IMG/VR virus record: IMGVR_UViG_3300010297_000002
Coordinates: 1 to 64,000 of that record
DNA from: a virus
Direction: 5' to 3' (one strand)
DNA: 64,000 nucleotides
Part shown: piece after piece, positions 1 to 64,000 of the stretch
How the letters are laid out: every line of letters begins with the position of its first letter
Position numbering within the stretch: position 1 is the stretch's first letter
Position numbers and translations under genes: made by a program
The notes under the pieces: generated by a model
Told to the model about the DNA's origin: nothing
The model's input: the letters and a program-made list of their open reading frames with translations, nothing else
The model's database searches: none

Positions 1-1965
1 GATAACAGCTTTTTGGTCAACTCCTTAAACCAGAAGCAGACTCGTGAATTATCCAGCTTTGTTACCTCGGTTAATGTTAATTACAATGTAGATAGTCCTC
101 CAGCCACAGCAGATATCACTCTTAGGACTCCTCAACATCTGGTTGACGGCGTTAATGAGTCTTTGATTAAAGATGGCGAACTAGAGATCAAGGAGATGTC
201 TGAGGTTCGGATTTTTATGAAGAACAGGTTCCCTTTCAAGGGATCGGGGTTCTTCGGGAGTGATAAGGGAGTCTACGGCTATTCTCATGTTTTCTGGGGA
301 TTGGTGACTCGAATCGTTCGGACAACCAATAACTCTGAAAATTCAGTAACTCTCAATTGCAGTGATATGACTTGGTGGTTAAGTAAATCCCGAACAGCGT
401 TTCTACCTTCTCTTTATAATGTGGCTATCAATAAGTCAGATCGAAATTTAGGAGCTCACAAATCTATCTTTGGGAATCAGAACCCTTTCGAGATAGTTTA
501 TCAAGTTATGAATGTCTACCCGGAAGATCTTCAGTCAAACCTGAACCAATTTCAGTTGGCCAATAACGGTGCTCAGGACCTATCCAATCAGAGTCAGCGT
601 GATATCCAGGAGAAGTGGAAGCAACGATTCGAGAAAATAATTAGAAATCTCAGGATATTCGGTTTGAATGGTAATCGTATTAAGACGGACAATACCAACT
701 TTATTAAAAACGAGGCCTCTCAGTCTCGCTTGGAGAAGTTGAGGAGAGCTTACCCAGGTAAGGTTATCTCTTCTAATATAGATTTGAATACTGGGGACAA
801 TATTCTTAAATCAAATATCAAGGATGCCTTGGACGAGAGTTTACTAAATGACTTTTTACCTTATAAGGAGATAACGGTTCCGGCCCATTTCGAAACTTCA
901 TTTAGGTCTAGACTAGAGATAGTCCAGGAGTTGGCGAAGTCTATTGGGTTTGAGTTTTTTCAGGATACTAACGGTGAGATTCTTTTTAAACCGCCTTTTT
1001 ACAACATGCACGTTAATGAGTATGAGAACCCTATTTATGTTCTTCGTGATCTTGACATACAAGAAGCAGATTACTCCTCCGACGCTAATGAAGTAGTGAC
1101 TGAGATCAAGGTTTCTGGAAAGTTCGCTAATGAGGTTCCCTCAGGCTCGAATGCTAGCAGTATCATCTTTGGACTGTACCGAAGTGCGGAGTTGGCGGCT
1201 ATTTATGGTATCCAAGAAGAGGAAGTTCAGGCAGACTTTTGTCGAACTTCGAAGCAGTGTCTTAATTTTGCTATAAGTGAGTTAGATAGAATCAATGCTC
1301 GAAGGTTTACATCCTCAATAACTATAGAGGGTCGTCCTGAACTTAGAATAGGACGGCCAATCTTCATAGCTTCCAAGAATGAGTTTTATTACATTCGCGG
1401 GCTATCTCATTCCTTCTCGAATGGAAGTTTTAAAACTACTCTGGAACTTGACACTCGAAGAAGGCCCTTCTTCCGCCCTAATAGTATAGTCAATGAGGCG
1501 AATATACTAGAGAACGTTAGAGCTGGGGAATCCATTACTGAGCAGAAGGGGGCGGAGAATCCAAATAATCCAGAGTTGAAGACAATTGTTGCCGGGGGAG
1601 AGATTACGTATTCTTCTGGTTCTATTTTACATATTCAGGCCGATGAGACTAAAGTCACTCGTCACGCTTCCGATCAATTTGGTTACGAGTTGATTGGCGG
1701 ATTTGCTTACGGTAAGAATCAGACAATTTCGTCAACGGGCAAGATTGTGCCCCGAGGATCAAGTAAACAGGCGAATGATATTACTTTTCTTCAAGTAGGT
1801 CAGGAAGGTGTGGCTTCGATTGAGAGGCAGGACGGTCATCCTGATTTACGGGATGAAGAATTTAATGTTCAGTTTAACAACTTATTTCAATCATTGTTTA
1901 ATCTGGGTCGAGATACCTTAACGCAAAGGGCCCAAACTTTGATTAAGGAACTTCTAAAGAAATAA
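1..1965 (+). CDS. Baseplate hub protein, gpD/gp27-like (5' truncated)
   Basis: The reading frame is already open at base 1, so the gene starts before the window; the in-frame TTG at 13 is probably internal. The N-terminal part has a strand pattern (VNYNVDSPPATADITLR) common in phage hub and late-control-D proteins. The centre, around residues 295-330, holds the typical hub segment EIVQELAKSIGFEFF followed by GEILFKPP. In this family the protein forms the trimeric ring at the end of the tail tube, holding the spike. The stop overlaps the start of the spike gene (TAATG), suggesting translational coupling. The C-terminal 150 residues, rich in Gly and Gln, are not recognised. Family assignment is by motif recognition only. 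Confidence 0.72.
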   Translation, partial: DNSFLVNSLNQKQTRELSSFVTSVNVNYNVDSPPATADITLRTPQHLVDGVNESLIKDGELEIKEMSEVRIFMKNRFPFKGSGFFGSDKGVYGYSHVFWGLVTRIVRTTNNSENSVTLNCSDMTWWLSKSRTAFLPSLYNVAINKSDRNLGAHKSIFGNQNPFEIVYQVMNVYPEDLQSNLNQFQLANNGAQDLSNQSQRDIQEKWKQRFEKIIRNLRIFGLNGNRIKTDNTNFIKNEASQSRLEKLRRAYPGKVISSNIDLNTGDNILKSNIKDALDESLLNDFLPYKEITVPAHFETSFRSRLEIVQELAKSIGFEFFQDTNGEILFKPPFYNMHVNEYENPIYVLRDLDIQEADYSSDANEVVTEIKVSGKFANEVPSGSNASSIIFGLYRSAELAAIYGIQEEEVQADFCRTSKQCLNFAISELDRINARRFTSSITIEGRPELRIGRPIFIASKNEFYYIRGLSHSFSNGSFKTTLELDTRRRPFFRPNSIVNEANILENVRAGESITEQKGAENPNNPELKTIVAGGEITYSSGSILHIQADETKVTRHASDQFGYELIGGFAYGKNQTISSTGKIVPRGSSKQANDITFLQVGQEGVASIERQDGHPDLRDEEFNVQFNNLFQSLFNLGRDTLTQRAQTLIKELLKK

Positions 1966-3953
1966 TGCCGATTTATAAAAGTACAGATGTAAAACAAAAA
2001 TCACCGATCGAGGGATACAATACCAGTAATAGTGCAGCTTACTTCTATTTAAGAGCAGGTAAGGTAGACTACTACGACCCCGTCATGAAGACGGTCGACA
2101 TCTTCTGGTTGGACAACAAGCTCCCTGAAACCGGCCTTTCTGTGGCCAATATGGTTTCTAGCGGTAGTGTGGCTTCAGGTATGCCCCCTTGCCGTGGGGA
2201 TGTTCTATTATTCTCCGCCCAGCGTCTCAATTTCGGTCGAGGTAAGTACACTGCGGTGGGCTATATGGCCTCGGCGGGCGTTCCGAACAGATTCGGAGGG
2301 TTCGTTTGGGATTCTACTCTAGGTAAGTACGTCTTGGGGTCAAATCGGAATCCAGAGTCGGGAGAATTCTACGTAAGTACCTGTGATAACGCGGAAATGA
2401 TGCTTCATAGCGATGTTGTTCTCAACACGGCTTCCTACACCAAGCTGGAGATGTTAGCTTCTCAGGATATTATTTTCGGAGCTTCCCGAGCGATAAATTA
2501 TTCAGGATCGGGATTCCACATGAACGTGGGTATGAACTCCATACCCGTAGCTTTCTTTGAGGGAACAGACGATCTCTCGATTAAATCCATCGCGAAAAAC
2601 GAGATTGATCCTAGTGAGGGAACCAGCAACTCTGAGTTTAATATTAAACCTGTGGTTCTTGAAGACGGAAAGTACCTTTATTCTGCGACTCCAGATGATA
2701 GTAAGGATAATATTGATAATGGAGGCAAGCCCTTCGTCGAGTTCGATATGTTTTTGCAGGAGAACGCCGAGCCTATCCCTACGACTCTAGGGTCGACGGA
2801 TCTTTTGAATAAGAAGTTCCTTCAACCTACGGATGACTCAGGAACTAACGAGGATCTAGGCCACAAGCTTAGGGTAGGTTTTGGAACTAAGATTGGGAAG
2901 GACCCGGATAAAAAGAAGACCTACGGACGGCCTGTTAAGCGTAATGTCTTTAAATCTGAGCAGTCTATGACTCTGGAGACTGACGAGGATAAGAAAGAGG
3001 AGCCGGTCAAGGAAAAGAAGAAGCATATCTTTACCACGGCTTTCTGGATCAACCTTTATAAGAAGGGCAAGGAGCTGGCCTTTCTTGAGTTAGATAAGTC
3101 AGGAACTCTTAAATTTCTATTAGATGGTGAGAAGCCTGAAGACGATTCTGAAGAGACCAGGGTCATGAACTCTATTGAAGGTAGGATTAATGGCCGTGTT
3201 AAAATCAGTTTCGGTCAACAGAAGCAGAAGTCCGGAGCGTCTTCTGGATCTGACACTACCGAAGGTAATGAGCCTAACTTTGACAGTAATAAGGTCGAAG
3301 AGGTTCAGAGCGATTCCTTTTTCTCCAGATTTGAATCTGGGTGTAATATGTACGCCGGTGCCGACGGTAGTGATACTTCCAAAGGAGGCTTCTTTCTGGA
3401 CTGCGGGACAGACAGTGCTTCGGCGAATGCTAAGTTCAATGTAACCGGAGAGTGGCATCGAGAAGTTAAGAAGAAGGAATTGGTTAAAATTCATGAGAGA
3501 TCCTTCGCTACTTACGAGAAGGAATACATTCGCTCAGGTAACAGTTATGCAGTGAATAAAGCCACCAATGCTTACGGTATTCAAGGTAACCCAGTAAACA
3601 TAGTCTCAGCTAATGAAACGGGTTTGATTCGCCTTGGTATCGGAGACAAAGCTTCTATTAATGAGGATTCGGGTGCAATAGAGAATGCTACGGAGATTAT
3701 TAAGGGGGCTTTAGGCGGTTCGGACTACACCATAGACTTCGGCCAGTTGAACGTTGTTTTTAAAACTTCAGGAAATGTTACTTTTGATGCGGGGTTGGTT
3801 AAAGTAGGTAAAGGAGCCACGCTAGGGGTTGGTGCGATGGGTTCAAGAAGTATAGTTCAGAACCACTCGACCGCGATATTGAGAACCGAGCTCTCTAATC
3901 TATTGAAGGTTGAGAGGGGTGGATCTAAGGGAGGCTTCGTTTATCCGAGGTAA
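1965..3953 (+). CDS. Baseplate spike / OB-fold protein
   Basis: This 662-residue protein starts in the stop codon of the hub gene. Residues about 30-110 (RAGKVDYYDPVMKTVDIFW, then a CRGDVLLF strand) resemble the OB-fold domain of gp5/gpV-type baseplate spike proteins, which sits between hub and needle. The middle, about 270-430, is charged and repetitive with Lys/Glu and Asp/Ser runs. The C-terminal part (SGNVTFDAGLVKVGKGATLG) looks like short beta repeats of a needle. No lysozyme motif was seen. Position directly after the hub supports the call; the exact domain borders are inferred. Confidence 0.6.
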   Translation: MPIYKSTDVKQKSPIEGYNTSNSAAYFYLRAGKVDYYDPVMKTVDIFWLDNKLPETGLSVANMVSSGSVASGMPPCRGDVLLFSAQRLNFGRGKYTAVGYMASAGVPNRFGGFVWDSTLGKYVLGSNRNPESGEFYVSTCDNAEMMLHSDVVLNTASYTKLEMLASQDIIFGASRAINYSGSGFHMNVGMNSIPVAFFEGTDDLSIKSIAKNEIDPSEGTSNSEFNIKPVVLEDGKYLYSATPDDSKDNIDNGGKPFVEFDMFLQENAEPIPTTLGSTDLLNKKFLQPTDDSGTNEDLGHKLRVGFGTKIGKDPDKKKTYGRPVKRNVFKSEQSMTLETDEDKKEEPVKEKKKHIFTTAFWINLYKKGKELAFLELDKSGTLKFLLDGEKPEDDSEETRVMNSIEGRINGRVKISFGQQKQKSGASSGSDTTEGNEPNFDSNKVEEVQSDSFFSRFESGCNMYAGADGSDTSKGGFFLDCGTDSASANAKFNVTGEWHREVKKKELVKIHERSFATYEKEYIRSGNSYAVNKATNAYGIQGNPVNIVSANETGLIRLGIGDKASINEDSGAIENATEIIKGALGGSDYTIDFGQLNVVFKTSGNVTFDAGLVKVGKGATLGVGAMGSRSIVQNHSTAILRTELSNLLKVERGGSKGGFVYPR

Positions 3954-3964
3954 GGAATAATTAT

Positions 3965-4924
3965 ATGGCTACTACCGACCAAAGTTTTATCAATGCGTTT
4001 CAAGAGATAGCAACTTCTGAGAAAGTTGAGACTATAAATACAAGATACATCGACCCAGTCCAGGAAGCTGAAACTATAGCATCCCTTGAGCAAGAAGTTC
4101 AGGATCTCCTAGACTCAATAACTGAGTTAGACTCGGAGACCGATATATACAACTTGGCCATTAGTTCTGTGGTTAAGGGTATTAATGATTATCTAGAGTC
4201 AAAGCTCGCTGAGCTCAAAGCGGACGATGCAGACGCTGGGAGATTCCTTGTATATGGCCTCACTAACGGAGGCTTTCTAGGTGGCGGAGGCGGCCTAGGT
4301 GGCGGAGGTTTCTTCGTTCCCGGAACTGCGGTTCCTCCCTCATACGTTCCCGATTACGACCCGGAGGCTCCAGATGTGGAAGTCCGGGATGGTCGGGTTC
4401 TTATCCCCTATCAGATCCATTATTCTTATTTGAATAGCGACCCAACCTCCGGGAGGTCTCCTGGGATCGACCCAGATATAAATCCTGATGGTAGTCCTAC
4501 CAACCAAGCTCCGGCAGATCCTACTATTCGAGGAGCCGCTCTATACACGGTAAACACTGACGGTTATACTCGAAGCTACCCTGGTAATAGACTTCCGACC
4601 TCAGATCCTTTATACGAGTTCTTTGAGATAGGCATCGAGATCTATTATTATCAGCCGTACTCCCGATTGGTTGGGACTACTTACGTCCTAGACCACATAA
4701 AGATCGAGGTTCTGAATACCTCCAATGACCCAGAGCTTGCTTCAAAGGTAGCTGAGGCTGTGGCCATCTACGACCTTTTCGAAAATTCCGCTTTTGGCGG
4801 GGAAGAGGTCATTGGTTCTTATGCGGAGTCTGTTCAGAATCTCTCTCAGGTTCAGGGCATTCGTGATCAGATAGCGAGGCTTCAATTCAGAAACCAAGTT
4901 CTACGAGACATGGTGGAGGGATAA
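3965..4924 (+). CDS. Baseplate-region structural protein, unknown
   Basis: 319 residues, not recognised. Residues 25-80 are predicted helical and acidic. A glycine-rich linker lies at about 97-115 (FLGGGGGLGGGGFF), followed by a Pro/Asp-rich segment with PDYDPEAPD and DPDINPDG. The C-terminal third ends in a helix (VQGIRDQIARLQFRNQVLRD). Placement between spike and wedge genes, with only 11 bases to the gene before and 3 to the gene after, makes a virion role likely. The Gly linker suggests two mobile halves. No function is assigned. Confidence 0.7.
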   Translation: MATTDQSFINAFQEIATSEKVETINTRYIDPVQEAETIASLEQEVQDLLDSITELDSETDIYNLAISSVVKGINDYLESKLAELKADDADAGRFLVYGLTNGGFLGGGGGLGGGGFFVPGTAVPPSYVPDYDPEAPDVEVRDGRVLIPYQIHYSYLNSDPTSGRSPGIDPDINPDGSPTNQAPADPTIRGAALYTVNTDGYTRSYPGNRLPTSDPLYEFFEIGIEIYYYQPYSRLVGTTYVLDHIKIEVLNTSNDPELASKVAEAVAIYDLFENSAFGGEEVIGSYAESVQNLSQVQGIRDQIARLQFRNQVLRDMVEG

Positions 4925-4927
4925 TCC

Positions 4928-5782
4928 ATGAGCTTGAAGAAGGTAAGAGAGGTTTTAAGAGTAATTAAACAAATCGGAGGGGCCTCAAATGTTAGGGACC
5001 CCGAGCCTCTTAATAAATCTCAGGAAAAGTTTCAGAAGATCGAAGAAGACGGGACCTCCAAGGTCAGGCTTCCCGATAATGTTCCTATCCCTGGATCTTC
5101 TCCCAATTCATTTAATTCTTCCAAGAGAGTTTCCGAGTCTTTAGGAAACTTCGGCTCGTTCTCCGATGATGATCGTGAAAGCGATGTTATTGAGCGAAAA
5201 CCTCGAGCCTCCGTGTTCGTAGGAAATCTTTCATCTTTCTGCCACAAGGACGACATTGATTACCTACTGAGCTTCGTAAATAAGTTCTCTTCCGATCTCA
5301 ATAGTGATTTGATAACTCACATAGAGAAGGAGCTGAAAAGGATCGAAAAGCTTCTAAAAAGGTGCTTCGCTATCGAGGCCAAGATGCTGGAAAACCATAA
5401 GACCAGTGCCCAGACTCTCAAACAGATATTTGAGGCGGTCAAAGCTGGAGCTTCTGGTGGTTCGGGTATTTATTATGGAGGCGATCGGGATTCAGATGGG
5501 GTGACAACTACGGAAGCTCTTCGTAAGTACATGCCGGAGGAGACTGGATTTGAGACAGATCTCACCACTAGGGCTGTCGAAGAAGCTAAGCTTCCGTATA
5601 AACCGGTAATCAACAGGATTAACGAATGTCAGTACACTGGGATGTCTTTGATTAAAAGGTATTATCTTTTAAATGACTTGAAATCGTCTCTTGAAGACAA
5701 GGATAAGCTTTCAACAGCCACGGAATCCTTGGAGTACGTGAAGAGTAATTTGAAGATATTTAAGAACGTAAAGAGTGACTAA
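4928..5782 (+). CDS. Unknown helical protein of the baseplate operon
   Basis: 284 residues, not recognised. The first 80 residues are polar and low in hydrophobics. Residues 95-180 are strongly helical (HIEKELKRIEKLLKRCFAIE), followed by a short Gly-rich turn (GASGGSGIYYGGDRDSDG) and another helical region. No signal peptide or membrane segment is visible. It is three bases from the preceding gene and four from the following one, so it is co-transcribed with baseplate genes; a structural or assembly role is inferred from that alone. Confidence 0.68.
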   Translation: MSLKKVREVLRVIKQIGGASNVRDPEPLNKSQEKFQKIEEDGTSKVRLPDNVPIPGSSPNSFNSSKRVSESLGNFGSFSDDDRESDVIERKPRASVFVGNLSSFCHKDDIDYLLSFVNKFSSDLNSDLITHIEKELKRIEKLLKRCFAIEAKMLENHKTSAQTLKQIFEAVKAGASGGSGIYYGGDRDSDGVTTTEALRKYMPEETGFETDLTTRAVEEAKLPYKPVINRINECQYTGMSLIKRYYLLNDLKSSLEDKDKLSTATESLEYVKSNLKIFKNVKSD

Positions 5783-5785
5783 TAG

Positions 5786-6778
5786 ATGAGCTACGATTTC
5801 AGATTAAGGAATGCTTGTGATCATAGGGTTGTTCAAGAAAGAGTCTTTTTAGAGTCGGACAGCCAAAGAATCCTAATCCCTCGTTTCGTCAGCAATTCTC
5901 GTGTTTTTAAGCTTTATATCAACGGTGAGTTGATTGATCCTCTCGATGATGAGTTCGGTTATGTTGTAAGAGTCCGAACAGAAATTGGAGAGACTATCGA
6001 CACTGGGACAGATACCCTGGTCCATATCAAAGATAACGAATACAAGCTTCGTGAAGATGATGTTCTCAATGAAACTTTGGTTTTTAGAGATCTTTTGGAT
6101 CTTAATACGGTTTACGATCCCTCTAACTTTGAAGTTTATACGGACGTGGATTATAAGACGGTAGTTCGGGTTTTACCGACCTCGACCATAACAGAGAACT
6201 CTTGGGTCCATATGACTTATGACTATGCGGCCAAATTTGTGGAGAGCTCTAACTATGAACAGTTCGAGGTAGTCTTCGATCAAGCGATCATCAGCGATTC
6301 TTTTGTATTTGAGGTAACCTACACCACAGATACCTTCAATTGTAGAAAGTGTAATGGTCTTGATTACCATAACGATTTAGCTTTAGACACTGTAGGAAAC
6401 TACCTAACTGTAGAAGGAACAGACAAGCTTCTTCAGGATGCTTACATCTTTACGTTCACCCGAAAAGGGTCCGATCCCTTTTATCCTCGATTAGGTACTT
6501 TTCTACTCGATTTTATTGGAACCCGTTTTACCGAGTCTAAAGAAGTTCAGATGCAGGTTGATGTTCGAGATACTTTACTTCTACTCCAAAAGCTTCAAAG
6601 AGATCAGGCTAAGGTTCAGTTTATTTCAGATCCAGAGACTTTTGAAAGTTTCCAAAAAGTTAGAGTCGAGCAGGATGAAACCGACTTGACTAGATTTAAT
6701 ATCCGAGTAAGAATTAATTCCCGATCCGTGGATGATTTAGAAGTTTCTAGCGAAATTCGATTTTTTAGAGTGAGTTAA
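5786..6778 (+). CDS. Baseplate-region structural protein, unknown
   Basis: 330 residues, mostly predicted beta strand, not recognised. It begins SYDFRLRNACDHRVVQERVF. A CRKCNG pair at about residues 192-195 is the only cysteine motif. The end (LTRFNIRVRINSRSVDD) reads like a beta-rich virion domain. One base separates its stop from the giant wedge gene. The first half has the alternating short strands seen in baseplate and tail-completion proteins, but that is not diagnostic. Confidence 0.68.
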   Translation: MSYDFRLRNACDHRVVQERVFLESDSQRILIPRFVSNSRVFKLYINGELIDPLDDEFGYVVRVRTEIGETIDTGTDTLVHIKDNEYKLREDDVLNETLVFRDLLDLNTVYDPSNFEVYTDVDYKTVVRVLPTSTITENSWVHMTYDYAAKFVESSNYEQFEVVFDQAIISDSFVFEVTYTTDTFNCRKCNGLDYHNDLALDTVGNYLTVEGTDKLLQDAYIFTFTRKGSDPFYPRLGTFLLDFIGTRFTESKEVQMQVDVRDTLLLLQKLQRDQAKVQFISDPETFESFQKVRVEQDETDLTRFNIRVRINSRSVDDLEVSSEIRFFRVS

Positions 6779-6779
6779 A

Positions 6780-9700
6780 ATGACCAACTTAAGAAGACCA
6801 TTAATAGTTGAACCCTTTTCTCCAGAAACGGAGAACGCGACTTCTTTGAATTTCGCTACGAATCTTAATACAGTCGAGATTGTAGCTAAGATTTCAGTAG
6901 ATACTATGCAGGTCAGGCTGGTTCTCCCGAGTACGGTAGCTTCCGAGCCTCTAAATATCACTTCTACAGTAGAGTGGTTTAAGTTAGACGGTACGACTCT
7001 AGTACCCGCTCCTTTCGGTCCCGATACTGGAGAGGTTAATTTCCCTCTTCAGGAAGAGTTCTACATTAAATTTGATCTGGCCCTGGTCTCTAACAGCCTA
7101 AACGTCGCCACTCTGCGAGTACATGACGGGAACTACGATTATGATCAGGCCGCGAATGTTCCACCAAATGATTCTATTACTACCGAAGAAGTAGTTCTTC
7201 AGATCAATCAAAACTCCTCGGCTTTTTTAGGAGTCTCGGTAGCTCCTCCTACGGTACTATTCACTGACTACAAAACAGATACCGTGAGGGTTAATTGGGA
7301 AGATGTTAATAATGTAGATGCCCGCCCATTGGGGTCTGGTTACAAAATCTACTATACCATGGAGCAGACTAATCGGACAGGCTCTTATAAGCTGGTCAAC
7401 GATGACCCGATCTCTTCCTTTAGTCTAGGGGACGTTGATAAGACCATCCTGTCAGATACGATTACTCGTAGCGTTGGTCGGGAAGAGGTAGATCAAGAAG
7501 GGACTGGAACCACGTCGGAATTCACTTTCGCAGAAGAGCCTGCTTACGTGGATGAGTATTACCTCAGAAATGTGGTCGATGGTCTGACTCCTTCTTCTAC
7601 TTTTACAGCAACTTTAGCCGGAAGCACTGCCTCTTTCGCAGGAACTTCTGTTTTAGAGAAGGTCGGTGCTAAGGCAGAATCCAACGGTCAGATAAACACT
7701 GTTGTAAGCTGGGTAGCCGGGGTATCTGTAACTTTCGCAGACCCTTGGGTTGTAACTGGATCTCAAACAGTCAACGTGGTAGGAGGCCGTCTGAAGGAGT
7801 TAAGCGAGATCGCCGTTCGGGACGCAGCCCAGTCAGACTTAAATACTGCGAATATGGCTCTGATCAATTTTCAACATCAGCCGACGTTCGCTACTTCGGT
7901 TTCTTTAGGATCAGATACGGTCGATTTCTCAGTGTTGAGTTTATCTACTGAACTTTTTCAGTCGGTAGGATTAGTAGTCCAGTTCACTGATGGTTCCAAC
8001 ATTCAAAACCTTTCCGTGGTTTCCTGGATTGAGGATGTTTCGGTTTCCTTCTCAGGGACCTTTGCATTCAACCATAATCAGATGGACCCCCTTCCTTCAG
8101 TATTTAGTCAGGATGACTGCGAGGCTTACATCAAGTATTTGGATGAGAGGCTATTAGATCCGTCTGGGTTCGGTTTAACCGCACTCGATATTCAGCAGAT
8201 GACTTTTGATGCTAATGTTGTCGTGAACAAGTACAAGGGTCTAACCCAGTTTTACACTTACCAAGGCGTAGACGAAGTGGTTTCCCGCCATATCGAGACA
8301 GCGAGCATCGTGGTTACTAACTATCCCCAGTTCCTCGGATCTTATACTTACAATGTGGTAGATTCAGTGTTTGAGGTAGACCTCTATTACACGCTTCGCC
8401 AGTCCATCCAGGGAACTTCCCCTAATTTTAGTCCTTACTATTTCTATTACGTTAAGACCTACATCACTCCTGCGGAGTTGGACGATAACGAAGGCCTGTA
8501 CTTAACCCAACAGGCCTTTGAGGTATTCCCTATCTACAACGAGACTTTCTTTAGGGAGATCACTACCGAAGTTGAAACCATAACTCGAAAAGATGAGCTT
8601 ACCAGACTTCTCAGGTTGGATGTTACCAGTGATGACCTGACCTCTCCGGATGTTCTCTCTACCGATCTCCTGATCTTTTTCCAGATCAGTTTTTTACACA
8701 AGGATACAGCTAGAAGGCTTTTGGTTGAAAGTGCTGTCTCTAAGGAGACATTCGCTTCGATCTTAGATTCAGATTTAACCGAGACTCGTCCCGAAACACC
8801 GACTGAGGTAGACATTCAGAAAACGGTAATTGAAGCCATCTCTTCTGTTGAGCCCGATCTAGACTTAAAGCCCGGGTCAGTTGTTAGAACTGTTTTCATT
8901 AATCCATTCTCCACCGCTGTTGAGAATCTCTCTTACAGAGAGTACTTTCGTGAGATATCACAGAGTTTTGTGACTCTTCTAGAGTTCGACGAGGTGGACT
9001 CTAACGGCGACTCGCTTGCAGTTGAGTCGTCTGAGAACAAGCTTAGGTTAAGGGATGCTTATGGGTTGGATAATTCAACCGCTTCCAATCAGCTAATACA
9101 GGACTTCATTGATTCAAAGTTTGATCTTCTGGCTAATAACTTTGGAGTTCTTAGAACTACCGGAACCACAGCCTCAGGAGAGGTTACATTCTCCCTGTCT
9201 AGTTTACCTGACGATAACGCTCTTATCGCTCCTTTAGGAACTGTGGTCTCTACGATCTCACCGGCGGTAGAGTTCTCGACTCTGATAGAGATTCGTAAGA
9301 GTGATTTCACTACGGTCAAGAACGCAGATGGATTCTTCACCGCGAATGCGTTCATCCAATCTTTAGAGCCAGGAGCTATTAATCTGGTTCCGGCCAATTC
9401 GATATCGATTGTAAACGGAGCTACGGTTGGGGATCTCAGGGTCACTAACTCTGAGGCCACTTACGGCGGTACAGATGTTCAGAATAACTTAGAGTTGGTG
9501 GAGACTGTTCGTAAAAAGATTCTTTCAGTAGACACTGGAACAGTAAACGGGTATCTCCAGAAAATGGCTGAGATGGGTACTGTTGAGAGGGCTAGGATCG
9601 TTAAGTCCGGTAACGAGTTTATGAGACGAGACTTCGATTTCTCTTTAAACCGAAAAGGTTACAACGCAGTCGATGTTTATGTGAAGGGACTTTATCCTAC

Positions 9701-12002
9701 TTCTCATACTCAAACCTCAGGATTCTATTATCGAGATCGACTAAGCTTGGCAGCCGATTTCGACCACACAATAATCGTTGACCCTTTTGATGAAGGGACT
9801 CAGCTTCCTACCACAGTCACGGTCTCAGGAAATCAGATTTTAACCTCAGACACTTCTTTGATGGAGACTGTTGGGGTTTATGTTTTAGTGGCTGGTCAGT
9901 ATAATCGAGTAGTCGGGTGGTCCTCTAACGTATCCGTAACATTTGAAGATGCTTGGGCAGTTACTGGAACTCAGAATGCGTCAGTGGTTGAGAGTTACCA
10001 TGTGATTGATCTGACTCTTAACAACTCCACAGAGACGGCCAAGTACCTGGACGTTTATACTGTTCATAGTATGAAATCTAATTACATTGAGGCAAACAAG
10101 ATCGCTTTGGGGTTCACGACAGAGTTCGTGGATACTACCAATGTAGTTATTCGGGATAACTTCAGGATTTTTATACCGATCTCCGGGGATCAGAACCTGA
10201 TTAACAATAATATTCCGAATAATTCTACAGTTATTCTTGATGTTACTTTCCGAAAGGACTTCACGGTTCCCTGGGAGAAGAAGCCATTTATCTCTGTATC
10301 CAGTATTGTGGACTCCGCCGGAACTAATCTGGTAGAGAATCTAAACTACTCTACGTACAATAATTCAGTGGCTCTAATGGAACGAGGCTCCTTAATCGAG
10401 GACTCAGGTTTAAACATCTTCACTTCTCCGAGCCCGGAAGTTTTAGAGTTCGAGTTTGATTCAGACGATGCCGAGAATGCCCGCATCGTAGAGTTAGATG
10501 ATTGCTGGTTCACTTCGGCTCCTTACCTGGATGCAGTTTCGGCTTCAGATAAGTTCTACCTATCGCAGGACAGTTCATCTCCTTTTACCGTGGTGATTAA
10601 GGGCGGTTACTTTTACATAAACATCGCTCGGCCTTTAGATCAGGTTATCGCCACAGTAGGTTCGAGCTATATCGTTGAGGATGATAGTTACACCGTTTTC
10701 TACGGTCCAGATTACTCTCTTTCAAAGGTTATTCGAGCCAGCTATAATACGGATATTTTTATAGACGAGATCAAGTACGCTTACTACCCGATCGTTGAGT
10801 TTGAATCCCCAGACACTCCTCTCTCCCAGGTGGAGCATGGTAGTTCGTTTACAACGGCCCATTACAACCTTTATAAGACTAATGACAAAGGCGTGATGAT
10901 TCGTCTTCTGGATACGAATTTCGATACGATAGGTTCATCCTCCGCGACTTTGAAGGTTACTTACTACAATAACCTTCCTATTGCAGAAGCCTCCAATTTC
11001 AATACTCCGTCGGCAGCTACCGAAGCCTCGGACTACAATGTGACTTTGGTTTTGGATGAGTCTTATACTCTTTCAAAGAGAGGAATCGATGTTTCTTCCA
11101 TCGTGGTACGTCCGACGAATGAACTAGAGGTGGATCTCGAGCCCTATGTGATCGTTCAGGATTATTTACTTAGGGAAGTTGATGATCGTGTTGAAATCTC
11201 AAAAACTCCGAATGGTAACATTGGGCCCGGTCAGTCTGTGGATATCGAATATTATTACTCGAATGAGGTCTCAGCCACCTTTAACTACGATCTGCAGGTC
11301 AATCAGATCAGCTCTGATCTGGAGCTTTTCGCCCATGCGGGTTCGAATTACTTAGTGAAGAAACTTCAACCGCTTCTGGTCAATATCAAAGCGATCATCT
11401 TCTTGTACAACATTAACAATCAGAATTCGATTGATTCTCAAATTCGAAGAGATATCGTAACTTATGTAGATCGTTTAGAGGTTGGTGATGATTTGTTTGA
11501 ATCAGACATTATCGGGCTCATTGAAAACGTTTCTGGAGTCCGTAACGTAAGAGTTAAGCTCGCGGGACTTTCTATCGAAGAAGGTGAAGTTTCTTACGTA
11601 GAGACTATTCCCAGAGATAGATTCAGCCTGTTTGAGTCAGGACCGGTAGATGTCTACTACTCACCAGCCACTTCTATCGATTCCCAAGGTAATACAGTTT
11701 CTCTTTTGAATAATATTCCTTTAGATGGAGGCGGTACTCCAGATAAGGAGAGATCAGTCTACATTGACGGGGCGTACTACGAATTGGCTAGCTCTCCTTA
11801 CGAGGTTAGTCAGAGAAGGGGATTGGCTTATATATCCTCTTCTGGTAGCGTCTATGTCTCGTTCATCGATCCTACTAAGGATGATGTCATCATCGAGGTC
11901 ACTTATCAGGTTGCTTCTAGTTCGGTTGCGGCGGATATCACGGTATTCCCTTTCCAGTTCATTCAGATTAATCGAATGGAATTTACCTACGTAGAGGCTT
12001 AA
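6780..12002 (+). CDS. Giant baseplate wedge protein, gpJ-like
   Basis: 1740 residues, far longer than the usual 300-400 of gpJ or the roughly 660 of T4 gp6. Residues about 155-215 look like a fibronectin type III domain (VRVNWEDV, then SGYKIYYTME). A baseplate_J core begins near residue 695 with LKPGSVVRTVFINP and continues through a SGEVTFSL strand near 800 and ATYGGTDVQNNLELVETVRKK near 900. The typical gpJ C-terminal signature lies near 1558-1600 (DDLFESDIIGLIENVSGVRN). In this family the protein joins the wedge to the hub. A module of about 60 residues occurs three times (roughly 276-335, 371-431, 1011-1076). Stop overlaps the next start (TAATG). Confidence 0.75.
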   Translation: MTNLRRPLIVEPFSPETENATSLNFATNLNTVEIVAKISVDTMQVRLVLPSTVASEPLNITSTVEWFKLDGTTLVPAPFGPDTGEVNFPLQEEFYIKFDLALVSNSLNVATLRVHDGNYDYDQAANVPPNDSITTEEVVLQINQNSSAFLGVSVAPPTVLFTDYKTDTVRVNWEDVNNVDARPLGSGYKIYYTMEQTNRTGSYKLVNDDPISSFSLGDVDKTILSDTITRSVGREEVDQEGTGTTSEFTFAEEPAYVDEYYLRNVVDGLTPSSTFTATLAGSTASFAGTSVLEKVGAKAESNGQINTVVSWVAGVSVTFADPWVVTGSQTVNVVGGRLKELSEIAVRDAAQSDLNTANMALINFQHQPTFATSVSLGSDTVDFSVLSLSTELFQSVGLVVQFTDGSNIQNLSVVSWIEDVSVSFSGTFAFNHNQMDPLPSVFSQDDCEAYIKYLDERLLDPSGFGLTALDIQQMTFDANVVVNKYKGLTQFYTYQGVDEVVSRHIETASIVVTNYPQFLGSYTYNVVDSVFEVDLYYTLRQSIQGTSPNFSPYYFYYVKTYITPAELDDNEGLYLTQQAFEVFPIYNETFFREITTEVETITRKDELTRLLRLDVTSDDLTSPDVLSTDLLIFFQISFLHKDTARRLLVESAVSKETFASILDSDLTETRPETPTEVDIQKTVIEAISSVEPDLDLKPGSVVRTVFINPFSTAVENLSYREYFREISQSFVTLLEFDEVDSNGDSLAVESSENKLRLRDAYGLDNSTASNQLIQDFIDSKFDLLANNFGVLRTTGTTASGEVTFSLSSLPDDNALIAPLGTVVSTISPAVEFSTLIEIRKSDFTTVKNADGFFTANAFIQSLEPGAINLVPANSISIVNGATVGDLRVTNSEATYGGTDVQNNLELVETVRKKILSVDTGTVNGYLQKMAEMGTVERARIVKSGNEFMRRDFDFSLNRKGYNAVDVYVKGLYPTSHTQTSGFYYRDRLSLAADFDHTIIVDPFDEGTQLPTTVTVSGNQILTSDTSLMETVGVYVLVAGQYNRVVGWSSNVSVTFEDAWAVTGTQNASVVESYHVIDLTLNNSTETAKYLDVYTVHSMKSNYIEANKIALGFTTEFVDTTNVVIRDNFRIFIPISGDQNLINNNIPNNSTVILDVTFRKDFTVPWEKKPFISVSSIVDSAGTNLVENLNYSTYNNSVALMERGSLIEDSGLNIFTSPSPEVLEFEFDSDDAENARIVELDDCWFTSAPYLDAVSASDKFYLSQDSSSPFTVVIKGGYFYINIARPLDQVIATVGSSYIVEDDSYTVFYGPDYSLSKVIRASYNTDIFIDEIKYAYYPIVEFESPDTPLSQVEHGSSFTTAHYNLYKTNDKGVMIRLLDTNFDTIGSSSATLKVTYYNNLPIAEASNFNTPSAATEASDYNVTLVLDESYTLSKRGIDVSSIVVRPTNELEVDLEPYVIVQDYLLREVDDRVEISKTPNGNIGPGQSVDIEYYYSNEVSATFNYDLQVNQISSDLELFAHAGSNYLVKKLQPLLVNIKAIIFLYNINNQNSIDSQIRRDIVTYVDRLEVGDDLFESDIIGLIENVSGVRNVRVKLAGLSIEEGEVSYVETIPRDRFSLFESGPVDVYYSPATSIDSQGNTVSLLNNIPLDGGGTPDKERSVYIDGAYYELASSPYEVSQRRGLAYISSSGSVYVSFIDPTKDDVIIEVTYQVASSSVAADITVFPFQFIQINRMEFTYVEA

Positions 12003-13192
12003 TGGCGGATCTATCCTTACTCGATAAGTTATTTTCATACGAGGAACTTCTAGATGCTGAGAAAGTCTGGAGGGATTTCTTCAAGTCCCAGTTATCTTCT
12101 TTGTACGATGATAATGTAATACATTCCACGCAGTACTCGATCATCATTCGGGCCTTTTCCAGGATTTTAGGTGGATTAGATCTTCTGTTTGAACGATCTT
12201 ACGAGAATATGTCCTTAGAGGATGTTCTTACTGATTTTCTTTACACCAATTTTGGGTTTCTTTTAGAAGAGCGGCCTAACGATTTCTCCCGTGAGGAGTA
12301 CCGGACTTTTCTAGTTAATCTGGTGGATATTCTTTTTAAGGGTCTTACAATCTCCGTAGCCAAGAATGATGTTGCGGCTCAGTTTGATTCCACCAGTATC
12401 GCAGTGGAGTTTGCTCAAAAGTTGAGAAACACTTCTCTTGGTGTGTCTGGTATGGATCAGGAAAATTCAAATCTGGATGTGGATGTCCCTACTTTAGGTC
12501 TGATCTTAGATGGGGATTCAGAGGCGGCTTTTTTCCAGTCTTCTAAAGAGAACAATGATGTTTATGTTGTTTCTCGGTTAGGGGAAGATTCCTCTTTCCA
12601 CGCTACCGAGCTTTCCATGGTGGCCGGTATCGTAGACCTGCTGAGCTCTGCAATCGCTCCTCCCCAGGTTCGTCTCGTGGTTAATTCGCAGGTGAGTTCT
12701 TTCAACACAGATACTTCCGATCCTCTGTCTCCTTACGTCGGATCGCAGACGGAGTTATTGGAGACCTTCCAGTCAATCACCAATTTCCAGATTATTGACA
12801 CTCATATCCGTTATGTTCCTGAATTTGTGGTTAAGTTGGATACGGAATATGTGGTTCCAGGAGACACCTACGATACTTCCAGAATAAATGAGCCCACAAT
12901 CACAATCTCACCTGAATACGTGTTCTTAGTGGATGACTTCTATAATGTAACCACAGTTACAGCCGAGAATCCTCCAAGGGTGGACGAAACCGCGAGTGTT
13001 GTGCCAGTATGTGCTTATTATGGTTCAATCACCTATGGAAGCTTCTACTACGAGTGTGCAGGGCCCTTTTCACAGTACACTTCACCGTTCTCTTTCGGCA
13101 CGATGACTTTCGGTGAGTTTTTGGGGGAACTGGTTCAGCCTCAGTCTGTGGTTTCCGACGAGTTGGAAATCGGAAACTTCATCATTGCTTAG
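12002..13192 (+). CDS. Baseplate wedge-associated protein, unknown
   Basis: 396 residues. The N-terminal 130 residues are helical (LSYEELL-like start, then a TQYSIIIRAFSRILGG segment) and the remainder is beta-rich. Its start overlaps the stop of the gpJ-like gene, the place where gpI or T4 gp7/gp53-type wedge partners usually lie, so a wedge role is inferred. I do not recognise a specific family. It is the last + strand gene before two inverted genes; its stop overlaps the stop of the converging gene. Confidence 0.65.
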   Translation: MADLSLLDKLFSYEELLDAEKVWRDFFKSQLSSLYDDNVIHSTQYSIIIRAFSRILGGLDLLFERSYENMSLEDVLTDFLYTNFGFLLEERPNDFSREEYRTFLVNLVDILFKGLTISVAKNDVAAQFDSTSIAVEFAQKLRNTSLGVSGMDQENSNLDVDVPTLGLILDGDSEAAFFQSSKENNDVYVVSRLGEDSSFHATELSMVAGIVDLLSSAIAPPQVRLVVNSQVSSFNTDTSDPLSPYVGSQTELLETFQSITNFQIIDTHIRYVPEFVVKLDTEYVVPGDTYDTSRINEPTITISPEYVFLVDDFYNVTTVTAENPPRVDETASVVPVCAYYGSITYGSFYYECAGPFSQYTSPFSFGTMTFGEFLGELVQPQSVVSDELEIGNFIIA

Positions 13193-13641
13193 GTGTAGTT
13201 AATTCTCCAAAGAACGGTAATCTTAGTGGTTGCGTTCTTGGTGATCTTAGGATCGAGTACGATCCTGGCCACCATCCGCTCATCTTCTGTCAAGAGTGCG
13301 AACTCGCCGATATCATTACCATTGGCCTCGGTTTCTAGAAGATCGAGTTGATACTGAGAGGTGAAAAGGTCAGTTTTCAGTTTATTGGTTAAGGCTTTAA
13401 CCGTCCCACCAATAGTAGCGTTGAGGTCTGTTAGAACTCCGTTAGTAGGCGTTCCTGGGTCAGGATTATTATCAGTTCCTGCTTTGTACTTACTAATGAC
13501 AGAGTTTGCGTCTCCGGCCACCATCCCGGCTAAGGAATTAGGGAAAATCGGAGACAGGGTGTTATTTAATTCTATCCTCTCAACGAGGTCTCCAGAATTA
13601 AAAATAAGTACTGTTGCTCTTCCGTAATGATTCTTAGACAT
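13189..13641 (-). CDS. Small tail-fibre-associated protein B (inverted)
   Basis: 150 residues on the minus strand, with a good ribosome site (AGAGGATAG) before its ATG. The C-terminal half has the pattern E.ANG...GEFALLTEDERMVARI ending in W.I.Y. This resembles small beta-sandwich proteins found beside phage tail fibres. The neighbouring minus gene and the + strand gene at 15477 share the same order of features, so the three look like distant paralogues. Its TAA stop overlaps the TAG of the converging wedge gene. The role is inferred as a fibre or collar accessory part. Confidence 0.68.
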   Translation of the reverse strand: MSKNHYGRATVLIFNSGDLVERIELNNTLSPIFPNSLAGMVAGDANSVISKYKAGTDNNPDPGTPTNGVLTDLNATIGGTVKALTNKLKTDLFTSQYQLDLLETEANGNDIGEFALLTEDERMVARIVLDPKITKNATTKITVLWRINYT

Positions 13642-13650
13642 TCTATCCTC

Positions 13651-14127
13651 TTAGGTAAATTCGAGGTCCCATTCTACACCGAACTGAGTCAAATCTGTAT
13701 ACGTAATATTGGGGATTATGAGAATTCTGCTCACCATTTTATTGTTTGAGGTGAAGAGGCCCATCTCCTTATATGTACCTTGGGGACCTTCTTGAGGAAG
13801 CATCTCTAATTGGACTCTGGCTATATTGTTCGCGGTTATGAACTGGATTCCGGTGATGTTCTTTTGGAACACGGGATTAGCTAGATCTCCTTGGTTATGT
13901 CCGGGAGGTGGGGTATCGAGAGTTCCGACTTTGAAATACGCTATATCAAAGTTAGAGTCTTCAACTCCAATACCAGCCAAAGCTTCTTTCATCTTGAAGG
14001 TAATTAGATTTTCTTTTCTGATGACCTGGATAAGCTTTCCGTTTTCGTAGACTTTTATCTTAGGATATCCTCGACAAGATTTGATGAAATATTCCTCATC
14101 AAAAGTGTTTTTAATCGGTGAACTCAT
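13651..14127 (-). CDS. Small tail-fibre-associated protein A (inverted)
   Basis: 158 residues on the minus strand, first of a two-gene inverted unit. Residues 55-75 (DSNFDIAYFKVGTLDTPPP) and the end (YKEMGLFTSNNKMVSRILI, later W.LEF) match the layout of the two other small proteins nearby: a G-T-x(n)-P strand, an E-x-GLFT turn, an M-V-x-R-I strand and a terminal W-x-x-x-F. The ribosome site before ATG is weak. It diverges from the fibre gene at 14267. A structural role in the fibre region is inferred. Confidence 0.68.
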   Translation of the reverse strand: MSSPIKNTFDEEYFIKSCRGYPKIKVYENGKLIQVIRKENLITFKMKEALAGIGVEDSNFDIAYFKVGTLDTPPPGHNQGDLANPVFQKNITGIQFITANNIARVQLEMLPQEGPQGTYKEMGLFTSNNKMVSRILIIPNITYTDLTQFGVEWDLEFT

Positions 14128-14191
14128 TCTTTACTCGCTGCAATTATCTTTTAATTTTCCTGGTTATAGTGAGCTGATTCTCTCTAAAAAA

Positions 14192-14220
14192 TAGAAATTA
14201 AATCGGCTTACTATTATAAT
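14192..14220 (+). promoter_or_regulatory. Promoter for the fibre genes
   Basis: In the 139-base gap between divergent genes, a perfect TATAAT lies at 14215-14220. A TAGAAA at 14192-14197 sits exactly 17 bases upstream and matches four of six -35 positions. The expected start point is near 14227. It would drive the fibre genes beginning at 14267. The promoter for the opposite minus genes should also lie in this gap; the best candidate there is a weak TATAAC-like box. Confidence 0.5.
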
Positions 14221-14252
14221 AGCAAAATTAAGCAAAAACTATTTATTTTGCT
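14221..14252 (+). repeat. Inverted repeat at the fibre transcription start
   Basis: AGCAAAAT at 14221-14228 is matched by its reverse complement ATTTTGCT at 14245-14252, with 16 bases between. A second AGCAAAA copy starts at 14231. The repeat begins one base after the -10 box and spans the expected start site. It could be an operator or a 5' hairpin in the transcript; there is no U-run after it, so it is not a terminator. Confidence 0.4.
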
Positions 14253-14266
14253 GGGAAGAATGAACT

Positions 14267-15469
14267 ATGCCTACGTTTAAAGGAAACATTACAGAGATAA
14301 ATTGGCTCATCCAAGGAGAAACCGGTTCCGGTAACACTCTCGCGGATACCAGTCCAAGTTACCCTAATGGAAATCTCAATAGACCTCTGGTAGAGCTTTG
14401 GGAGAATACAGTAAACCTCGACGATAGAGTTACTGTTCTTGAAGGGATATCCGGTGGTAGTATCTCGACCGACTTCGTTCAGTCTGGAACTTCTACGATA
14501 TCTACGACTAGCACTCCTGAGACATATATTGTTTTCGGGAGCAACCTGAGTCAGATTAATCAGCCTCTGGCTTCGGCCATCTCAAGCGTAAGTGCTAATG
14601 TTAACTCTACTATCAGTTCAGCTATAGCCAGCGAAACAGCAAACATCACTCCCACAGCCACTACTTCGAAGTATAACGCTTTACTGGGGACAGACTCATG
14701 TTCGATTACAGTGACGGGTACAGAGTGTTGGGCGAATGTTGTCGCAGCGAGTTCGGACACGGTATTGGGCGGTAACGATGTTACCCAAACTTTTGTGGCT
14801 GGTGCGGACAATTGTATAGTTAATGCTTCGAATCATGCCGTTCTTTTGGCCTCCCAGAGAGTCCAACTCGACGGCCTGGATCATGTTGTGGCCGGAGGTT
14901 ACGCATCTTCTGGATCAGCGTTATCATCCAATCGGAAATGGCAACTGAACAGTAAGACAGGTGATATTCTAGCTTCTGGTGTGATTACGGGTAGTAGTTC
15001 TTTTTCCGATTTTGCGGAGTACTTCGAATCCGGTAGTGGTGAGGCTATCCCGACAGGGTTCATAGTAGCTCTCGATGGAGAGAACATTCGTAAGGCGAAT
15101 TCAGCGGATACGGACCTTCTCGGGGTTATTTCAGAAACACCAGCTATGGTTCTAGGATCTCAGGAATTCGTATGGCAAGGACGTACTCTACGAAATGAGT
15201 TCGGGGGACTAACTAATGAAGAGAACCCCGATTATGATGGGAGTATCCCGTATAAGCCTCGTAAAGAAAGACCCGAGTGGAACATCGTAGGACTGCTTGG
15301 TCAGATATACGTTCGTTGTGATGAAACAGTTAAGCCTGGGGATTATATCTGGGCTAATGATTATGGAATAGCCACTGCTGCAGCTTCAGGGTCTTGGAGG
15401 GTCATGAAGATGACTACTCCTTATGACGAGGCAAAAGGTTATGGAGTAGCTCTGGTCTTTGTTCGTTGA
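14267..15469 (+). CDS. Tail fibre / appendage with intramolecular chaperone (Peptidase_G2)
   Basis: 400 residues. The N-terminal 60 residues include a short coiled coil (LVELWENTVNLDDRVTVLEG). The centre is Ser/Thr-rich beta sequence. From about residue 243 the protein matches the Peptidase_G2 autocleaving chaperone domain known from phi29-type appendages: SFSDFAEYFE (245-254), then GFIVALDGENIRKAN, LLGVISETPAMV and EWNIVGLLGQIYVRCDETV. In that family the domain guides trimer folding and is then released by self-cleavage just upstream of the Asp-Glu-rich motif. Cleavage would leave a mature part of about 245 residues. It is the first gene after the promoter at 14192. Confidence 0.75.
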   Translation: MPTFKGNITEINWLIQGETGSGNTLADTSPSYPNGNLNRPLVELWENTVNLDDRVTVLEGISGGSISTDFVQSGTSTISTTSTPETYIVFGSNLSQINQPLASAISSVSANVNSTISSAIASETANITPTATTSKYNALLGTDSCSITVTGTECWANVVAASSDTVLGGNDVTQTFVAGADNCIVNASNHAVLLASQRVQLDGLDHVVAGGYASSGSALSSNRKWQLNSKTGDILASGVITGSSSFSDFAEYFESGSGEAIPTGFIVALDGENIRKANSADTDLLGVISETPAMVLGSQEFVWQGRTLRNEFGGLTNEENPDYDGSIPYKPRKERPEWNIVGLLGQIYVRCDETVKPGDYIWANDYGIATAAASGSWRVMKMTTPYDEAKGYGVALVFVR

Positions 15470-15476
15470 GGATTTT

Positions 15477-16025
15477 GTGAGTAGTATTAAAGGTTTTACA
15501 TATATTTCAACTGGAGATCCATTTGATCCTGACATGATCAAGGTTCTTGGGCATAATGATTCCGTTCCCCTCGGAGAGAAGAGGGTAATGGCTGCTTTCG
15601 CTAAAGGCGATAAGACAGTATTTTACAAGTACTTAGCCATAGGTTCAGGAAATACTACTGATTTTAAAGATCCTGTAGCTCCTCCTACCAATCAGTACAT
15701 TATCGATAACTATTTCTCCGTCGCAGGGGGTCCCGAGAATAGATTGTTTACAGAGTTTTATCGTGTACCTCTATTCAGGTCGACATTCATCGATTCTTTA
15801 GGGAATCCGACGAATGATATTACCGATGAGATTCTTTTGATTTGGCAAATTCCTAATGACGAGGCTACCGGTGTTTGGAGAGAGTTAGCTATTTTTGGAG
15901 GAACAGCCGACGAGGAATTAAATTCTGGAATCATGGTGCATTATCAAACCATCGCGGATTTCTCCAAGACTCCGTTTGCTTTCGCAGAGAAGCTTTTGAA
16001 TTTCCACTGGGTACTTAAGTTTTAG
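15477..16025 (+). CDS. Small tail-fibre-associated protein C
   Basis: 182 residues from the GTG at 15477, chosen because GAGGA lies about five bases upstream and this avoids overlap with the fibre gene; an in-frame TTG at 15459 is the alternative. The layout YLAIGSGNTTDF, a Val-rich strand, TGVWRELAIFGG, an IMVHYQ strand and a terminal W.LKF parallels the two inverted proteins at 13189 and 13651. It is a probable third paralogue. It lies between two large fibre genes, so a fibre attachment or collar role is inferred. Confidence 0.68.
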   Translation: MSSIKGFTYISTGDPFDPDMIKVLGHNDSVPLGEKRVMAAFAKGDKTVFYKYLAIGSGNTTDFKDPVAPPTNQYIIDNYFSVAGGPENRLFTEFYRVPLFRSTFIDSLGNPTNDITDEILLIWQIPNDEATGVWRELAIFGGTADEELNSGIMVHYQTIADFSKTPFAFAEKLLNFHWVLKF

Positions 16026-16036
16026 GTAGGTCTTAA

Positions 16037-19000
16037 ATGTCGCAAGTAAAAATAGTAGTTACTCCTTATGACAAGGTATCTTTTAAGCCAGTTAAGACCC
16101 TTCTAAGTTCTGAGGTGAATGAGCTTCAGGATATTCGAAAATTGGAGGATATCCGTACTCGTCAATTCGCTTCCGGGGATGGTCCTAACGGGGAAAGTTT
16201 CCGAGTAGGGATAGTTGATGACGAGAACCTGAAGATCAGCCGAGGGTTCTTTGTTCATTTAGGGGAGACTCTCTATCTAGATGACGATGTAGTCCTCCCT
16301 TATGACATCAACCTTATTGATCAGGGAGAGCAGTACCGTGTAGTCTGTCGTTGGAGAGACGTTCCGATTGATTCTAGTCAAGACTCGGCGATTTTAGACA
16401 CCAGGGTGGGTCCGACTTCAGAAAGAGTAGCTAAAGAGCTCACCTTTTGCCTAGAGCGTGCGGATACGCTCTACAGGGTCGAAGAGAATCTGGTTCTTTT
16501 AGCAGATGCCAACTTTACGGGATCAGTCACATCACCGAATCCTTTAACTACCACTGATCTATTGGATCGAAGGTATGATCACTCTCAGCACTATGTTTCA
16601 GGTGGTCTTAATGTTGATGATTTCGACATCGTAGGTACAGACGCTAGGATCGTATTAACTTCAGGTTCTTTGTTCTACCTTCAGGAGTTTGTTCAAGTAC
16701 AGGACACAGCGGATCTGACTTTTTTAGTTCCTCTTCCGTCGGGCACTACAGGAACTTCTGAATCAAGAGTATTGCTCTATTACACAATTGAAGAGACTGC
16801 ACCCGATCAATTTACTGCTATACCAAACTACGTGGCTATGACAGATGAAGCCACTCTCAATGAGATCCCTCTCAGGCTTTATGAGGTAACTCTAACAGCC
16901 TCTGGTGTAGTTCCGGAGAGTATTAATGATGTCCGGGCCTTTGAGCCTGTTCTTCGTAAAGTCACTTCTTCTAGAGGTGCTCAATCGACTCTAGCGGATT
17001 TCTATGCTCTGAAGCCTCGTCCTCAGACAGTTCCTTCTTTGAGGGTGACCATTAATCAAGGGTGGTACTACCTTAAAGGTGAGTATTACTACTTGAGCGA
17101 GCAGTTTCAAGTACATGATCCTGTCTTCACCGCAGGAAATGTACGTAGAGACTCTGTGGTAATAACACCAGATAATGTTTTGACTTTGTATCAAGGAGCA
17201 GAAACATTAGCCACTCCTAATCCTCCGGAGTCTACTTCCATACCGGACGGGTCTTTACGAATTTATGATGTGGTAATCGAACAGCCCACGACCCAGATCG
17301 TTTACCCGGACGACCCCGCCAACATCGCTCCGGGAGAGATCCAAGACCGCCGTCCTATCATTACAGCGTTGGATGCCGCTACTGATATTTCTGTGGACAA
17401 TACCGGATTTTCCGGAGTCGGTAGTGGGGGGCTTTCCAACACTACCGAGAAGAGTCTTCAAGGCTATCTAGAAGAAATAGACGGTAAGTTTGTTTCTGTG
17501 GATAATGATGTGGCTAGTTTAGGGATCGTTCCTCAGGATTCAGCACCAGATATTGTAAATTTTGATGGAACCAGTAAAAGTTTAGAGATTGGCCATGACC
17601 CTTACACGGGGATAAATAATGACAACACCACCAAGGTGGGTATCTCTGTAATCAAAGATCCTTTGAACTCCAACCGTGTTCTGATCCAAAATACTTGGGA
17701 TGAGGACATGAGGTTGATTACCTCCCCGGTAGTCCTGGATTCTAGTTATCATACACATGCAGGCATTGGAGATCTTGAAAAAGGTGCCGAGATTAATTTC
17801 CGAGAAACTTTGATGGATTTCTCTGATCAGAACTTTACCAGAGCTTCTGAGTTTGTTCTCACGGATGCTTCGGCTTCTAAGTTTATTCGGATAGCTGCGG
17901 CAGGCTCTGTTCCAGCTCATTTTGCTTTAAGGCTAGATCCGTCGGGCGGTATTGAATTCGGGGTAGATGGTTACAAGATCGATGCATCTGGGTTTCAAGC
18001 TCAGTTTGATACTACTCGAGCGATTAGGACAGATGCTAATGGTGCCGGGGTTTACATCAATGCGATCACCTCTGGATTAGAGTTCATCGATGATGGAACG
18101 CTTACTAATCACAGTTACCTAGCTCTGAAAATCGCAGATGAGTTTACAATTGTCGGCGGGGCTCTGACTTTGAACCTATCCTCTACTGGTGGCTTGCTTG
18201 TAGACGGTGCTAATGAGCTCAGAGCAAACACCGACTGGCCTATTCACGTTAATGGAACAAATCAGATAGCTTTACGTTACCAGGATGTAGCCCCAACCCC
18301 TACTAATGAGTCTTACTTAGAGGCTCGAGCTGATTCAGGAACACCTTCCGAGTTTTATCTTGGTTTGAAGGTGGCTCCTCTTAGAGGTCTCGGAGCTTTT
18401 AACGATGGGAGCAAGAATTTACTATCCATGCTTATAGAGGCTCCTTTTAGCTTTAGCGGGTCGGGCGGTCTTCAATTGGACTTGAATTCCACTTATTTCA
18501 GTATTAACGGCTCAGATCAATTGGATTTTGATCCTTCTGGATTAGCGGATGGCCAAAGTATCATTGAGAACTTAGGTACTCTCAGTGTGAACGTTGATAC
18601 AAACTATTCTTTGACTATAGATCCTACCAACGGTCTTCGGGTAGTTGTAAACGCTACCGGGGGTCTTGAGGATACCGGATCGGGTCTGCAGGCTAACCTT
18701 GAGCCGACCAACCCTTCACTAGAGATCAAAGGTGGGGGAGAGCTTGGGGCTCGTATAGACGCTGACGGTGGTTTGGAAGTTAATGCAGACGGTATTAGGA
18801 TCGCGGGTTACGCTGATTCTAATTCAGTAGCCAGTGGCTACGTAGCTGGAGGGTCTTACTCCACTTCGGGACCTAACGAGAACCTAAATCCATCGGTAGC
18901 GGTTTATTCCTACAACGATAAGAGTTTCAGCTACTTGGCCGATCCAGCCGATCCTGGTTACATCTACGGAGTGCTCTTCGGGATTGATACAAAGGCTTAC

Positions 19001-19747
19001 CAGATGGGCGGGGAAGACGTGAGTAACACAGCACAGTCTTCCAATAATGAGTACGACTTCGGTACTGATACTTGGTCGGCTTCCACAGCGTTATCAGATC
19101 CAGTTACTCGGGCAATAGGTGTGGGGTTAGACACTTCCTTTGGGTGTCTGTTCGGAGGAGAGTTTGACTTGGGCAATGACCCGGTTCTCACTTTTGACGG
19201 TTCTACATTTAATACCGCCGCTACTGATTTAACTGCTATTAATGGAGACATCTCAGCTACTCGTGCTTCGATGGCTGGTGAGCTCTCGGATACCGATGTA
19301 GTCTGTTTTGGAGGCGGTATTGAATCTGCAACATACCAGAACGAAGTATTCACCATTGAATTCGCAGCGAATAAATTAAGTGTTGTCGGGGTAACTACCC
19401 TTGCGACGACTTTAACAAGTTCCGCAGGATTCTCAACTGCATTTTCTCTAGCTACCGATTTTATGAATTTCGCTGGAGGCAAGGATGGTGCAGTGACTTA
19501 TTATCGTTCTCATGATAAAGTAGATATCTCAACTCCGACTACAACTGCGGCAATGCCGATACCGGTGACGGGTATTGCGGATCTTTCTTCTGCGGTAATT
19601 AATGGAGAGGGTGTGCTGTTCGCAGGAACCACCATCGACGGTGATGCTCTTGGCGACGTTTTAATTTATAATGAAAATGATGATACTTGGAGAACGGAGA
19701 CCAAGATGCTGGTAGCTCTGAAAGGAACTTCGGCATTCTCGAGATAA
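16037..19747 (+). CDS. Large tail fibre with C-terminal kelch-like propeller
   Basis: 1236 residues. The N-terminal 150 residues resemble a virion-attachment domain. The centre has the RYDHSQHYVSGGLNVDDF segment and, around 800-920, repeats of the form GGL..N..Gl.v..d common in fibre shafts. From about residue 931 to the end, four to six repeats of the type GYVAGGSYS... VAVYSYNDKSFSYL, MGGED... NEYDFGTDTWSA, CLFGGEF and FAGGKDG follow the kelch pattern, predicting a beta-propeller. A propeller at a fibre tip would be the receptor- or glycan-binding head. It is 11 bases after the preceding small protein. Confidence 0.72.
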   Translation: MSQVKIVVTPYDKVSFKPVKTLLSSEVNELQDIRKLEDIRTRQFASGDGPNGESFRVGIVDDENLKISRGFFVHLGETLYLDDDVVLPYDINLIDQGEQYRVVCRWRDVPIDSSQDSAILDTRVGPTSERVAKELTFCLERADTLYRVEENLVLLADANFTGSVTSPNPLTTTDLLDRRYDHSQHYVSGGLNVDDFDIVGTDARIVLTSGSLFYLQEFVQVQDTADLTFLVPLPSGTTGTSESRVLLYYTIEETAPDQFTAIPNYVAMTDEATLNEIPLRLYEVTLTASGVVPESINDVRAFEPVLRKVTSSRGAQSTLADFYALKPRPQTVPSLRVTINQGWYYLKGEYYYLSEQFQVHDPVFTAGNVRRDSVVITPDNVLTLYQGAETLATPNPPESTSIPDGSLRIYDVVIEQPTTQIVYPDDPANIAPGEIQDRRPIITALDAATDISVDNTGFSGVGSGGLSNTTEKSLQGYLEEIDGKFVSVDNDVASLGIVPQDSAPDIVNFDGTSKSLEIGHDPYTGINNDNTTKVGISVIKDPLNSNRVLIQNTWDEDMRLITSPVVLDSSYHTHAGIGDLEKGAEINFRETLMDFSDQNFTRASEFVLTDASASKFIRIAAAGSVPAHFALRLDPSGGIEFGVDGYKIDASGFQAQFDTTRAIRTDANGAGVYINAITSGLEFIDDGTLTNHSYLALKIADEFTIVGGALTLNLSSTGGLLVDGANELRANTDWPIHVNGTNQIALRYQDVAPTPTNESYLEARADSGTPSEFYLGLKVAPLRGLGAFNDGSKNLLSMLIEAPFSFSGSGGLQLDLNSTYFSINGSDQLDFDPSGLADGQSIIENLGTLSVNVDTNYSLTIDPTNGLRVVVNATGGLEDTGSGLQANLEPTNPSLEIKGGGELGARIDADGGLEVNADGIRIAGYADSNSVASGYVAGGSYSTSGPNENLNPSVAVYSYNDKSFSYLADPADPGYIYGVLFGIDTKAYQMGGEDVSNTAQSSNNEYDFGTDTWSASTALSDPVTRAIGVGLDTSFGCLFGGEFDLGNDPVLTFDGSTFNTAATDLTAINGDISATRASMAGELSDTDVVCFGGGIESATYQNEVFTIEFAANKLSVVGVTTLATTLTSSAGFSTAFSLATDFMNFAGGKDGAVTYYRSHDKVDISTPTTTAAMPIPVTGIADLSSAVINGEGVLFAGTTIDGDALGDVLIYNENDDTWRTETKMLVALKGTSAFSR

Positions 19748-19748
19748 A

Positions 19749-20399
19749 ATGAATTGTGAGACCACGGAGATTATTCAAAGCGTAAAGAAGGATTGTGAAG
19801 AGTACTTAGATCAGACATTAGATCATCTTCCAAATCTTCATTCTGAGTTCCAGATCGATAATTTTGTTCTGGCCAAAGACGCTTATACCGGATTCGGTAT
19901 GTACAAGAAGGCCCAGCGAGAACTATCCCGCCGGGTCTCAGTTCTTCAAGACCTTTTCATTAATCTAGAGATGGCTCAGGCCGAGTTAGAGGTTCTGCAG
20001 GAGGAACTGGAAGACGGTGGACTAACCCCCGCTCGTGAAAAACTCAAGCAGGTCGAAATTAAAAAAGCTGATCTTAAGGTTTCTAGAATTAAATCAAATA
20101 TCAAGGATGTACACAAAGAGTACAAAGCTGTTCTCAGGAGTTACAAACCTCTTCATCTAGAGTTCAAAGATGCTGACCTGGAAGAAGAGGAATTGAAGTA
20201 TTGGTTTGAGCACTATAAGGTAAAGGTTCTTAGGGCCCTTCGCTATAAGGGTCTTATGGAAGCCGAAGCGGTTATGGATGGGTTGGATGATGTCTTTAGG
20301 GAGCGGCTCATAATAGAGGTTAGGTCTTTTCTGAGTAGAACTCTACCAGAAGAGCAGTTCGTTAAAGCTAAGAAATTATTGGAGTCTAGAAATGCCTAA
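19749..20399 (+). CDS. Coiled-coil protein, possible fibre chaperone
   Basis: 216 residues, almost all helical. Residues 65-135 form a continuous charged coil (LEMAQAELEVLQEELEDG, then KLKQVEIKKADLK). No signal peptide or membrane segment is visible. It begins one base after the propeller fibre and its end overlaps the next fibre gene by eight bases, a placement typical of fibre-assembly chaperones. No family is recognised, so that role is only inferred. Confidence 0.65.
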   Translation: MNCETTEIIQSVKKDCEEYLDQTLDHLPNLHSEFQIDNFVLAKDAYTGFGMYKKAQRELSRRVSVLQDLFINLEMAQAELEVLQEELEDGGLTPAREKLKQVEIKKADLKVSRIKSNIKDVHKEYKAVLRSYKPLHLEFKDADLEEEELKYWFEHYKVKVLRALRYKGLMEAEAVMDGLDDVFRERLIIEVRSFLSRTLPEEQFVKAKKLLESRNA

Positions 20400-21960
20400 T
20401 ACACAAAGAATTATGTTTAGTCCTGTGAAGAGAAGGTCTGTATCTCTTAGTCCTAACCCGACTGGAGATTCTTATCATGGAAGGCTACTTCACACTGGTT
20501 TAATCAGTCAGGTGGACTCTTCAACCCAGTTTACTGCTCTAAACTCGAACATTCCCGGAAATGTTCCTCCTGGTGTGGATCTTTCGACCCCATTGGCAAG
20601 TAATCCTCCCCATATAAATCCGAAAGGGTTAACCTATGTTCTTCGAGTTGTGTCGGAGACGGGGGTAGCTAACGATCAGTACCATTTCCTAACCTCAGCC
20701 GTGAATTCAGGATCGAACACGATTGTTCAGGTCAATACAGCCTCGTTCACTTCAGCCATCGAAGGATCTCGTTTCGATATCCTGATGCCTATTGATGATG
20801 GTGTTCGCTACCAGGGGGAGGTTTCCTCTTACGTAGGTACAGATATTATCTGTCTGGGCGGGAATAACGTAAGTGAGTTAGGTCAGGTTCTCACAGATTC
20901 TACTTTTGATGTGATTGTTATGCGGGCAGATCAGACTTATGAAAGAAAACTGGTTACTGGATTGGCTTTCACAAATAATACTTCTGCTGTCACGATCACC
21001 GTGGACTCTGCTTTCACTACGATCACTCCTTCATCGGGAGATCTAGTGATCATTAAATCCACGCTCTGGTCCAGTTTCTGTAATCCTAACCCAGATGCGG
21101 ATTCTGCTTTATCTACTTCTTTCTTCGATACAGGAAACGCAGCTTTTGTTCAGAGCCCGATGTTTGACTACGAGATGACTCACTCAACCGGTGAGTTTCA
21201 ATGGTTTGGGAATACGATTTTTGGAGTAAGTGATGCTGGAGAGGTGTCTGTCGGGGCTTACAATGGTGGGAACCTCAATGATGACAAGGGTGACTATTCT
21301 ACTTCTCTTCCTAATATTCCTTATGCGGTTAATCTGAAGGTCGGCGGTACAGCCCTCGGTTCAGTTAATTTCATAACCGAGGAGCAGGCCGAGATCCTGA
21401 CTTCAGGATCTCAAGATGCGACCTCACTTCATAATCACGACAGTCGTTACTATTTGAAGTCGGAGACCTATAACCAGTCTGAGTTTAATGCAGGTACTTC
21501 TGCGAATCCAGGAACCGGTGTACTAGATCCCAGGTATTACACTAAGACAGAGGTGTACACTAAGACAGAGGCTTCGAATCTTTTCTTAACCAAGAGTGCT
21601 AATCTTTCCGATTTGGGTAATACTGCCACAGCCAGAAACAACTTGAGTGTCTATTCCAAGACGGAGATTGATAACCAGATAAAAGAGATTCCAATCTTTT
21701 TATATACTTTTTTAAATGTTGCATACACGAATTCACAAGCAACTCGAGACAGGTTACAGCTAGTTCACCCAGCTTCTTTATACAAGGAGGGGCAAAAGGC
21801 TATTGTAAGGCTCCATTTTCAATATGGTATGGCTATTGGTGCAGGCCTTCTGCTAGACTTCGGTCATTACTTTTGGGTACAGGGCGGTGTCTGGAGGATT
21901 GATACAGTAACTATGGAAGCGGCGATGCCGGGTTACGTTAACCAGTTAAATTTTGTCTGA
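20392..21960 (+). CDS. Tail fibre protein
   Basis: 522 residues. The N-terminal half is beta-rich and not recognised. From about residue 346 it contains the fibre-shaft motif SLHNHDSRYYLKSETY, followed by DPRYYTKTEVYTKTEASNLF and NLSDLGNTATARNNLSVYSK. These repeats (Y-x-K-x-E-x and NLSDL..TATAR..L) are widespread in phage tail fibres. The last 90 residues form a compact domain that may be the receptor-binding tip. Its start lies inside the previous gene (eight-base overlap) and its stop is one base before the oxygenase ATG. Confidence 0.75.
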   Translation: MPNTQRIMFSPVKRRSVSLSPNPTGDSYHGRLLHTGLISQVDSSTQFTALNSNIPGNVPPGVDLSTPLASNPPHINPKGLTYVLRVVSETGVANDQYHFLTSAVNSGSNTIVQVNTASFTSAIEGSRFDILMPIDDGVRYQGEVSSYVGTDIICLGGNNVSELGQVLTDSTFDVIVMRADQTYERKLVTGLAFTNNTSAVTITVDSAFTTITPSSGDLVIIKSTLWSSFCNPNPDADSALSTSFFDTGNAAFVQSPMFDYEMTHSTGEFQWFGNTIFGVSDAGEVSVGAYNGGNLNDDKGDYSTSLPNIPYAVNLKVGGTALGSVNFITEEQAEILTSGSQDATSLHNHDSRYYLKSETYNQSEFNAGTSANPGTGVLDPRYYTKTEVYTKTEASNLFLTKSANLSDLGNTATARNNLSVYSKTEIDNQIKEIPIFLYTFLNVAYTNSQATRDRLQLVHPASLYKEGQKAIVRLHFQYGMAIGAGLLLDFGHYFWVQGGVWRIDTVTMEAAMPGYVNQLNFV

Positions 21961-21961
21961 T

Positions 21962-22477
21962 ATGGATATTAGAACTTTTGAAATATTTCCAGGAGTCGCG
22001 GTACACGAGAACTTTGTTCCCAATGTTTCGGACATTGTCCAGTATCTTTTCGATAATGAACAGAGCCTGAACTTTATTGCCCGCACGGGTAAGTACAAAG
22101 TGAAAACGGTGGGAGTAGAGTCTAAGGTCAGCTCTCTTCTCAAAGACGACATTCCTGCAGAGCTTAAGGAGATGATTTTTGCGGGCCTTCCCGAGAGGCA
22201 CCGCCTCTTTCATCATGATATTCAGATTCAGAGATATACTAGGGGAGGTTCTATAACGATTCATAAAGAGGCCTCTTCTTATAGCGAACTACATTTATTT
22301 AATTTGTATTCTGATCCTGAAGCCGGGGACGGCCTAACAGTCTATGATAGAGATTCAGACCAGTGGCATTTCATTGAAGATCGTCCGGGCAATTTTATTG
22401 AGTTCGGCACAGATATTTATCATTGTATTAAGGAAATTAAATCTGATTTACGGTATTCTATGGTGGTTGGATTTTAA
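21962..22477 (+). CDS. 2-oxoglutarate/Fe(II)-dependent oxygenase
   Basis: 171 residues from ATG 21962; an in-frame TTG nine bases earlier is possible. The C-terminal half has the double-stranded beta-helix layout of prolyl-hydroxylase-like enzymes: IQRYTRGGSITIHKE with H101 and E103 as a variant H-x-E metal pair, distal H154 in DIYHCIKEI, and R164 (LRYSMVVGF) ten residues later, where the 2-oxoglutarate carboxylate is held. Such enzymes hydroxylate or demethylate proteins, bases or small molecules. Its place right after a fibre gene suggests a virion protein as substrate, but that is inference. Asp is more usual than Glu at the second metal ligand. Confidence 0.65.
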   Translation: MDIRTFEIFPGVAVHENFVPNVSDIVQYLFDNEQSLNFIARTGKYKVKTVGVESKVSSLLKDDIPAELKEMIFAGLPERHRLFHHDIQIQRYTRGGSITIHKEASSYSELHLFNLYSDPEAGDGLTVYDRDSDQWHFIEDRPGNFIEFGTDIYHCIKEIKSDLRYSMVVGF

Positions 22478-22488
22478 AGGGACTTGTT

Positions 22489-23085
22489 ATGTTTGCTATT
22501 TTTGATAAGAGAGATGGAAGTTTTTTAGCTTGTTTAGAGGAACTACACGAACACCATAATGAGCAGAATTACCTCATTAAGAAGCTTCCTGAGGATTTCG
22601 ATGCGGAAGATTCAGTCTATGTCGGTGATTTTTACAAGGGGAAGATCATTGATAAGTCAGAGAATCCTAACGTCTTGCGAGAGGAGCATCTTAAGTTCTC
22701 TACGACTATTCAGATTCAAGAAGAGTATTCGCTTCATAAGCAGTTAAACATCATAATTGAGCAGTTGGATGCTTTAGATAATTCAATTAAAACCGATGAT
22801 TTCAAGAAGATGTCTAAGTACCTTAAAGCAGCTCGAAATGAGTACAAGACCCGTAGGAAGGGTTATGTGGAGAGTCAGGATACCATCTTCATTAATGAGG
22901 TCGGCGAGGAGGAAGGCACCCACAGATCTGCGGACGATGCTCTCACTCGTGAAGAACTGAAGAAGGCTTTCGATTCCTCGGAGGATTACGTAGTCTCCTA
23001 CAAGGCCTCTCCGAACGTCCCCATCAAACTCAAGCCTAAAGAAGTCAAAAAGATTAAATTAAACGAGCCTGTGAAGAGTAAATGA
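22489..23085 (+). CDS. Unknown protein
   Basis: 198 residues, not recognised. A clear ribosome site (AAGGGA) precedes the ATG. Residues 1-55 look like a small alpha/beta fold (FAIFDKRDGSFLACLEEL). Residues 65-125 are helical and charged, and the C terminus ends in a basic tail (KLKPKEVKKIKLNEPVKSK). Its stop overlaps the helicase start by four bases (ATGA), so it is translationally coupled to a replication or repair gene, while its upstream side belongs to the fibre region. Confidence 0.65.
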   Translation: MFAIFDKRDGSFLACLEELHEHHNEQNYLIKKLPEDFDAEDSVYVGDFYKGKIIDKSENPNVLREEHLKFSTTIQIQEEYSLHKQLNIIIEQLDALDNSIKTDDFKKMSKYLKAARNEYKTRRKGYVESQDTIFINEVGEEEGTHRSADDALTREELKKAFDSSEDYVVSYKASPNVPIKLKPKEVKKIKLNEPVKSK

Positions 23086-24773
23086 CATTACTAGACGATC
23101 TTAGAACAGGTCGGAAGGATGTCAGCTCGCTCCAGATTCCTCATCTGAAAGAAGGGATCAGCCTTTTCGACTACCAAAAAATTGCCGTAGCGGCCTTCCT
23201 TTCCCACAGGAAACTAATTCTGTATGATCAGATGGGGTTTGGGAAGACTTGCATGTCTTTCGCTTCTTATGTGATTCTTAAGCAGAAGATCCCCGATCTT
23301 AAATTGATTTATGCCACGGTTAAGTCGGGTATCTACCAAGCAGAGACAGAATTTAATACCTTCTTTGATGGATTTAAGACCATAGTAGTTCGGTCCGATG
23401 GTTGGACTAAGCTTCGCCGGGAGAAGATCTACATGAAGGGCGAGCATGATTGCTATTTCATGGGACACCGCAGGATGGTTCTAGATGCCAAGTGGATCGC
23501 AAAGTGCCTCAGCCCCTGCGTGATCGTGCTGGACGAGTCTAATTATTTCAAAGGACTGGATTCAAAGGCTCATAAAGTCGCGGCCCAACTTCGTGACATC
23601 GTTCCTTATATGTGGCAGCTTACAGCAGATCCCATCGAGAATAGTATTAAGGATGCCTATGGGTTGATGGATCTGGTAGATACTACTCTTTACGGTGATT
23701 TCGAGCAATTTAAGCAGGAATTCTGCATCGTTAAGAAAACTCGGATACCTAAGCCCGCAAAATGGAAATCTCCTGGGTTTATGGAGATTGACTCGGTTGT
23801 GGCTTATAAGAACAAAGATGAATTTAGAAGACGATTTGATCTGGCCGCCCTCGGACGTACTCGAAAAGATGTTCAGAATGAGCTCCCGGATCTTAAGGTT
23901 CGTAATCTTGAAGTTGAGCTTCCTCGAAAAGATAAAAAGATCTACGATGAGATCGAGGAAGGTTTGCTTTCTAATCTTCGTGGTTACGAGAAGTTGAAGG
24001 ATCACTCTTCCAGTGAGGGTGCTTATCTCGAGAACATGATTCGTTGTCAGCAGATTTTAGGGTGTCCTACTGAAGTAATGGGGACTCTGGTCCAAAGCCT
24101 CAACGATGTTCGAGAGAGATCTCAGGAGCTTACAGTGAAGAAGCTCCAGCAATTACAAGAAGATTCCGAAGAGGACTATATTCCTAATGAATATGATTTC
24201 AGGTTCGCGGAGCACTGGGACGATCGATTCAAGTACATTTCATCTCTTCTAGCGAATTACACCATGGAGACCACAGCCAAGTGTGAGGAGATCAAGCGTC
24301 TTCTTCAGGACGAGCTTCCTGGAGAGAAGGTGATCATATTCAGTTCCTTTCTTAAGGTTATCGATTACCTCGAACCGCGTTTAGATGACTGGAAGCCGCT
24401 GAGAATTACGGGGGCCGAGAATGCCCAGGTTCGTGAAAAGAATCGTCGGCAGTTTGTGGAGTCTGAGGATCGTAATGTTCTTTTGGTAACTACAGCCGCT
24501 CTTCGAGGATTGAACCTGCAGCGAGCTTCTTGTATTATTTGTCACGATATACCGATGACCTGGGGCAAGCTTCGTCAGTTAGTAGGTAGAATCATTCGAA
24601 CCGGGTCTCTTCATGAGATGGTGAATCTTATTATCTTGATTGCCAAGGGAACTATTGATCAAACTATTCATAAGAAATTGTACTCTACCCAGCAAGATGT
24701 TGAGCGTATTCTGGGAGATTTAGATAAGGATAAAATTGTGACAGGCGAAATGGTTCGGTCTCATCGCTTTTAA
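23082..24773 (+). CDS. SNF2-type superfamily 2 helicase/translocase
   Basis: 563 residues. The Q-like start LFDYQKIAV (near 27) is followed by Walker A GFGKT near 53 and the DExx box as IVLDES (about 148-153). Motif III is LTADPIEN near 180, motif V is LRGLNLQRA near 475, and motif VI is QLVGRIIRTGS near 499-509. This is the full set for an ATP-driven double-stranded DNA translocase of the SNF2/Rad54 branch; family members remodel DNA-protein complexes or restart forks. The core is short, without accessory domains. It heads the replication block, coupled to the gene before it. Confidence 0.88.
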   Translation: MTLLDDLRTGRKDVSSLQIPHLKEGISLFDYQKIAVAAFLSHRKLILYDQMGFGKTCMSFASYVILKQKIPDLKLIYATVKSGIYQAETEFNTFFDGFKTIVVRSDGWTKLRREKIYMKGEHDCYFMGHRRMVLDAKWIAKCLSPCVIVLDESNYFKGLDSKAHKVAAQLRDIVPYMWQLTADPIENSIKDAYGLMDLVDTTLYGDFEQFKQEFCIVKKTRIPKPAKWKSPGFMEIDSVVAYKNKDEFRRRFDLAALGRTRKDVQNELPDLKVRNLEVELPRKDKKIYDEIEEGLLSNLRGYEKLKDHSSSEGAYLENMIRCQQILGCPTEVMGTLVQSLNDVRERSQELTVKKLQQLQEDSEEDYIPNEYDFRFAEHWDDRFKYISSLLANYTMETTAKCEEIKRLLQDELPGEKVIIFSSFLKVIDYLEPRLDDWKPLRITGAENAQVREKNRRQFVESEDRNVLLVTTAALRGLNLQRASCIICHDIPMTWGKLRQLVGRIIRTGSLHEMVNLIILIAKGTIDQTIHKKLYSTQQDVERILGDLDKDKIVTGEMVRSHRF

Positions 24774-24789
24774 TTGTATCGAATTCGAG

Positions 24790-24795
24790 TAATAT
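24790..24795 (+). promoter_or_regulatory. Possible promoter -10 box (TAATAT)
   Basis: TAATATAGG lies seven bases before the ATG at 24803, and the same nine bases occur in the gap before the gene at 57414. If it is a -10 box, the transcript would start at or within a base or two of the ATG, giving a leaderless message. No convincing -35 was found 17 bases upstream, so support is weak. Confidence 0.25.
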
Positions 24796-24802
24796 AGGCT
24801 CT

Positions 24803-25411
24803 ATGAAAGTTAACATTCCCGGTTTCACTCAAAAAGAATCCTGTAAGACCTGTCCAGGAGAAATTAGAAAGAAGGTCAACGGTAAGGTTTCCACCAAGTA
24901 CTGTTATTGTCTTGGGATGGAGATAGCTTATCGGATGCTCGGCGATAGTCTTTATCCTCATTTTGATCCCAGTTCTGAGAAGATTAAAGCGGTTTTAGCC
25001 AGTGATGGTTTTCAATCGAAGAAGCTTTTTATTAAAGAGACCAAGAAGGATAATTTCAAGAAGGTCATGGCGACCTATGTTTTCCGTCATAGGCTTAAAA
25101 AGTTCATGATAACGGACTCTTATCGGATCATGGAGGCCTATCTAGGGTTAGATGAGGAGTACAAGACCTATCGTCAGATGATAGACTCCAACGATATGAT
25201 TGTGATACGCATGGGCGAGACTGAGCGGGATGTGAATCGTTTCGATGAGACTTTCAAACAGTTCTTGGTCTTAGCCGAGCTTAAAGAAGATTTGGTTCTT
25301 TGGCTGGTTTCTTCCCGTGGACCGCAAGATAAGTTCTATAAGAATTTTTATTCTTTACACTCCCAACCGTTTTTCTCGAACCCAATGCATTTCAAAGGAG
25401 CCCAATTATGA
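24803..25411 (+). CDS. Possible helicase-loader-like protein with Cys cluster
   Basis: 202 residues. The N terminus has a likely metal site, C-x2-C at residues 14-17 (SCKTCPG) and C-x-C near 33-35 (YCYCLG). The C-terminal half (DSYRIMEAYLGLDEEYKTY, then DMIVIRMGETE and LVLWLVSSRG) resembles the end of AAA+ DnaC/DnaI-type loaders: a Walker-B-like strand, then a W-x-V-SS-R element. No Walker A is present. Its ATGA overlap with the DnaB-like gene fits a loader. A degenerate ATPase or a novel adaptor are both possible. Confidence 0.5.
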   Translation: MKVNIPGFTQKESCKTCPGEIRKKVNGKVSTKYCYCLGMEIAYRMLGDSLYPHFDPSSEKIKAVLASDGFQSKKLFIKETKKDNFKKVMATYVFRHRLKKFMITDSYRIMEAYLGLDEEYKTYRQMIDSNDMIVIRMGETERDVNRFDETFKQFLVLAELKEDLVLWLVSSRGPQDKFYKNFYSLHSQPFFSNPMHFKGAQL

Positions 25412-26895
25412 GGATGGAGGAGCTCCAAATATTAAGAGGAGTGATTCGATTAGACACCGAGGCATCCTCGGATGAGCTTTTAGGGAATTACACTCAGTTG
25501 ATGGCCAAGAAGTTAGCTTTTTCTCCTGAGGTCGCCGATGTTCTCAACTTCGTTAGTGAGTACTATAAGTCTACTTCCGGGTTTCCTCAATACCGGGAGG
25601 TCGAGGATCACTTTAGGACTAAGAATAATTTCAATCTAGTTCGGAATTTGGAAACACTGAAAAAAGTTCAGAGACCGGACGAGCAGCAGTTTACTTACAA
25701 TCTAAAAAAGTATGCTCAGGATTATGAAACGGATCTGGTTCGTAAGGCTATGGAAGAGACCCTGAACTATATTTCTGAGAATAGGCCTAAGATCTCGATC
25801 AATGAGTCTCTGGCTGAGCAAGCTCTGAGCAAACTTAATGATCAGGTAGCCTCTCTGTACTCGAGGTCCCATGGGAATGTTTTCACTTCGGGGAATGTCG
25901 CGGATTATTACGCTAATTTTAAACTGAAGATGGAGGAATCCATGTATGATAATCAGTCCCAGGTAATACCTTCTGGAGTCTCAATTATAGACCAACACAT
26001 CAGTGGAATAGCCAAAGGTAATCTCGCTTTTTTGATCGGGTACGCAGGGTCCTTTAAGACCGGAGCCTGTATGAACTGGTGTATGGAGGCCATTCGCCTT
26101 GGGTACAACGTTCTTTATGTATCAATGGAGAATTCCGCTATCGAACTCACTAACCAGATTCTTTCCTGCCACGCATCGGATGCAGATTTGTTTGGACACC
26201 TCGGTATTCCTACACCGTCGCACACGGATATCGGCGATGGTAATGTAACGGAGGCTCAGCAGGAATTGATTGATACTGCTTACCAGGATTATATGATTAG
26301 ACAGCAGAATGGGGAGTACGGTCAGTTTTTTGTCCATCAGCCGGAAGTAGCCGAGGTTACTCTTTCTTATGTTCGGAATATTACTAACTTCTTCAACGCG
26401 AAGTGCGGTAATGAGTTGGACATGCTGGTAATCGATGCTCCTTACTTGATGACTCCAGAACTCTACAAGTCAGATTTTAGAGCAGCTCTGAACCAGATCA
26501 TCAGGTCTCTTAAGTTGTTCGCACAGTCTTTCAATAAGGGGGAAGGGTTGGCAGTCCTCTGTCCACACCAGATTAATCGTGATGGGCACGACCGGGCGTT
26601 AAAGAACAAGGATTTTATCTACGACCATAAGTGTATTGCAGATTTGAACGAGATTGAGAAGTCGGCGGATCTCGCAATGACTGTTTTTTCTGATAACGAG
26701 GATCTACGAGTTACGAACCAGGTTCTCGTTCAGTTTTTGAAGTCCCGTCACCATGGGGTCCCGAAGTACCAGAATTTCCCTATCTACGCAAACCTAGCGA
26801 CTCGTCGTTGGGGAAACTTGAACCTGGATAGTTCTGGTAATTACGAGGACCAGTTCGACTTCTCCCTCGAGGAGACATTTTTGGGAGAAGGTTAA
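25408..26895 (+). CDS. DnaB-like replicative helicase
   Basis: 495 residues. The N-terminal 170 residues are helical and correspond to the domain that contacts primase or loader. The RecA-fold ATPase begins near 185 (VIPSGVSIIDQHISG). Walker A is GYAGSFKTG at about 211-219, a hydrophobic strand with NVLYVSMEN lies near 233, and Walker B is LDMLVIDAP near 337. The late segment LVQFLKSRHHG (near 440) matches the region with the arginine finger of DnaB/T7 gp4 helicases. The enzyme unwinds the parental duplex on the lagging strand. It is embedded between the possible loader and the primase zinc finger. Confidence 0.88.
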   Translation: MRMEELQILRGVIRLDTEASSDELLGNYTQLMAKKLAFSPEVADVLNFVSEYYKSTSGFPQYREVEDHFRTKNNFNLVRNLETLKKVQRPDEQQFTYNLKKYAQDYETDLVRKAMEETLNYISENRPKISINESLAEQALSKLNDQVASLYSRSHGNVFTSGNVADYYANFKLKMEESMYDNQSQVIPSGVSIIDQHISGIAKGNLAFLIGYAGSFKTGACMNWCMEAIRLGYNVLYVSMENSAIELTNQILSCHASDADLFGHLGIPTPSHTDIGDGNVTEAQQELIDTAYQDYMIRQQNGEYGQFFVHQPEVAEVTLSYVRNITNFFNAKCGNELDMLVIDAPYLMTPELYKSDFRAALNQIIRSLKLFAQSFNKGEGLAVLCPHQINRDGHDRALKNKDFIYDHKCIADLNEIEKSADLAMTVFSDNEDLRVTNQVLVQFLKSRHHGVPKYQNFPIYANLATRRWGNLNLDSSGNYEDQFDFSLEETFLGEG

Positions 26896-27506
26896 TGGCT
26901 ACTCTCAGACAAAGAATACAAAGAGTAGCTAAGAATCTTTCCATGATGGATGCTTACCCTTATATTACCGGGAAGAGTATCCATGTCCTTGACAACCGGC
27001 CTAAGCAAGTCAAGTGTTATATCCATGGTTCGGATCGTAAGCCCTCAGCTCGTATCTTTACCGATGGTAAGATGTACTGCTTCACATGCCATGAGATGTT
27101 CGATTCATACTCGTTTAGTATGAAGTTCAGGAATATTCCTTTCAATGATTACCGAGCTGCGGATGAGCTTTTACAAGAGCTTGAGTCCAGGTTCAACCTC
27201 TTGTCCATTCCATTGGAAGAGGTTAAGGAAGACAAGAACGAATCTTGGGATAAAGTGGTCTCTTCGAACAAGAAGGAAGTCGAAGCCCAGGTCAAGGCCA
27301 GTTTGGATGAGGACAAACGATCTTTCATTAATAAGTGGGTCGATGTCAACGAAAAAGCGATTAACTGTTCTGACGAATGTAAACGGCAGAAAATATATGA
27401 GGGCCTGGATAAAGCCCTTGCTTATTCATCGGATCAGAAAGACTACTACGGTGGGTGGGATTTTCTGTTCAAATTAGAGAATTTACTTTGGGAAAATGAG
27501 AATTGA
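26895..27506 (+). CDS. DnaG-type CHC2 primase zinc-finger protein
   Basis: 203 residues, beginning in the stop of the helicase gene (TAATG). Residues about 36-75 carry a CHC2-type zinc ribbon: VKCYIHGSDRKPSARIF gives C-x2-H, then KMYCFTCHEMFD gives C-x2-C. In DnaG and T7 gp4 this ribbon reads the template for primer starts. The rest of the protein is helical and contains no TOPRIM motif, whereas cellular primases are around 600 residues. The catalytic part must be elsewhere: the next gene, another phage gene, or the host enzyme. Confidence 0.8.
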   Translation: MATLRQRIQRVAKNLSMMDAYPYITGKSIHVLDNRPKQVKCYIHGSDRKPSARIFTDGKMYCFTCHEMFDSYSFSMKFRNIPFNDYRAADELLQELESRFNLLSIPLEEVKEDKNESWDKVVSSNKKEVEAQVKASLDEDKRSFINKWVDVNEKAINCSDECKRQKIYEGLDKALAYSSDQKDYYGGWDFLFKLENLLWENEN

Positions 27507-28692
27507 GCTTGTATTCAAAAAAGGAAAATCATGCGATTGGCTCCCCGGATTTTTACATTATATTCATGAGACTCGAGTAGGTTTATACAATCTAGGGTTC
27601 TCAGGTGTTGAAGTTCGTCATGATCTTGATTTCTTTCATCAGAAGTATGTGTTCTCTTGTCCAGACGGTCAGGAGATTTCTTCGAACATTGTTTCGAAGT
27701 TTTTGGCGTTCTTCCACAAGCCATCCTTTCGTGGAGTCAAAGATCATTCTCTTCAGATAAACCAGAGGTTTTTCCGGGAGAAGATGTACTCTTTCATTAC
27801 TCTCCAAGGGTTTTTAGACTCCCAGGTCTATTCCAAAATCGGCCTCCGAAGTAAGTTCAATCAATACTCATTCGATTGGTTTCAAAAGTACACCCACCAA
27901 TTGCTAGATGCTTTCTATTCTTGGTACTTTGTTAGGGAAAACTATTGCATCACTGTTCGCGGAGCTTCGGATAAAGTTGCAGATGAGATCTATCGTTCTG
28001 TAGACACAATGTTCACCGCTAGAACTTTCACTCATAGGGATTGCCTTCCCTATTTTGATGAGGATTCCCTAGAAGTTCCAGACTTCGATTCCAAGTTTAT
28101 GGACTTTTTGGGAACCTTGATTCCGCCCATGCAAGAGGGCTTCGATCGTAGGGCTGAGAAAAGCTCTGTGTTTCATCAAGGAAAGCTTACCGTTTTTAGT
28201 AAGCACTTCAAGATATGGTGGCTTTGTGTTCCTAAGTCAAATAAGAATTTGACTACTTTACTTTTTTTAAAATATTTCATTTTGAGGAAGATTAAATCCC
28301 TCCTGAAGTCAGAGTTCGATCTTTTGAAGTTGGGGGAGTACCTCAAAGTTTACGTACAGGACAACGTTTGTTTTTTTTATTTTTTCAAACCTCTAGAATT
28401 GATGGAAGAAGTGAAAACCCCAGGAACTATGGGAGATTTTCTCAAGGTCCCAGACATCAGTCTAAATTCATTAGATGTCAAGGCCTTGTTTTCTAAGTTC
28501 AAACGAGGTAATTCTTTAGATCAGATGCATACAAAAACTTTCATCGAGAGCTCTTTTTGCTCAGTGGAAGATCTTGGGTATTTGTCTTTAGTAGCTCCAG
28601 AGTTTTCCATTCAAAATCTTCTGGACATTAAGCCTAAGCAGGCTAAGGAACTTAACGTCGAAGGACTGAGATTCTTCGAGATAAAGGGATAG
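27496..28692 (+). CDS. Unknown protein between primase zinc finger and polymerase
   Basis: 398 residues, rich in aromatics, not recognised. It overlaps the end of the zinc-finger gene by 11 bases and ends one base before the polymerase gene. The first 100 residues have an alpha/beta pattern; later segments (LLFLKYFILRKIKSLLKSE) are helical and basic. There is no TOPRIM motif and no clear metal-binding acid pattern. The position suggests a primase catalytic subunit or polymerase accessory factor, but only the position supports that. Confidence 0.65.
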   Translation: MRIELVFKKGKSCDWLPGFLHYIHETRVGLYNLGFSGVEVRHDLDFFHQKYVFSCPDGQEISSNIVSKFLAFFHKPSFRGVKDHSLQINQRFFREKMYSFITLQGFLDSQVYSKIGLRSKFNQYSFDWFQKYTHQLLDAFYSWYFVRENYCITVRGASDKVADEIYRSVDTMFTARTFTHRDCLPYFDEDSLEVPDFDSKFMDFLGTLIPPMQEGFDRRAEKSSVFHQGKLTVFSKHFKIWWLCVPKSNKNLTTLLFLKYFILRKIKSLLKSEFDLLKLGEYLKVYVQDNVCFFYFFKPLELMEEVKTPGTMGDFLKVPDISLNSLDVKALFSKFKRGNSLDQMHTKTFIESSFCSVEDLGYLSLVAPEFSIQNLLDIKPKQAKELNVEGLRFFEIKG

Positions 28693-28693
28693 T

Positions 28694-31600
28694 ATGATTA
28701 TTAATGTTCGGGATGTCCTAAAACCAGAAGTAATGCCGGGTAGGGGAGATTTTTTAAAAGAAGTCGCGAGAGAGGAAATGGTAGAGCCTTGGATGGATGA
28801 GATGACCTTCCTGCTTCTCAACGACATGGACGAGATAGTAGATTATTTTGAATCAGCGTTATCCACGGCGGAGTACATCGCAATCGACTCGGAAACTACA
28901 GGACTTAACGTGCGGACTGCGGAGATCGTAGGTCTTTCTTTTTCTTACAGGGATAAGGAGTGTGCTTACATTCCTTTGAATCATAATTTTGGGCTGAACG
29001 CTCCCTACGGTCGATTTATGGATTTTTTCAGGTCGATCATACCCAAGACCAAGTGGGTTTTTTACAACGCTAAGTACGATGCTGAGGTTTTTCATTTTAA
29101 TGGAATCCATATGAAGGCTGGTGAGAATTTCGAAGATGCGATGCTCGCCGTCTGCCTCCATGACTCTAATGATGCCCAGGGTAAAGGACTGAAGACGGCT
29201 TCTAAAATTTATCTTCAGCGTAAGATGATTGAGTTTAAGAACGTGGCTGGGGTCGAGGGCGTAGATGACGACGATATGGTCGGGGAAGGATTTAAGAACG
29301 CGAAGTTGGAGGAAGCTTGTTTATACGCAGCTTCAGATGCTCTTAATACTCGTGATCTGTACGAGATGTTCAAATACGTAAAGGAAGAGCAGAAGATCAT
29401 CTATGAAATGGAGACTGAGCTTATCGATGTGGTTCGTGAGATGGAGCGGAACGGTGTTGCTATCGATGTTCCTTATTTCAAAACGTTGGAGCGGAGAATT
29501 AGTTCAAAGATGGAGAGGATTAAGCAAGAGGTTTATAGCAAATGTAATGTGGAGTACGGAGCGTTTAATATAGACTCGGGCCCTCAGGTTGGTCGTGTTT
29601 TCTTCGAGGATCTTGGAATCGAGAACCCCTTCAAGACAGATAAGGGTAAGTACAAAACTGACGAGAAAACCATGCTAAAGCTCGCAGAAACCTCGGGTAA
29701 TGATGTTCTTCTCAGTTATCGGGACTATAAGAAGGTCCAGAAGTTGATGAGCAATTACGTAACTCCCTACATCCAAGATCTAGATCTAAAGATTGGATAT
29801 GTGGCATTCAAGCAATTCTCTATCTCCACGGGTAGATTCGGAGGAGGAGGGGGAAAAGCTCTTTCCCACTACCTGCCTGGAGTTAATCCTCAGAATATCC
29901 CGGCCATTCGTCCTAAGAAGGGTCAGAAGGTTCGGAAGATAAAGGTAGCTCGTCAGGAAGACATGCCCGAGGATCATTACTGTTACGAGTACATCTTCGA
30001 CGGCAAGGACGGCATCTATTGTACAAGAACAGATTGTTCGGGATGTCCATTTGAATCAACGTGCGAGAACGAGCTCTTAGAAGATATTGAGATTGATACT
30101 TCTCCAAACATCCGCCGAGGTTTCATTGCTCGTGATCCGGATAACTACATTTTTACTATCGATTTCTCGGGAGTGGAATTGAGGATGGCCGCCAACCTCT
30201 CTAAGGAGCCGAAGTGGATTGATTCGTTCATAAACGGAGACGGGGATCTTCACATGCTTTCGGCCATGAACATTTTTAAGAAGCCTGCGAAGCAGATCTC
30301 CAAAGCGGAGCGATCCTTGGGCAAGACGGTTAATTTTCTCGCCCTCTACGGAGGTGGTCCTTTTGGTTTGAGTCAACAGGCCAAGATACCGGAGGATGAA
30401 GCAGCCAGGGTTTTAAAGAATTATTGGGAAGGTATCCCAATGGTGGACGATCTTCGTAAACAGGTTTGGAAGGAAGCTGAGACTCGTCATGCGGCATTCA
30501 CTAAACTAGGTCGGAAGCGTCCTATGCCCGCCTTTAAATTAGATCCCCAGAGGGCAGAGACTCGTGAAGAGCAAAAGGATATTCGAAAGGCTCAAAGTGC
30601 TGCTAAGCGGGAGGCGTTTTCTCATAAGATTCAAGGATCTTCTGCGGATCTTATGAAGATGGCCATGCTTCGTTGCAGCCGTAGGATTAAGAAGAATGGG
30701 TGGGAAGATAAACTTATGATCCTTCTTACTGTACACGACGAATTGGTTTTTGAGTGCCATAAGGACATTATTTTTGACGCGATGCGTGAGATGTCAGAGT
30801 GTATGCAAGTACCGTTCCCCGATTTTGAAGTTCCTTTTATCACTGATATCGAATTTTCAGATCACGTTAAATCTAATTGGGGGATGACCACAGAATGTCG
30901 TATTTATGACGATGGTAATGTTTACCCCACTAAGCTCATGAAACAAGCAGCCGACGCTAAGATGACAGTACCGGAGTATCTCCACTCGACTGGTGGAGAA
31001 GTCCGACCCCCGGTTACCCCAGGTTACTCTGATAAGGTGGTCAGCTACTCAGGAGATGTTACCGAGGAGAGTAAGGAAGTAGTTGAGGTTGAACCTGAGA
31101 AGGAGTTTCCTTTTTACCAAAAGACAGATGCTGAGATCTTAAAGTTTATCAAAGAGAACTCGATCAAGGTTGATGTCCTTGCCGAAGAGGTTCAAAAAGT
31201 CAAGACCTTCGCTAAGCAGGTTGTAGAGATGAAGCAATCCGAATCTCATCACATAATCGATGGAAGTAAGCAGGTCGAGAGATTTTTCACGGGAACCCTA
31301 GGCGAAGTAGCTTTGGAAAAATTACTAGGCGTTCGCTTTGTGGATTGGTCTGTGGGGGACTCTAAGGACTTCAATGCTCCGGATTTGAAAATTCTTGGTT
31401 TGGACGCTGGAGTCAAGACCGTGGAGATTGGTAAGTTTCCCCTGATATTTAAGGAACCGAAGTATCCCGAGATCTTTATGTTTAGAGAGGGAATCAACGC
31501 TGTGTATATTCTAGGGGTGGCTTCCGTGGAGGTCCTTAAACAGTACCAGGAAGACTGTTTAGTCCTTTCACCCGAACTTCGATCCAGGGGAACCAAGTCC

Positions 31601-31996
31601 GGCTTCTATGGGTTGGATAAACTTAAATCCTTTTCCTCATTCGATGAGTTAAAGGAGGTTCTTAACTTCTCTCCAGAAGAGTCAGAGAATGCGGAGGATT
31701 CGGCTCCTAAGATCGTGGGTAAGGAGCCCAAGAGTGTTCTCCCCGGACATAAGACTACGGAGTTTCCGAATATTAAGCTTAACCTGGATGGTAAGGAAGA
31801 CCAGACCTTCGACTTTAAGAATACTCCGTTGACTCGAAGGTTAGCCCGCCAGCTTGAAGATATTTTTGAGACTATTCCAGGAGTGTCCGATGTTTTTCTG
31901 GATTTTTCCACGGATAGTCGAGAGTTGGTGCTTCATCGTCCTAAGGTTAATCTTTCGAAGTTTCGCATTAAGTACTCGACTTTTTTCTCTAAGTGA
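28694..31996 (+). CDS. Family A DNA polymerase with Cys insertion and extra C-terminal domain
   Basis: 1100 residues. The 3'-5' exonuclease domain starts near residue 58 (AIDSETTGLN; D65 and E67). Polymerase motif A is TIDFSGVELR near 488-497, motif B (RSLGKTVNFLALYG) near 540-553 and motif C (VHDELVFE) near 681-688. A proofreading phage polymerase of this type is usually 600-750 residues. Two additions stand out: a cysteine cluster C-x4-C-x2-C-x5-C at about 442-457, just before motif A, and about 350 residues after the polymerase core. Within the latter, GEVALEKLLG (near 870), PDLKILG (near 896) and GVKTVEIGKFP (near 907) resemble a PD-(D/E)XK-like fold. A terminator follows the gene. Confidence 0.88.
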   Translation: MIINVRDVLKPEVMPGRGDFLKEVAREEMVEPWMDEMTFLLLNDMDEIVDYFESALSTAEYIAIDSETTGLNVRTAEIVGLSFSYRDKECAYIPLNHNFGLNAPYGRFMDFFRSIIPKTKWVFYNAKYDAEVFHFNGIHMKAGENFEDAMLAVCLHDSNDAQGKGLKTASKIYLQRKMIEFKNVAGVEGVDDDDMVGEGFKNAKLEEACLYAASDALNTRDLYEMFKYVKEEQKIIYEMETELIDVVREMERNGVAIDVPYFKTLERRISSKMERIKQEVYSKCNVEYGAFNIDSGPQVGRVFFEDLGIENPFKTDKGKYKTDEKTMLKLAETSGNDVLLSYRDYKKVQKLMSNYVTPYIQDLDLKIGYVAFKQFSISTGRFGGGGGKALSHYLPGVNPQNIPAIRPKKGQKVRKIKVARQEDMPEDHYCYEYIFDGKDGIYCTRTDCSGCPFESTCENELLEDIEIDTSPNIRRGFIARDPDNYIFTIDFSGVELRMAANLSKEPKWIDSFINGDGDLHMLSAMNIFKKPAKQISKAERSLGKTVNFLALYGGGPFGLSQQAKIPEDEAARVLKNYWEGIPMVDDLRKQVWKEAETRHAAFTKLGRKRPMPAFKLDPQRAETREEQKDIRKAQSAAKREAFSHKIQGSSADLMKMAMLRCSRRIKKNGWEDKLMILLTVHDELVFECHKDIIFDAMREMSECMQVPFPDFEVPFITDIEFSDHVKSNWGMTTECRIYDDGNVYPTKLMKQAADAKMTVPEYLHSTGGEVRPPVTPGYSDKVVSYSGDVTEESKEVVEVEPEKEFPFYQKTDAEILKFIKENSIKVDVLAEEVQKVKTFAKQVVEMKQSESHHIIDGSKQVERFFTGTLGEVALEKLLGVRFVDWSVGDSKDFNAPDLKILGLDAGVKTVEIGKFPLIFKEPKYPEIFMFREGINAVYILGVASVEVLKQYQEDCLVLSPELRSRGTKSGFYGLDKLKSFSSFDELKEVLNFSPEESENAEDSAPKIVGKEPKSVLPGHKTTEFPNIKLNLDGKEDQTFDFKNTPLTRRLARQLEDIFETIPGVSDVFLDFSTDSRELVLHRPKVNLSKFRIKYSTFFSK

Positions 31997-32012
31997 TTGG
32001 AATTATAAAAGT

Positions 32013-32039
32013 CCGTGGGTAAGCTCACGGGTTTTTTTT
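32013..32039 (+). terminator. Intrinsic terminator after the polymerase gene
   Basis: CCGTGGG and CTCACGG form a seven-pair stem (one G-U) around a TAAG loop, followed directly by G and eight T residues. It lies 16 bases after the polymerase stop and closes the replication operon before the giant gene. Confidence 0.85.
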
Positions 32040-32058
32040 CTTTAATAAAAGGGAGGTA

Positions 32059-32106
32059 ATGAACCCCTTTTGTTCTACGGAAAATACTATATTCGGAAGG
32101 ATCTGA
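32059..32106 (+). CDS. Possible 15-residue leader ORF before the giant gene
   Basis: An ATG at 32059 follows a strong GGGAGGT, although the spacing of two bases is short. The frame encodes 15 residues (MNPFCSTENTIFGRI) and stops in TGATG, sharing one base with the start of the giant gene. It may feed ribosomes to that start by coupling. Codon content shows no regulatory bias. It may equally be chance. Confidence 0.3.
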   Translation: MNPFCSTENTIFGRI

Positions 32107-35100
32107 TGAAAGACCTAAATACTAAAAATCTTCGTAAAACTGTAATTGCAAACGTAGTAGATCAAGTTATGGGTAGAGACTTCTCTACTTTCTTGAAATT
32201 GAAGCCAGATTCTCAGTTAGAGGTTTTGTCCAAATTAGTTTCTGAATATGGCCAGGATCAACGAGTTCTTGTCAAAAGAGCGGCTCTTTCGCAAATTAAA
32301 TCAATGATTGGTGTGGTCGCTGCTTCTAGAGAAGAGGATGCCGCCGACCAGGGACGATTTCGGGAACGAGACGTTGATGTTCTTAATGATGTTTTTTCTT
32401 CAGAAGTCAGGGGTTTGGCCTCTCGAGCGATCTTGGACCAGAACAAGGCCCTCGCTGAGCAGCTTGATAACAAGTGGGGTTTAGGATTCTTTTCCGAGTT
32501 GGGTACAGATACCATTAAGGAGATCGTCGCTAAGTTTAAGGATTTTTGGACAAAGACCAACTTCAATAAGCAGAAGAAAACTTCCCGTGTTTTTGACGAG
32601 AAGTTTGAGACTTTCCGAGAAGCGGTTTCCGATTATAAGGACTTAGAGGACGAGTTTAAGGAAGCTGCGGCGAAGAGGGCCCAGATGGTTAAGGATCTTC
32701 AGACTTTTACCCAAGATCCTGAGGTTAAGCAGGAGGCTTACGATACTTTCGATGTTTATGAAAATAAAGACCTTATTCTGAAGGAGTTGAATACGTTTAT
32801 CGATCGTCTGGGTAGATTTGGTATTAAGTCTCTTCTAGACTCCAAGCAATTCGCGGCGTTTGTCGACTTTTACCAAGATGATCTTCCTGGTATTGGGGCG
32901 GCACTTTTCAAAGCCAGTTCCATTTTCGATAAAAATAAGGACTTTTTGAATGATACTAAGGTCAAGGTTTATGACGAAGATCGTCAAGAGGCCGTAGAGT
33001 CCTCTCTATCGAAGATACTTTCTGAGAACTTTAATCGTGATATTTATTTACTCACTCTCGACGAAAACATCAGAGAGCTTGAAGAGTATAAATCGGAGTT
33101 GAAGGACGAGGAGCCTACAGAAAGAAATCTTAAAGAACTTCGTAAAGTTGAGAAGTCCATAGAAAGTTTTAGAGCACGTCAGGAAGATCTTGAAGAGTCT
33201 AGAAGTTGGATTGTGGACGGATTAGAGAATCTGGATATTTATGGGATGATCAAGGGAGATCTTCAGAAATTCCGAAAAAAAGCAACCGAGGAGTTTTTGG
33301 CGAAAAGAAAAGAAATTGAAGATCGTGAGCGTGTAGACTCAGATGGTAATAAACTTCCCAGGATGGCCCCTCCTAAGTTGACCTCTCAGGACAAAAGAGA
33401 GATCGAAAAGGCAACAGAAAAATATCGAAGAAAATTATTAGAAAAGGCTCGCCAAGAGGCTACGGAGAAAGGTCTAGGTTTTCCAGAAGCAGTTCGGAAG
33501 GATCTAGGTGTCTTGAGAGAGAGCGTCAACCATATTCAAGAAACGTTATTCGACTTTAAGAGTTATATTGAGAAATCTCGTAATAACGCCATAGATTCTC
33601 TACAGGAGATTACCAGAGGTGAGGTAGATTGGGATTCGGTTAATGCGGTCGAAGACTATGAGAGAATTCAGAATATGCTGACGAGGCGAGAGAGTACCAT
33701 TCGAAAGCGTTTAGATTTTTTTGGTTATAGCGACTACCGAATCTTTATTGACCGTAGCACGGGGTACACGGCTATAACCCTGGACGGTAAAACTGTTCCA
33801 GTTCGTGATCTTATGAAAAGCATCACTAAGTCCGACCTTCTGGATAGGTACGAAAGAGGTTCGAACTCTCCCAAAGAAAGTTTCAATGCGGATTATGATT
33901 CCACTCTTAGTGATTTGGTTTCTGAGGTTGGAGACGTTCTAGATAAGCAGGTAGAGAAAGAAGATCTTGAGGCTATGAAGTCGAAGTTTACTGAGCTCAT
34001 CTCGGGGCAGAATGAGAAAGGTGAGTTGGACGAGGATTCTTCTCGTAGGGCCTTTGAATTTATGACAGACTTGAGCTCATCTCTTGCTCTCTTCGACAAA
34101 AAGGTTCAGTTGGAGGAAGCCCTGGAGCTTTCCAATAACGGCGAGAAGTCAGGTTTGGATGTTAACATAAAAGCCTTGGCTCCTGCGATCTTCAGAAAAG
34201 ACAAAGCTCCTAAGAACCCAATGCTCCCCGATTTAGACGAGACCACTTACCAAGCTTTCATGGCCAAGGTTTTTGGAATTAATGTAGACAAGCCCTTAGA
34301 GGATCTTTCTGATGAAGAAGTCCAGGCTATGTCCTTTGATCCGGTTCTTTTAAAGAAGATTTCTGACTCGGAGTCCTTTCGAGACGTTAGTAGTATGGTA
34401 ACTAAGGCTCCTGGAATTCTGAAAGACCTAGAGTCTGCTGAGGAGTCTCAAATTTATCGTGAGATCCTTTCAGATGTCACTAAATCTATTAAAGCTATGG
34501 ATGATGTGCGTCTAGATACCGTCGGAGGTTCCTCAGGGGGTGAGGGGAGCTCTCCCTCCGATCTCGTTCAAGATTCCATTGAAATTTTAAAAAGTGCTAT
34601 TGCAGGTCTTCCTACCCAGGTATTTACTACAGAGGGTATGGAGGGTTCTAGCGTTTTCCAATCACTTAACCAAGAAGCTCTTACGTTTTTAGCAGAATCT
34701 GTAATAGATTTCCCTCAGTTCTTTAATCCAGAGACAGTGCGGGTGTTTAAAGACGATGCCGCTGCTGTCAAAGCTGCACGAGATGCTCTAGCAGCTAATT
34801 CCAAGGCTATTCGCGATCTGGAAGAGTCTAAGGGTAACAGTAAAAAATCGCATAAAAAATTAGCAGAGCCGGAACCTACCAGTTCTTTGGAAGAGTTGAG
34901 AGCAAAAACGCCTAAATTAGAGAAGGACCTGAAGGATAAGAAGAGGGTTCTTGAACAAAAACTGAAGAGTATTAATATTTTAGACTCTTTGGATTTAGGT
35001 GCTCAGGGGGCCGGGGACGCTTCTACGGTTAGGGTCTTCAGCAACATGGTAGAGAAGCTGCAGAAGGTGGTTTCCAATTCACTTCAAATGAAGGTTTTGG

Positions 35101-38100
35101 AAGAGTTGGCCGTGCTGAATAGGGATAAAATTGAGGAAAGAGCAGGACAGCTTCTTTTGATCGCCGATGCGGTTAAGACTCAAGCACAGGATTCCGACAT
35201 TGCGGCCAAGTGGGCTAAGAAGCTTAAAACAGAGAAAGGCGATTCTGTTTTGGCTATGGTCAAAGAAGCTCTAGAGTACTTTAATCCGGATTCTTCCAAA
35301 GGAGATTTCGCTAAATATCTTCAGAAGTCCTCAGTCAATAATAAAGGAGAAGCGTCTCTTCCTTCGGTGTTTGCTCTAACATCCGAAGGTAAGGCTGTAG
35401 CAGGATCGGAAAGCATAAGTAAGCTTGCTGTGAGTGCTCTTATGTCTGATGTTTTCGATGAGTCCATGAGAGACCAAGATAAGGCTGCTAAGGTTTATGA
35501 TGAGATTGGTTCTTGGCAAGTCAATGCAGTCGATCCTGAAAAGGCTAAGCTTCTTAAAGATTTTCGAAGCAGTCTTGAGGATAATTTTATCAAAGAGAAT
35601 AGTAGTGATTGGAGGGCTCACGAGGCTGCCAAGAAAGAAAAGTTCAAGGCTGAGAGAAAGTTGGCGAAGTCTAGTGCTGGTTTAAGTGAGCTTCGTAGGA
35701 AGCTTAAGAAGTACGCTGATCTTTTAGAGAAGGGGCCCAAGGATCAAGAGACTCTGGAGAAGAAGATTAAACGTCTCAGTAACGAGAAAGCCATGCTTAA
35801 GCGTATCGATAAGCAGAAGAATTCTATGGTTGAGCTAGAGGCACAATTTAAGGAACTGCACGCGAAGTGTGGTCCTTTAGTAGAAGCGGAGAGAGCTCAT
35901 TCTACGGCCAAGAGAGAGTACGGTGAATTAGGTTCTATTCCTTCCGTGTCCTTGAGTAATGAGGATAGGAAGAACATTGAAGAGCGTAAGGCCGAGCTAC
36001 GCCAGATAATGGAGGAGAACTTTACTAAGATCAAGGAGTCCAAGGAACGTGGAGATTGTTCCATAGACGAATTTAACAAGGTTTCCTCAGATTATTTTTC
36101 AAAGAAAGAAAAGCTCGAAAAATTAGAAGCAGAGTATGCTACTCGTGAGGATGCTCTTCAAAGAGCAGAATCTCAGCTTCGAAAGCTTAAATCTAGTATG
36201 GGAGCGGCTCCCGGACGCTTAAGTAAGCTGAGGGATGCGTTTGATAAAGATAACCCCGATTCTAAACTCAGCAAACACTATCAACTCATAGATGAGAGAA
36301 ATAAGGCTCGTGAGGATTATGCATCAACTTACGGGGTGATAGCTAAAGGAATGGCGGATATTGATTCCAAAGTAGAAGAGAAAAGACAATCCTTGTTTAA
36401 GGATAGAATTGCTGAGTCAGGTGTTCTCTCTTCCATACAGAATGACTTGAACGATGAATCTCTAATTGCGGATAAAATTGATGAATTGGGATTATCTTCA
36501 ATTCTAGAGCCGGTCTTAGACAAGGTTCCGACGGATCTTCTAAATGTCGGCGATAGGTTCAAATTTGAAGAAGAGAATACGGGCGTTTTGAACCCGCATC
36601 CAGACGGAGGTACTATTCTATCTCCAGAGGCCTCGTCAATACTAGGGGATCTGGTAGCTTCGAAGTTCACGACATCTCTACCAGAGAGCTCTTCTGTTCG
36701 TAGGTTTTTTGAGGATTCAATGCTGTCTTCTTCTAACTTGGATAAGTTGGATCTAGGAAAGTATGTACGGCAAACTGTCTCCAACACTGCTGTGGACTTT
36801 GCTAGAAAGGCTCAGAGAGATAAGGGTATGTCAACCAGTCTGGTTGATCGTCTTTCGGGAAATAAGAGAGGCGAGACCGCACTTATTATGGAGTTGGCTT
36901 CTGGTGAGGACGTGGAGGAGACTTTAATAAGTCAAGAGCAGGTCACTGAGGGTAAAGATCAAGCCGAGGGTATCACTGGTCAAGATGTTCTTCAGGATAT
37001 TGAGAATCAGGATCAAGACCAAGAACGTGAGGATATGCTGCGGAAGCGTACCCCCGATAAGAAAGATGAAAGCGACCTGGGAGACAGTCGTGTTGAACAG
37101 ATGGTCAATGGTTTTCGTGTGGAGATGGATAGAGTTTTACCAATTCTGGCTAATGAGACGCTTTTCCTTGATAAGGGTGAGAAATTGAAAAAAGATCTAG
37201 AGAAGTTCAATATGCCTCAGTTACAGAAGGCTTTTGGGTTCACTGATCAATCTCAGAAAAATTATGAAGAAATCTTGGCGACCAAGAGAGCTCTTTATGA
37301 CCAACTAGGCAGGAACGGTTTTGTCAACTTATTCAAGAACGGGGCTAGGTTGGAGCGAGTTATAGGTAGAGGCCCATTCAAGGAGATGTCCGAAGAGATC
37401 TTTTCTTCTAAAGAAGCGTATGCTAAGACTTCACCGGTTTATATCTTGATGAAGTACTTTATTCTTCCTTATGTCGATATCTGGATGTCCGGAGCGAGTG
37501 ATCCTCAGGCTGTTCTTAAAGATAAAATCATGAAAGAAGTTGAGTCTGGGATTTTGAGCCTTTCAATGCAAAAGTCGTTTGATGAGTTTATGCAAGATCT
37601 TTCGAATAACAAAAGTTCTCAGGAGAGGGCGAAGGCCATCTTTGAAGAAGCCAACGAAGAGCTTTTAAAGTCTATTATAAATCCTAAAGAAATGAATAAT
37701 TTTGTGGTCGGTAGGGTATTCAACAAAACGGATTTCTTAGCAGCACTATCGGTGTTCAATATGCCATACATGAAGGCCCTGGTTCCTAAGGACGGTAAAC
37801 TTTACTTTATTCCCGAGACGGACACCAGGGAACAATTTTTGTCCGCGAATCCTGAAAAAGCTAAAGAGATGTTAGACTCATTAGGTTCCGACCCATCGGG
37901 TAAGTTTTATGCGAATAAATCCGCTCCAGTCATCTATGAGCTGGATTTCACTAAGGGTATTAAGTTAAAAGAGACTAATCCTCTGTTTAAGGCCGCGATT
38001 TCTAAGGTTCGTGCAAACACAGTCGAAGATTTCATGAAGGCCCTTGATCCCGTATTCCAGGATTACTTCAAGGAGATCTACCAGAAAAATGTCGATAGGT

Positions 38101-41100
38101 TTGATAGGTCCTTTAATGTTAAAAAAGTTCTAAGTTTTGTAAAAGACTGGGAATCTCCCGATCAGAAAAAGAAAAGAAAGAAGCAAGAGGCTATCCTTCA
38201 ACGTAATCTAGATATCCAAAAGATGATGGCTTTCGAGAAAATGCGTCAGATCGCTCCCAGTTCTTATGCAGCTAAAGCGAGTGAGTATGAAAAGCTTATG
38301 AAAAAGCTTAAGGTTTCTTCATATGAAGAGCTTTTAGAAAAGTTTGATTCAGATTTCGTGAAAAACAAAGATAAAGCTGCGGTTAAAAAATTGAATGACT
38401 TCAAGACGATACGAGCTACTTTAGGCAGTGAGTGGGGCGAAGGCCTTACTGGTAAATCACGTATAATGAATATCTCCAGAAAGATCGATAAGCATTACCG
38501 TGAGCTTATGGAAGAGTATGATAATCTTATGTTCTCCCTCATGGACGGGGAGGATCGGGGAGACTTACGTACCGTTAAGAAAGAGTTCGAGGAATTAAAA
38601 GCCCGTGTGGACTCTAAGAAGTTTCTCAAGGACACTCAGCTTTTTAAGAAAATTTATGAAAGCACAGGTCAATCTAAGAAGACTGACTTCGGTCTTAAGG
38701 ACGCTTTAAAGTTCTCTGAGTACTTAAATTCCGGTTATCTCGGTAATCCGAAAGTTCTAGAAAAGTTCGGCTCATCTCTGAAGCCTGAAGATTCGAAGCA
38801 GTTTTTCAGGAGAGTGGGTCTTTTCTTTGCGACAATTAATAAGATCCAGGCGGACCCTAAGTTGAGGGACAAGCTTAGTTCAAAAATTAATAACAAGCTG
38901 AAGGGATTGGATTCCAGCCTCAATTCAAATCAAGATAAGGTAGATAGTCTGAGACTTTACTCAGAGTTTGATTTTGATTGGGATACTTATACAAAATCTC
39001 TTCGTGATTCCAAAAACCTCAAAGATCAGTACGATCGCTTTATAGAGATGTTGAAGGACCCGAAGGCTATGGCTTCCTTTTTGGAAGTTTCCGAAGCTTC
39101 TAAAGAAAAGATCCATCAGTTCTTGTATGGTCTTATGGACCCTGAAAGTACAAAAAATGAGATAGATGCGTATAACAGTCGTAAGGATAAGTTCGATGTT
39201 AATGTTTCTTCAGACGAAGTACAGGAGATCATGGACGCGGCTAAGTCGGGGAATCTGAGAGACAAGTTCAAGGATTTCTTCGATCTTCTTGATAGTGATC
39301 CTGAATTTAAGAGTTTTTTGTATAGATTGTCCGGCGGTTTGATGAAGGCCGCTTCTCAGTTATTGTCCAAGAAAGCTCTATTAGCCTCATTACAAGAAGA
39401 CTTGATCGATGCTAAAGAATCAGGAGATGCCGATTCCGAGGCTAATGCTCAATCCCTGGTGGACAGTCAGAGAGATGAGGTCTCCAAGGCTAATGCACGT
39501 TTGGGGGCTATTAAAGAGAGAGTTTTGGCGTTGTTGAAGTCCAAGAGCGTAAAAGGTAATCATAAGGGCTTGTTGGCTTTCTTGATTTCGGATATGGATC
39601 AGATTCAAGAACAAGCTGCCGCTTATAAGGATCGATCCGATAAATTATCTTCCAATGCCAACCGGTTCAGAATGGATCTTGATAGGTACAAGATGGACTA
39701 TGAAGAAGAGCGTTCTAAGTTTACTCGAGAGTTCGAGGACATTCCGGAGGATCAGGCCCGTACTGAGATTGAGTTGCAAGGAGATGCTGCGGCTCAAAAG
39801 GCTATGCGTGATGAGTTTAACCTTGCCCAGTCGGAGGTTATAAAGTTAGGCAACCAGAAGAAGAGTTTCCTGAACCAAGCCGGACCGCTCATGGATCTCT
39901 TGGAAGGCGGCGGGTCTAATGAAGCCATTAATAAGCACCGAGAAAAGTTTATGGATCAGTATAGAGGCCTTATTTTGAACTTGGATCGTTACGTTAAGGA
40001 CCCGAAGACTAAGGCTGTTTTGGAGAAGCATCTCTATAACCCTGTGTTTGAGAGCTTCAATAAGGTGGCTCCTAAGGTTAAAAAGGTTCTTCAAATGTTC
40101 ACTATTAAGAGCATGGAAAAGATCGCGGACTCCCTTCTATCAGATGACAAGGGCCTTAACGAGAAGGCTGCTGGGAACTTAAACTCTTTAGCGGATATTT
40201 TCGAAAAAGCTGATAAGTTTGGACCGATCTATGATCGAGAGCTTCAAAAGTACTTAGAGAATCCAGATCCTTCCAAGAATGGTGAGATAAAGAGTATTTT
40301 CGCTCTTCCAATGACTTTTGATCTAAGCACTCTACGCGATGTAAGAGGCTCGGATCTGATCCGCCAGAATTTTACAGCGAAGGCAGACAAGTTCGTAGCT
40401 AAATTGGCAGAAAAAGCAATACCTGTTTTTAATGCAAAACGCAATGAAGCCCTCGAGCAAGCCAAGTTCACACTGTTTAAGAACAATAAAGACATTCGTC
40501 CTTTCGACAAGTTGGAGAGCCTTCAGAAGGGATTAATTAATGAACTTTACTCTTTGAATAAAAAGAAACGTGAGCATGAGGGCGAGTACTTGGAGCTCTA
40601 CAATGCCCAGAAGTCTTCCGATGATCGAATAGAGGAAGGTGGATTTATGGGAGAGCTTCGAAAAAAGTTATCCGATATTTCATCTCAGATAGCTCGCAAG
40701 GAGGAAGAACTGTCTAAAGTTCGAGCGGAAATGAACCAGTACGAGGAAGCCGCAGATCTATCACTCAAAGGGGAGTTAGAGAACTTGGAGAGTGCTATAA
40801 GACCTTTCATCGGATCGACTTTTGGGAGATCCCTTTTTAAACTGGGTAAAGTTGGGGATCTCAAGAATCTTGACGAATTGGCTTCGTTTAAGTCCAAGGT
40901 TATTCCTAAGATTAACAATGCGATTAACGCCGGTAAGTGGGCTTCCGCGTATGCTCTGTATAAGGATAATCTGGATAACCTTAAGAATTATCCAGATAGT
41001 TATAAATCTTTGCGTAGAAAGTTTAAGAAGTACGCTAAAGACATCCAGCTTCGGTTTGATTTTCAGGTACAGGGTTCGGACTCTTTAGAAGGATTGCAAG

Positions 41101-41789
41101 AAGAACTTCAGACTCTTCTAGATAAGAGAATGAAGATTGAGAAGAAGCGAAGTGCTGCTATCAGGAAGTTGGAGTCTGAGCAGGCTCGCGACGCTAAACG
41201 AAGAGTGACTATGAACGAGAGGATTGAATCTCTTAATCAGAAGATCCAAGAATCTAAAAATCCAGATTCTCAGGTAAATCTTAACAGAAAGACCAGAATC
41301 CAGGAAATCGAGAACAGCTTAGCTCGTATGGACACGAGCAGTGATCGAGCTGTTGAGGAATTCGAGAAGATCGAGAAGTTCTTCGAACCCATCAATAATG
41401 GTGTCAAAAAACTTGTGGCAAAGATTAAAGAGCATAAGAAAAAGTTCGACAATGGCCATAACTCTTTGAATGCTCTTTATGCCGAAATCCACGCTAATGA
41501 GGACCTTCTACGAACGTTCGCGGACGGTCCGACTCTGTTTAAGATGGGTTTAATCAATCGCCCTGGTCCAAGGGGTGGTAGGATTAAGAGTCCTACGGCT
41601 AAGGGACTAGAAGCACAGATTAAGCGTGAGAATAAAATAGAAAGATTATTACGGCGGTTCAGTACCGCTATCGAGGAAGATATTTCGATTACTTCTTCTC
41701 TCAAAGATTTAGATTTATTGAAAAGATTATTAGTTAAGGAATTAACGAACCTACTTGAGGATGAGAGACTATCGGATTTGTTAGTTTAA
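32106..41789 (+). CDS. Giant helical protein of unknown function
   Basis: 3227 residues from ATG 32106, chosen over an upstream in-frame TTG at 32070 because GGAAGGA sits four to five bases before it. It is 15% of the window and resembles no family I recognise. Nearly the whole length is charged helix rich in Lys, Glu, Asp and Ser. Clear coiled coils lie near residues 300-380, 1180-1400, 2400-2620 and 2830-3060. There is a Gln/Asp-rich linker near 1630-1660 (QDIENQDQDQERED). No signal peptide, membrane helix, Walker or protease motif was seen. It sits after a terminator and before unknown genes. An internal virion protein, scaffold-like protein or early ejected protein are all possible. Confidence 0.8.
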   Translation: MKDLNTKNLRKTVIANVVDQVMGRDFSTFLKLKPDSQLEVLSKLVSEYGQDQRVLVKRAALSQIKSMIGVVAASREEDAADQGRFRERDVDVLNDVFSSEVRGLASRAILDQNKALAEQLDNKWGLGFFSELGTDTIKEIVAKFKDFWTKTNFNKQKKTSRVFDEKFETFREAVSDYKDLEDEFKEAAAKRAQMVKDLQTFTQDPEVKQEAYDTFDVYENKDLILKELNTFIDRLGRFGIKSLLDSKQFAAFVDFYQDDLPGIGAALFKASSIFDKNKDFLNDTKVKVYDEDRQEAVESSLSKILSENFNRDIYLLTLDENIRELEEYKSELKDEEPTERNLKELRKVEKSIESFRARQEDLEESRSWIVDGLENLDIYGMIKGDLQKFRKKATEEFLAKRKEIEDRERVDSDGNKLPRMAPPKLTSQDKREIEKATEKYRRKLLEKARQEATEKGLGFPEAVRKDLGVLRESVNHIQETLFDFKSYIEKSRNNAIDSLQEITRGEVDWDSVNAVEDYERIQNMLTRRESTIRKRLDFFGYSDYRIFIDRSTGYTAITLDGKTVPVRDLMKSITKSDLLDRYERGSNSPKESFNADYDSTLSDLVSEVGDVLDKQVEKEDLEAMKSKFTELISGQNEKGELDEDSSRRAFEFMTDLSSSLALFDKKVQLEEALELSNNGEKSGLDVNIKALAPAIFRKDKAPKNPMLPDLDETTYQAFMAKVFGINVDKPLEDLSDEEVQAMSFDPVLLKKISDSESFRDVSSMVTKAPGILKDLESAEESQIYREILSDVTKSIKAMDDVRLDTVGGSSGGEGSSPSDLVQDSIEILKSAIAGLPTQVFTTEGMEGSSVFQSLNQEALTFLAESVIDFPQFFNPETVRVFKDDAAAVKAARDALAANSKAIRDLEESKGNSKKSHKKLAEPEPTSSLEELRAKTPKLEKDLKDKKRVLEQKLKSINILDSLDLGAQGAGDASTVRVFSNMVEKLQKVVSNSLQMKVLEELAVLNRDKIEERAGQLLLIADAVKTQAQDSDIAAKWAKKLKTEKGDSVLAMVKEALEYFNPDSSKGDFAKYLQKSSVNNKGEASLPSVFALTSEGKAVAGSESISKLAVSALMSDVFDESMRDQDKAAKVYDEIGSWQVNAVDPEKAKLLKDFRSSLEDNFIKENSSDWRAHEAAKKEKFKAERKLAKSSAGLSELRRKLKKYADLLEKGPKDQETLEKKIKRLSNEKAMLKRIDKQKNSMVELEAQFKELHAKCGPLVEAERAHSTAKREYGELGSIPSVSLSNEDRKNIEERKAELRQIMEENFTKIKESKERGDCSIDEFNKVSSDYFSKKEKLEKLEAEYATREDALQRAESQLRKLKSSMGAAPGRLSKLRDAFDKDNPDSKLSKHYQLIDERNKAREDYASTYGVIAKGMADIDSKVEEKRQSLFKDRIAESGVLSSIQNDLNDESLIADKIDELGLSSILEPVLDKVPTDLLNVGDRFKFEEENTGVLNPHPDGGTILSPEASSILGDLVASKFTTSLPESSSVRRFFEDSMLSSSNLDKLDLGKYVRQTVSNTAVDFARKAQRDKGMSTSLVDRLSGNKRGETALIMELASGEDVEETLISQEQVTEGKDQAEGITGQDVLQDIENQDQDQEREDMLRKRTPDKKDESDLGDSRVEQMVNGFRVEMDRVLPILANETLFLDKGEKLKKDLEKFNMPQLQKAFGFTDQSQKNYEEILATKRALYDQLGRNGFVNLFKNGARLERVIGRGPFKEMSEEIFSSKEAYAKTSPVYILMKYFILPYVDIWMSGASDPQAVLKDKIMKEVESGILSLSMQKSFDEFMQDLSNNKSSQERAKAIFEEANEELLKSIINPKEMNNFVVGRVFNKTDFLAALSVFNMPYMKALVPKDGKLYFIPETDTREQFLSANPEKAKEMLDSLGSDPSGKFYANKSAPVIYELDFTKGIKLKETNPLFKAAISKVRANTVEDFMKALDPVFQDYFKEIYQKNVDRFDRSFNVKKVLSFVKDWESPDQKKKRKKQEAILQRNLDIQKMMAFEKMRQIAPSSYAAKASEYEKLMKKLKVSSYEELLEKFDSDFVKNKDKAAVKKLNDFKTIRATLGSEWGEGLTGKSRIMNISRKIDKHYRELMEEYDNLMFSLMDGEDRGDLRTVKKEFEELKARVDSKKFLKDTQLFKKIYESTGQSKKTDFGLKDALKFSEYLNSGYLGNPKVLEKFGSSLKPEDSKQFFRRVGLFFATINKIQADPKLRDKLSSKINNKLKGLDSSLNSNQDKVDSLRLYSEFDFDWDTYTKSLRDSKNLKDQYDRFIEMLKDPKAMASFLEVSEASKEKIHQFLYGLMDPESTKNEIDAYNSRKDKFDVNVSSDEVQEIMDAAKSGNLRDKFKDFFDLLDSDPEFKSFLYRLSGGLMKAASQLLSKKALLASLQEDLIDAKESGDADSEANAQSLVDSQRDEVSKANARLGAIKERVLALLKSKSVKGNHKGLLAFLISDMDQIQEQAAAYKDRSDKLSSNANRFRMDLDRYKMDYEEERSKFTREFEDIPEDQARTEIELQGDAAAQKAMRDEFNLAQSEVIKLGNQKKSFLNQAGPLMDLLEGGGSNEAINKHREKFMDQYRGLILNLDRYVKDPKTKAVLEKHLYNPVFESFNKVAPKVKKVLQMFTIKSMEKIADSLLSDDKGLNEKAAGNLNSLADIFEKADKFGPIYDRELQKYLENPDPSKNGEIKSIFALPMTFDLSTLRDVRGSDLIRQNFTAKADKFVAKLAEKAIPVFNAKRNEALEQAKFTLFKNNKDIRPFDKLESLQKGLINELYSLNKKKREHEGEYLELYNAQKSSDDRIEEGGFMGELRKKLSDISSQIARKEEELSKVRAEMNQYEEAADLSLKGELENLESAIRPFIGSTFGRSLFKLGKVGDLKNLDELASFKSKVIPKINNAINAGKWASAYALYKDNLDNLKNYPDSYKSLRRKFKKYAKDIQLRFDFQVQGSDSLEGLQEELQTLLDKRMKIEKKRSAAIRKLESEQARDAKRRVTMNERIESLNQKIQESKNPDSQVNLNRKTRIQEIENSLARMDTSSDRAVEEFEKIEKFFEPINNGVKKLVAKIKEHKKKFDNGHNSLNALYAEIHANEDLLRTFADGPTLFKMGLINRPGPRGGRIKSPTAKGLEAQIKRENKIERLLRRFSTAIEEDISITSSLKDLDLLKRLLVKELTNLLEDERLSDLLV

Positions 41790-41837
41790 TTCTTGAAATT
41801 ATAAACGGCTTTCGTTATCCTAAATACCAGGAGTATT

Positions 41838-43358
41838 ATGATGGCGAAAGATGCAAGAAAAGCGGCTAGTTCTGTCAATTTAATTTCGGTTGATAGCACT
41901 GTCATTCCCTTTTCCACATCTGTCCAGCGAAACGGTCTGGGCAGATCCAATGTCACTACTCGTGTAGGTAAAGAGGGCCAAGTTGTTGATGGCCGGACGG
42001 GTGAGATTATGGAAGACAAAAAATCAACCTCTACTTTAGACGCAAGCTCCGAAGGAAGTTCCCCTTTAGATTCAGATTCTTTTTCCATGCAAGGAGATCT
42101 TCTGAGTAATATGGGAATGTCCTCGGCTAACCCAGGAGTAGCTCGTAATGTTCCTGCGTCCCCGGCGTATGGTGCGGCTTCCTCTGCAGCGGCTCGAGAT
42201 GCTATGTATCAAAGAGCCCAGGGGAGCCTAGCGGCTCCCGCAGGTGCCAATCAAGGTCGTTATATGTACGGGGTTCATAATTCCGAGCAGTTAGAATCCC
42301 AGAGGAATTCTTATAACTTAGGATCGGGTGAAGTCCAAAGCTCCGCTACGGACTTTGATCCCTTCGTATTCAAAGATCGTTTATTGAAGTTCTTTAAGGC
42401 TCGCCAGAAGATGTTACGAGCTGCCCAGGAAAAGGGTGAAGAAGAGTTGGAGAAGTGTCTTAAGTCTAAGTACAAGTCGTATTTCACAGCCCCCAGGGTA
42501 AAGGTAGACTTCGATCAACTGCTGTTTGTGATCACCGACTTACTGGAGTTTGGTGACTTAGATGATTGCCCAGCTTTCGATAATCTTCTGGATATCAAAG
42601 GCGTTCCACCAGATTACGAAGAGCAGAGAATGCGGTTCGAGGAACAGCAGAAAATGGCCATGGAGGCTAACCGCCATCGAGTGGCCGAGCAGCAACGACT
42701 TATGGATGTAGAATCAGCTAAGCATTTCATTCCAGATCGAGCTATGCGTTATAGTGCGGAAGAGGGCGAAGATAGCAGACCTCTTACTCCAGAAGATCTA
42801 GCAGGTCCGGAGCCGGAAGACGGCGAGGAGATCAACCTCACTGTAAGAACAGGAACGCCTACCGACGGCAAAATTACACCTAATTCACGCCCTGTTCAGG
42901 ACTCAGGGGGATCTACTAACTTTGACGCTTACTTCGGAACTTCTTCGGAAGATCTTCCGAATTATCAGAGAGTTCGTCGTACAGGTTCTACTAAAGTTCT
43001 TTCTGCGGATGAGTTGGTAGCTGGACTGACCGCTAAGAAGGAAGGAGTCGAAGAGCATTCTATCGATATCCTGAAGGCGGAAGAGTTCGAGTCTTGTAAG
43101 AAGTTCAAGTGCCCAAAGTACTCTTTGTTCTCTGTTGGGGACTATGCTTCTATTACTGGAAGAAACCCAGACGTGAAGACCAGTACCTTGTTCAAAGCCT
43201 GTTGTGATTGCTTCAATAAAGAAGGGTGTCCTCAGTCTAAGGTTTATAATGAGGGAGAGACTATCATTTACCAGTCCACCCTAGAATCTATAGGCGATGC
43301 GGAAGCTGCTCATAACGTGATTTTATCCCTCAGGCTTAAGAAGGCCGGGTCTCAATAA
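41838..43358 (+). CDS. Unknown protein with C-terminal Cys motif
   Basis: 506 residues, preceded by AGGAG; ATG at 41838 or 41841. The first 150 residues are low-complexity with Ala, Gly, Ser and Met (SNMGMSSANPGVARN). The centre has a helical coil (RMRFEEQQKMAMEANRHR). The C-terminal 90 residues hold C-x4-C (ESCKKFKCP) and, about 35 residues later, CCDCFNKEGC. The second shares the spacing C-x2-C-x5-C with the polymerase and with the small protein at 55107. A metal-binding tail is likely. No function is assigned. Confidence 0.7.
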   Translation: MMAKDARKAASSVNLISVDSTVIPFSTSVQRNGLGRSNVTTRVGKEGQVVDGRTGEIMEDKKSTSTLDASSEGSSPLDSDSFSMQGDLLSNMGMSSANPGVARNVPASPAYGAASSAAARDAMYQRAQGSLAAPAGANQGRYMYGVHNSEQLESQRNSYNLGSGEVQSSATDFDPFVFKDRLLKFFKARQKMLRAAQEKGEEELEKCLKSKYKSYFTAPRVKVDFDQLLFVITDLLEFGDLDDCPAFDNLLDIKGVPPDYEEQRMRFEEQQKMAMEANRHRVAEQQRLMDVESAKHFIPDRAMRYSAEEGEDSRPLTPEDLAGPEPEDGEEINLTVRTGTPTDGKITPNSRPVQDSGGSTNFDAYFGTSSEDLPNYQRVRRTGSTKVLSADELVAGLTAKKEGVEEHSIDILKAEEFESCKKFKCPKYSLFSVGDYASITGRNPDVKTSTLFKACCDCFNKEGCPQSKVYNEGETIIYQSTLESIGDAEAAHNVILSLRLKKAGSQ

Positions 43359-43385
43359 TTCATTAATATTTCACGCCAAAGTGAG

Positions 43386-43658
43386 ATGAGATCAGACCTA
43401 GTAGCATTTTTTCAAGCAGTTAGTTACGCCTACGATAAGTGGGAAAGTTACTCCGAGAAGGATAACGCATTCTTTGTAGATTCCTTCAAGAACGACCATG
43501 TTCCTAGAATCATGGAGATATGGGGACTGGATCACAAAGCGGCTAATGAGGCTGTCGATGATGCTATCTTCAGTGTTAAATCAAGATCAGTTCTTGCTAA
43601 AAAGCATTCAAAGTCTGTAGTTGCCAATCTACACTTCCTGAGCAAAAGGCTAAAGTAA
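43386..43658 (+). CDS. Small unknown helical protein
   Basis: 90 residues. The ATG is preceded by a weak AAAGTGAG site. The sequence is helical throughout (FFQAVSYAYDKWESYSEK, then NEAVDDAIFSVKSRSVLAKK) with a net basic C terminus. It is separated by one base from the next gene. No family recognised. Confidence 0.6.
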   Translation: MRSDLVAFFQAVSYAYDKWESYSEKDNAFFVDSFKNDHVPRIMEIWGLDHKAANEAVDDAIFSVKSRSVLAKKHSKSVVANLHFLSKRLK

Positions 43659-43659
43659 G

Positions 43660-44238
43660 ATGGATGACTCTTTGTTTCTTCCCCAGGATATAATGGAGAA
43701 GAAGGACATAGCTAAGTGTTTCTTTCATTTGTCGAAAGCTCTTCAGAGTATGAAGATGGTGATGAGTGATTCCTTCGATCGAAGAGATCCATCTCTTATT
43801 AAAGAATATGAACGAGACGTTCAGAGGAAGCTAAAGAACCTTCACATGAGTCTAGATGCCCCTAAGTATACAGATACTGGGGATATGGATGTGGAATTCG
43901 TTTCTAACATGGCGATTCCAATGGCTCCTCTTTTAGAAAAGCTCCACAATTTCCTACTCAAGAGGCTGGATACTGTTTCTTTGTTTATAGACAGTAACTA
44001 CTATTTCGGCCTGACGAAGAACCTTCGAAGATATGTAATGTCTCACTACAACCTAACTGCTGAGGATTTAGATTCTCTGCAGAAGAGAGGGTCTTATTTT
44101 ATTTATGACCAGGATCGGGATTCATTATTTATTTTTGACAAGAAGCTTCTCCCAGCAGTTCTGAAGTACCTTGTTTACAAGGGCGAGGACGTTGAGCTCT
44201 TCTATATTTTGAAGAAAATGGAATTTCTTTTAAAATAA
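43660..44238 (+). CDS. Unknown helical protein
   Basis: 192 residues, not recognised. It starts one base after the preceding stop, with AAAGTAAG as a modest ribosome site. Helical segments dominate (KCFFHLSKALQSMKMVMSD), with FIYDQDRDSLFIFDKKLLP as a likely beta hairpin near 143. It is the last gene before the promoter gap in front of the MoxR/VWA pair. The two small genes at 43386 and 43660 appear to form a unit with the gene at 41838. Confidence 0.62.
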   Translation: MDDSLFLPQDIMEKKDIAKCFFHLSKALQSMKMVMSDSFDRRDPSLIKEYERDVQRKLKNLHMSLDAPKYTDTGDMDVEFVSNMAIPMAPLLEKLHNFLLKRLDTVSLFIDSNYYFGLTKNLRRYVMSHYNLTAEDLDSLQKRGSYFIYDQDRDSLFIFDKKLLPAVLKYLVYKGEDVELFYILKKMEFLLK

Positions 44239-44260
44239 TTTCCAATTTTTGAATTTTCTT

Positions 44261-44287
44261 TTAGTTTTGTTTTTCGATCAGTAATAT
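44261..44287 (+). promoter_or_regulatory. Possible promoter before the MoxR/VWA pair
   Basis: In the 106-base AT-rich gap, TAATAT at 44282-44287 is preceded by TTAGTT at 44261-44266 (15-base spacer). The same two hexamers occur with a 17-base spacer before the gene at 57414. The MoxR ATG follows at 44345 after ACAGGAG. The spacing here is short for sigma70, so support is moderate at best. Confidence 0.3.
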
Positions 44288-44344
44288 CTCTACAGGTATT
44301 TGTTTTGGTAATAGGGTATTAACGAACTACAGGAGTTTAAAACT

Positions 44345-45493
44345 ATGGAAACTGCCGAAAATACAAACAAGGTGCATTACCGCCCACGACCTTCTAAGAC
44401 GGAAGGTTACTTTTCAGATGAGAACATTACGATTCTCTCAAACGCAATCACATTCAATCAACCAGTCTTGCTTCAAGGTGAGTCGGGCACTGGTAAGAGT
44501 ACGATTGTACGATGCCTCGCTCGTCAAAAGGGTGTCGAGGTTGTACGTATCGATGGCTCGGGGAATTTGACCGAAGATGAGATCATCGGATGTCAGACTT
44601 TGGAGCCCGGTGAAGGCGGTATGCCTAAGCTGACTTGGAAAGACGGATTTCTCACGGACTGTGTACGTCATGGTAAGTGGTTGATCCTTGAGGAAATCAA
44701 TGGTATCAAGCCGTCAGTACGCCTGTCATTACACTCCATTTTGGAGGACACAGGGTATTTGACTCTTCATACAGGTGATAAGGTCTTCAAACATCCTGAT
44801 TTCCGATTCTTCGCCACGATGAATCCTCCTTCGATTCAGTACACTGGTACTCAGCGAGATAACTTCGCTTTTAAGGATCGTTTCATTCCAATTCCGATTT
44901 CGTACCTGGATGCGGAGACTGAAACTGAACTTCTTCTGGAGTACTTTGGTTATGGTGAGGCTTACTACGCTCACGAAAAGATCAAGGAAGTTATCAGTAC
45001 TCTGTGTGAATATGCTTCCAGTCAGAGAGAGCGTTATGCTAACGGCGATGGAATCGAGTTCCCATTGACCACTCGTAAGTTGATTCAGTTGATTCAGCAC
45101 GCCCATACCATGAACTTTGATCTGGTTTTCGATCAGTTCATGAGAGGTATTTCTGACAAGGCTTCCGCCAAGGCGATGCATGATCAGTTGGTGACCATGA
45201 TTTCCCCAGGGTCTACTGATGATGTGATCTTCAAGGACAGTGGGAAGACTATCCCATCTACGGACCTTACAGCGGCAATTGAAGCTCTGGAGGACGGTGT
45301 TCATGAAACCAAGATCAGTGGTAGTTCTCCTACCGAGGCCATCATTAACATGGGCAAGGACGTTGACTACTTTAAGGTAGCTTACAACTTCTCTTACGAG
45401 GATGTTGTAGCTGACGAAGAACTCTCTGAGTTCGATGCCTTGTGTATCGAGTCCGCTCGTGATTTCATGATCGGTCGCGGATACTTAAAGTAA
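44345..45493 (+). CDS. MoxR-type AAA+ ATPase
   Basis: 382 residues. Walker A is GESGTGKST at about 45-53, Walker B is WLILEEIN near 112-119, and sensor 1 is FFATMNPPS near 157. The arrangement, including an insert before sensor 1 and the segment FKDRFIPIPI, matches MoxR/CobS-like ATPases, which use ATP to load or remodel partners that have a VWA domain. The next gene, 32 bases downstream, encodes such a partner. Similar pairs are known from cellular operons and some large phages; the client in this phage is unknown. Confidence 0.85.
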   Translation: METAENTNKVHYRPRPSKTEGYFSDENITILSNAITFNQPVLLQGESGTGKSTIVRCLARQKGVEVVRIDGSGNLTEDEIIGCQTLEPGEGGMPKLTWKDGFLTDCVRHGKWLILEEINGIKPSVRLSLHSILEDTGYLTLHTGDKVFKHPDFRFFATMNPPSIQYTGTQRDNFAFKDRFIPIPISYLDAETETELLLEYFGYGEAYYAHEKIKEVISTLCEYASSQRERYANGDGIEFPLTTRKLIQLIQHAHTMNFDLVFDQFMRGISDKASAKAMHDQLVTMISPGSTDDVIFKDSGKTIPSTDLTAAIEALEDGVHETKISGSSPTEAIINMGKDVDYFKVAYNFSYEDVVADEELSEFDALCIESARDFMIGRGYLK

Positions 45494-45525
45494 TAGTAGT
45501 ACGGATTTTACCCTAGAGGTCTACA

Positions 45526-47355
45526 ATGTCTGAGATTATTCAAGAAAATAAAAACACTAACGCCAAAAAAGCCATACCCAATTACTCGGTGGGTTTGTCC
45601 CGAGCTGATCAGCTCGCTAAGGCCATCGTAAACAAGTATGGGGTTAACGTGAAGGTTGGGGAGTCTCCCTGCGTAGATCTCAAAACCAATACCATCTACG
45701 TACCTCCGTTCGATCCGAATGATGATACTGATGTTTCAAACATGATTCATTATATTGTTCATGAGGTTGGACACATCCTCTACTCGGATCAAACGGAGCT
45801 TCGTGGAATTAAGTTCAAGATCCTGAATGTGACCGAAGACCAAAGAATTAATGCCAAGCAAGAGTTGAAGTACGCTGGAATCAGTTTCAAGGTCATGGAG
45901 CAGAGAATCATGGATAAGATGGCTCGTTCCAATAAGAAGTCCCAGGAGAGGGTCGATGACTTTGTAAAGAAGCTAGAGGAGTCTGGTGTAGACCAGCTCT
46001 TTGGTATCGACAAAGAGAAGATCAAAGAGAACCAAGAGGCTATCGAGAACTTGAACATCTTCATTTCAGGTCTTCTGATGAAATGTCATGGTGTTGCTAA
46101 GGCTAAGATTAAAAAGCACTTCAAGAGGCAGGATTGGTGGCAGGCCTATGAGTCCATCGAGAGTCTTCTGGAGCATAAATGGGTGAAGATTCCGTCCTCA
46201 GCCCTGCTGGAGGATGATGCTGAGGCCATCTTCGATGCGATCAAGGATTTACTTCCTGAGAACTTCGAGAACGAAACTACGTCCGACGGGTCCCATGTGG
46301 TCTCCATGCCAGCGGATGGGTTCGGTCAAGGAGACCCAGCCGATCAATCTGATCAGGGGCAGCAAGGGGGCCAGGGCGGTGACCAACCTTTATCTCAGCA
46401 AGGGGGGACCCACTCAGAGAATGGTTTTTCTAATGAGGACTTGGAGAATAAAGTAAAGAACTCCTCTTGCCGTAGTGACAATGTCACTGAGGAGGAGTCC
46501 TGGTCCGATGGTGACAAGAACAACAACCCCTCTTACGGGACAAATCTCACTGATAGGGTTATGGAGAACACAACTTTCTACCGGTATAACCCGAACAGTC
46601 ATGCAGGTTCTTGGTCTCAGCGAGATCGTTTAGATCTTCGGTCGAAGATGTTCTACAACCGATTTCTAGATATGCTTCTAGTCGAAGACCAGATAGATCA
46701 TCAGGACGGTTATTCTTCTGGGAAGTTGGCCAAGCCTCATAAGATCATGACCAGTCCTCGAATCTTCTCTAAGATTCAAGATGGAGTTACTCATGAAAAG
46801 GTAGACGTAACGATTATTTGCGACTATTCCGGTTCCATGGGAGGTTACACCCAGAATGTGGCTGAAGTAGGAGGAGGGATTGCTTTGGCTTTGTCGAAGC
46901 TGCAGATCCCTCATCAGATGTTCGGTTACGACTCATCATATGGGAGTGACTGTAAGGTTTATGAGATAATTCCTTACAGCACTATATTTGATGCACGGAT
47001 GTGCGACGCTCTGTTTAAGATGAATTCTGGTGGAGGAACCCCGACCGGAGAGGCCTTGATGTATTGCTTGGAAAAGCATGTGTTACCCAAGCCTGGGTTT
47101 CGTAAGTTGGTGTTTTTGATTACGGACGGATGTCCGAATAATCCTTCTTACACGGAAGATATAGTTAAAATCTACCGAAGGTACAAGGACATCAAGTTAT
47201 CCGGTATTGGAGTGGGTAGTAGTTGTGAGAACCTACTCCGACATATACCAGACGCAATGCTGATGAAGGACTTCGAGCAGTTCACTGTCGAAGGGCAGCA
47301 GAAGTTCTTTAATGACCTGGAGAAATTCATGGTTGGCGGTCGCACAATAATTTAG
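45526..47355 (+). CDS. Metallopeptidase-like (HEXXH) VWA protein, MoxR partner
   Basis: 609 residues, AGAGG six bases before ATG. Residues 79-83 form HEVGH within IVHEVGHILYSD, a zinc-peptidase motif, and NVTEDQRINAKQE about 20 residues later can supply the third ligand. A Gln/Gly-rich linker covers roughly 262-295. The C-terminal VWA domain has a complete MIDAS: DYSGSMGG (D433, S435, S437), GGTPTGEAL and ITDG. This order, putative metallopeptidase then VWA-like domain, matches the DUF2201 type of proteins that work with MoxR ATPases. The two genes probably form one machine that acts on a protein target. Confidence 0.82.
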   Translation: MSEIIQENKNTNAKKAIPNYSVGLSRADQLAKAIVNKYGVNVKVGESPCVDLKTNTIYVPPFDPNDDTDVSNMIHYIVHEVGHILYSDQTELRGIKFKILNVTEDQRINAKQELKYAGISFKVMEQRIMDKMARSNKKSQERVDDFVKKLEESGVDQLFGIDKEKIKENQEAIENLNIFISGLLMKCHGVAKAKIKKHFKRQDWWQAYESIESLLEHKWVKIPSSALLEDDAEAIFDAIKDLLPENFENETTSDGSHVVSMPADGFGQGDPADQSDQGQQGGQGGDQPLSQQGGTHSENGFSNEDLENKVKNSSCRSDNVTEEESWSDGDKNNNPSYGTNLTDRVMENTTFYRYNPNSHAGSWSQRDRLDLRSKMFYNRFLDMLLVEDQIDHQDGYSSGKLAKPHKIMTSPRIFSKIQDGVTHEKVDVTIICDYSGSMGGYTQNVAEVGGGIALALSKLQIPHQMFGYDSSYGSDCKVYEIIPYSTIFDARMCDALFKMNSGGGTPTGEALMYCLEKHVLPKPGFRKLVFLITDGCPNNPSYTEDIVKIYRRYKDIKLSGIGVGSSCENLLRHIPDAMLMKDFEQFTVEGQQKFFNDLEKFMVGGRTII

Positions 47356-47357
47356 TA

Positions 47358-47386
47358 TTGACAATAGTTATTTGATAACTTAAGAT
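47358..47386 (+). promoter_or_regulatory. Promoter of the Ser/Asp leader-tRNA operon
   Basis: A perfect -35 TTGACA (47358-47363) is followed after exactly 17 bases by TAAGAT (47381-47386), four of six for the -10. It begins three bases after the stop of the VWA gene. The predicted start is near 47393, so the leader ATG at 47394 would be at the very 5' end of the RNA. This is the only TTGACA-17 promoter seen in the window. Confidence 0.6.
47366..47380 (+). promoter_or_regulatory. Palindrome in the promoter spacer, possible operator
   Basis: AGTTAT TTG ATAACT is a perfect six-base inverted repeat filling the spacer between the -35 and -10 boxes. A repressor bound here would block RNA polymerase. 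The palindrome could be chance in AT-rich DNA, but its position is exact. Confidence 0.4.
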
Positions 47387-47393
47387 TAAGTAT

Positions 47394-47474
47394 ATGACTT
47401 ACAAGTTTTTGGTAAATAGTGATTCCAGTTCCTCTTCGGATTCAGATCCGAGGGGAGGGTTTCCTGTTCGCTAA
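47394..47474 (+). CDS. Ser/Asp leader peptide of the tRNA operon
   Basis: A 26-codon frame begins with the ATG at 47394 and ends with TAA at 47472. Residues 9-18 are only Ser and Asp (SDSSSSSDSD), with codons AGT GAT TCC AGT TCC TCT TCG GAT TCA GAT. These codons need exactly the five tRNAs encoded downstream: Ser-GCT for AGT, Ser-GGA for TCC and TCT, Ser-CGA for TCG, Ser-TGA for TCA and Asp-GTC for GAT. No Shine-Dalgarno is present; with the predicted start site the message would be leaderless. The codons overlap the 5' arm of the first attenuator hairpin, as in trp and his leaders. The protein itself is unlikely to have another job. Confidence 0.75.
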   Translation: MTYKFLVNSDSSSSSDSDPRGGFPVR

Positions 47475-47526
47475 AAATTAGCAAGTCATTTGCAAAAACC
47501 CTCACCCGAAAAGGTGGGGGTTTTTT
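47431..47526 (+). promoter_or_regulatory. Leader-peptide attenuator (mutually exclusive hairpins)
   Basis: Three structures compete. Hairpin 1:2 pairs 47432-47441 (within the Ser codons) with 47446-47455 around a TCAG loop: ten pairs, two of them G-U. Antiterminator 2:3 pairs GAGGGTTT (47455-47462) with AAACCCTC (47496-47503), eight perfect pairs, and can extend by GGG (47452-47454) to CCC (47505-47507) across one bulged A. Terminator 3:4 uses the same AAACCCTC. A ribosome stalled at the Ser/Asp codons would mask arm 1 and free arm 2 to pair with 3, allowing read-through into the tRNAs. A ribosome that reaches the TAA would cover the GGGTTT of arm 2 and leave the terminator to form. A small GCTAA-AAA-TTAGC hairpin spans the stop codon. 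Confidence 0.75.
47494..47526 (+). terminator. Intrinsic terminator before the tRNA cluster
   Basis: CCCTCACC (47499-47506) pairs with GGTGGGGG (47513-47520; one G-U) around CGAAAA. It is extended by an A-run before and six T residues after (47521-47526). It ends ten bases before the first tRNA, so it must be overcome, or a separate promoter used, for the tRNAs to be made. It is the 3:4 element of the attenuator. Confidence 0.88.
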
Positions 47527-47536
47527 GTTTTCATTT

Positions 47537-47609
47537 GGTTCCGTAGCTCAATGGTTAGAGTACCGGCCTGTCACGTCGGGGGTTGCGAGTTCGAGTCTCG
47601 TCGGAACCG
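47537..47609 (+). tRNA. tRNA-Asp (anticodon GTC)
   Basis: The cloverleaf is complete: acceptor GGTTCCG/CGGAACC, D-arm GCTC/GAGT, anticodon stem CCGGC/GTCGG around loop CTGTCAC, and T-arm GCGAG TTCGAGT CTCGT. The anticodon GTC reads GAC and GAT. The discriminator base is G and no CCA is encoded, so a CCA-adding enzyme is needed. It is the first gene after the attenuator terminator; GAT occurs three times in the leader. Confidence 0.95.
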
Positions 47610-47614
47610 TATTT

Positions 47615-47697
47615 GGAAGAGATCCGGCTAGATGAGGAGCACGCCTGGAAAGCGTGTGCGTTGAAAAGCGTTGCGGGGGCGGGACCTGCCTCTTCCG
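47615..47697 (+). tRNA. tRNA-Ser (anticodon GGA), atypical D and T arms
   Basis: The acceptor GGAAGAG/CTCTTCC is perfect. The anticodon stem CACGC/GCGTG closes loop CTGGAAA, giving GGA for UCC and UCU. A long variable arm (GCGTT GAAA AGCGT) is typical of Ser. Two parts are odd. The T-stem GCGGG/CCTGC closes loop GGCGGGA, lacking the near-universal T54, T55 and A58. Only 18 bases separate the acceptor from the anticodon stem, with a weak D-stem TCC/GGA and no T8. It may be a functional variant or a decaying gene. Confidence 0.7.
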
Positions 47698-47704
47698 TAT
47701 TTTT

Positions 47705-47787
47705 AGTAGGTTGGCCGAGTGGTAAGGTATACGGTTGCTAACCGTAAGTCTCCGTAAGGAGCGGTGGTTCGATCCCACCACCTACTG
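47705..47787 (+). tRNA. tRNA-Ser (anticodon GCT)
   Basis: Acceptor AGTAGGT/ACCTACT, anticodon stem TACGG/CCGTA with loop TTGCTAA (anticodon GCT, reading AGC and AGU), a long variable arm with CTCC/GGAG, and a canonical T-arm GGTGG TTCGATC CCACC. The discriminator is G and no CCA is encoded. AGT occurs twice in the leader Ser/Asp run. Confidence 0.93.
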
Positions 47788-47793
47788 CATTTT

Positions 47794-47879
47794 AGTAGAT
47801 CGGCCGAGTGGTTGAAGGCAGCCGCCTCGAAAGCGGTAGAACTTGATCAGTTCCGTAGGTTCGAATCCTACATCTACTG
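47794..47879 (+). tRNA. tRNA-Ser (anticodon CGA)
   Basis: Acceptor AGTAGAT/ATCTACT, D-arm with the usual GAGTGGTTGAA loop, anticodon stem GCCGC/GCGGT with loop CTCGAAA (anticodon CGA, reading UCG), a long variable arm (AACT/AGTT), and a canonical T-arm GTAGG TTCGAAT CCTAC. The acceptor is nearly identical to that of the preceding Ser tRNA, suggesting duplication. Confidence 0.94.
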
Positions 47880-47884
47880 TATTT

Positions 47885-47971
47885 GGAAGCGTGGCAGAGT
47901 GCTCTATTGCGTCTGATTTGAGATCAGATGATCCTTACCGGGGTCCGTGGGTCGGAATCCCACCGCTTCCT
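47885..47971 (+). tRNA. tRNA-Ser (anticodon TGA), swapped D-T loop contact
   Basis: Acceptor GGAAGCG/CGCTTCC, anticodon stem TCTGA/TCAGA with loop TTTGAGA (anticodon TGA, reading UCA), and a long variable arm GATCC/GGGTC. The T-stem GTGGG/CCCAC closes TCGGAAT in place of TTCGAAT, so position 55 is C and 56 is G. In the D-loop (GAGTGCTCTAT) the usual G18-G19 is G-C. The conserved 19-56 contact is thus reversed from G-C to C-G. The discriminator is T, where bacterial Ser tRNAs have G. No CCA is encoded. Confidence 0.88.
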
Positions 47972-48034
47972 CTTTTATTTCTTTGATAATACGGCTTTTG
48001 GTAGAGAATCCTTCACTTCAACTCCAGGCAGGCA

Positions 48035-48547
48035 ATGAAAAATATCAAGATCAAGGTCAAAGGCTCCAAATTTGAGATGGACCAATCTCTCTATGACTAT
48101 ATCAATGAGATCGAGATCAAGGAAATTAAGACATTAGAAGAGGAACTTGCAGTCGAGAAGTTCCGATCCTTGAGAGACCTTTATCAAGAGTATATCCGAC
48201 CTGTTCAGCACGCTAAGAAAGCTTTTTCTATTTCGACTCCAGAAGTTCAGCTCGAAGTGGTTTTACAAGCCGACCCTCCTTCTCACAGAAACCTCATTGG
48301 GTTTCGTCGTGATGGTAAGGTAATTAAGGGTCAATTTTCGATCCCGGTTATTGTTGAAGGGGCTCAGGAGCGGGAAGTAGTGCCGTTCGTGAACTGGTAC
48401 ATTAACAGTTTTAGTTGTTTAATAAGATACCTACTTTGTAAGCAAGCTGGGGTGCGGGTTATCCAGCCTTTAGAAGACCGAAAAAACTGGAATCTTGAGG
48501 CAGGCAAGTTAAACCTGGACTTAGATTTCGTTGTTGTTTTTGAGTAG
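48035..48547 (+). CDS. Unknown virion-region protein
   Basis: 170 residues, not recognised, first gene after the tRNA cluster; AGGCAGG precedes the ATG. The sequence is alpha/beta: an early helical segment (YDYINEIEIKEIKTLEEEL), then beta strands (EVQLEVVLQADPP, GQFSIPVIVEG) and a final strand LDLDFVVVFE. It is five bases upstream of the long fibre gene, so it may be a neck or tail-attachment partner for that fibre. That role is inferred from position. Confidence 0.65.
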   Translation: MKNIKIKVKGSKFEMDQSLYDYINEIEIKEIKTLEEELAVEKFRSLRDLYQEYIRPVQHAKKAFSISTPEVQLEVVLQADPPSHRNLIGFRRDGKVIKGQFSIPVIVEGAQEREVVPFVNWYINSFSCLIRYLLCKQAGVRVIQPLEDRKNWNLEAGKLNLDLDFVVVFE

Positions 48548-48552
48548 GTCAA

Positions 48553-51500
48553 ATGGCTAAGTTTAAAACCGTAAAGAGTAGATTAGATTTTCTAGATCAA
48601 TCCTTAATAGACTTGGATACCGCTCTTTCATTCGCCCCAGGCGGAGTGATCGATGCCCAAGTAGCGAATGGTCTGCAGAGAGTAGATTACCGTCGATTCA
48701 CTCGACTTCAGGATTTCCAACATTTGGTAACTGTAGGTCTTGGGAACACCGATGCCCTTCTCTCGGATGTGACCATGGCCTCGAGGATTGCAATAGCTCC
48801 TGCGGAAAATGGCCAGATCTCAGAGAGCTCTCAGTTCTCTTCTGTGACAGTCACTCAACCTCCTACTGGAGGAAGTCCTCAGCAGAAAACAATGGAATAT
48901 GATTTCTCTGCGTTCTCTTCTTTCTTCCCCGGATACACTTACACAGTAGTTCTAGAGTTGATCCCTCTTTCAGGACCGACTCCGGTTTCTTACGTTGCTC
49001 AACCTTCTGACACCACCCTGGTCGATATCCTTACGGGGCTAATTACAGAGCTCACAGTCAATGGTTACACTGGAAGATATGCTTTCTCAGTAGTCGGAGC
49101 CGGAGATACTCTACAAGTTGTTGGAAACACTCCAGGAGATGATTATCCTGTTGCATATGGTTTAGTTAACACTCCAGCTCCTAATACAATCTCTCCTACA
49201 GTTACCGTTCCAGCGATTACTGTGGGTAATACGGCTAAAATAATTGAATACAGTTTCGCGGCGATCTCTCTTCAGACTGGAGACTACTACACTCTCAGTT
49301 TAGAGAGTCCGGATATTCATGGACTTCAAGAGTTCACTTACAGAGTGAAGGACACAGATACAACCAAAGAGATCGTTTTAAACCACGTTAAGGATTCCGT
49401 ACCTGCCGAGCTTGAGGAAAGATACATAATCACGGTAGTTGCTCCGGATATTCTTAGAATCGAGAGTGTGGAAGTCGGAGATGATTTCCCTACCCGTGAT
49501 TTTGAAGTCATGACCGTAACAGAGACTCCAGCCGACTTCAATTCTATCGACTTCTGGTGGTTCAATCCTGTTTCCAAGGAATGGGAAATTTCCCCAGATC
49601 CTGAAGTAAACAATAATGACATTTTTGAATTCACTCGTAATGTTCGCACTTTCGATGAGTTGAAGAAAAACGATGGTGGGTTCTATTTCAAGTTTTGGAT
49701 CAACACAGACAATTTACCAGGGGCACCCGGACCGGCCACTCACCAGATTAACTTCTTTGATTTTGCTTACGGAGTGGACAATCGCCCGGTGTTCTACTTT
49801 ACCGAGATGTTGGATTCCCTGAACAGACCTCTTCCTACTGTCGAACCTATGGAGATTAACAACTACGTAGTAGTTTCTTCAGGATCTAAGGATGGAAACA
49901 ATGTTCTTTACCGTTTGATTATAGACCATGAAGAGTCAGGTAAGGATTGGAGACAGTCTCGAGTTTTCTGGAGAATCAATGGGGTAGCGGAGGAGTTTCA
50001 AGAAGTACCTGCTTACACCCCTAGAATGGATAAGCAGTGTACCGAAGCGGATTGGGTTCATAGTGTTCGAGCTTATCGCCTTCCACCAGAGATTTTCGAA
50101 GTAGTGGATACTCAGATTCACCTGGAGGCGAAGTTAGTCGATCAGGACGGGTTAGAGACCTTTGCTGATCAGATCTTGATTCTACCTAACCATCGTGTTC
50201 CTCAGATTGAGGAAGTCTTGGTTTCCGGCGTAGATACGTTTGACATACCCATCTCTGACTATATTGAGACCGGTGGTAATATTCGGATCACCAAAGCTTC
50301 TCCCACAGATTATCCCCAGGTAATTCTCGGAGAGACCCTTTCTGTAGAACAAGGTCCCCTTACCGAACTTCGTCAAGTTAAGGAAGTCACAGATACCTAT
50401 ATCGATATTTTCGGGGGTGTTCCTCCGTTTAATTCCGGTAATCCGCTTACTCTGAGGAAGACCGATGAGTTCGGATGGTATCCAGCAGAGGCTACTACCA
50501 TTTCGTCAGGTTTCTTTGATTTCACAGACCTTAATCGAGGTCTCCTTGGCGATTCTTCCGTTTTAAACCTAATCGAAGTTAATGATGTTGTGAGGCTGGC
50601 TCAGCTTAATGCTGGCGGCACAGCCTGGACTACTGTTGATATCGAAGTTTGTAGAGTCGGCCACAGCACCGGACCTACTTCTTCAATTGAGTTTACTCAA
50701 GGACCATATAGTTTAAACGGCCAGGGGTTCTCTACCAATGATAGTCTTTCCGATTATTTCAACATGGCGAACCCTCTTACTCTGCTGAGGATGGAAAAGA
50801 ATGAGCATTTTGAAGGAACATCTACTGTCGTTGAACATCACTATACAGATACTATTAGACCGTTCAGGTATGTCAATGATATTGAACTATTCGACGGAGC
50901 AAGTATTTCTCGGGCTTATATTACTTCTCACGATGAATCAACGGTTTTGATCGAGTTCACAACCTTAACTCTTCCTACCTTGGTGGAGGACATTAAAGCG
51001 TGGTCTTACGATCTATCAACTTTGGATCTAAACGATAAAGTTAGTGAGGTAGACTCGATCTATGAGAGATTCGTTCTGTTCATTGAGGATAGTACTGCTT
51101 TCGCTAATACCCAGAACTGCTCCAAGAGAATCTCATTGCCTCCTTACGAGGTAACTCTGGACATCAAGGAAGAGACCACTTTGAACCCTCTCGGGATCGC
51201 TAGAGTGTTCAACCCAAAGGCTCCCCAGCCTACAAATGCTATTCTTGATCCAGATTATACTCAGTTTAACGGGTTTGATTCTCCTTATCTGAACGTGATG
51301 AATTCTGATTTCACAGCTTTTCAGGCTGGGTCTTCTTTCAACAGCGGTAAGTTCGAGAACTACCCACAGTTGAAGTACGGGTTGCAAAACCAAGAGAACT
51401 CTTTTCAGTACATCGTCGGATTTACCAAGATGAAGCTGGACCAGGGACAAAACTATATTACGGTTTGGACAGACGATCACTTTCCAAAGATTGTGCCGAT

Positions 51501-53343
51501 CACTGTCGATACCGACGGTCAGGTAATTAGTATTGAGCTTACCGCAAAGACGGCTCCTATTCTGGCTGAGATCGCTGCTATCCAGGCCACAGTGGGTAAC
51601 ATCGACACCAACGTTGAGTCTATCCTAACCGAAGTTACTGCGATCAATACAGAACTGGTTACGGTAAATACTAATCTGGGATTGATTAATTCCGAGTTAG
51701 TTAATGTCAATACTCAGTTGGGGACGATCATTACTCAGGTTGGGGATATTCAAACTGATGTGGGCGTTATTCAAGGGGACGTTAGTACTATCCTAAGTGA
51801 GGTTAATCAGATCCTGACAGAAACTCAGGGACTCTATCCTTACATTGATGGTAAGACTACAGACATTATCAATGAAGTCCAGGCTACAGATTGCACTGCT
51901 GGAATAGCTGCGGTAGAAGTTAAGGTAGACCTTCTGAATGGTAAAGTAAATTCACTGCAGTCTGATACCGCGAACATAATCGGAATAACCACAGACACTC
52001 GAGATTTAGCTCAGGATGCTACTTTTGGTTTTGAAGCGACTAAGAATCTCCTGGATCAGGTGAACACCACTACAGTAGCCTCTAGAGCAGTTTTAGATAA
52101 TGCAAGTTACGGTAATGCCTCACTATCTACCAAGTTGGGAGCGATTAAGATTGTAGTCGATGATACTCTCGACCAGTCCCAGACTAATAACGCCGGAATC
52201 GGCCAAGTTTTGACCGACACTACGAACATCACCTCCGACATTAATGGAGTGAGTGCTCAAATTGTGTCTATGCAGGCGGATGTGGACGCTATTCAAACGA
52301 ATGTCCTTCAGTTGGCTGCTCAGAACAACACGATCGAGTCTGTTGTTCAGGACAACAATAACATCGGAACGAACACTAACAACGCTGTTGTTAGTATGCA
52401 ACTTGATGTTACTTCGATTAAGACGGACACTTCCAATATTCTGGCGGATGTTGCTGTTCTTGATTCTAAAGTCTCTACTACCCAGTCCGCAGTCAATTTG
52501 ATCAAAGCGGATACAGGAAGTCTTCTTACCGATACTGCAAATATTCGAACAGACACTACTCAATTACTTACAGATCTGTCTGCGGTGGATACCACCACAA
52601 CCTCGACTAATAGTGGTGTAGGAACTTTATTAGGTAATGAACCTACTAAGATAACCCTGATATCTCAGATTGATACGAATGTGATGACTTCTCTTGCAGA
52701 TACGGCTCAACTTAAGACAGACACAGCACAGATTTTGAGTACACAGTCTTCTACGGGTCCTCAGATTGATGGAATCGAGGCTGGGGTAAATCAACTTAAT
52801 GTGAACCTGACCTCTGTAACGAGTACTGTCAATGATACAAACCTTAAGGTTAAGGACGCTAGTACCGGCCTTCAGGCCACCAAAGCGGTCATTGATCAGA
52901 TCTTAGCTGACCTCACCACCCACCACACCACTGTGGATGGGAAACTGGATAATATTCAGACCTCGATCGACAATCTTCCTTTGAATACAGAGATTGTTCA
53001 GATCCTGGATATTGTTTCCAGCCCGACTTACGGTAATGAGGCGATCCAGTTGGCTGTCGGAGCACTACTTTCCCAGGTCGATTTCCAAGCAGAGATCGAC
53101 CAGTTAAAGGGAGCAGGTTTTGCTTCTGGTCCAGATTCATTGGCGGCTCAGTCAGCTAATCTTCAGACCTTGGTTTCAGGGTTGTACACTGTGGCGGACA
53201 TCTGGAATGCTCCGGACAGAACTTTGACAGAGGCCGTCGACTTGATCATCTCTCTTAGAGATCAATTGGATCGAATTGAGAATAATCAAGCAGATACACT
53301 AACTTACGATAAATTACATAACCCACCTGTGAAGGGTAGTTAA
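48553..53343 (+). CDS. Very long coiled-coil tail fibre
   Basis: 1596 residues. The N-terminal 100 residues are likely a virion-attachment part. Two tandem beta domains of about 100 residues follow (roughly 112-208 and 229-325), each with a Y-F-A start, a Y-x-V/L-x-L-E strand, an Asp-Thr turn and a DDFP/DDYP end. Residues about 990-1500 form an unusually long coil with seven-residue spacing of Ile/Val and frequent T-D-T and N, for example TVGNIDTNVESILTEVTAIN. That is the pattern of a trimeric fibre shaft. A 70-residue helical tip closes the protein. A long side fibre or whisker is the best reading. Confidence 0.72.
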   Translation: MAKFKTVKSRLDFLDQSLIDLDTALSFAPGGVIDAQVANGLQRVDYRRFTRLQDFQHLVTVGLGNTDALLSDVTMASRIAIAPAENGQISESSQFSSVTVTQPPTGGSPQQKTMEYDFSAFSSFFPGYTYTVVLELIPLSGPTPVSYVAQPSDTTLVDILTGLITELTVNGYTGRYAFSVVGAGDTLQVVGNTPGDDYPVAYGLVNTPAPNTISPTVTVPAITVGNTAKIIEYSFAAISLQTGDYYTLSLESPDIHGLQEFTYRVKDTDTTKEIVLNHVKDSVPAELEERYIITVVAPDILRIESVEVGDDFPTRDFEVMTVTETPADFNSIDFWWFNPVSKEWEISPDPEVNNNDIFEFTRNVRTFDELKKNDGGFYFKFWINTDNLPGAPGPATHQINFFDFAYGVDNRPVFYFTEMLDSLNRPLPTVEPMEINNYVVVSSGSKDGNNVLYRLIIDHEESGKDWRQSRVFWRINGVAEEFQEVPAYTPRMDKQCTEADWVHSVRAYRLPPEIFEVVDTQIHLEAKLVDQDGLETFADQILILPNHRVPQIEEVLVSGVDTFDIPISDYIETGGNIRITKASPTDYPQVILGETLSVEQGPLTELRQVKEVTDTYIDIFGGVPPFNSGNPLTLRKTDEFGWYPAEATTISSGFFDFTDLNRGLLGDSSVLNLIEVNDVVRLAQLNAGGTAWTTVDIEVCRVGHSTGPTSSIEFTQGPYSLNGQGFSTNDSLSDYFNMANPLTLLRMEKNEHFEGTSTVVEHHYTDTIRPFRYVNDIELFDGASISRAYITSHDESTVLIEFTTLTLPTLVEDIKAWSYDLSTLDLNDKVSEVDSIYERFVLFIEDSTAFANTQNCSKRISLPPYEVTLDIKEETTLNPLGIARVFNPKAPQPTNAILDPDYTQFNGFDSPYLNVMNSDFTAFQAGSSFNSGKFENYPQLKYGLQNQENSFQYIVGFTKMKLDQGQNYITVWTDDHFPKIVPITVDTDGQVISIELTAKTAPILAEIAAIQATVGNIDTNVESILTEVTAINTELVTVNTNLGLINSELVNVNTQLGTIITQVGDIQTDVGVIQGDVSTILSEVNQILTETQGLYPYIDGKTTDIINEVQATDCTAGIAAVEVKVDLLNGKVNSLQSDTANIIGITTDTRDLAQDATFGFEATKNLLDQVNTTTVASRAVLDNASYGNASLSTKLGAIKIVVDDTLDQSQTNNAGIGQVLTDTTNITSDINGVSAQIVSMQADVDAIQTNVLQLAAQNNTIESVVQDNNNIGTNTNNAVVSMQLDVTSIKTDTSNILADVAVLDSKVSTTQSAVNLIKADTGSLLTDTANIRTDTTQLLTDLSAVDTTTTSTNSGVGTLLGNEPTKITLISQIDTNVMTSLADTAQLKTDTAQILSTQSSTGPQIDGIEAGVNQLNVNLTSVTSTVNDTNLKVKDASTGLQATKAVIDQILADLTTHHTTVDGKLDNIQTSIDNLPLNTEIVQILDIVSSPTYGNEAIQLAVGALLSQVDFQAEIDQLKGAGFASGPDSLAAQSANLQTLVSGLYTVADIWNAPDRTLTEAVDLIISLRDQLDRIENNQADTLTYDKLHNPPVKGS

Positions 53344-53355
53344 TAGGAGCGGAAA

Positions 53356-53814
53356 ATGGCATTGACATTTCCTTTATACAAAGATGATATTGAGCCTACT
53401 GTAAAGGCTATTCAACAAGAGCAGAGCTCCGGATCTTTTTTCGTAGCGGTATCTGCAGAACAAACAGTAACTGGATCTTCTTCACTGGATTTCAGTATGG
53501 CCGCTGCTGAGGGTGTAGAGACTCATCAGTTTAAGATGGGCCATATTGTAGTTACTTCTGAGGATGGGACTGGTGGTCTTCCAGGATGTTCTAAGTTTGA
53601 TCTTAAGATTTTCGAAAGAGCTGCGAGACTTCCTGGTGATTTAATTTATCAGCAGTCTAACTTGGATGCTTCTGAAATGAATCGTCTGGTTTTGAACGCA
53701 GATACTATTTTTGCCAACCGAGATGCTTCTCCCTCTGGAACAGTTTACGTGACGATCTCCAATAAAGATCTAACTGACAAGAAGTTCGTCATTGAGCTTC
53801 GCTGCTTTAAGTAA
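53356..53814 (+). CDS. Small virion-like protein
   Basis: 152 residues. AGGAGCGG lies before the ATG, and the gene is 12 bases after the long fibre. The sequence is mainly beta (SFFVAVSAEQTVTGSSSLDF, GHIVVTSEDGT, TVYVTISNKDL), with two cysteines near 75 and 150. It could be a small structural or decoration protein, or a cap on the long fibre. No family recognised. Confidence 0.65.
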   Translation: MALTFPLYKDDIEPTVKAIQQEQSSGSFFVAVSAEQTVTGSSSLDFSMAAAEGVETHQFKMGHIVVTSEDGTGGLPGCSKFDLKIFERAARLPGDLIYQQSNLDASEMNRLVLNADTIFANRDASPSGTVYVTISNKDLTDKKFVIELRCFK

Positions 53815-53826
53815 TAGGAGCTCTTT

Positions 53827-54132
53827 ATGGAACAACAGAACACTGTGAAGCCTCAGTCTAGGACTGAGAAAAGATGGTTTGAGAGCAAAAAGCTTATTGC
53901 TTTCCTGATCAGCCTTTACACTTATTACCTTTTGATTCCTTCCGGGAATCCAGATTGGAAGGTAATGGCTGTTAATGCGTGCTTTATCTTCTCGATGTAT
54001 GTAGCCTTAGCTTTCTTCAAAACTTATAAAGACGTTCAGCTTTTTCTAAAGCAGGTCGATGAGTTAATTGAGCCTAACACAGCAGGTAACAATGCTAAAG
54101 AAGCTAGCGAAGAAGGTTCTGATAAGAATTAA
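53827..54132 (+). CDS. Small membrane protein, holin-like
   Basis: 101 residues with two predicted membrane helices: residues about 26-42 (LIAFLISLYTYYLLIP) and 48-66 (VMAVNACFIFSMYVALAFF). The N terminus is polar and charged and the C terminus is acidic and soluble. Size, topology and position before secreted proteins fit a phage holin, but no holin family was recognised by sequence. A terminator follows directly. Confidence 0.6.
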   Translation: MEQQNTVKPQSRTEKRWFESKKLIAFLISLYTYYLLIPSGNPDWKVMAVNACFIFSMYVALAFFKTYKDVQLFLKQVDELIEPNTAGNNAKEASEEGSDKN

Positions 54133-54146
54133 ATAATCTTGGACTT

Positions 54147-54190
54147 AAGGCCCACACTTTGGTTAAATAGAGTGTGGGCCTTTTTCTTTT
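54147..54190 (+). terminator. Strong intrinsic terminator
   Basis: GGCCCACACT (54149-54158) pairs perfectly with AGTGTGGGCC (54171-54180) around a 12-base loop, flanked by AA before and a T-rich run TTTTTCTTTT after. It ends the fibre/holin unit. The next ATG follows 12 bases later, so a promoter must lie within or upstream of the hairpin, or read-through occurs. Confidence 0.9.
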
Positions 54191-54201
54191 AGGGGATCAA
54201 A

Positions 54202-54606
54202 ATGGATCAAATTTTACAATATGTAATCGGTGCATTGGTACTGTTATTCGGGGTTGTACTCGGTAAAGGTAAGTTCGATGCCGCTATGTTTAAGCGTGGA
54301 TTTAATAAGCTAATGAAGAAGGGCCGCGAAGAGTTAGAGACTGCCGCTGACGATGCTAATGCTGCTAATCAAGAAACAGCCGAGGCTATCAATAAGGCTA
54401 AGCAAGTTGTTGAACAGACAACCCAGACCGATAACCAACTCACGGAATCAGCACAAGAGGAAGTCGAAGATCTGGACCATGAGTCCGAGCTTCAAAAGCA
54501 GAAAGTAGAGACGGTTGAAAAACTGCCCGAGAGTGATATTCAGCAACAGATCGAAGATGATCTCGTGGCAGAACTTCAGAGACAAGAGCGTGAGAACAAC
54601 TCCTAA
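54202..54606 (+). CDS. Membrane-anchored coiled-coil protein, i-spanin-like
   Basis: 134 residues. One N-terminal membrane helix (residues 4-21, ILQYVIGALVLLFGVVLG) is followed by a positively charged stretch and then a long acidic, Gln-rich coil (NAANQETAEAINKAKQVVEQ). This is the general shape of an inner-membrane spanin or of a membrane-tethered virion factor. The next gene encodes a secreted coiled-coil protein, the order expected for a spanin pair, but neither has a family match I can see. Confidence 0.6.
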   Translation: MDQILQYVIGALVLLFGVVLGKGKFDAAMFKRGFNKLMKKGREELETAADDANAANQETAEAINKAKQVVEQTTQTDNQLTESAQEEVEDLDHESELQKQKVETVEKLPESDIQQQIEDDLVAELQRQERENNS

Positions 54607-54616
54607 GGAGAACCTC

Positions 54617-55105
54617 GTGAAACTTCTACTTTTTTTAATTTTTTCTTTTTCTTCATTTTCCCAGGAATCAGCCCCTGGGATTTTTCTCACTACGGGTGAT
54701 ATCTTGGTGGACTATGGATGGGAACAGCTAAAGCCTAAATCCCAGGTCTGGAAGAGGGGAACCACAGCTCCTCCGTCTACGGTCTTTTACTATACGATTC
54801 GTGAGAAGCAGGTTCTTGAAGATAAGATTAAGAGAATGAGAGCCGAGATCAAGAATCTACGAGCCCGTGTGGTGAACTATGCTCGATCGGAACAATCTTT
54901 CAGATCCGTGGTTTCAGACATCGAAGCTAAACATCTGGCCGAGACCAATAAATTAAATAACTACGTTGAGAAGTGTGACATGCTGTTAAACTCTGCTTCA
55001 AACTACGTGAACTCGAAGAAGCAGGGTAACTCCGGAGGGGGATTTCTCAAAGGTGTCGGAAGCACGATCACCCAAGGATTAATTTTCAAAGGATTGTGTA
55101 AGTAG
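54617..55105 (+). CDS. Secreted coiled-coil protein, possible lysis partner
   Basis: 162 residues from the GTG at 54617, which follows AAGGAG at 54605-54610. This start gives a clean signal peptide, KLLLFLIFSFSSFSQ, likely cut before ES. A longer in-frame start at 54515 would bury the signal and overlap the previous gene, so it is rejected. The mature protein has a coil (residues about 62-90, EDKIKRMRAEIKNLRARV) and a Gly-rich C-terminal turn. There is no lipobox Cys, so it is not a typical o-spanin lipoprotein. A periplasmic role is inferred. Confidence 0.6.
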   Translation: MKLLLFLIFSFSSFSQESAPGIFLTTGDILVDYGWEQLKPKSQVWKRGTTAPPSTVFYYTIREKQVLEDKIKRMRAEIKNLRARVVNYARSEQSFRSVVSDIEAKHLAETNKLNNYVEKCDMLLNSASNYVNSKKQGNSGGGFLKGVGSTITQGLIFKGLCK

Positions 55106-55106
55106 C

Positions 55107-55436
55107 ATGGATGATAAAGATCTAGAAGTCCCCGAGGGAATTAACCTCTTGGACAGGAATTTTAAGATTTCTAAAGAGGCTCAAGAATTAGCTGGAGATT
55201 GTCTCGAAAAGTTAAAGCATGGCATATTTTTCTGTTCTATACTTAAAAAAGATACCACTTATGTGAAATGTTTCTCTTGCCCCGAGAGCTCCAAATGTCA
55301 TATCTTTGATGATATGAATAAAAAGGCGGAGCTTTACGAGTTCCACTTGGAGATCGATATGATGGAAGAATCTCCTAAAGAGAAGAAACAGGTTAAAAAA
55401 CAGAAAAAGAAAAAAGGAAATGCTAAGAAGGCTTGA
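55107..55436 (+). CDS. Small Cys-motif protein
   Basis: 109 residues; the start is one base after the previous stop. The cysteine pattern is C-x11-C-x2-C-x5-C (FFCSILKKD, then KCFSCPESSKC) at about residues 47-68, a likely metal or Fe-S site. The same C-x2-C-x5-C spacing occurs in the polymerase insert and in the protein at 41838. The C-terminal 25 residues are almost all Lys, Gln and Glu. It overlaps the delta-prime gene by 17 bases, so a replication link is possible. Confidence 0.65.
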   Translation: MDDKDLEVPEGINLLDRNFKISKEAQELAGDCLEKLKHGIFFCSILKKDTTYVKCFSCPESSKCHIFDDMNKKAELYEFHLEIDMMEESPKEKKQVKKQKKKKGNAKKA

Positions 55437-56319
55437 GTCGAATCCAAATGTAGTAACGTTACTACAACGTAAAGAACTTTACCCAGCTTACCTCTTCCGC
55501 TTTAATTCAGACGATGACTCTGAGGCGGAAGTTTTTTCTTTGACTGAGAAGATAGTTGGTCCTTTCTCAGAAGAACGACCAAATCCAAATTTACTTTTAC
55601 TCAACGAGGATAAGTACGATAGTGAGTCTCTGGATGATCTTCCCAACTTCTTAGATTTCGCGAGTCACGATGGCCGTCCCAAGATCGTTTTGATCAACAA
55701 CCTGGATAGAATGTCTCTTCTCCAGCAGAACAGCTTTTTGAAGGTCCTGGAAGACGCTTATTACAATGTTAGCTTCTTTCTAACCACTAAAGACTCCACC
55801 CAGGTTTTGGATACAATTAAATCTAGAAGTGTTCTGGTTGATTGTCCGAAGATGTCTGAAGACCATTTCTCTGACATTGCTCAAGCCCACCAGATACCTC
55901 AGGATAAGATTGCTATCTATTATCGGATTTTTAACGGTGATCTTAGCTTTCGTAAGTTTGACAATATCGAGATGGTGCGATTCGCTCTGTACAAGATCTT
56001 TTATAATACCAATAGTCCTGATATTCTTTACAATCTGTCGGTACTCATACCGGAGACCCCGTACACTCTCCAGGATCTAGTCAAGCAGTATTCAATTGTC
56101 CCCCTGGTCCGTATGCTTCGTTCGTTTTATCTGGATCGCATTCTGGTTTTGTTAGGATCAGAAGTTCGGTATAATACCGATTACGCTGAGTACATTAAGA
56201 ACATGACGCTCACTTTCGATAAGGCCAGTCGAGCCCAGACGAGACTCTCTCGAGTGGAGGGCCGTGGAAGTTCCAATTTTAATTATCTGTGGTTGAAGGG
56301 AGTTTTACTTGTCCGTTAA
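55420..56319 (+). CDS. DNA polymerase clamp loader delta-prime-like (HolB-like)
   Basis: 299 residues. Residues about 87-137 match the AAA+ core of delta-prime/DnaX: IVLINNLDRMSLLQQNSFLK, then VLED, SFFLTTKDSTQVLDTI and SRS. That corresponds to Walker B, the sensor strand and the SRC motif (here SRS). No Walker A is present, as in cellular delta-prime, which does not hydrolyse ATP. The protein would be the wedge subunit of a clamp loader. It overlaps the delta-like gene by 11 bases. Length is close to bacterial HolB (about 330). Confidence 0.8.
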   Translation: MLRRLESNPNVVTLLQRKELYPAYLFRFNSDDDSEAEVFSLTEKIVGPFSEERPNPNLLLLNEDKYDSESLDDLPNFLDFASHDGRPKIVLINNLDRMSLLQQNSFLKVLEDAYYNVSFFLTTKDSTQVLDTIKSRSVLVDCPKMSEDHFSDIAQAHQIPQDKIAIYYRIFNGDLSFRKFDNIEMVRFALYKIFYNTNSPDILYNLSVLIPETPYTLQDLVKQYSIVPLVRMLRSFYLDRILVLLGSEVRYNTDYAEYIKNMTLTFDKASRAQTRLSRVEGRGSSNFNYLWLKGVLLVR

Positions 56320-57352
56320 GTTGACCCCTCTTTTTGAGCTTTTAGAGGCCCAGGCTATCCCAAGTAGGTTGATTATAGCGTTCGGAGACCCTAAGAAAGG
56401 AAGCTCAGTTCGCCATCTATTCCGTCAAATTCTTCGGAAGAGATTGGTGGAACAGAGTCACGGTGCAGATCCGGAAGAGTCTTGGGTTTTTGAGAATAAT
56501 CAATCGAAGCTTAACGCTGGAGATTTTCTCGACAATTGCACAGCATCAGGGCTCATTCCAATTCCTAAGTTTTATTACTACGACGACATTGCGAAGATCA
56601 AAGGTCTGAAGTCGTTGAAGTTCTCCAAGGACCTTAAGAATATTCTGATCAGGAATCACACGATTTTGGACTACCATAAATCAAATCTGACTAAGGATTT
56701 AGAGAAGTGTGCTTCCCTACCCTCGGCCCCCATCTATGTGTCTATGGAACCTCCAAAGCCTTTGACCCCCGAGCACCGGGTTTTGATTTCTCATGCGGTC
56801 AAGCATAGTTGTGGTAAAGAATCCTCTAGAGATCTTTTGGAATTCCTTTCTCGTCGCTATGAATTCGATTTCCCGAAGTTGATGCAAGATCTCTTTTTCT
56901 TGAGTCTGGCAGTAGATGATTTCGATTCACAGGAGCTGACTACCCAGACTTTTGAAATGAACATAATTCACCAGAGAGTCTATGATGCGGGTCTTTTTAT
57001 AGACCTGTTCGTTTCAAAACAGGTTCATCACTGCCTCTCTATTGTAGATTTTCTTTACCACAAAGAAGATCCAACTTACCTTTTGATTACGTACCTGCAG
57101 AACTTCTTAGATAGGATGACTTTTATTCTTAGGCACCCGAATATGAGTAACTTCGATTTGGCCAGAAACGTGAGGTCCAGTTTCAGGGATATTGATATGT
57201 GTAAGAAGTATGCTCAGATGTGGAACGAGGAGAGCCTGCGTGAGGTATTCATAGGACTCTATCAGCTTGAAGAGGCGTATGCTTCAAAGTTCTTTCCTAA
57301 GTCTCTCGGCAAGACAATGCTAGACCAGCTTATAATGAAATCCCTGGTCTAG
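56309..57352 (+). CDS. Probable clamp loader delta-like subunit (HolA-like)
   Basis: 347 residues, close to bacterial HolA (about 340). The TTG start at 56309 has GGGAG six bases upstream. The N-terminal half has the delta-like layout with FLDNCTASGLIPIPKFYYYDDI. The C-terminal third, DLFVSKQVHHCLSIVDFLYHKEDPTYLLITYLQNFLDR, resembles the helical collar of delta. No Walker motifs are expected or seen. Its pairing with the delta-prime-like gene raises confidence. The recognition is by pattern; direct similarity is weak. Confidence 0.62.
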   Translation: MSVKLTPLFELLEAQAIPSRLIIAFGDPKKGSSVRHLFRQILRKRLVEQSHGADPEESWVFENNQSKLNAGDFLDNCTASGLIPIPKFYYYDDIAKIKGLKSLKFSKDLKNILIRNHTILDYHKSNLTKDLEKCASLPSAPIYVSMEPPKPLTPEHRVLISHAVKHSCGKESSRDLLEFLSRRYEFDFPKLMQDLFFLSLAVDDFDSQELTTQTFEMNIIHQRVYDAGLFIDLFVSKQVHHCLSIVDFLYHKEDPTYLLITYLQNFLDRMTFILRHPNMSNFDLARNVRSSFRDIDMCKKYAQMWNEESLREVFIGLYQLEEAYASKFFPKSLGKTMLDQLIMKSLV

Positions 57353-57354
57353 TT

Positions 57355-57383
57355 TTAGTTGTTTAATTTTTTCCAGCTAATAT
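57355..57383 (+). promoter_or_regulatory. Possible promoter (TTAGTT-17-TAATAT)
   Basis: TTAGTT (57355-57360) and TAATAT (57378-57383) are separated by exactly 17 bases in the AT-rich gap after the delta gene. TAATATAGG also occurs before the gene at 24803, and both hexamers recur before the MoxR gene. The ATG at 57414 follows with AAAAGGA. The recurrence suggests a phage promoter class, but the motif is short. Confidence 0.4.
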
Positions 57384-57413
57384 AGGGCATGTATTTTGTG
57401 CAAAAGGATTGAA

Positions 57414-58358
57414 ATGGCAGATCTATTTAAAAATCTGGGATATTTGAATAAAAGATTGAGTTCGACTGCTGGGCCTGAGACTAAGGCTCCTGAGGTTAAA
57501 GAGGTTCAAGCGAATAAAGAAGTAACTGCTTCTGAGGAAACGACCGTTTTGAGTGTAGATGAGTACAACAGGGTAGTTGAGGTTCTCGATAGCATTATTC
57601 CAGTAGAGTATGAGTCTGGCCGTGAATTGGCCGAACATATCGCTCGTAGTCTTCGATACGCTTCCTACGACAGCGTAGGTAAGGTTCCTCGTCCTTCTGA
57701 AGAGTTTGTTGCAGAGGTAATTCAGTCTTTTTTGAAGAAGCAAGGGTATAAGATTGAAGCTAAGAACACTCTTCGATTTGTGGCCAGTTCTAAAGATTTC
57801 AAGATGAGTTTCGAGCCTCGTGATATGACATTGGCTAAGTCTGTTTACGAGCAGACTCTTAGATTTCGAAAGGCTGCTGCGATCCTTCCGGATCTTAAGT
57901 TCGTGGAAGGTCTAGCCAAGAAAGCTTTCAGCACTCTTTTGAAGGTTAAGCCTAAAGACCCTTCAAAGTGTTTGGCTGGTATTATCCACACTATGTTCTT
58001 TGACTACGCTATGGACAAGAACATTTACCTTACTTCCAGTTTTTATCACGAACTTCGAAACAAGTATATGCCAGCGATTAAAGCCAATTTTGGAGTTGAT
58101 GAGATTAAGTATTACGCAGCCAATGCTCATGATAAAGCTCTCGTAGCCAAGATTGAAGAGGCCATTGCTAATCCTAAGAGCCACCTTGCTTTATATAAGG
58201 AAGCAAAGTCTATTTATCCAGAGCTTTCTGAGAGACCTCTCTGTGAACGAATTCTTTACTTATCAGAGTTACTGGGATATGAAGATCCTAAGGTCAAGCG
58301 ATTGGCCGCTTCTTTGAGTAAGGAAACTAAATTGGAGTTTAAGTTTGCCGCCTATTAA
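57414..58358 (+). CDS. Unknown helical protein
   Basis: 314 residues from ATG 57414, preceded by AAAAGGATT; an in-frame TTG at 57396 is less likely. The first 50 residues are polar linker. Residues about 50-110 and 140-310 are helical, with several basic patches (KKAFSTLLKVKPKDPSK). No Walker, nuclease or zinc motif was seen. It follows the clamp loader genes and its stop lies inside the next gene, so a replication-associated or virion role are both possible. Confidence 0.62.
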   Translation: MADLFKNLGYLNKRLSSTAGPETKAPEVKEVQANKEVTASEETTVLSVDEYNRVVEVLDSIIPVEYESGRELAEHIARSLRYASYDSVGKVPRPSEEFVAEVIQSFLKKQGYKIEAKNTLRFVASSKDFKMSFEPRDMTLAKSVYEQTLRFRKAAAILPDLKFVEGLAKKAFSTLLKVKPKDPSKCLAGIIHTMFFDYAMDKNIYLTSSFYHELRNKYMPAIKANFGVDEIKYYAANAHDKALVAKIEEAIANPKSHLALYKEAKSIYPELSERPLCERILYLSELLGYEDPKVKRLAASLSKETKLEFKFAAY

Positions 58359-58821
58359 AGAATTCTACCAAGAACTTCTTAAAAGAACCCTGGGGATTTC
58401 AGATGTCGAGTCTGTGCCTCGATTGAAGCTTGGTAAAGTAGAAAATAAATTTTATGCGGGCTATGATCAAGTCACGATTCATAAATTTTTTGAATGCTCG
58501 AATAAGGAATTCCGCCTGGAATTCTTTTTTCTTGAGAGGAATGACTTGTATAGTCTTTGTAAGTACATAATTTGGAAGGGTGATAAGATTCACAACACTA
58601 AGGTTTTCCCTTATGTGTACAAAGATCTCGAAGCTTTTTGTAGATCTTTTGCAGTTGAGACTCCCCTCCCGGTTTTAGACCTGATTCGTTCGATGGTAGA
58701 GGTTGCTGAGGAGCCTAAGAAGGCTTCGGCGAAGAAATCTTCGAAGTCGAAGAAGAAGGATGACAAAAAAGAGTTAGAAGAGGCTGAGGAGCCATCTAAG
58801 GAGCTAGCAGAAAATGAATGA
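58345..58821 (+). CDS. Unknown protein with Lys/Glu-rich tail
   Basis: 158 residues from TTG 58345, supported by TTGGAG seven bases upstream. The first 115 residues look like a small alpha/beta domain (FFECSNKEFRLEFFFLERND). The last 40 residues alternate Lys/Ser and Glu runs (KKSSKSKKKDDKKELEEAEE), like a disordered tail. It overlaps the genes on both sides. No family recognised. Confidence 0.6.
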   Translation: MPPIKEFYQELLKRTLGISDVESVPRLKLGKVENKFYAGYDQVTIHKFFECSNKEFRLEFFFLERNDLYSLCKYIIWKGDKIHNTKVFPYVYKDLEAFCRSFAVETPLPVLDLIRSMVEVAEEPKKASAKKSSKSKKKDDKKELEEAEEPSKELAENE

Positions 58822-59224
58822 AGTATTTTTCCAGCGTAAGGATCGCTTTGTAAAATATCCACAAACACCCGCAGCGGTTAACTACGTGGCTTCCACCTGG
58901 GTTTCAGCTTTCAATACTGGAGCTCTCGAGTTCGGTGGGGAACTGAGTTCTTTTCAGATTTCCTTTACTGAAGGAGCGACCACAACCCCAACGGCTCCGG
59001 TCCACCGTCTACTTCACATTCCTAAGGGAGAGACTACGGGAGCGGTGTTCTACCCAGACATTGATGGTCAGGAAGAAACCAAGTCCGGTGAGTGTATTGT
59101 TAACTATCCTAGTTTGAAAGTCCAGCCTGGGGATCAGGTAATCGTTCAGGTTAACTGTAACGCTGATGCTACCGGAACTGCTCAAGCTACGGTAGATTTC
59201 GTAGAGTTCAAAGAGAAGAGGTAA
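58814..59224 (+). CDS. Small beta-rich virion-type protein
   Basis: 136 residues, starting inside the end of the previous gene. The sequence is mainly beta strand and turns with Thr and Gly (TEGATTTPTAPVHRLLHIPKG, PGDQVIVQVNCNADATGT). The PGDQVIVQVN strand is typical of capsid or fibre decoration folds. It is four bases before another small beta protein. Function is inferred from composition and neighbours. Confidence 0.62.
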   Translation: MNEVFFQRKDRFVKYPQTPAAVNYVASTWVSAFNTGALEFGGELSSFQISFTEGATTTPTAPVHRLLHIPKGETTGAVFYPDIDGQEETKSGECIVNYPSLKVQPGDQVIVQVNCNADATGTAQATVDFVEFKEKR

Positions 59225-59228
59225 TCTA

Positions 59229-59633
59229 ATGGCTAGACTGGTTACAAGAAAAGATTTAGATAATTTGGTTACAGGAGTAGCCGGTCCAGTTACTGCCCAG
59301 TCAGCGGTAACTAAAGGTCAGGTTCTTCGATTAGACACAGCGGGTGAAGCTAGACCTGCCAATAACTTGGTATCCGATTCCATTGGTAGAATCTTAGGTC
59401 TGGCTACTAAAGACGCTGGTGCTGGATTCCCCGTTGAGTATCAGTACATTGGTCCTTTTCAAATGCCTGTTGACCAAGGATGGGCTTACGGCCAGGATTT
59501 GTATTGGGACGCTTCCGGAAATCTTACCGCGACTCCACCTACTCCAGTTTTAGGGGAATTCATTCAGATTGCTGGGTTTGCTTTGAGCTCGGATACTATT
59601 TTCCTTGTTCAGGTTCCTGGTTACCCTTTCTAA
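59229..59633 (+). CDS. Head decoration-like small protein
   Basis: 134 residues, with AAGAGG before the ATG. Features include KGQVLRLDTAGEARPAN and IGRILGLATKDAGAGFPVE. These resemble the phage capsid decoration family that has G-x-V-x-x-L...A and G-R-V-L-G-I-A motifs (DUF2190-like). In that family the protein binds the capsid surface and stabilises it. It ends before a strong terminator. Placement away from the head genes is unusual but seen in some phages. Confidence 0.55.
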   Translation: MARLVTRKDLDNLVTGVAGPVTAQSAVTKGQVLRLDTAGEARPANNLVSDSIGRILGLATKDAGAGFPVEYQYIGPFQMPVDQGWAYGQDLYWDASGNLTATPPTPVLGEFIQIAGFALSSDTIFLVQVPGYPF

Positions 59634-59654
59634 TCAATTAGATTTAAAAGATTT

Positions 59655-59693
59655 AGAGGTTCGTTCAAAAAAAATGAACGAACCTCTTTTATT
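59655..59693 (+). terminator. Strong intrinsic terminator
   Basis: AGAGGTTCGTTCA (59655-59667) is perfectly complementary to TGAACGAACCTCT (59675-59687) around a run of seven A residues, and is followed by TTTTATTTG. It ends the small virion-protein unit. Confidence 0.9.
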
Positions 59694-59720
59694 TGTATTG
59701 AGGTCATCATAGTATGACTC

Positions 59721-61946
59721 ATGGCAAATTATTTTTACTTCAAAACCGGGGATATAGTTTACAACAATGTGAACTATTACATTCTCAATGGTCGGGACGC
59801 TATTACGGGAGAACCTTGCGTTCTTAAGGGTCGGTTTCACGATGTTCAGTTAGGAGACACCTTCTGGGTATCCGCCTCTCAAGAGAAGCCGTCAACTTTC
59901 TCCAAGACTAAAGGTAAGACTGTATTCTCCGCCAAGGATTATCACCCGCTGTTCCCGTCGGATTTATCTGCCGAGCCCAGGCTTGTAGGCGACTTCTGTG
60001 AGCAATACATAGAGTCTGAGGCTCTTAAGCCTGCTTTTAAGGCCGTGGTTAAAGCTCAGGGAACAGATTTCATTAACGATGCTTCTATGCTTCGAAATCT
60101 AGGGTTTACTCCTCCTAAGAGCGTTTCGAAGAAGAAGTTAGATTCCCTGATCTCGGTTATGGTGGGAAAGTATGTGCCCTCCTTAGCCTATTCCCTTCTG
60201 TTTAAGTTCAGAATCTCTCGGAAGAGGATTATGTTGATTCTGGATAGGTTTGAAGAGAGGGCCTTGAAAGAGATTTATGAGAAGCCTTATCTTTTGACTA
60301 TTCTCGGAGGGGTTTCAATTACTAAAACCGAGGAGTTCATCTCCACTAACAATCTTCCAGAAGATCGTGAGATGAAGATAGATGCTGAGGTTATTCATAT
60401 CGCTGATAATCTTACTCGTAAAGATGGTCATATGTACGCTTCGTTATCTGAAGCTTTGATGTACCTCAGTACGCAGTATGGAGAAGATCGTAAAAGTTCC
60501 ATGACGAGGATGCAGCGATTAGAGAATGAGAAACTTCTGTACTACGATCCGAAGAGGGAGATCTACTCTTCTTACTACAATTATGTTATTGAGGAAGAGA
60601 TCTTCAAGTACATCTCTTATAAGTTGAAGAATCCTAAGGAGTTTCCTGAGCTGGAAGATGAAGAGTTTTTCAGGAAAGATTTCAAGAGGAACAAGATATT
60701 CGAGCTTACTGACAATCAGTTCTCGGTAATTGAAGCTCTGAGGAAGAATGATCTTCTAGTCATTTCTGGCCGAGCAGGCTCAGGAAAGTCTACAGTAGTA
60801 TCAGCCCTGGTGGAGTATCTTAAGGAAGTTAGGAAGTCTTTTGTTCTTCTTTCGACAACTGGAAGAGCGGCTAAGGTTTTGAAATCAAAGACTTCCCACG
60901 AGGTTAAGACTATTCATTCTCATTTGAAGTTCGACGGGTTGAACTTTGGAATGGGCAAGAAGCACAAGTTAACCGAAGATGTGATTATCATGGATGAGGC
61001 TAGTATGTGTGATTCTTCCCTGGCACATGCTTTGATCTGTGCTATGAAGGCCGGAGCTAAGTTGGTTCTGGTGGGAGATACTCAACAACTACCTCCAGTA
61101 GGCCCAGGAGGCCTTCTCAATATTTTGAACTCCCATAAGGACGTTCCTCGTTTAGAGCTGACCAGAGTCTTTCGTCAAGGGTCCAACTCAGACATTCTTT
61201 CACAGTCTGAAGGTGTGATTGTGGGGACCGGGTTCGATGAGGTTCCAGGGTCGAGTAATTTTAAAGTTTTGAAGAATCTGAGTAATGATCAGGTTCAGGG
61301 AGTCGCTCTTCAATTCGTAATAGACTGTACGAAGGCGAATAAGTCTTTTGTGGTGCTTTCTCCTAGTCGTAAAGGTCCTAAGGGTGTGGTCAACTTAAAT
61401 AACCACATTCAACGTTGTATTAATCCGAGAGCCCAAGACACCAATGCGGTTTGTTTTCGAAATGGGAACTACACCTTCTTTGAGGGAGACCGTGTGATGT
61501 TCACAAGGAATAACTGGGTGAGTAAACCACCCGTCTGTAATGGGGATATTGGGAAGATCGATAGGATCTCAGCGGATAAGGTCTTTATACTGATGGATGG
61601 GGACACCGTGAAGTACTCCTGGGCTGAGGCAGAAGCTTCCCTGGAGTTGGCGTATGCTATGACGGTCCATAAATCACAGGGATCAGAGTACGATTGCGTT
61701 TTGTTCGTGGTTGATGAGATCATGGAGCGAATGCTGACCCGGAATTTAATTTATACTGGGTTCACTCGAGCTAAAGCCAAATTGGTAGTCTCAACCAGTA
61801 CAGACTTCATGAACAAAAGCAGCAATTTAATTTCGGAAAATGACAATAGAAGTAAAAATAGTTGGTTGGATGTCTTTCTTTCAGATTTCGATCTTAGTAA
61901 AGTTAAATCCAGCGGAAAATTTAAAAAGATTAAGAAGTTCTTTTAG
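59721..61946 (+). CDS. RecD2/Dda-like superfamily 1 helicase
   Basis: 741 residues. Walker A is GRAGSGKST at about 349-357, motif II is IIMDEAS near 422-428, motif III is GDTQQLPPVG near 452-461, and the C-terminal motifs include TVHKSQGSEYD (near 648) and NLIYTGFTRAK. This is the layout of RecD2, TraI and T4 Dda helicases, which move 5' to 3' on single strands and work in replication restart or repair. The N-terminal 330 residues include a helical region with RKRIMLILDRFEERAL, as in RecD2. No Shine-Dalgarno is visible before the ATG. Confidence 0.87.
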   Translation: MANYFYFKTGDIVYNNVNYYILNGRDAITGEPCVLKGRFHDVQLGDTFWVSASQEKPSTFSKTKGKTVFSAKDYHPLFPSDLSAEPRLVGDFCEQYIESEALKPAFKAVVKAQGTDFINDASMLRNLGFTPPKSVSKKKLDSLISVMVGKYVPSLAYSLLFKFRISRKRIMLILDRFEERALKEIYEKPYLLTILGGVSITKTEEFISTNNLPEDREMKIDAEVIHIADNLTRKDGHMYASLSEALMYLSTQYGEDRKSSMTRMQRLENEKLLYYDPKREIYSSYYNYVIEEEIFKYISYKLKNPKEFPELEDEEFFRKDFKRNKIFELTDNQFSVIEALRKNDLLVISGRAGSGKSTVVSALVEYLKEVRKSFVLLSTTGRAAKVLKSKTSHEVKTIHSHLKFDGLNFGMGKKHKLTEDVIIMDEASMCDSSLAHALICAMKAGAKLVLVGDTQQLPPVGPGGLLNILNSHKDVPRLELTRVFRQGSNSDILSQSEGVIVGTGFDEVPGSSNFKVLKNLSNDQVQGVALQFVIDCTKANKSFVVLSPSRKGPKGVVNLNNHIQRCINPRAQDTNAVCFRNGNYTFFEGDRVMFTRNNWVSKPPVCNGDIGKIDRISADKVFILMDGDTVKYSWAEAEASLELAYAMTVHKSQGSEYDCVLFVVDEIMERMLTRNLIYTGFTRAKAKLVVSTSTDFMNKSSNLISENDNRSKNSWLDVFLSDFDLSKVKSSGKFKKIKKFF

Positions 61947-61954
61947 GAGAGATT

Positions 61955-62311
61955 ATGGCCGCAAAGAAAGAAGAAACCAAGACAAAAAAGACCAAGACTA
62001 AAAAAGAGGAAACGCCGGTGTTCGATCCCTCCAAGATCGATGAGTTGTGTCAAACAAAGTCGATTGCGATTTCGACCAAGCTACGCTTCGGATTTAACGA
62101 GGAGCTCTTTTTATCAGAGACTGTGGAGCTGGTCGCGGACTTGCCCGAGCTAGAGATGAGGAAGCTTAAGGCTTATAAGTTTAATCAACTTCAGATGGAT
62201 ATTCTGAAGTCGGCTCATATCTCAGGCCTACTCACAGTTGAAGACTACCAGAACAGAAGAACGAAGTTGGAGCAGGTGGCTCAGCTTTTCAACACGGATA
62301 AGAAAGAATAA
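61955..62311 (+). CDS. Small unknown helical protein
   Basis: 118 residues; AGGAGAG lies before the ATG. The first 25 residues are almost all Lys, Thr and Glu (AAKKEETKTKKTKTKK), a basic tail that could touch DNA. The rest is helical (LPELEMRKLKAYKFNQLQMD). Its stop overlaps the next ATG by one base. Not recognised. Confidence 0.62.
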   Translation: MAAKKEETKTKKTKTKKEETPVFDPSKIDELCQTKSIAISTKLRFGFNEELFLSETVELVADLPELEMRKLKAYKFNQLQMDILKSAHISGLLTVEDYQNRRTKLEQVAQLFNTDKKE

Positions 62312-63072
62312 TGAATATCCCCATCAAAGATCAAATAGATGCCCTTAAGGACCTTGATGTCCTTAACATGGACCCTGAGGACATCGAGAAGGCCCTGGAG
62401 TTCCTAGACCCCGTCTACATAACTCTGAAGCATTTGTTAAGCAGGTTTAACCTCGCTGCGGTCTCCAGCCTTCTTTCAGATATGGAATCTCTGGTGGAGC
62501 AGTTGGAGGATATTCGGGAGTGGCAGTCAGTGCTTGAGCACTATGACGATAAGATCGCTTTCATCAATGCTCACTTGAATAATCTTAAAATTAAACTCGA
62601 TGATGAGATCGAGAATAAGAAGTTAGAAACAATGTTTGAGATCAGTGACGCTACTTCTGGAATGAAGCAGGCGGATCTTAGAAAGTTTGCATTATATCGG
62701 TGTAAAGATTTGGTAGCCAGGATGCGTGAAGTCGAGAAGCAGCTTATGGTTTGGGATTCCATGAAGCAGCAGTTTCGAAAGAAGGCGACTGACTTAAAAA
62801 ATCATGTAACCACGATTAAATCTTTAATCCACTCGCATGAACTGAGACCGGAGATTTTCTACAATCGAAAGGCCAGGGAAACGCAGAGTAAAGAAGCAGC
62901 TTCCCAGGGTATAGATCGAGTGGTAGGAAAATACTTGATTGATAACTCAGGTGATGTTACAAATAAAGAAATTAAATCGGAAAAGGAGGGAGTCCAACCC
63001 ACAGAAGATAATGATAATCAAAAAACGGCTTTAGACGTTTTCGACCAGTTTGAAAAAAATCCCAAAAGTTAA
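62311..63072 (+). CDS. Unknown coiled-coil protein
   Basis: 253 residues. Start shares a base with the previous stop (TAATG). Residues 40-105 and 130-185 are strong helices with heptad spacing (LLSDMESLVEQLEDIREW, KQLMVWDSMKQQFRKKATDL). The last 60 residues are polar. It lies between the RecD2-like helicase and the probable SSB gene, so a replication accessory role is plausible but not shown. Confidence 0.62.
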   Translation: MNIPIKDQIDALKDLDVLNMDPEDIEKALEFLDPVYITLKHLLSRFNLAAVSSLLSDMESLVEQLEDIREWQSVLEHYDDKIAFINAHLNNLKIKLDDEIENKKLETMFEISDATSGMKQADLRKFALYRCKDLVARMREVEKQLMVWDSMKQQFRKKATDLKNHVTTIKSLIHSHELRPEIFYNRKARETQSKEAASQGIDRVVGKYLIDNSGDVTNKEIKSEKEGVQPTEDNDNQKTALDVFDQFEKNPKS

Positions 63073-63111
63073 TCGGCGAAATGCCAAAAGAGACAAATTA
63101 GGAGACTTGAG

Positions 63112-64000
63112 ATGAATGTTGATTTCGAAACCGTTCCATTAACTATGGACTCTACTAGTAAGAGGCTACCTACTTATAAGTTTAAGCAAGGTGAGCCCTC
63201 AAGAATTTATGTTTTCCCTGCGTTTTCAACCAGGGTTGTTCGAACACACTACCTGAAGGGTATGGGCGTGTTCAGGTGCTTATCACAAGATAGTGCCGCC
63301 GTTTGTTGCCAACACTTAGCAACAGACCAGGGTGCTTCCCAGAAGCGGAAGTTCGCTCTAATCTATCTTCGCTATTTCACGGATTCCTCCGGAAATCCCG
63401 TTACAGGTCAAGCTATTGATGAGAAGAACGTGTACTTCTGGTTGGCCCCACCCACAAAGCGTAATGATCTCGTTATGGAGGCTCAACGTTTTGGAGATAT
63501 CGGAGCCCAGGATTTCCTTATCCAACCAATGGACCCAAACAACAGAACCGTTAAGATTCAATCTTTCGGTGCTAACTCTGCGATTGTAGCCGATCCGGCT
63601 TATGCTGATGCTTTCCAGAAGGCATATCAGCGGGCTGAGGAAATGTACAATCAGATGGGTGAGAGAGCAGTTATTAATTACACAGAAGTTGACATCATGC
63701 AAAGATTTCAGAAGCTGGGTATCCTGCAGGGCGGTGTTCCTGCTAGTAACACTTTCGAACCTCAAGCTGCGGCTCAGCCAGCACAACAGGCGGCTGGATT
63801 TCCAGCTCCCGCAGCCCCCGCGTATCAGCAGCAGGCTATGCCTCAGGCACCAGCAGCTCCGGTTCAGCCAGTTCAGCAGGCCGCTCCAGCCCCACAGGTT
63901 GCAGCACCCCAGCCCGCCGCTCCGGCTCCAACTCCAGCAGCTCCGGCTCCAATGCCAGCAGCTACTCAAGCGGCAGCTCCCGCTCCAGAACCTCCACAGC
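63112..64000 (+). CDS. Probable single-stranded DNA-binding protein (3' truncated)
   Basis: The ATG at 63112 has TAGGAG upstream. About 296 residues are visible before the window end. The core (KRLPTYKFKQGEPSRIYVFP, then VRTHYLKGMGVFRC) has the OB-fold-like start common in phage SSBs. Cysteines at VFRCLSQDS and AVCCQH may bind zinc, as in T4 gp32. From about residue 215 it is almost all Ala, Pro and Gln, a disordered tail; the end beyond the window may be acidic. Its neighbours are replication genes. The SSB call rests on pattern and context. Confidence 0.6.
   Translation, partial: MNVDFETVPLTMDSTSKRLPTYKFKQGEPSRIYVFPAFSTRVVRTHYLKGMGVFRCLSQDSAAVCCQHLATDQGASQKRKFALIYLRYFTDSSGNPVTGQAIDEKNVYFWLAPPTKRNDLVMEAQRFGDIGAQDFLIQPMDPNNRTVKIQSFGANSAIVADPAYADAFQKAYQRAEEMYNQMGERAVINYTEVDIMQRFQKLGILQGGVPASNTFEPQAAAQPAQQAAGFPAPAAPAYQQQAMPQAPAAPVQPVQQAAPAPQVAAPQPAAPAPTPAAPAPMPAATQAAAPAPEPPQ

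Follow-up and report, generated by a model that had tools for sequence, protein, structure and literature searches.

The window analysed here, a 64,000-nt stretch of DNA, belongs to a phage represented by a 73,249-base IMG/VR record. Its positions 47358-47971 hold a candidate promoter, a short open reading frame, an intrinsic terminator and a cluster of tRNA genes (Table 1). Directly upstream, at 44345-47355, a MoxR/CobS-like AAA ATPase gene adjoins a gene whose 609-aa product has a VWA domain at its C terminus and an HExxH motif. The promoter, for which consensus is the only evidence, lies just 3′ of the VWA gene (stop at 47355) and upstream of the short frame, and is the sole match in the window to TTGAC-N17..19-TANN(AT/TT). 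The ATG of the short frame follows the −10 box by about 7 bases, and transcription is inferred to begin at about 47393/47394, that is, on the leader AUG itself. Because the predicted start point falls on the AUG and the frame lacks a Shine-Dalgarno-like motif, which most other genes in the window possess, translation of the leader peptide probably starts on a leaderless mRNA, a mode of translation that is known for leader peptides in Streptomyces (PMC8079986). Such a start is less usual in a phage with Shine-Dalgarno motifs at its other genes, which counts against the model.

Table 1. Coordinates of features at the window locus and of two annotated frames in cultured phages.
Feature	Position	Strand	Basis or remark
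sigma-70-type promoter TTGACA-N17-TAAGAT	47358..47386	+	10/12 consensus matches; start point inferred
Leader peptide frame MTYKFLVNSDSSSSSDSDPRGGFPVR, 26 codons	47394..47474	+	no Shine-Dalgarno-like motif
Regulatory codons AGT GAT TCC AGT TCC TCT TCG GAT TCA GAT (Ser/Asp)	47418..47447	+	unique in window
1:2 (protector) hairpin, arms 47425-47441 and 47446-47459	47425..47459	+	minimum-energy fold of leader
Outer stem closing the untranslated leader, 47394-47413 with 47470-47489	47394..47489	+	fold
2:3 antiterminator, 47452-47462 with 47496-47507	47452..47507	+	−18.7 kcal/mol; P about 1 when ribosome covers arm 1
3:4 intrinsic terminator and T tract	47494..47526	+	13 pairs, −18.8 kcal/mol
tRNA-Asp (GTC)	47537..47609	+	ARAGORN, Rfam (start 47536/7)
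tRNA-Ser-like gene (GGA)	47615..47697	+	fold: intact cloverleaf; not called by ARAGORN/Rfam
tRNA-Ser (GCT)	47705..47787	+	ARAGORN, Rfam
tRNA-Ser (CGA)	47794..47879	+	ARAGORN, Rfam
tRNA-Ser (TGA), T-loop TCGGAAT	47885..47971	+	ARAGORN, Rfam
Agrobacterium phage Atu_ph07 AUZ95228.1, annotated hypothetical protein, 42 aa	MF403008 339118-339246
Bacillus phage G gp86, annotated hypothetical protein	JN638751 58381-58515

An earlier, sequence-only reading had proposed that this frame, with ten successive codons for only Ser and Asp, is the leader of an attenuator for the tRNA genes behind it. The frame and its codon run are real (MTYKFLVN-SDSSSSSDSD-PRGGFPVR). Across the six frames of the 64 kb window a Ser/Asp run of at least seven occurs only at 47418-47447, and no run of at least ten arose in 60 Markov-shuffled windows. 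The ten codons are jointly readable by all five downstream anticodons. Four of the five proposed tRNA genes (Asp-GTC, Ser-GCT, Ser-CGA and Ser-TGA) are called by both programs, whereas Ser-GGA is recognized only by its fold: it forms a complete cloverleaf with a long variable arm and the anticodon GGA, but its T-loop reads GGCGGGA in place of the usual TTCGANY, and neither ARAGORN nor Rfam called it even at loose thresholds, so its function is less certain. The proposal that each of the five is needed for at least one leader codon holds only in part, because the TGA anticodon can also read TCG and CGA is therefore not strictly required. The T-loop of Ser-TGA is, like that of Ser-GGA, non-standard; these odd T-loops could reflect decay, or resistance to a tRNA-targeting factor.

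As attenuation requires, the intrinsic terminator sits between the leader and the tRNA genes, 19 nt 3′ of the leader stop codon, and the tRNA genes begin ten bases beyond it. The terminator 5′ arm contains AAACCCTC (47496-47503), the exact complement of GAGGGTTT (47455-47462), as had been read from the letters. The hairpin previously placed at the Ser/Asp codons exists too, but it is longer than proposed in the minimum-energy fold (−14.4 kcal/mol by itself), and so sequesters GAGGG of arm 2. The 2:3 pairing is about equal in energy to the terminator and exceeds what dinucleotide shuffles give (z −2.8, p 0.013).

To place a ribosome on the leader, its edge was assumed to lie 13 nt after the first A-site base, and the antiterminator probability was computed before arm 4 is made. 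This probability is about 1.00 for an A site at every codon position from 47406 to 47444, and about 0 from the A-site codon at 47445 on or without a ribosome. The prediction that a ribosome stalled on the Ser/Asp codons frees arm 2 for the antiterminator is thus borne out by folding, and a ribosome at the leader stop codon gives the terminator form. When the full-length leader is folded without translation, its 5′ end pairs with bases 3′ of the stop codon, the 1:2 hairpin is formed, the antiterminator probability is 0 and the terminator stays intact. Once arm 4 is present, equilibrium in the window favours the full-strength 3:4 helix over 2:3; the decision must therefore be a kinetic one, as in trp and classical attenuators. 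The computed antiterminator and terminator are therefore mutually exclusive folds with a common arm, and a stall on the regulatory codons favours the former.

Since the untranslated leader also takes the terminating fold, translation by itself would influence the switch, and the same anatomy might sense a general signal (transcription-translation coupling, ribosome availability or infection timing) in place of a shortage of cognate charged tRNA. We regard a general signal as unlikely; it gives no reason for the matching of codons to tRNAs that is found across operons, described below.

Conservation of the leader could not be used, because the searches turned up no close relative of this phage. 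Searches through the VWA, AAA and 170-aa neighbours returned only distant proteins and no syntenic locus in the collections searched, as did those through the helicase, RecD, RecA and DnaB, and DNA similarity to named phages was limited to tRNA bodies. Near the phage contig end lies a gene for an IS607-type transposase/serine recombinase (L002:10022-10624; record 72021-72623), with up to 58% identity to plasmid-borne IS607 copies. The idea was instead tested across phages. A pattern scan built on Ser tRNAs gave no second Ser/Asp leader. A generic screen of the same loci for cognate codons yielded a Leu leader (L007), and this case led to a class.

For this class, viral contigs were scanned for tRNA genes with an upstream GGTTTTT(T) tract, and the short frames ending near the terminator of each tRNA cluster were scored for enrichment in the amino acids of the cluster's own tRNAs. 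Once identical leader ends had been collapsed, 105 non-redundant phage tRNA units with an upstream short frame and terminator remained; tRNA sets were permuted among operons as a chance control (2000 permutations). Cognate-enriched leaders (p<0.01) precede 29 of the 105 units, compared with a permuted mean of 4.6 and a maximum of 12 in 2000, and the summed −log10 p is 173.6, compared with 63.2 ± 7.2 (maximum 89.0). A held-out set, consisting of the last scan and seven further loci with settings unchanged (n=48), gave 12 cognate-enriched units against 1.5 after permutation (max 5) and a summed −log10 p of 73.1 against 27.2 ± 3.8. The matching extends to anticodons: in 42 of the 84 operons with at least three, each anticodon can read some codon of the leader, compared with 10.1 when permuted (maximum 20 in 1000). 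The bias of synonymous codons towards the operons' U34 anticodons is modest (z 2.8).

The architecture recurs together with the codons. In the cognate group the 2:3 pairing has a mean z of −3.0 relative to shuffles and reaches p<0.05 in 62%; in some class members (L031, L033 and L093) the antiterminator is no better than shuffles. The distance from stop codon to terminator has a median of 23 nt in the class (interquartile range 20-26). Leaders are shared among related phages, so independent origins are fewer than these counts. Not every tRNA-carrying phage uses the device, and such leaders are absent from many phage tRNA operons: none precede the tRNA operons of Bacteroides phage DAC19 and four named crAss-like phages, and the screen found none at those of Cronobacter phage GAP32.

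When the same pattern and screen were applied to bacterial chromosomes, 1 of 36 tRNA units passed p<0.01, with 1.5 expected from permutation. The codon-tRNA matching is therefore not an artefact of the method, including any effect of terminator-rich sequence, and bacteria do not seem to use such leaders for their own tRNA operons in the sample screened. The sole bacterial unit that passed, on contig L411, has MTMCMTTCMKMK.. before tRNAs Lys and Met, and is possibly due to chance or to a prophage.

These results bear on another account of the window locus, in which the terminator is an ordinary one that ends the operon of the VWA gene next to a cluster of tRNAs; the Ser/Asp frame would then be fortuitous and never translated, and constitutive read-through would supply the tRNAs. 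In favour of this account, the gene does stop at 47355 and terminators often precede tRNA genes, in bacteria too. However, the only consensus promoter is located 3′ of the gene and 5′ of the terminator, which any transcript from it has to cross; the Ser/Asp run is not there by chance; and matching leaders recur in phages and not in bacteria. We consider an ordinary terminator very unlikely.

The individual leaders differ in sequence, and their composition matches the tRNAs behind them. The first independent case, the Leu leader L007, reads MKTLNISTLLNNLLLLLR, with eight Leu codons, seven of which are TTA, ahead of tRNA-Leu(TAA), and has a 10-bp antiterminator and a closed-leader fold like that of the window. 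Leu/Ser tRNAs are preceded by LSLSLSLSLSLS and MKTTLSLSLSLSLSLSG; in MKTTLSLSLSLSLSLSG all six anticodons are represented. Four Gln tRNAs follow MTTSFQQQQQQQ (QQQQQQQ) in the 642-kb GenBank huge phage LR756502, and Trp, His, Phe, Lys and Ser tRNAs follow KHSKHFSSSSKWFTTF in the 735-kb LR756501. Further leaders are NIFEFDFFAAEADF before Phe, Glu, Asp and Ala tRNAs, NCGFCRWTCKGC before Cys, Phe, Trp, Gly, Lys, Thr and Arg tRNAs (7/7) and MKTIINIDMINVADNI before Met, Ala, Ile, Val, Asn and Asp tRNAs (6/6). From the held-out scan come QQNWFNCDFDFNQD before Asp, Cys, Phe, Asn and Gln tRNAs (L460) and a phage, L508, whose three tRNA operons carry three different matching leaders.

Several attenuator-controlled tRNA operons per phage are also seen in L460, L097, G002 (L256, L284-L289) and G003 (L248, L290-L292); in these phages, as in L508, each leader matches its own tRNA set. 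In one family, Val/Leu/Cys-rich leaders of divergent sequence stand before Cys-Val-Leu tRNA clusters (L011, L014, L027, L033, L035, L088 and L093), keeping their composition while the peptide sequence drifts.

Two leaders belong to cultured giant phages, in which they were annotated as hypothetical proteins (Table 1). AUZ95228.1 of Atu_ph07 ends with VRAEAAMFWYPISGSDSHTGDKR and is followed by tRNAs Ala, Arg, Phe, Pro, Ile, Tyr, Trp, Met and Glu; all eight distinct anticodons scored have a leader codon, and CCGGTTCCG lies opposite CGGAACCGG of the terminator (−18.5 kcal/mol), giving a 9-bp antiterminator. In phage G, gp86 reads MMKCSWFEFDTDFTDVFYCEYTFYSLYTFLD... and precedes tRNAs Cys, Asp, Phe, Tyr, Glu, Thr, Ser and (annotated) Trp; none of 2000 equally large amino-acid sets drawn at random fits it as well as the first seven of these tRNAs. 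Such annotations would suit frames whose micropeptides have a function of their own, acidic Ser/Asp or hydrophobic Leu/Val/Cys ones for instance, with the terminator separating them from the tRNAs. We give this notion hardly any credence: the peptides of the class have no sequence in common, yet their composition tracks the neighbouring tRNA set down to the anticodon, and the competing pairing and the fixed distance from stop codon to terminator would be left unexplained. In the absence of any experiment, gp86 and AUZ95228.1 are best read as attenuator leader peptides.

Taken together, the observation at 47358-47971 is confirmed by computation with small corrections, and its interpretation as an attenuator is supported, much further than the sequence-only reading could take it: thermodynamics, competing pairing and generality could each have refuted it, and none did. 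A cognate leader, a competing pairing and a terminator recur before many unrelated phage tRNA operons, with codons that track the tRNA set. Although there are no RNA, ribosome-profiling or genetic data, we are confident that the window locus is a ribosome-mediated transcription attenuator that makes the phage tRNA operon self-adjusting.

In the mechanism that we infer, RNA polymerase would start at about 47394, with a ribosome following, probably on the leaderless AUG. If charged tRNA-Asp or any tRNA-Ser were short, the ribosome would stall within the ten Ser/Asp codons and cover arm 1, arm 2 would pair with arm 3, and the polymerase could proceed into the Asp and Ser tRNA genes. With ample charged tRNAs, the ribosome would reach the stop codon and cover arm 2, the 3:4 terminator would form and the tRNAs would not be made; an untranslated leader RNA would close on itself and terminate too. 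Newly made tRNAs would, after charging, turn off their own operon. The same device is proposed for many phages, with leader codons matching the operon's own tRNAs, often three to eight anticodons together. The cellular trigger is likewise inferred: high demand, host shut-off or tRNA-cleaving defences may deplete tRNAs, and each of these, including defence nucleases that destroy tRNAs (PMC10264068, PMC11555353), would starve the leader. A link to host tRNA shortage is plausible, without data so far. More broadly, we think it probable that phages infecting several groups of hosts use their tRNA operons as closed-loop controllers of tRNA supply: the codons of a composite leader spell out the tRNAs of its operon, so that losing a single charged species, for instance to a host anticodon nuclease, induces the whole replacement set.

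The reason why phages carry tRNAs has been debated for more than 50 years (PMC10264068). If phages induce these operons only when the matching charged tRNAs are short, the leader is a readout of the operon's purpose and would distinguish steady codon compensation from resupply on demand. Small 'hypothetical proteins' beside tRNA clusters in well-known phages, such as gp86, would then also be accounted for, and leaders would offer natural multi-tRNA sensors. Phages G and Atu_ph07 are cultured systems for direct testing.

Phage tRNA operons are known to restore translation after host tRNA depletion, as T5 tRNA-Tyr does against retron-Eco7; papers on such counter-defence and on codon compensation describe tRNA identity and a strong promoter, but no on-demand attenuator (PMC10264068, PMC11555353). 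The sequence-only reading knew of no phage tRNA operon under this kind of control, and our literature search, whose coverage excluded subscription papers and most preprints, found no description of one either. T-box riboswitches also sense tRNA charging and control tRNA-related genes through a terminator/antiterminator choice, but they bind uncharged tRNA directly, without translation, and T-box covariance models gave no match at the window locus even at E up to 10. In Actinobacteria, leaderless leader peptides, some of them before the synthetase genes leuS, trpS, alaS and thrS (PMC8079986), resemble the window in that the peptide is read from a transcript starting on its AUG and cognate codons control the tRNA-charging machinery; their output is a synthetase or a biosynthetic enzyme for one amino acid, whereas here it is phage tRNAs.

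The mechanism itself is of an already known kind, the ribosome-mediated attenuation of trp and his, although the case for it here is computational. The amino-acid operon attenuators (trp, his, leu, ilv, thr and phe leaders; modelled in PMC1183508) share with the phage device a short frame of regulatory codons, 1:2, 2:3 and 3:4 helices, an intrinsic terminator and its relief by stalling, and in the model of Elf and Ehrenberg many regulatory codons make the attenuation switch sensitive (PMC1183508). None of the Rfam leader families (His, Trp, Leu, Thr, Phe and ilv) scored above gathering at the locus (Thr_leader 18 bits, Phe_leader 17 bits); weak matches to GibS, PyrR and Thr_leader were far below the cut-offs and were attributed to the terminator. 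Unlike those attenuators, the phage device controls viral tRNA genes rather than biosynthetic enzymes, its sensor is composite (Ser and Asp in the window, up to eight or nine tRNA species elsewhere) and the operon's output is the very molecule that is sensed. Within the literature searched, this target, a composite sensor with codons for each operon's own tRNAs, and a closed loop whose product removes the inducing signal appear to be undescribed.

Follow-up and report, generated by a model that had tools for sequence, protein, structure and literature searches.

Reversed elbow bases in a phage tRNA-Ser(UGA) and paired changes at positions 18–19 and 55–56 in phage tRNAs

In the tRNA fold, the pair G19–C56 counts as nearly universal. 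According to passages in two reviews (PMC4810234, PMC7912444), bases 19 and 56 form a Watson–Crick pair, the ribosome, proteins and RNAs make use of the outer face of this pair, and 18–55 is a further elbow contact. A tRNA-Ser(UGA) gene in a virus record carries C19, C55 and G56 at these positions, which raises the question of whether it is a broken gene or encodes a working tRNA whose elbow is closed by a different pair.

The window, i.e., the whole stretch of DNA analysed, comprises 64,000 bases (bases 1–64000) of virus record IMGVR_UViG_3300010297_000002, which has 73,249 bases. Among its genes are those for tail and helicase functions and for a family A DNA polymerase (28694–31993). Megablast found no near relatives of this phage in the phages collection, and searches of viral_contigs with three proteins (48035–48544, 45526–47352 and the DNA polymerase) found none either. 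The last part of the virus record encodes an IS607-like serine recombinase and TnpB (72021–73248; L032:12021–13248). Plasmid matches to this TnpB have less than 60% identity and come from many genera, so that it names no host.

The tRNA genes form a cluster on the plus strand between a VWA-domain gene (45526–47355) and a gene at 48035 (Table 1). Four of them are found by both ARAGORN and Rfam, and a fifth, tRNA-Ser(GGA), is missed by both. Short TATTT-like spacers separate the genes. The four serine tRNAs together would be able to read all six serine codons. As a choice for codon supply, a cluster (47537–47971) with four serine tRNAs and only one other is odd. In tRNA-Ser(CGA), C8 (47801) replaces U8.

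Table 1. Features of the tRNA cluster in window coordinates
Feature	Positions	Strand	Character	Basis
Terminator-like hairpin with T-tract, directly before the tRNA cluster	47494..47525	+		Consensus match only
tRNA-Asp(GUC)	47537..47609	+	Canonical elbow	ARAGORN, Rfam
Hidden tRNA-Ser(GGA)	47615..47697	+	Recoded loops	Direct reading, cloverleaf fold
tRNA-Ser(GCU)	47705..47787	+	Canonical elbow	ARAGORN, Rfam
tRNA-Ser(CGA)	47794..47879	+	Canonical GG/TTC elbow	ARAGORN, Rfam
tRNA-Ser(UGA)	47885..47971	+	C19, C55, G56, G37, T73	ARAGORN, Rfam, alignment

Rfam matches tRNA-Ser(UGA) with 47.1 bits (cut-off 29), and ARAGORN calls it one base longer, at 47885–47972. Its stems are all paired (acceptor 7/7, anticodon 5/5, T stem 5/5), and the changes are at loop positions. 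The tRNA has the cloverleaf of a bacterial-type, class II tRNA-Ser, with a 7-bp acceptor stem, 5-bp anticodon and T stems, a long variable arm (GATCC/GGGTC) and the anticodon UGA. It departs from that class in the elbow, where G19–C56 and a T-Psi-C loop are expected. The D-loop has G18 (47901) and C19 (47902), and the T-loop is TCGGAAT, with U54 (47952), C55 (47953) and G56 (47954). Base 56 is thus not C and has a Watson–Crick partner at position 19, which places the tRNA in a class with a swapped 19–56 pair.

For comparison, we used eight tRNA-Ser(UGA) relatives from named phages, fetched among 60 listed of 77 BLAST-matched records. All eight have GG at 18–19 and a TTCG or TTCA T-loop, and their G19 aligns exactly with C19 of the window, so that the alignment of the D-loop is beyond doubt. 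Both direct reading and this alignment thus confirm the reversed elbow bases described in an earlier note on this DNA. The same note regarded the discriminator T73 (47971) as a peculiarity, which does not hold: four of the eight relatives (L001, L003, L004 and L005) also have T. Position 37, directly 3′ of the anticodon, does differ, being G (47922) in the window and A in all eight relatives. Among 107 phage tRNAs with A36, the window tRNA included, 16 have G37; seven of these are tRNA-Phe, and the window tRNA is the sole tRNA-Ser. G37 beside the UGA anticodon may reduce function. A search of viral_contigs for a second tRNA with the TCGGAAT loop, using a Ser-type D-arm pattern with any base at position 19, gave 23 matches, none of them a tRNA.

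Whether positions 19 and 56 change together was read from a sample of phage tRNAs called by ARAGORN in IMG/VR loci and in tRNA-rich stretches of their records. The records had entered through pattern matches that were nearly all due to chance, and the additional stretches were picked by tRNA density and not by their elbows; the exceptions are four records that were found through a C19–G56 tRNA. We reduced 652 distinct tRNAs to 607 by dropping those with fewer than six acceptor pairs, fewer than four pairs in the T or anticodon stem or a mismatched anticodon position, and then to 573 by dropping those with fewer than two D-stem pairs or fewer than six D-loop bases. Each remaining tRNA was scored by testing its D-loop for an 18–19 dinucleotide.

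TC stands at 55–56 in 528 of the 573 tRNAs, 514 of which have GG in the D-loop, and all nine tRNAs with CC have GG as well. A changed base 56 goes with a changed base 19: the ten tRNAs with U56 (TT or CT) all have GA and thus A19, the ten with G56 (TG or CG) all have GC and thus C19, and three of the four with A56 (TA or CA) have GT and thus U19. A changed base 56 without its partner occurs once in 24 tRNAs. All 12 tRNAs with G55 (GC at 55–56) have AG.

Overall, 35 of the 36 recoded tRNAs (55–56 other than TC or CC) have the predicted 18–19 dinucleotide, and shuffling the D-loops gives a mean of 14.2 and a maximum of 25, with none of 20,000 shuffles reaching 35. The one exception is a tRNA-Lys (L191) with T-loop TTAAAGT. 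When the window tRNA and the four pattern-selected tRNAs are left out, 30 of 31 match; for base 56 alone, with the same five omitted, 18 of 19 match (shuffle mean 7.2, maximum 15, 0/20,000). Inside the G55 class the shuffle is uninformative because every member has one D-loop type, and here the comparison is with standard tRNAs: AG is found at an allowed place in 12/12 G55 tRNAs versus 67/528 TC tRNAs (Fisher p 4.5e-11). Some of the tRNAs are related (e.g., two tRNA-Thr(CGU)), and the counts are therefore of sequences and not of events. The 36 recoded tRNAs comprise 15 isotypes. The double change in the window tRNA is thus compensatory, as the earlier note had proposed; of its interpretation, this part stands and the unusual discriminator does not. 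In a tree of serine tRNAs drawn without branch supports, the tRNA-Ser with G56 (those of the window, L036, L058 and L356) lie apart from each other, amid canonical neighbours.

The D-loop can also change alone. GG is absent from 14 of the 528 TC tRNAs, some of which have an unusual D arm, whereas others apparently have A19 or C19 facing C56 (L036 His, L036 Leu and L356 Leu). The 19–56 pair is therefore not always kept, and lone D-loop changes are tolerated at times. Two further observations concern anticodon arms. The homologous tRNAs of L059 (~5473–5547) and L074 (~940–1014) have the anticodon loop CCCGTAA, with C33 for U33, and 41 of the 573 phage tRNAs read as C33. Xanthomonas phage XacN1 (L339:36047–36205) encodes two tRNAs with a CUA anticodon, annotated tRNA-Sup.

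A cellular control was compiled from three bacterial genomes. It consists of 90 tRNAs, retained from 98 distinct ones by the same stem and D-arm rules. None of these 90 is recoded versus 31 of 565 phage tRNAs (Fisher p 0.015), the control being small and, as it was taken at Rfam matches, leaning to high scorers. GG is present in 90/90. Four of the 90 have C55 next to C56 in their T-loop, like the nine phage tRNAs with CC, so C55 by itself is fairly ordinary. In tRNA-Ser(UGA) a contact between G18 and C55 is possible. C55 is incapable of becoming pseudouridine, and the preferred substrate of TruB and TrmA is the standard loop. We considered a phage-borne TruB as a cause of the changes at U55 and rejected it, as none of 12 records encodes TruB.

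Pattern scans of the collection address half-changed elbows directly. A C19–G56 pattern with position 55 left free gave 56 matches, of which four are tRNAs (acceptor 7/7, T stem 5/5): L036 Ser(UGA), L058 Ser(GGA) and the two Thr(CGU) of L059 and L074. The otherwise identical pattern with G19 and G56, the combination that the earlier note had named as pointing to random decay, gave 37 matches and no tRNA. The same pattern with C19 and C56 gave 76 matches, none of them genuine. Three of these did pass the stem filter; ARAGORN does not call two of them as tRNAs, and in the third, a tRNA-Leu in L173, a longer alpha loop precedes GG. In genome_contigs, a C19–G56 pattern with U55 gave at least 118 matches, at least four of which pass the stem filter and at least three of which are tRNA-Cys(GCA) according to ARAGORN. 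Among the matches listed, these are from Burkholderia sp. H160 (L264), Paraburkholderia translucens (L286) and a Bacteroidetes MAG (L282). The two from Burkholderiales (L264 and L286) have a long variable region. Nine proteins encoded next to the cellular tRNA-Cys gave no prophage link: six belong to enzyme or transporter families and three had no match.

The tRNA-Ser(GGA) missed by both programs has loops that diverge further still. Its stems are complete (acceptor GGAAGAG/CTCTTCC, D stem TCC/GGA, anticodon stem CACGC/GCGTG, T stem GCGGG/CCTGC with one G-U), it has a long variable arm, its sequence folds as a cloverleaf, and TATTT-like spacers flank it on both sides, as for the other tRNAs of the cluster. 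One base, not two, separates the acceptor and D stems. The D-loop is GGCTAGATGA, with A18 and G19, the anticodon loop is CTGGAAA and the T-loop is GGCGGGA, with G55 and C56. A18–G19 thus faces G55–C56, as in a tRNA-Asn of L116 (T-loop GGCGGAG). Since ARAGORN misses tRNA-Ser(GGA), it is absent from the sample of 573. A search for relatives with an identical T-loop and an identical anticodon loop gave 14 pattern matches, none of which is a tRNA. This case indicates that phage tRNAs can escape tRNA finders and that their number may be underestimated.

These data bear on the view that tRNA-Ser(UGA) is a pseudogene being lost, in which C19 and G56 met by chance. The alteration of the near-invariant positions 19, 37, 55 and 56 in one tRNA would fit such decay, as would the loops of the neighbouring tRNA-Ser(GGA). 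However, the stems of both tRNAs are intact, the changes affect positions that pair with each other, such paired changes are seen again in other phage tRNAs, and half-changed G56 tRNAs were not found among the 37 matches; we therefore regard decay as very unlikely. An assembly or sequencing error is extremely improbable: the sequence is known here from the IMG/VR contig alone, but separate substitutions that restore pairing are unlike random error, and the same pairing is found in other records. As other phage tRNAs swap 19–56 in matched pairs, tRNA-Ser(UGA) is probably a working variant and not a broken gene.

The composition of the cluster would fit another role, that of an extra-ribosomal tRNA or decoy that does not need a normal elbow. 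All serine anticodons (GGA, GCU, CGA and UGA) occur together, and one other amino acid is served. Yet the recoded bases make a standard pair, pointing to an elbow that is kept and not dropped, and recoding extends over 15 isotypes, which makes this role highly improbable.

Recoded elbows are unevenly spread over the phages. They are concentrated in four records (6/23, 5/28, 5/22 and 4/28 tRNAs) and number zero in twelve others, including records with 0/49, 0/44, 0/37 and 0/34. Over the 24 records with at least five tRNAs, chi is 69.7 with 23 df, a value reached by six of 20,000 permutations. Such a distribution could reflect adaptive recoding, by which the elbow is altered so that a host factor reading G19–C56 or the TTC loop (a nuclease, modification enzyme or binder) no longer acts. 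The difference between the bacterial and phage tRNAs is in line with this idea, as are the recognition of the 19–56 face by many proteins and RNAs, stated in a passage of PMC4810234, and the evasion of nucleases through changes in the anticodon loop of phage tRNAs, described in part of PMC10264068. On the other hand, GG and TTC are retained in the majority of the tRNAs that these phages encode, the analysis identified no nuclease that reads the elbow, cellular tRNA-Cys carry C19–G56 too, and the uneven spread could arise equally well if some lineages had a relaxed constraint or a common ancestor. We thus consider adaptive recoding unlikely. The more specific idea that recoded 19–56 and 18–55 contacts are a label which certain phage lineages put on their own tRNAs, and that host or phage factors reading the standard elbow thereby distinguish host from phage tRNAs during infection, is distinctly unlikely. 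The likeliest driver would be a weaker constraint on phage tRNAs, relaxed or phage specific, together with compensation that preserves the fold.

We therefore return to a working tRNA. Most probably, tRNA-Ser(UGA) is active in translation, with its elbow closed by the reversed C19–G56 as an equivalent replacement pair and with G18 facing C55. C19–G56 could occupy the place of G19–C56 with the partners exchanged, so that the L-shape would be kept. The swapped pair would preserve the flat face of the elbow and not its letters. More generally, 19–56 behaves in phage tRNAs as an ordinary covarying pair (G-C, C-G, A-U or U-A), and the 18–55 contact has a second form, A18 with G55. We infer that C19–G56 pairs in three dimensions and that the tRNA is charged and decodes. 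Natural tRNAs with all four Watson–Crick choices at 19–56, and with A18–G55, offer a direct test of whether shape or letters are read at the elbow by the ribosome, RNase P, modification enzymes and tRNA nucleases.

Our literature search, which mostly lay outside subscription journals, returned no description of covariation at 19–56 or 18–55, and older work on it may exist. For A18–G55 it yielded nothing, and the passage it returned on C19–G56 deals with a tmRNA complex and its A-site tRNA. A word search of two papers on phage tRNAs (PMC10264068 and PMC12482277) found no mention of the elbow or the T-loop in the text available.

Several known tRNAs can be compared with tRNA-Ser(UGA) of the window. 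As seen in part of PMC10264068, phage tRNAs that evade nucleases have an altered anticodon loop, and G37 of the window tRNA is also an anticodon-loop change. A passage in PMC7609411 describes tRNA-Pyl of Methanosarcina barkeri as having neither the G18–G19 nor the T-Psi-C motif; it differs in its short D-loop and other unusual arms and has no swapped pair. The cellular tRNA-Cys(GCA) of L264, L286 and L282 share C19–G56 with the window tRNA but keep U55, with T-loops TTGAAAT or TTGGAAT. C19–G56 with an intact cloverleaf is also seen in phages, in the tRNA-Ser(UGA) of L036 and L356, the tRNA-Ser(GGA) of L058 and the tRNA-Pro(CGG) of L059. The last also has C55–G56, whereas the other three keep U55; the compared stretches of these four phages and the window have no protein similarity. 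The Steinberg laboratory reportedly obtained suppressor tRNAs from randomised D- and T-loop libraries that function with non-standard elbow contacts; those tRNAs are laboratory-made, whereas that of the window is natural. The nearest experiment concerns tRNA-Ile(GAU) of bacteriophage T5 (AY543070), in which the elbow pair is likewise swapped and which has GA at 18–19 and the T-loop TTTAAAT and thus A19–U56. It has A-U where the window tRNA has C-G, and it keeps U55. The T5 genome record remarks that an anticodon-swapped version of this tRNA is an amber suppressor, indicating that a swapped pair can work.
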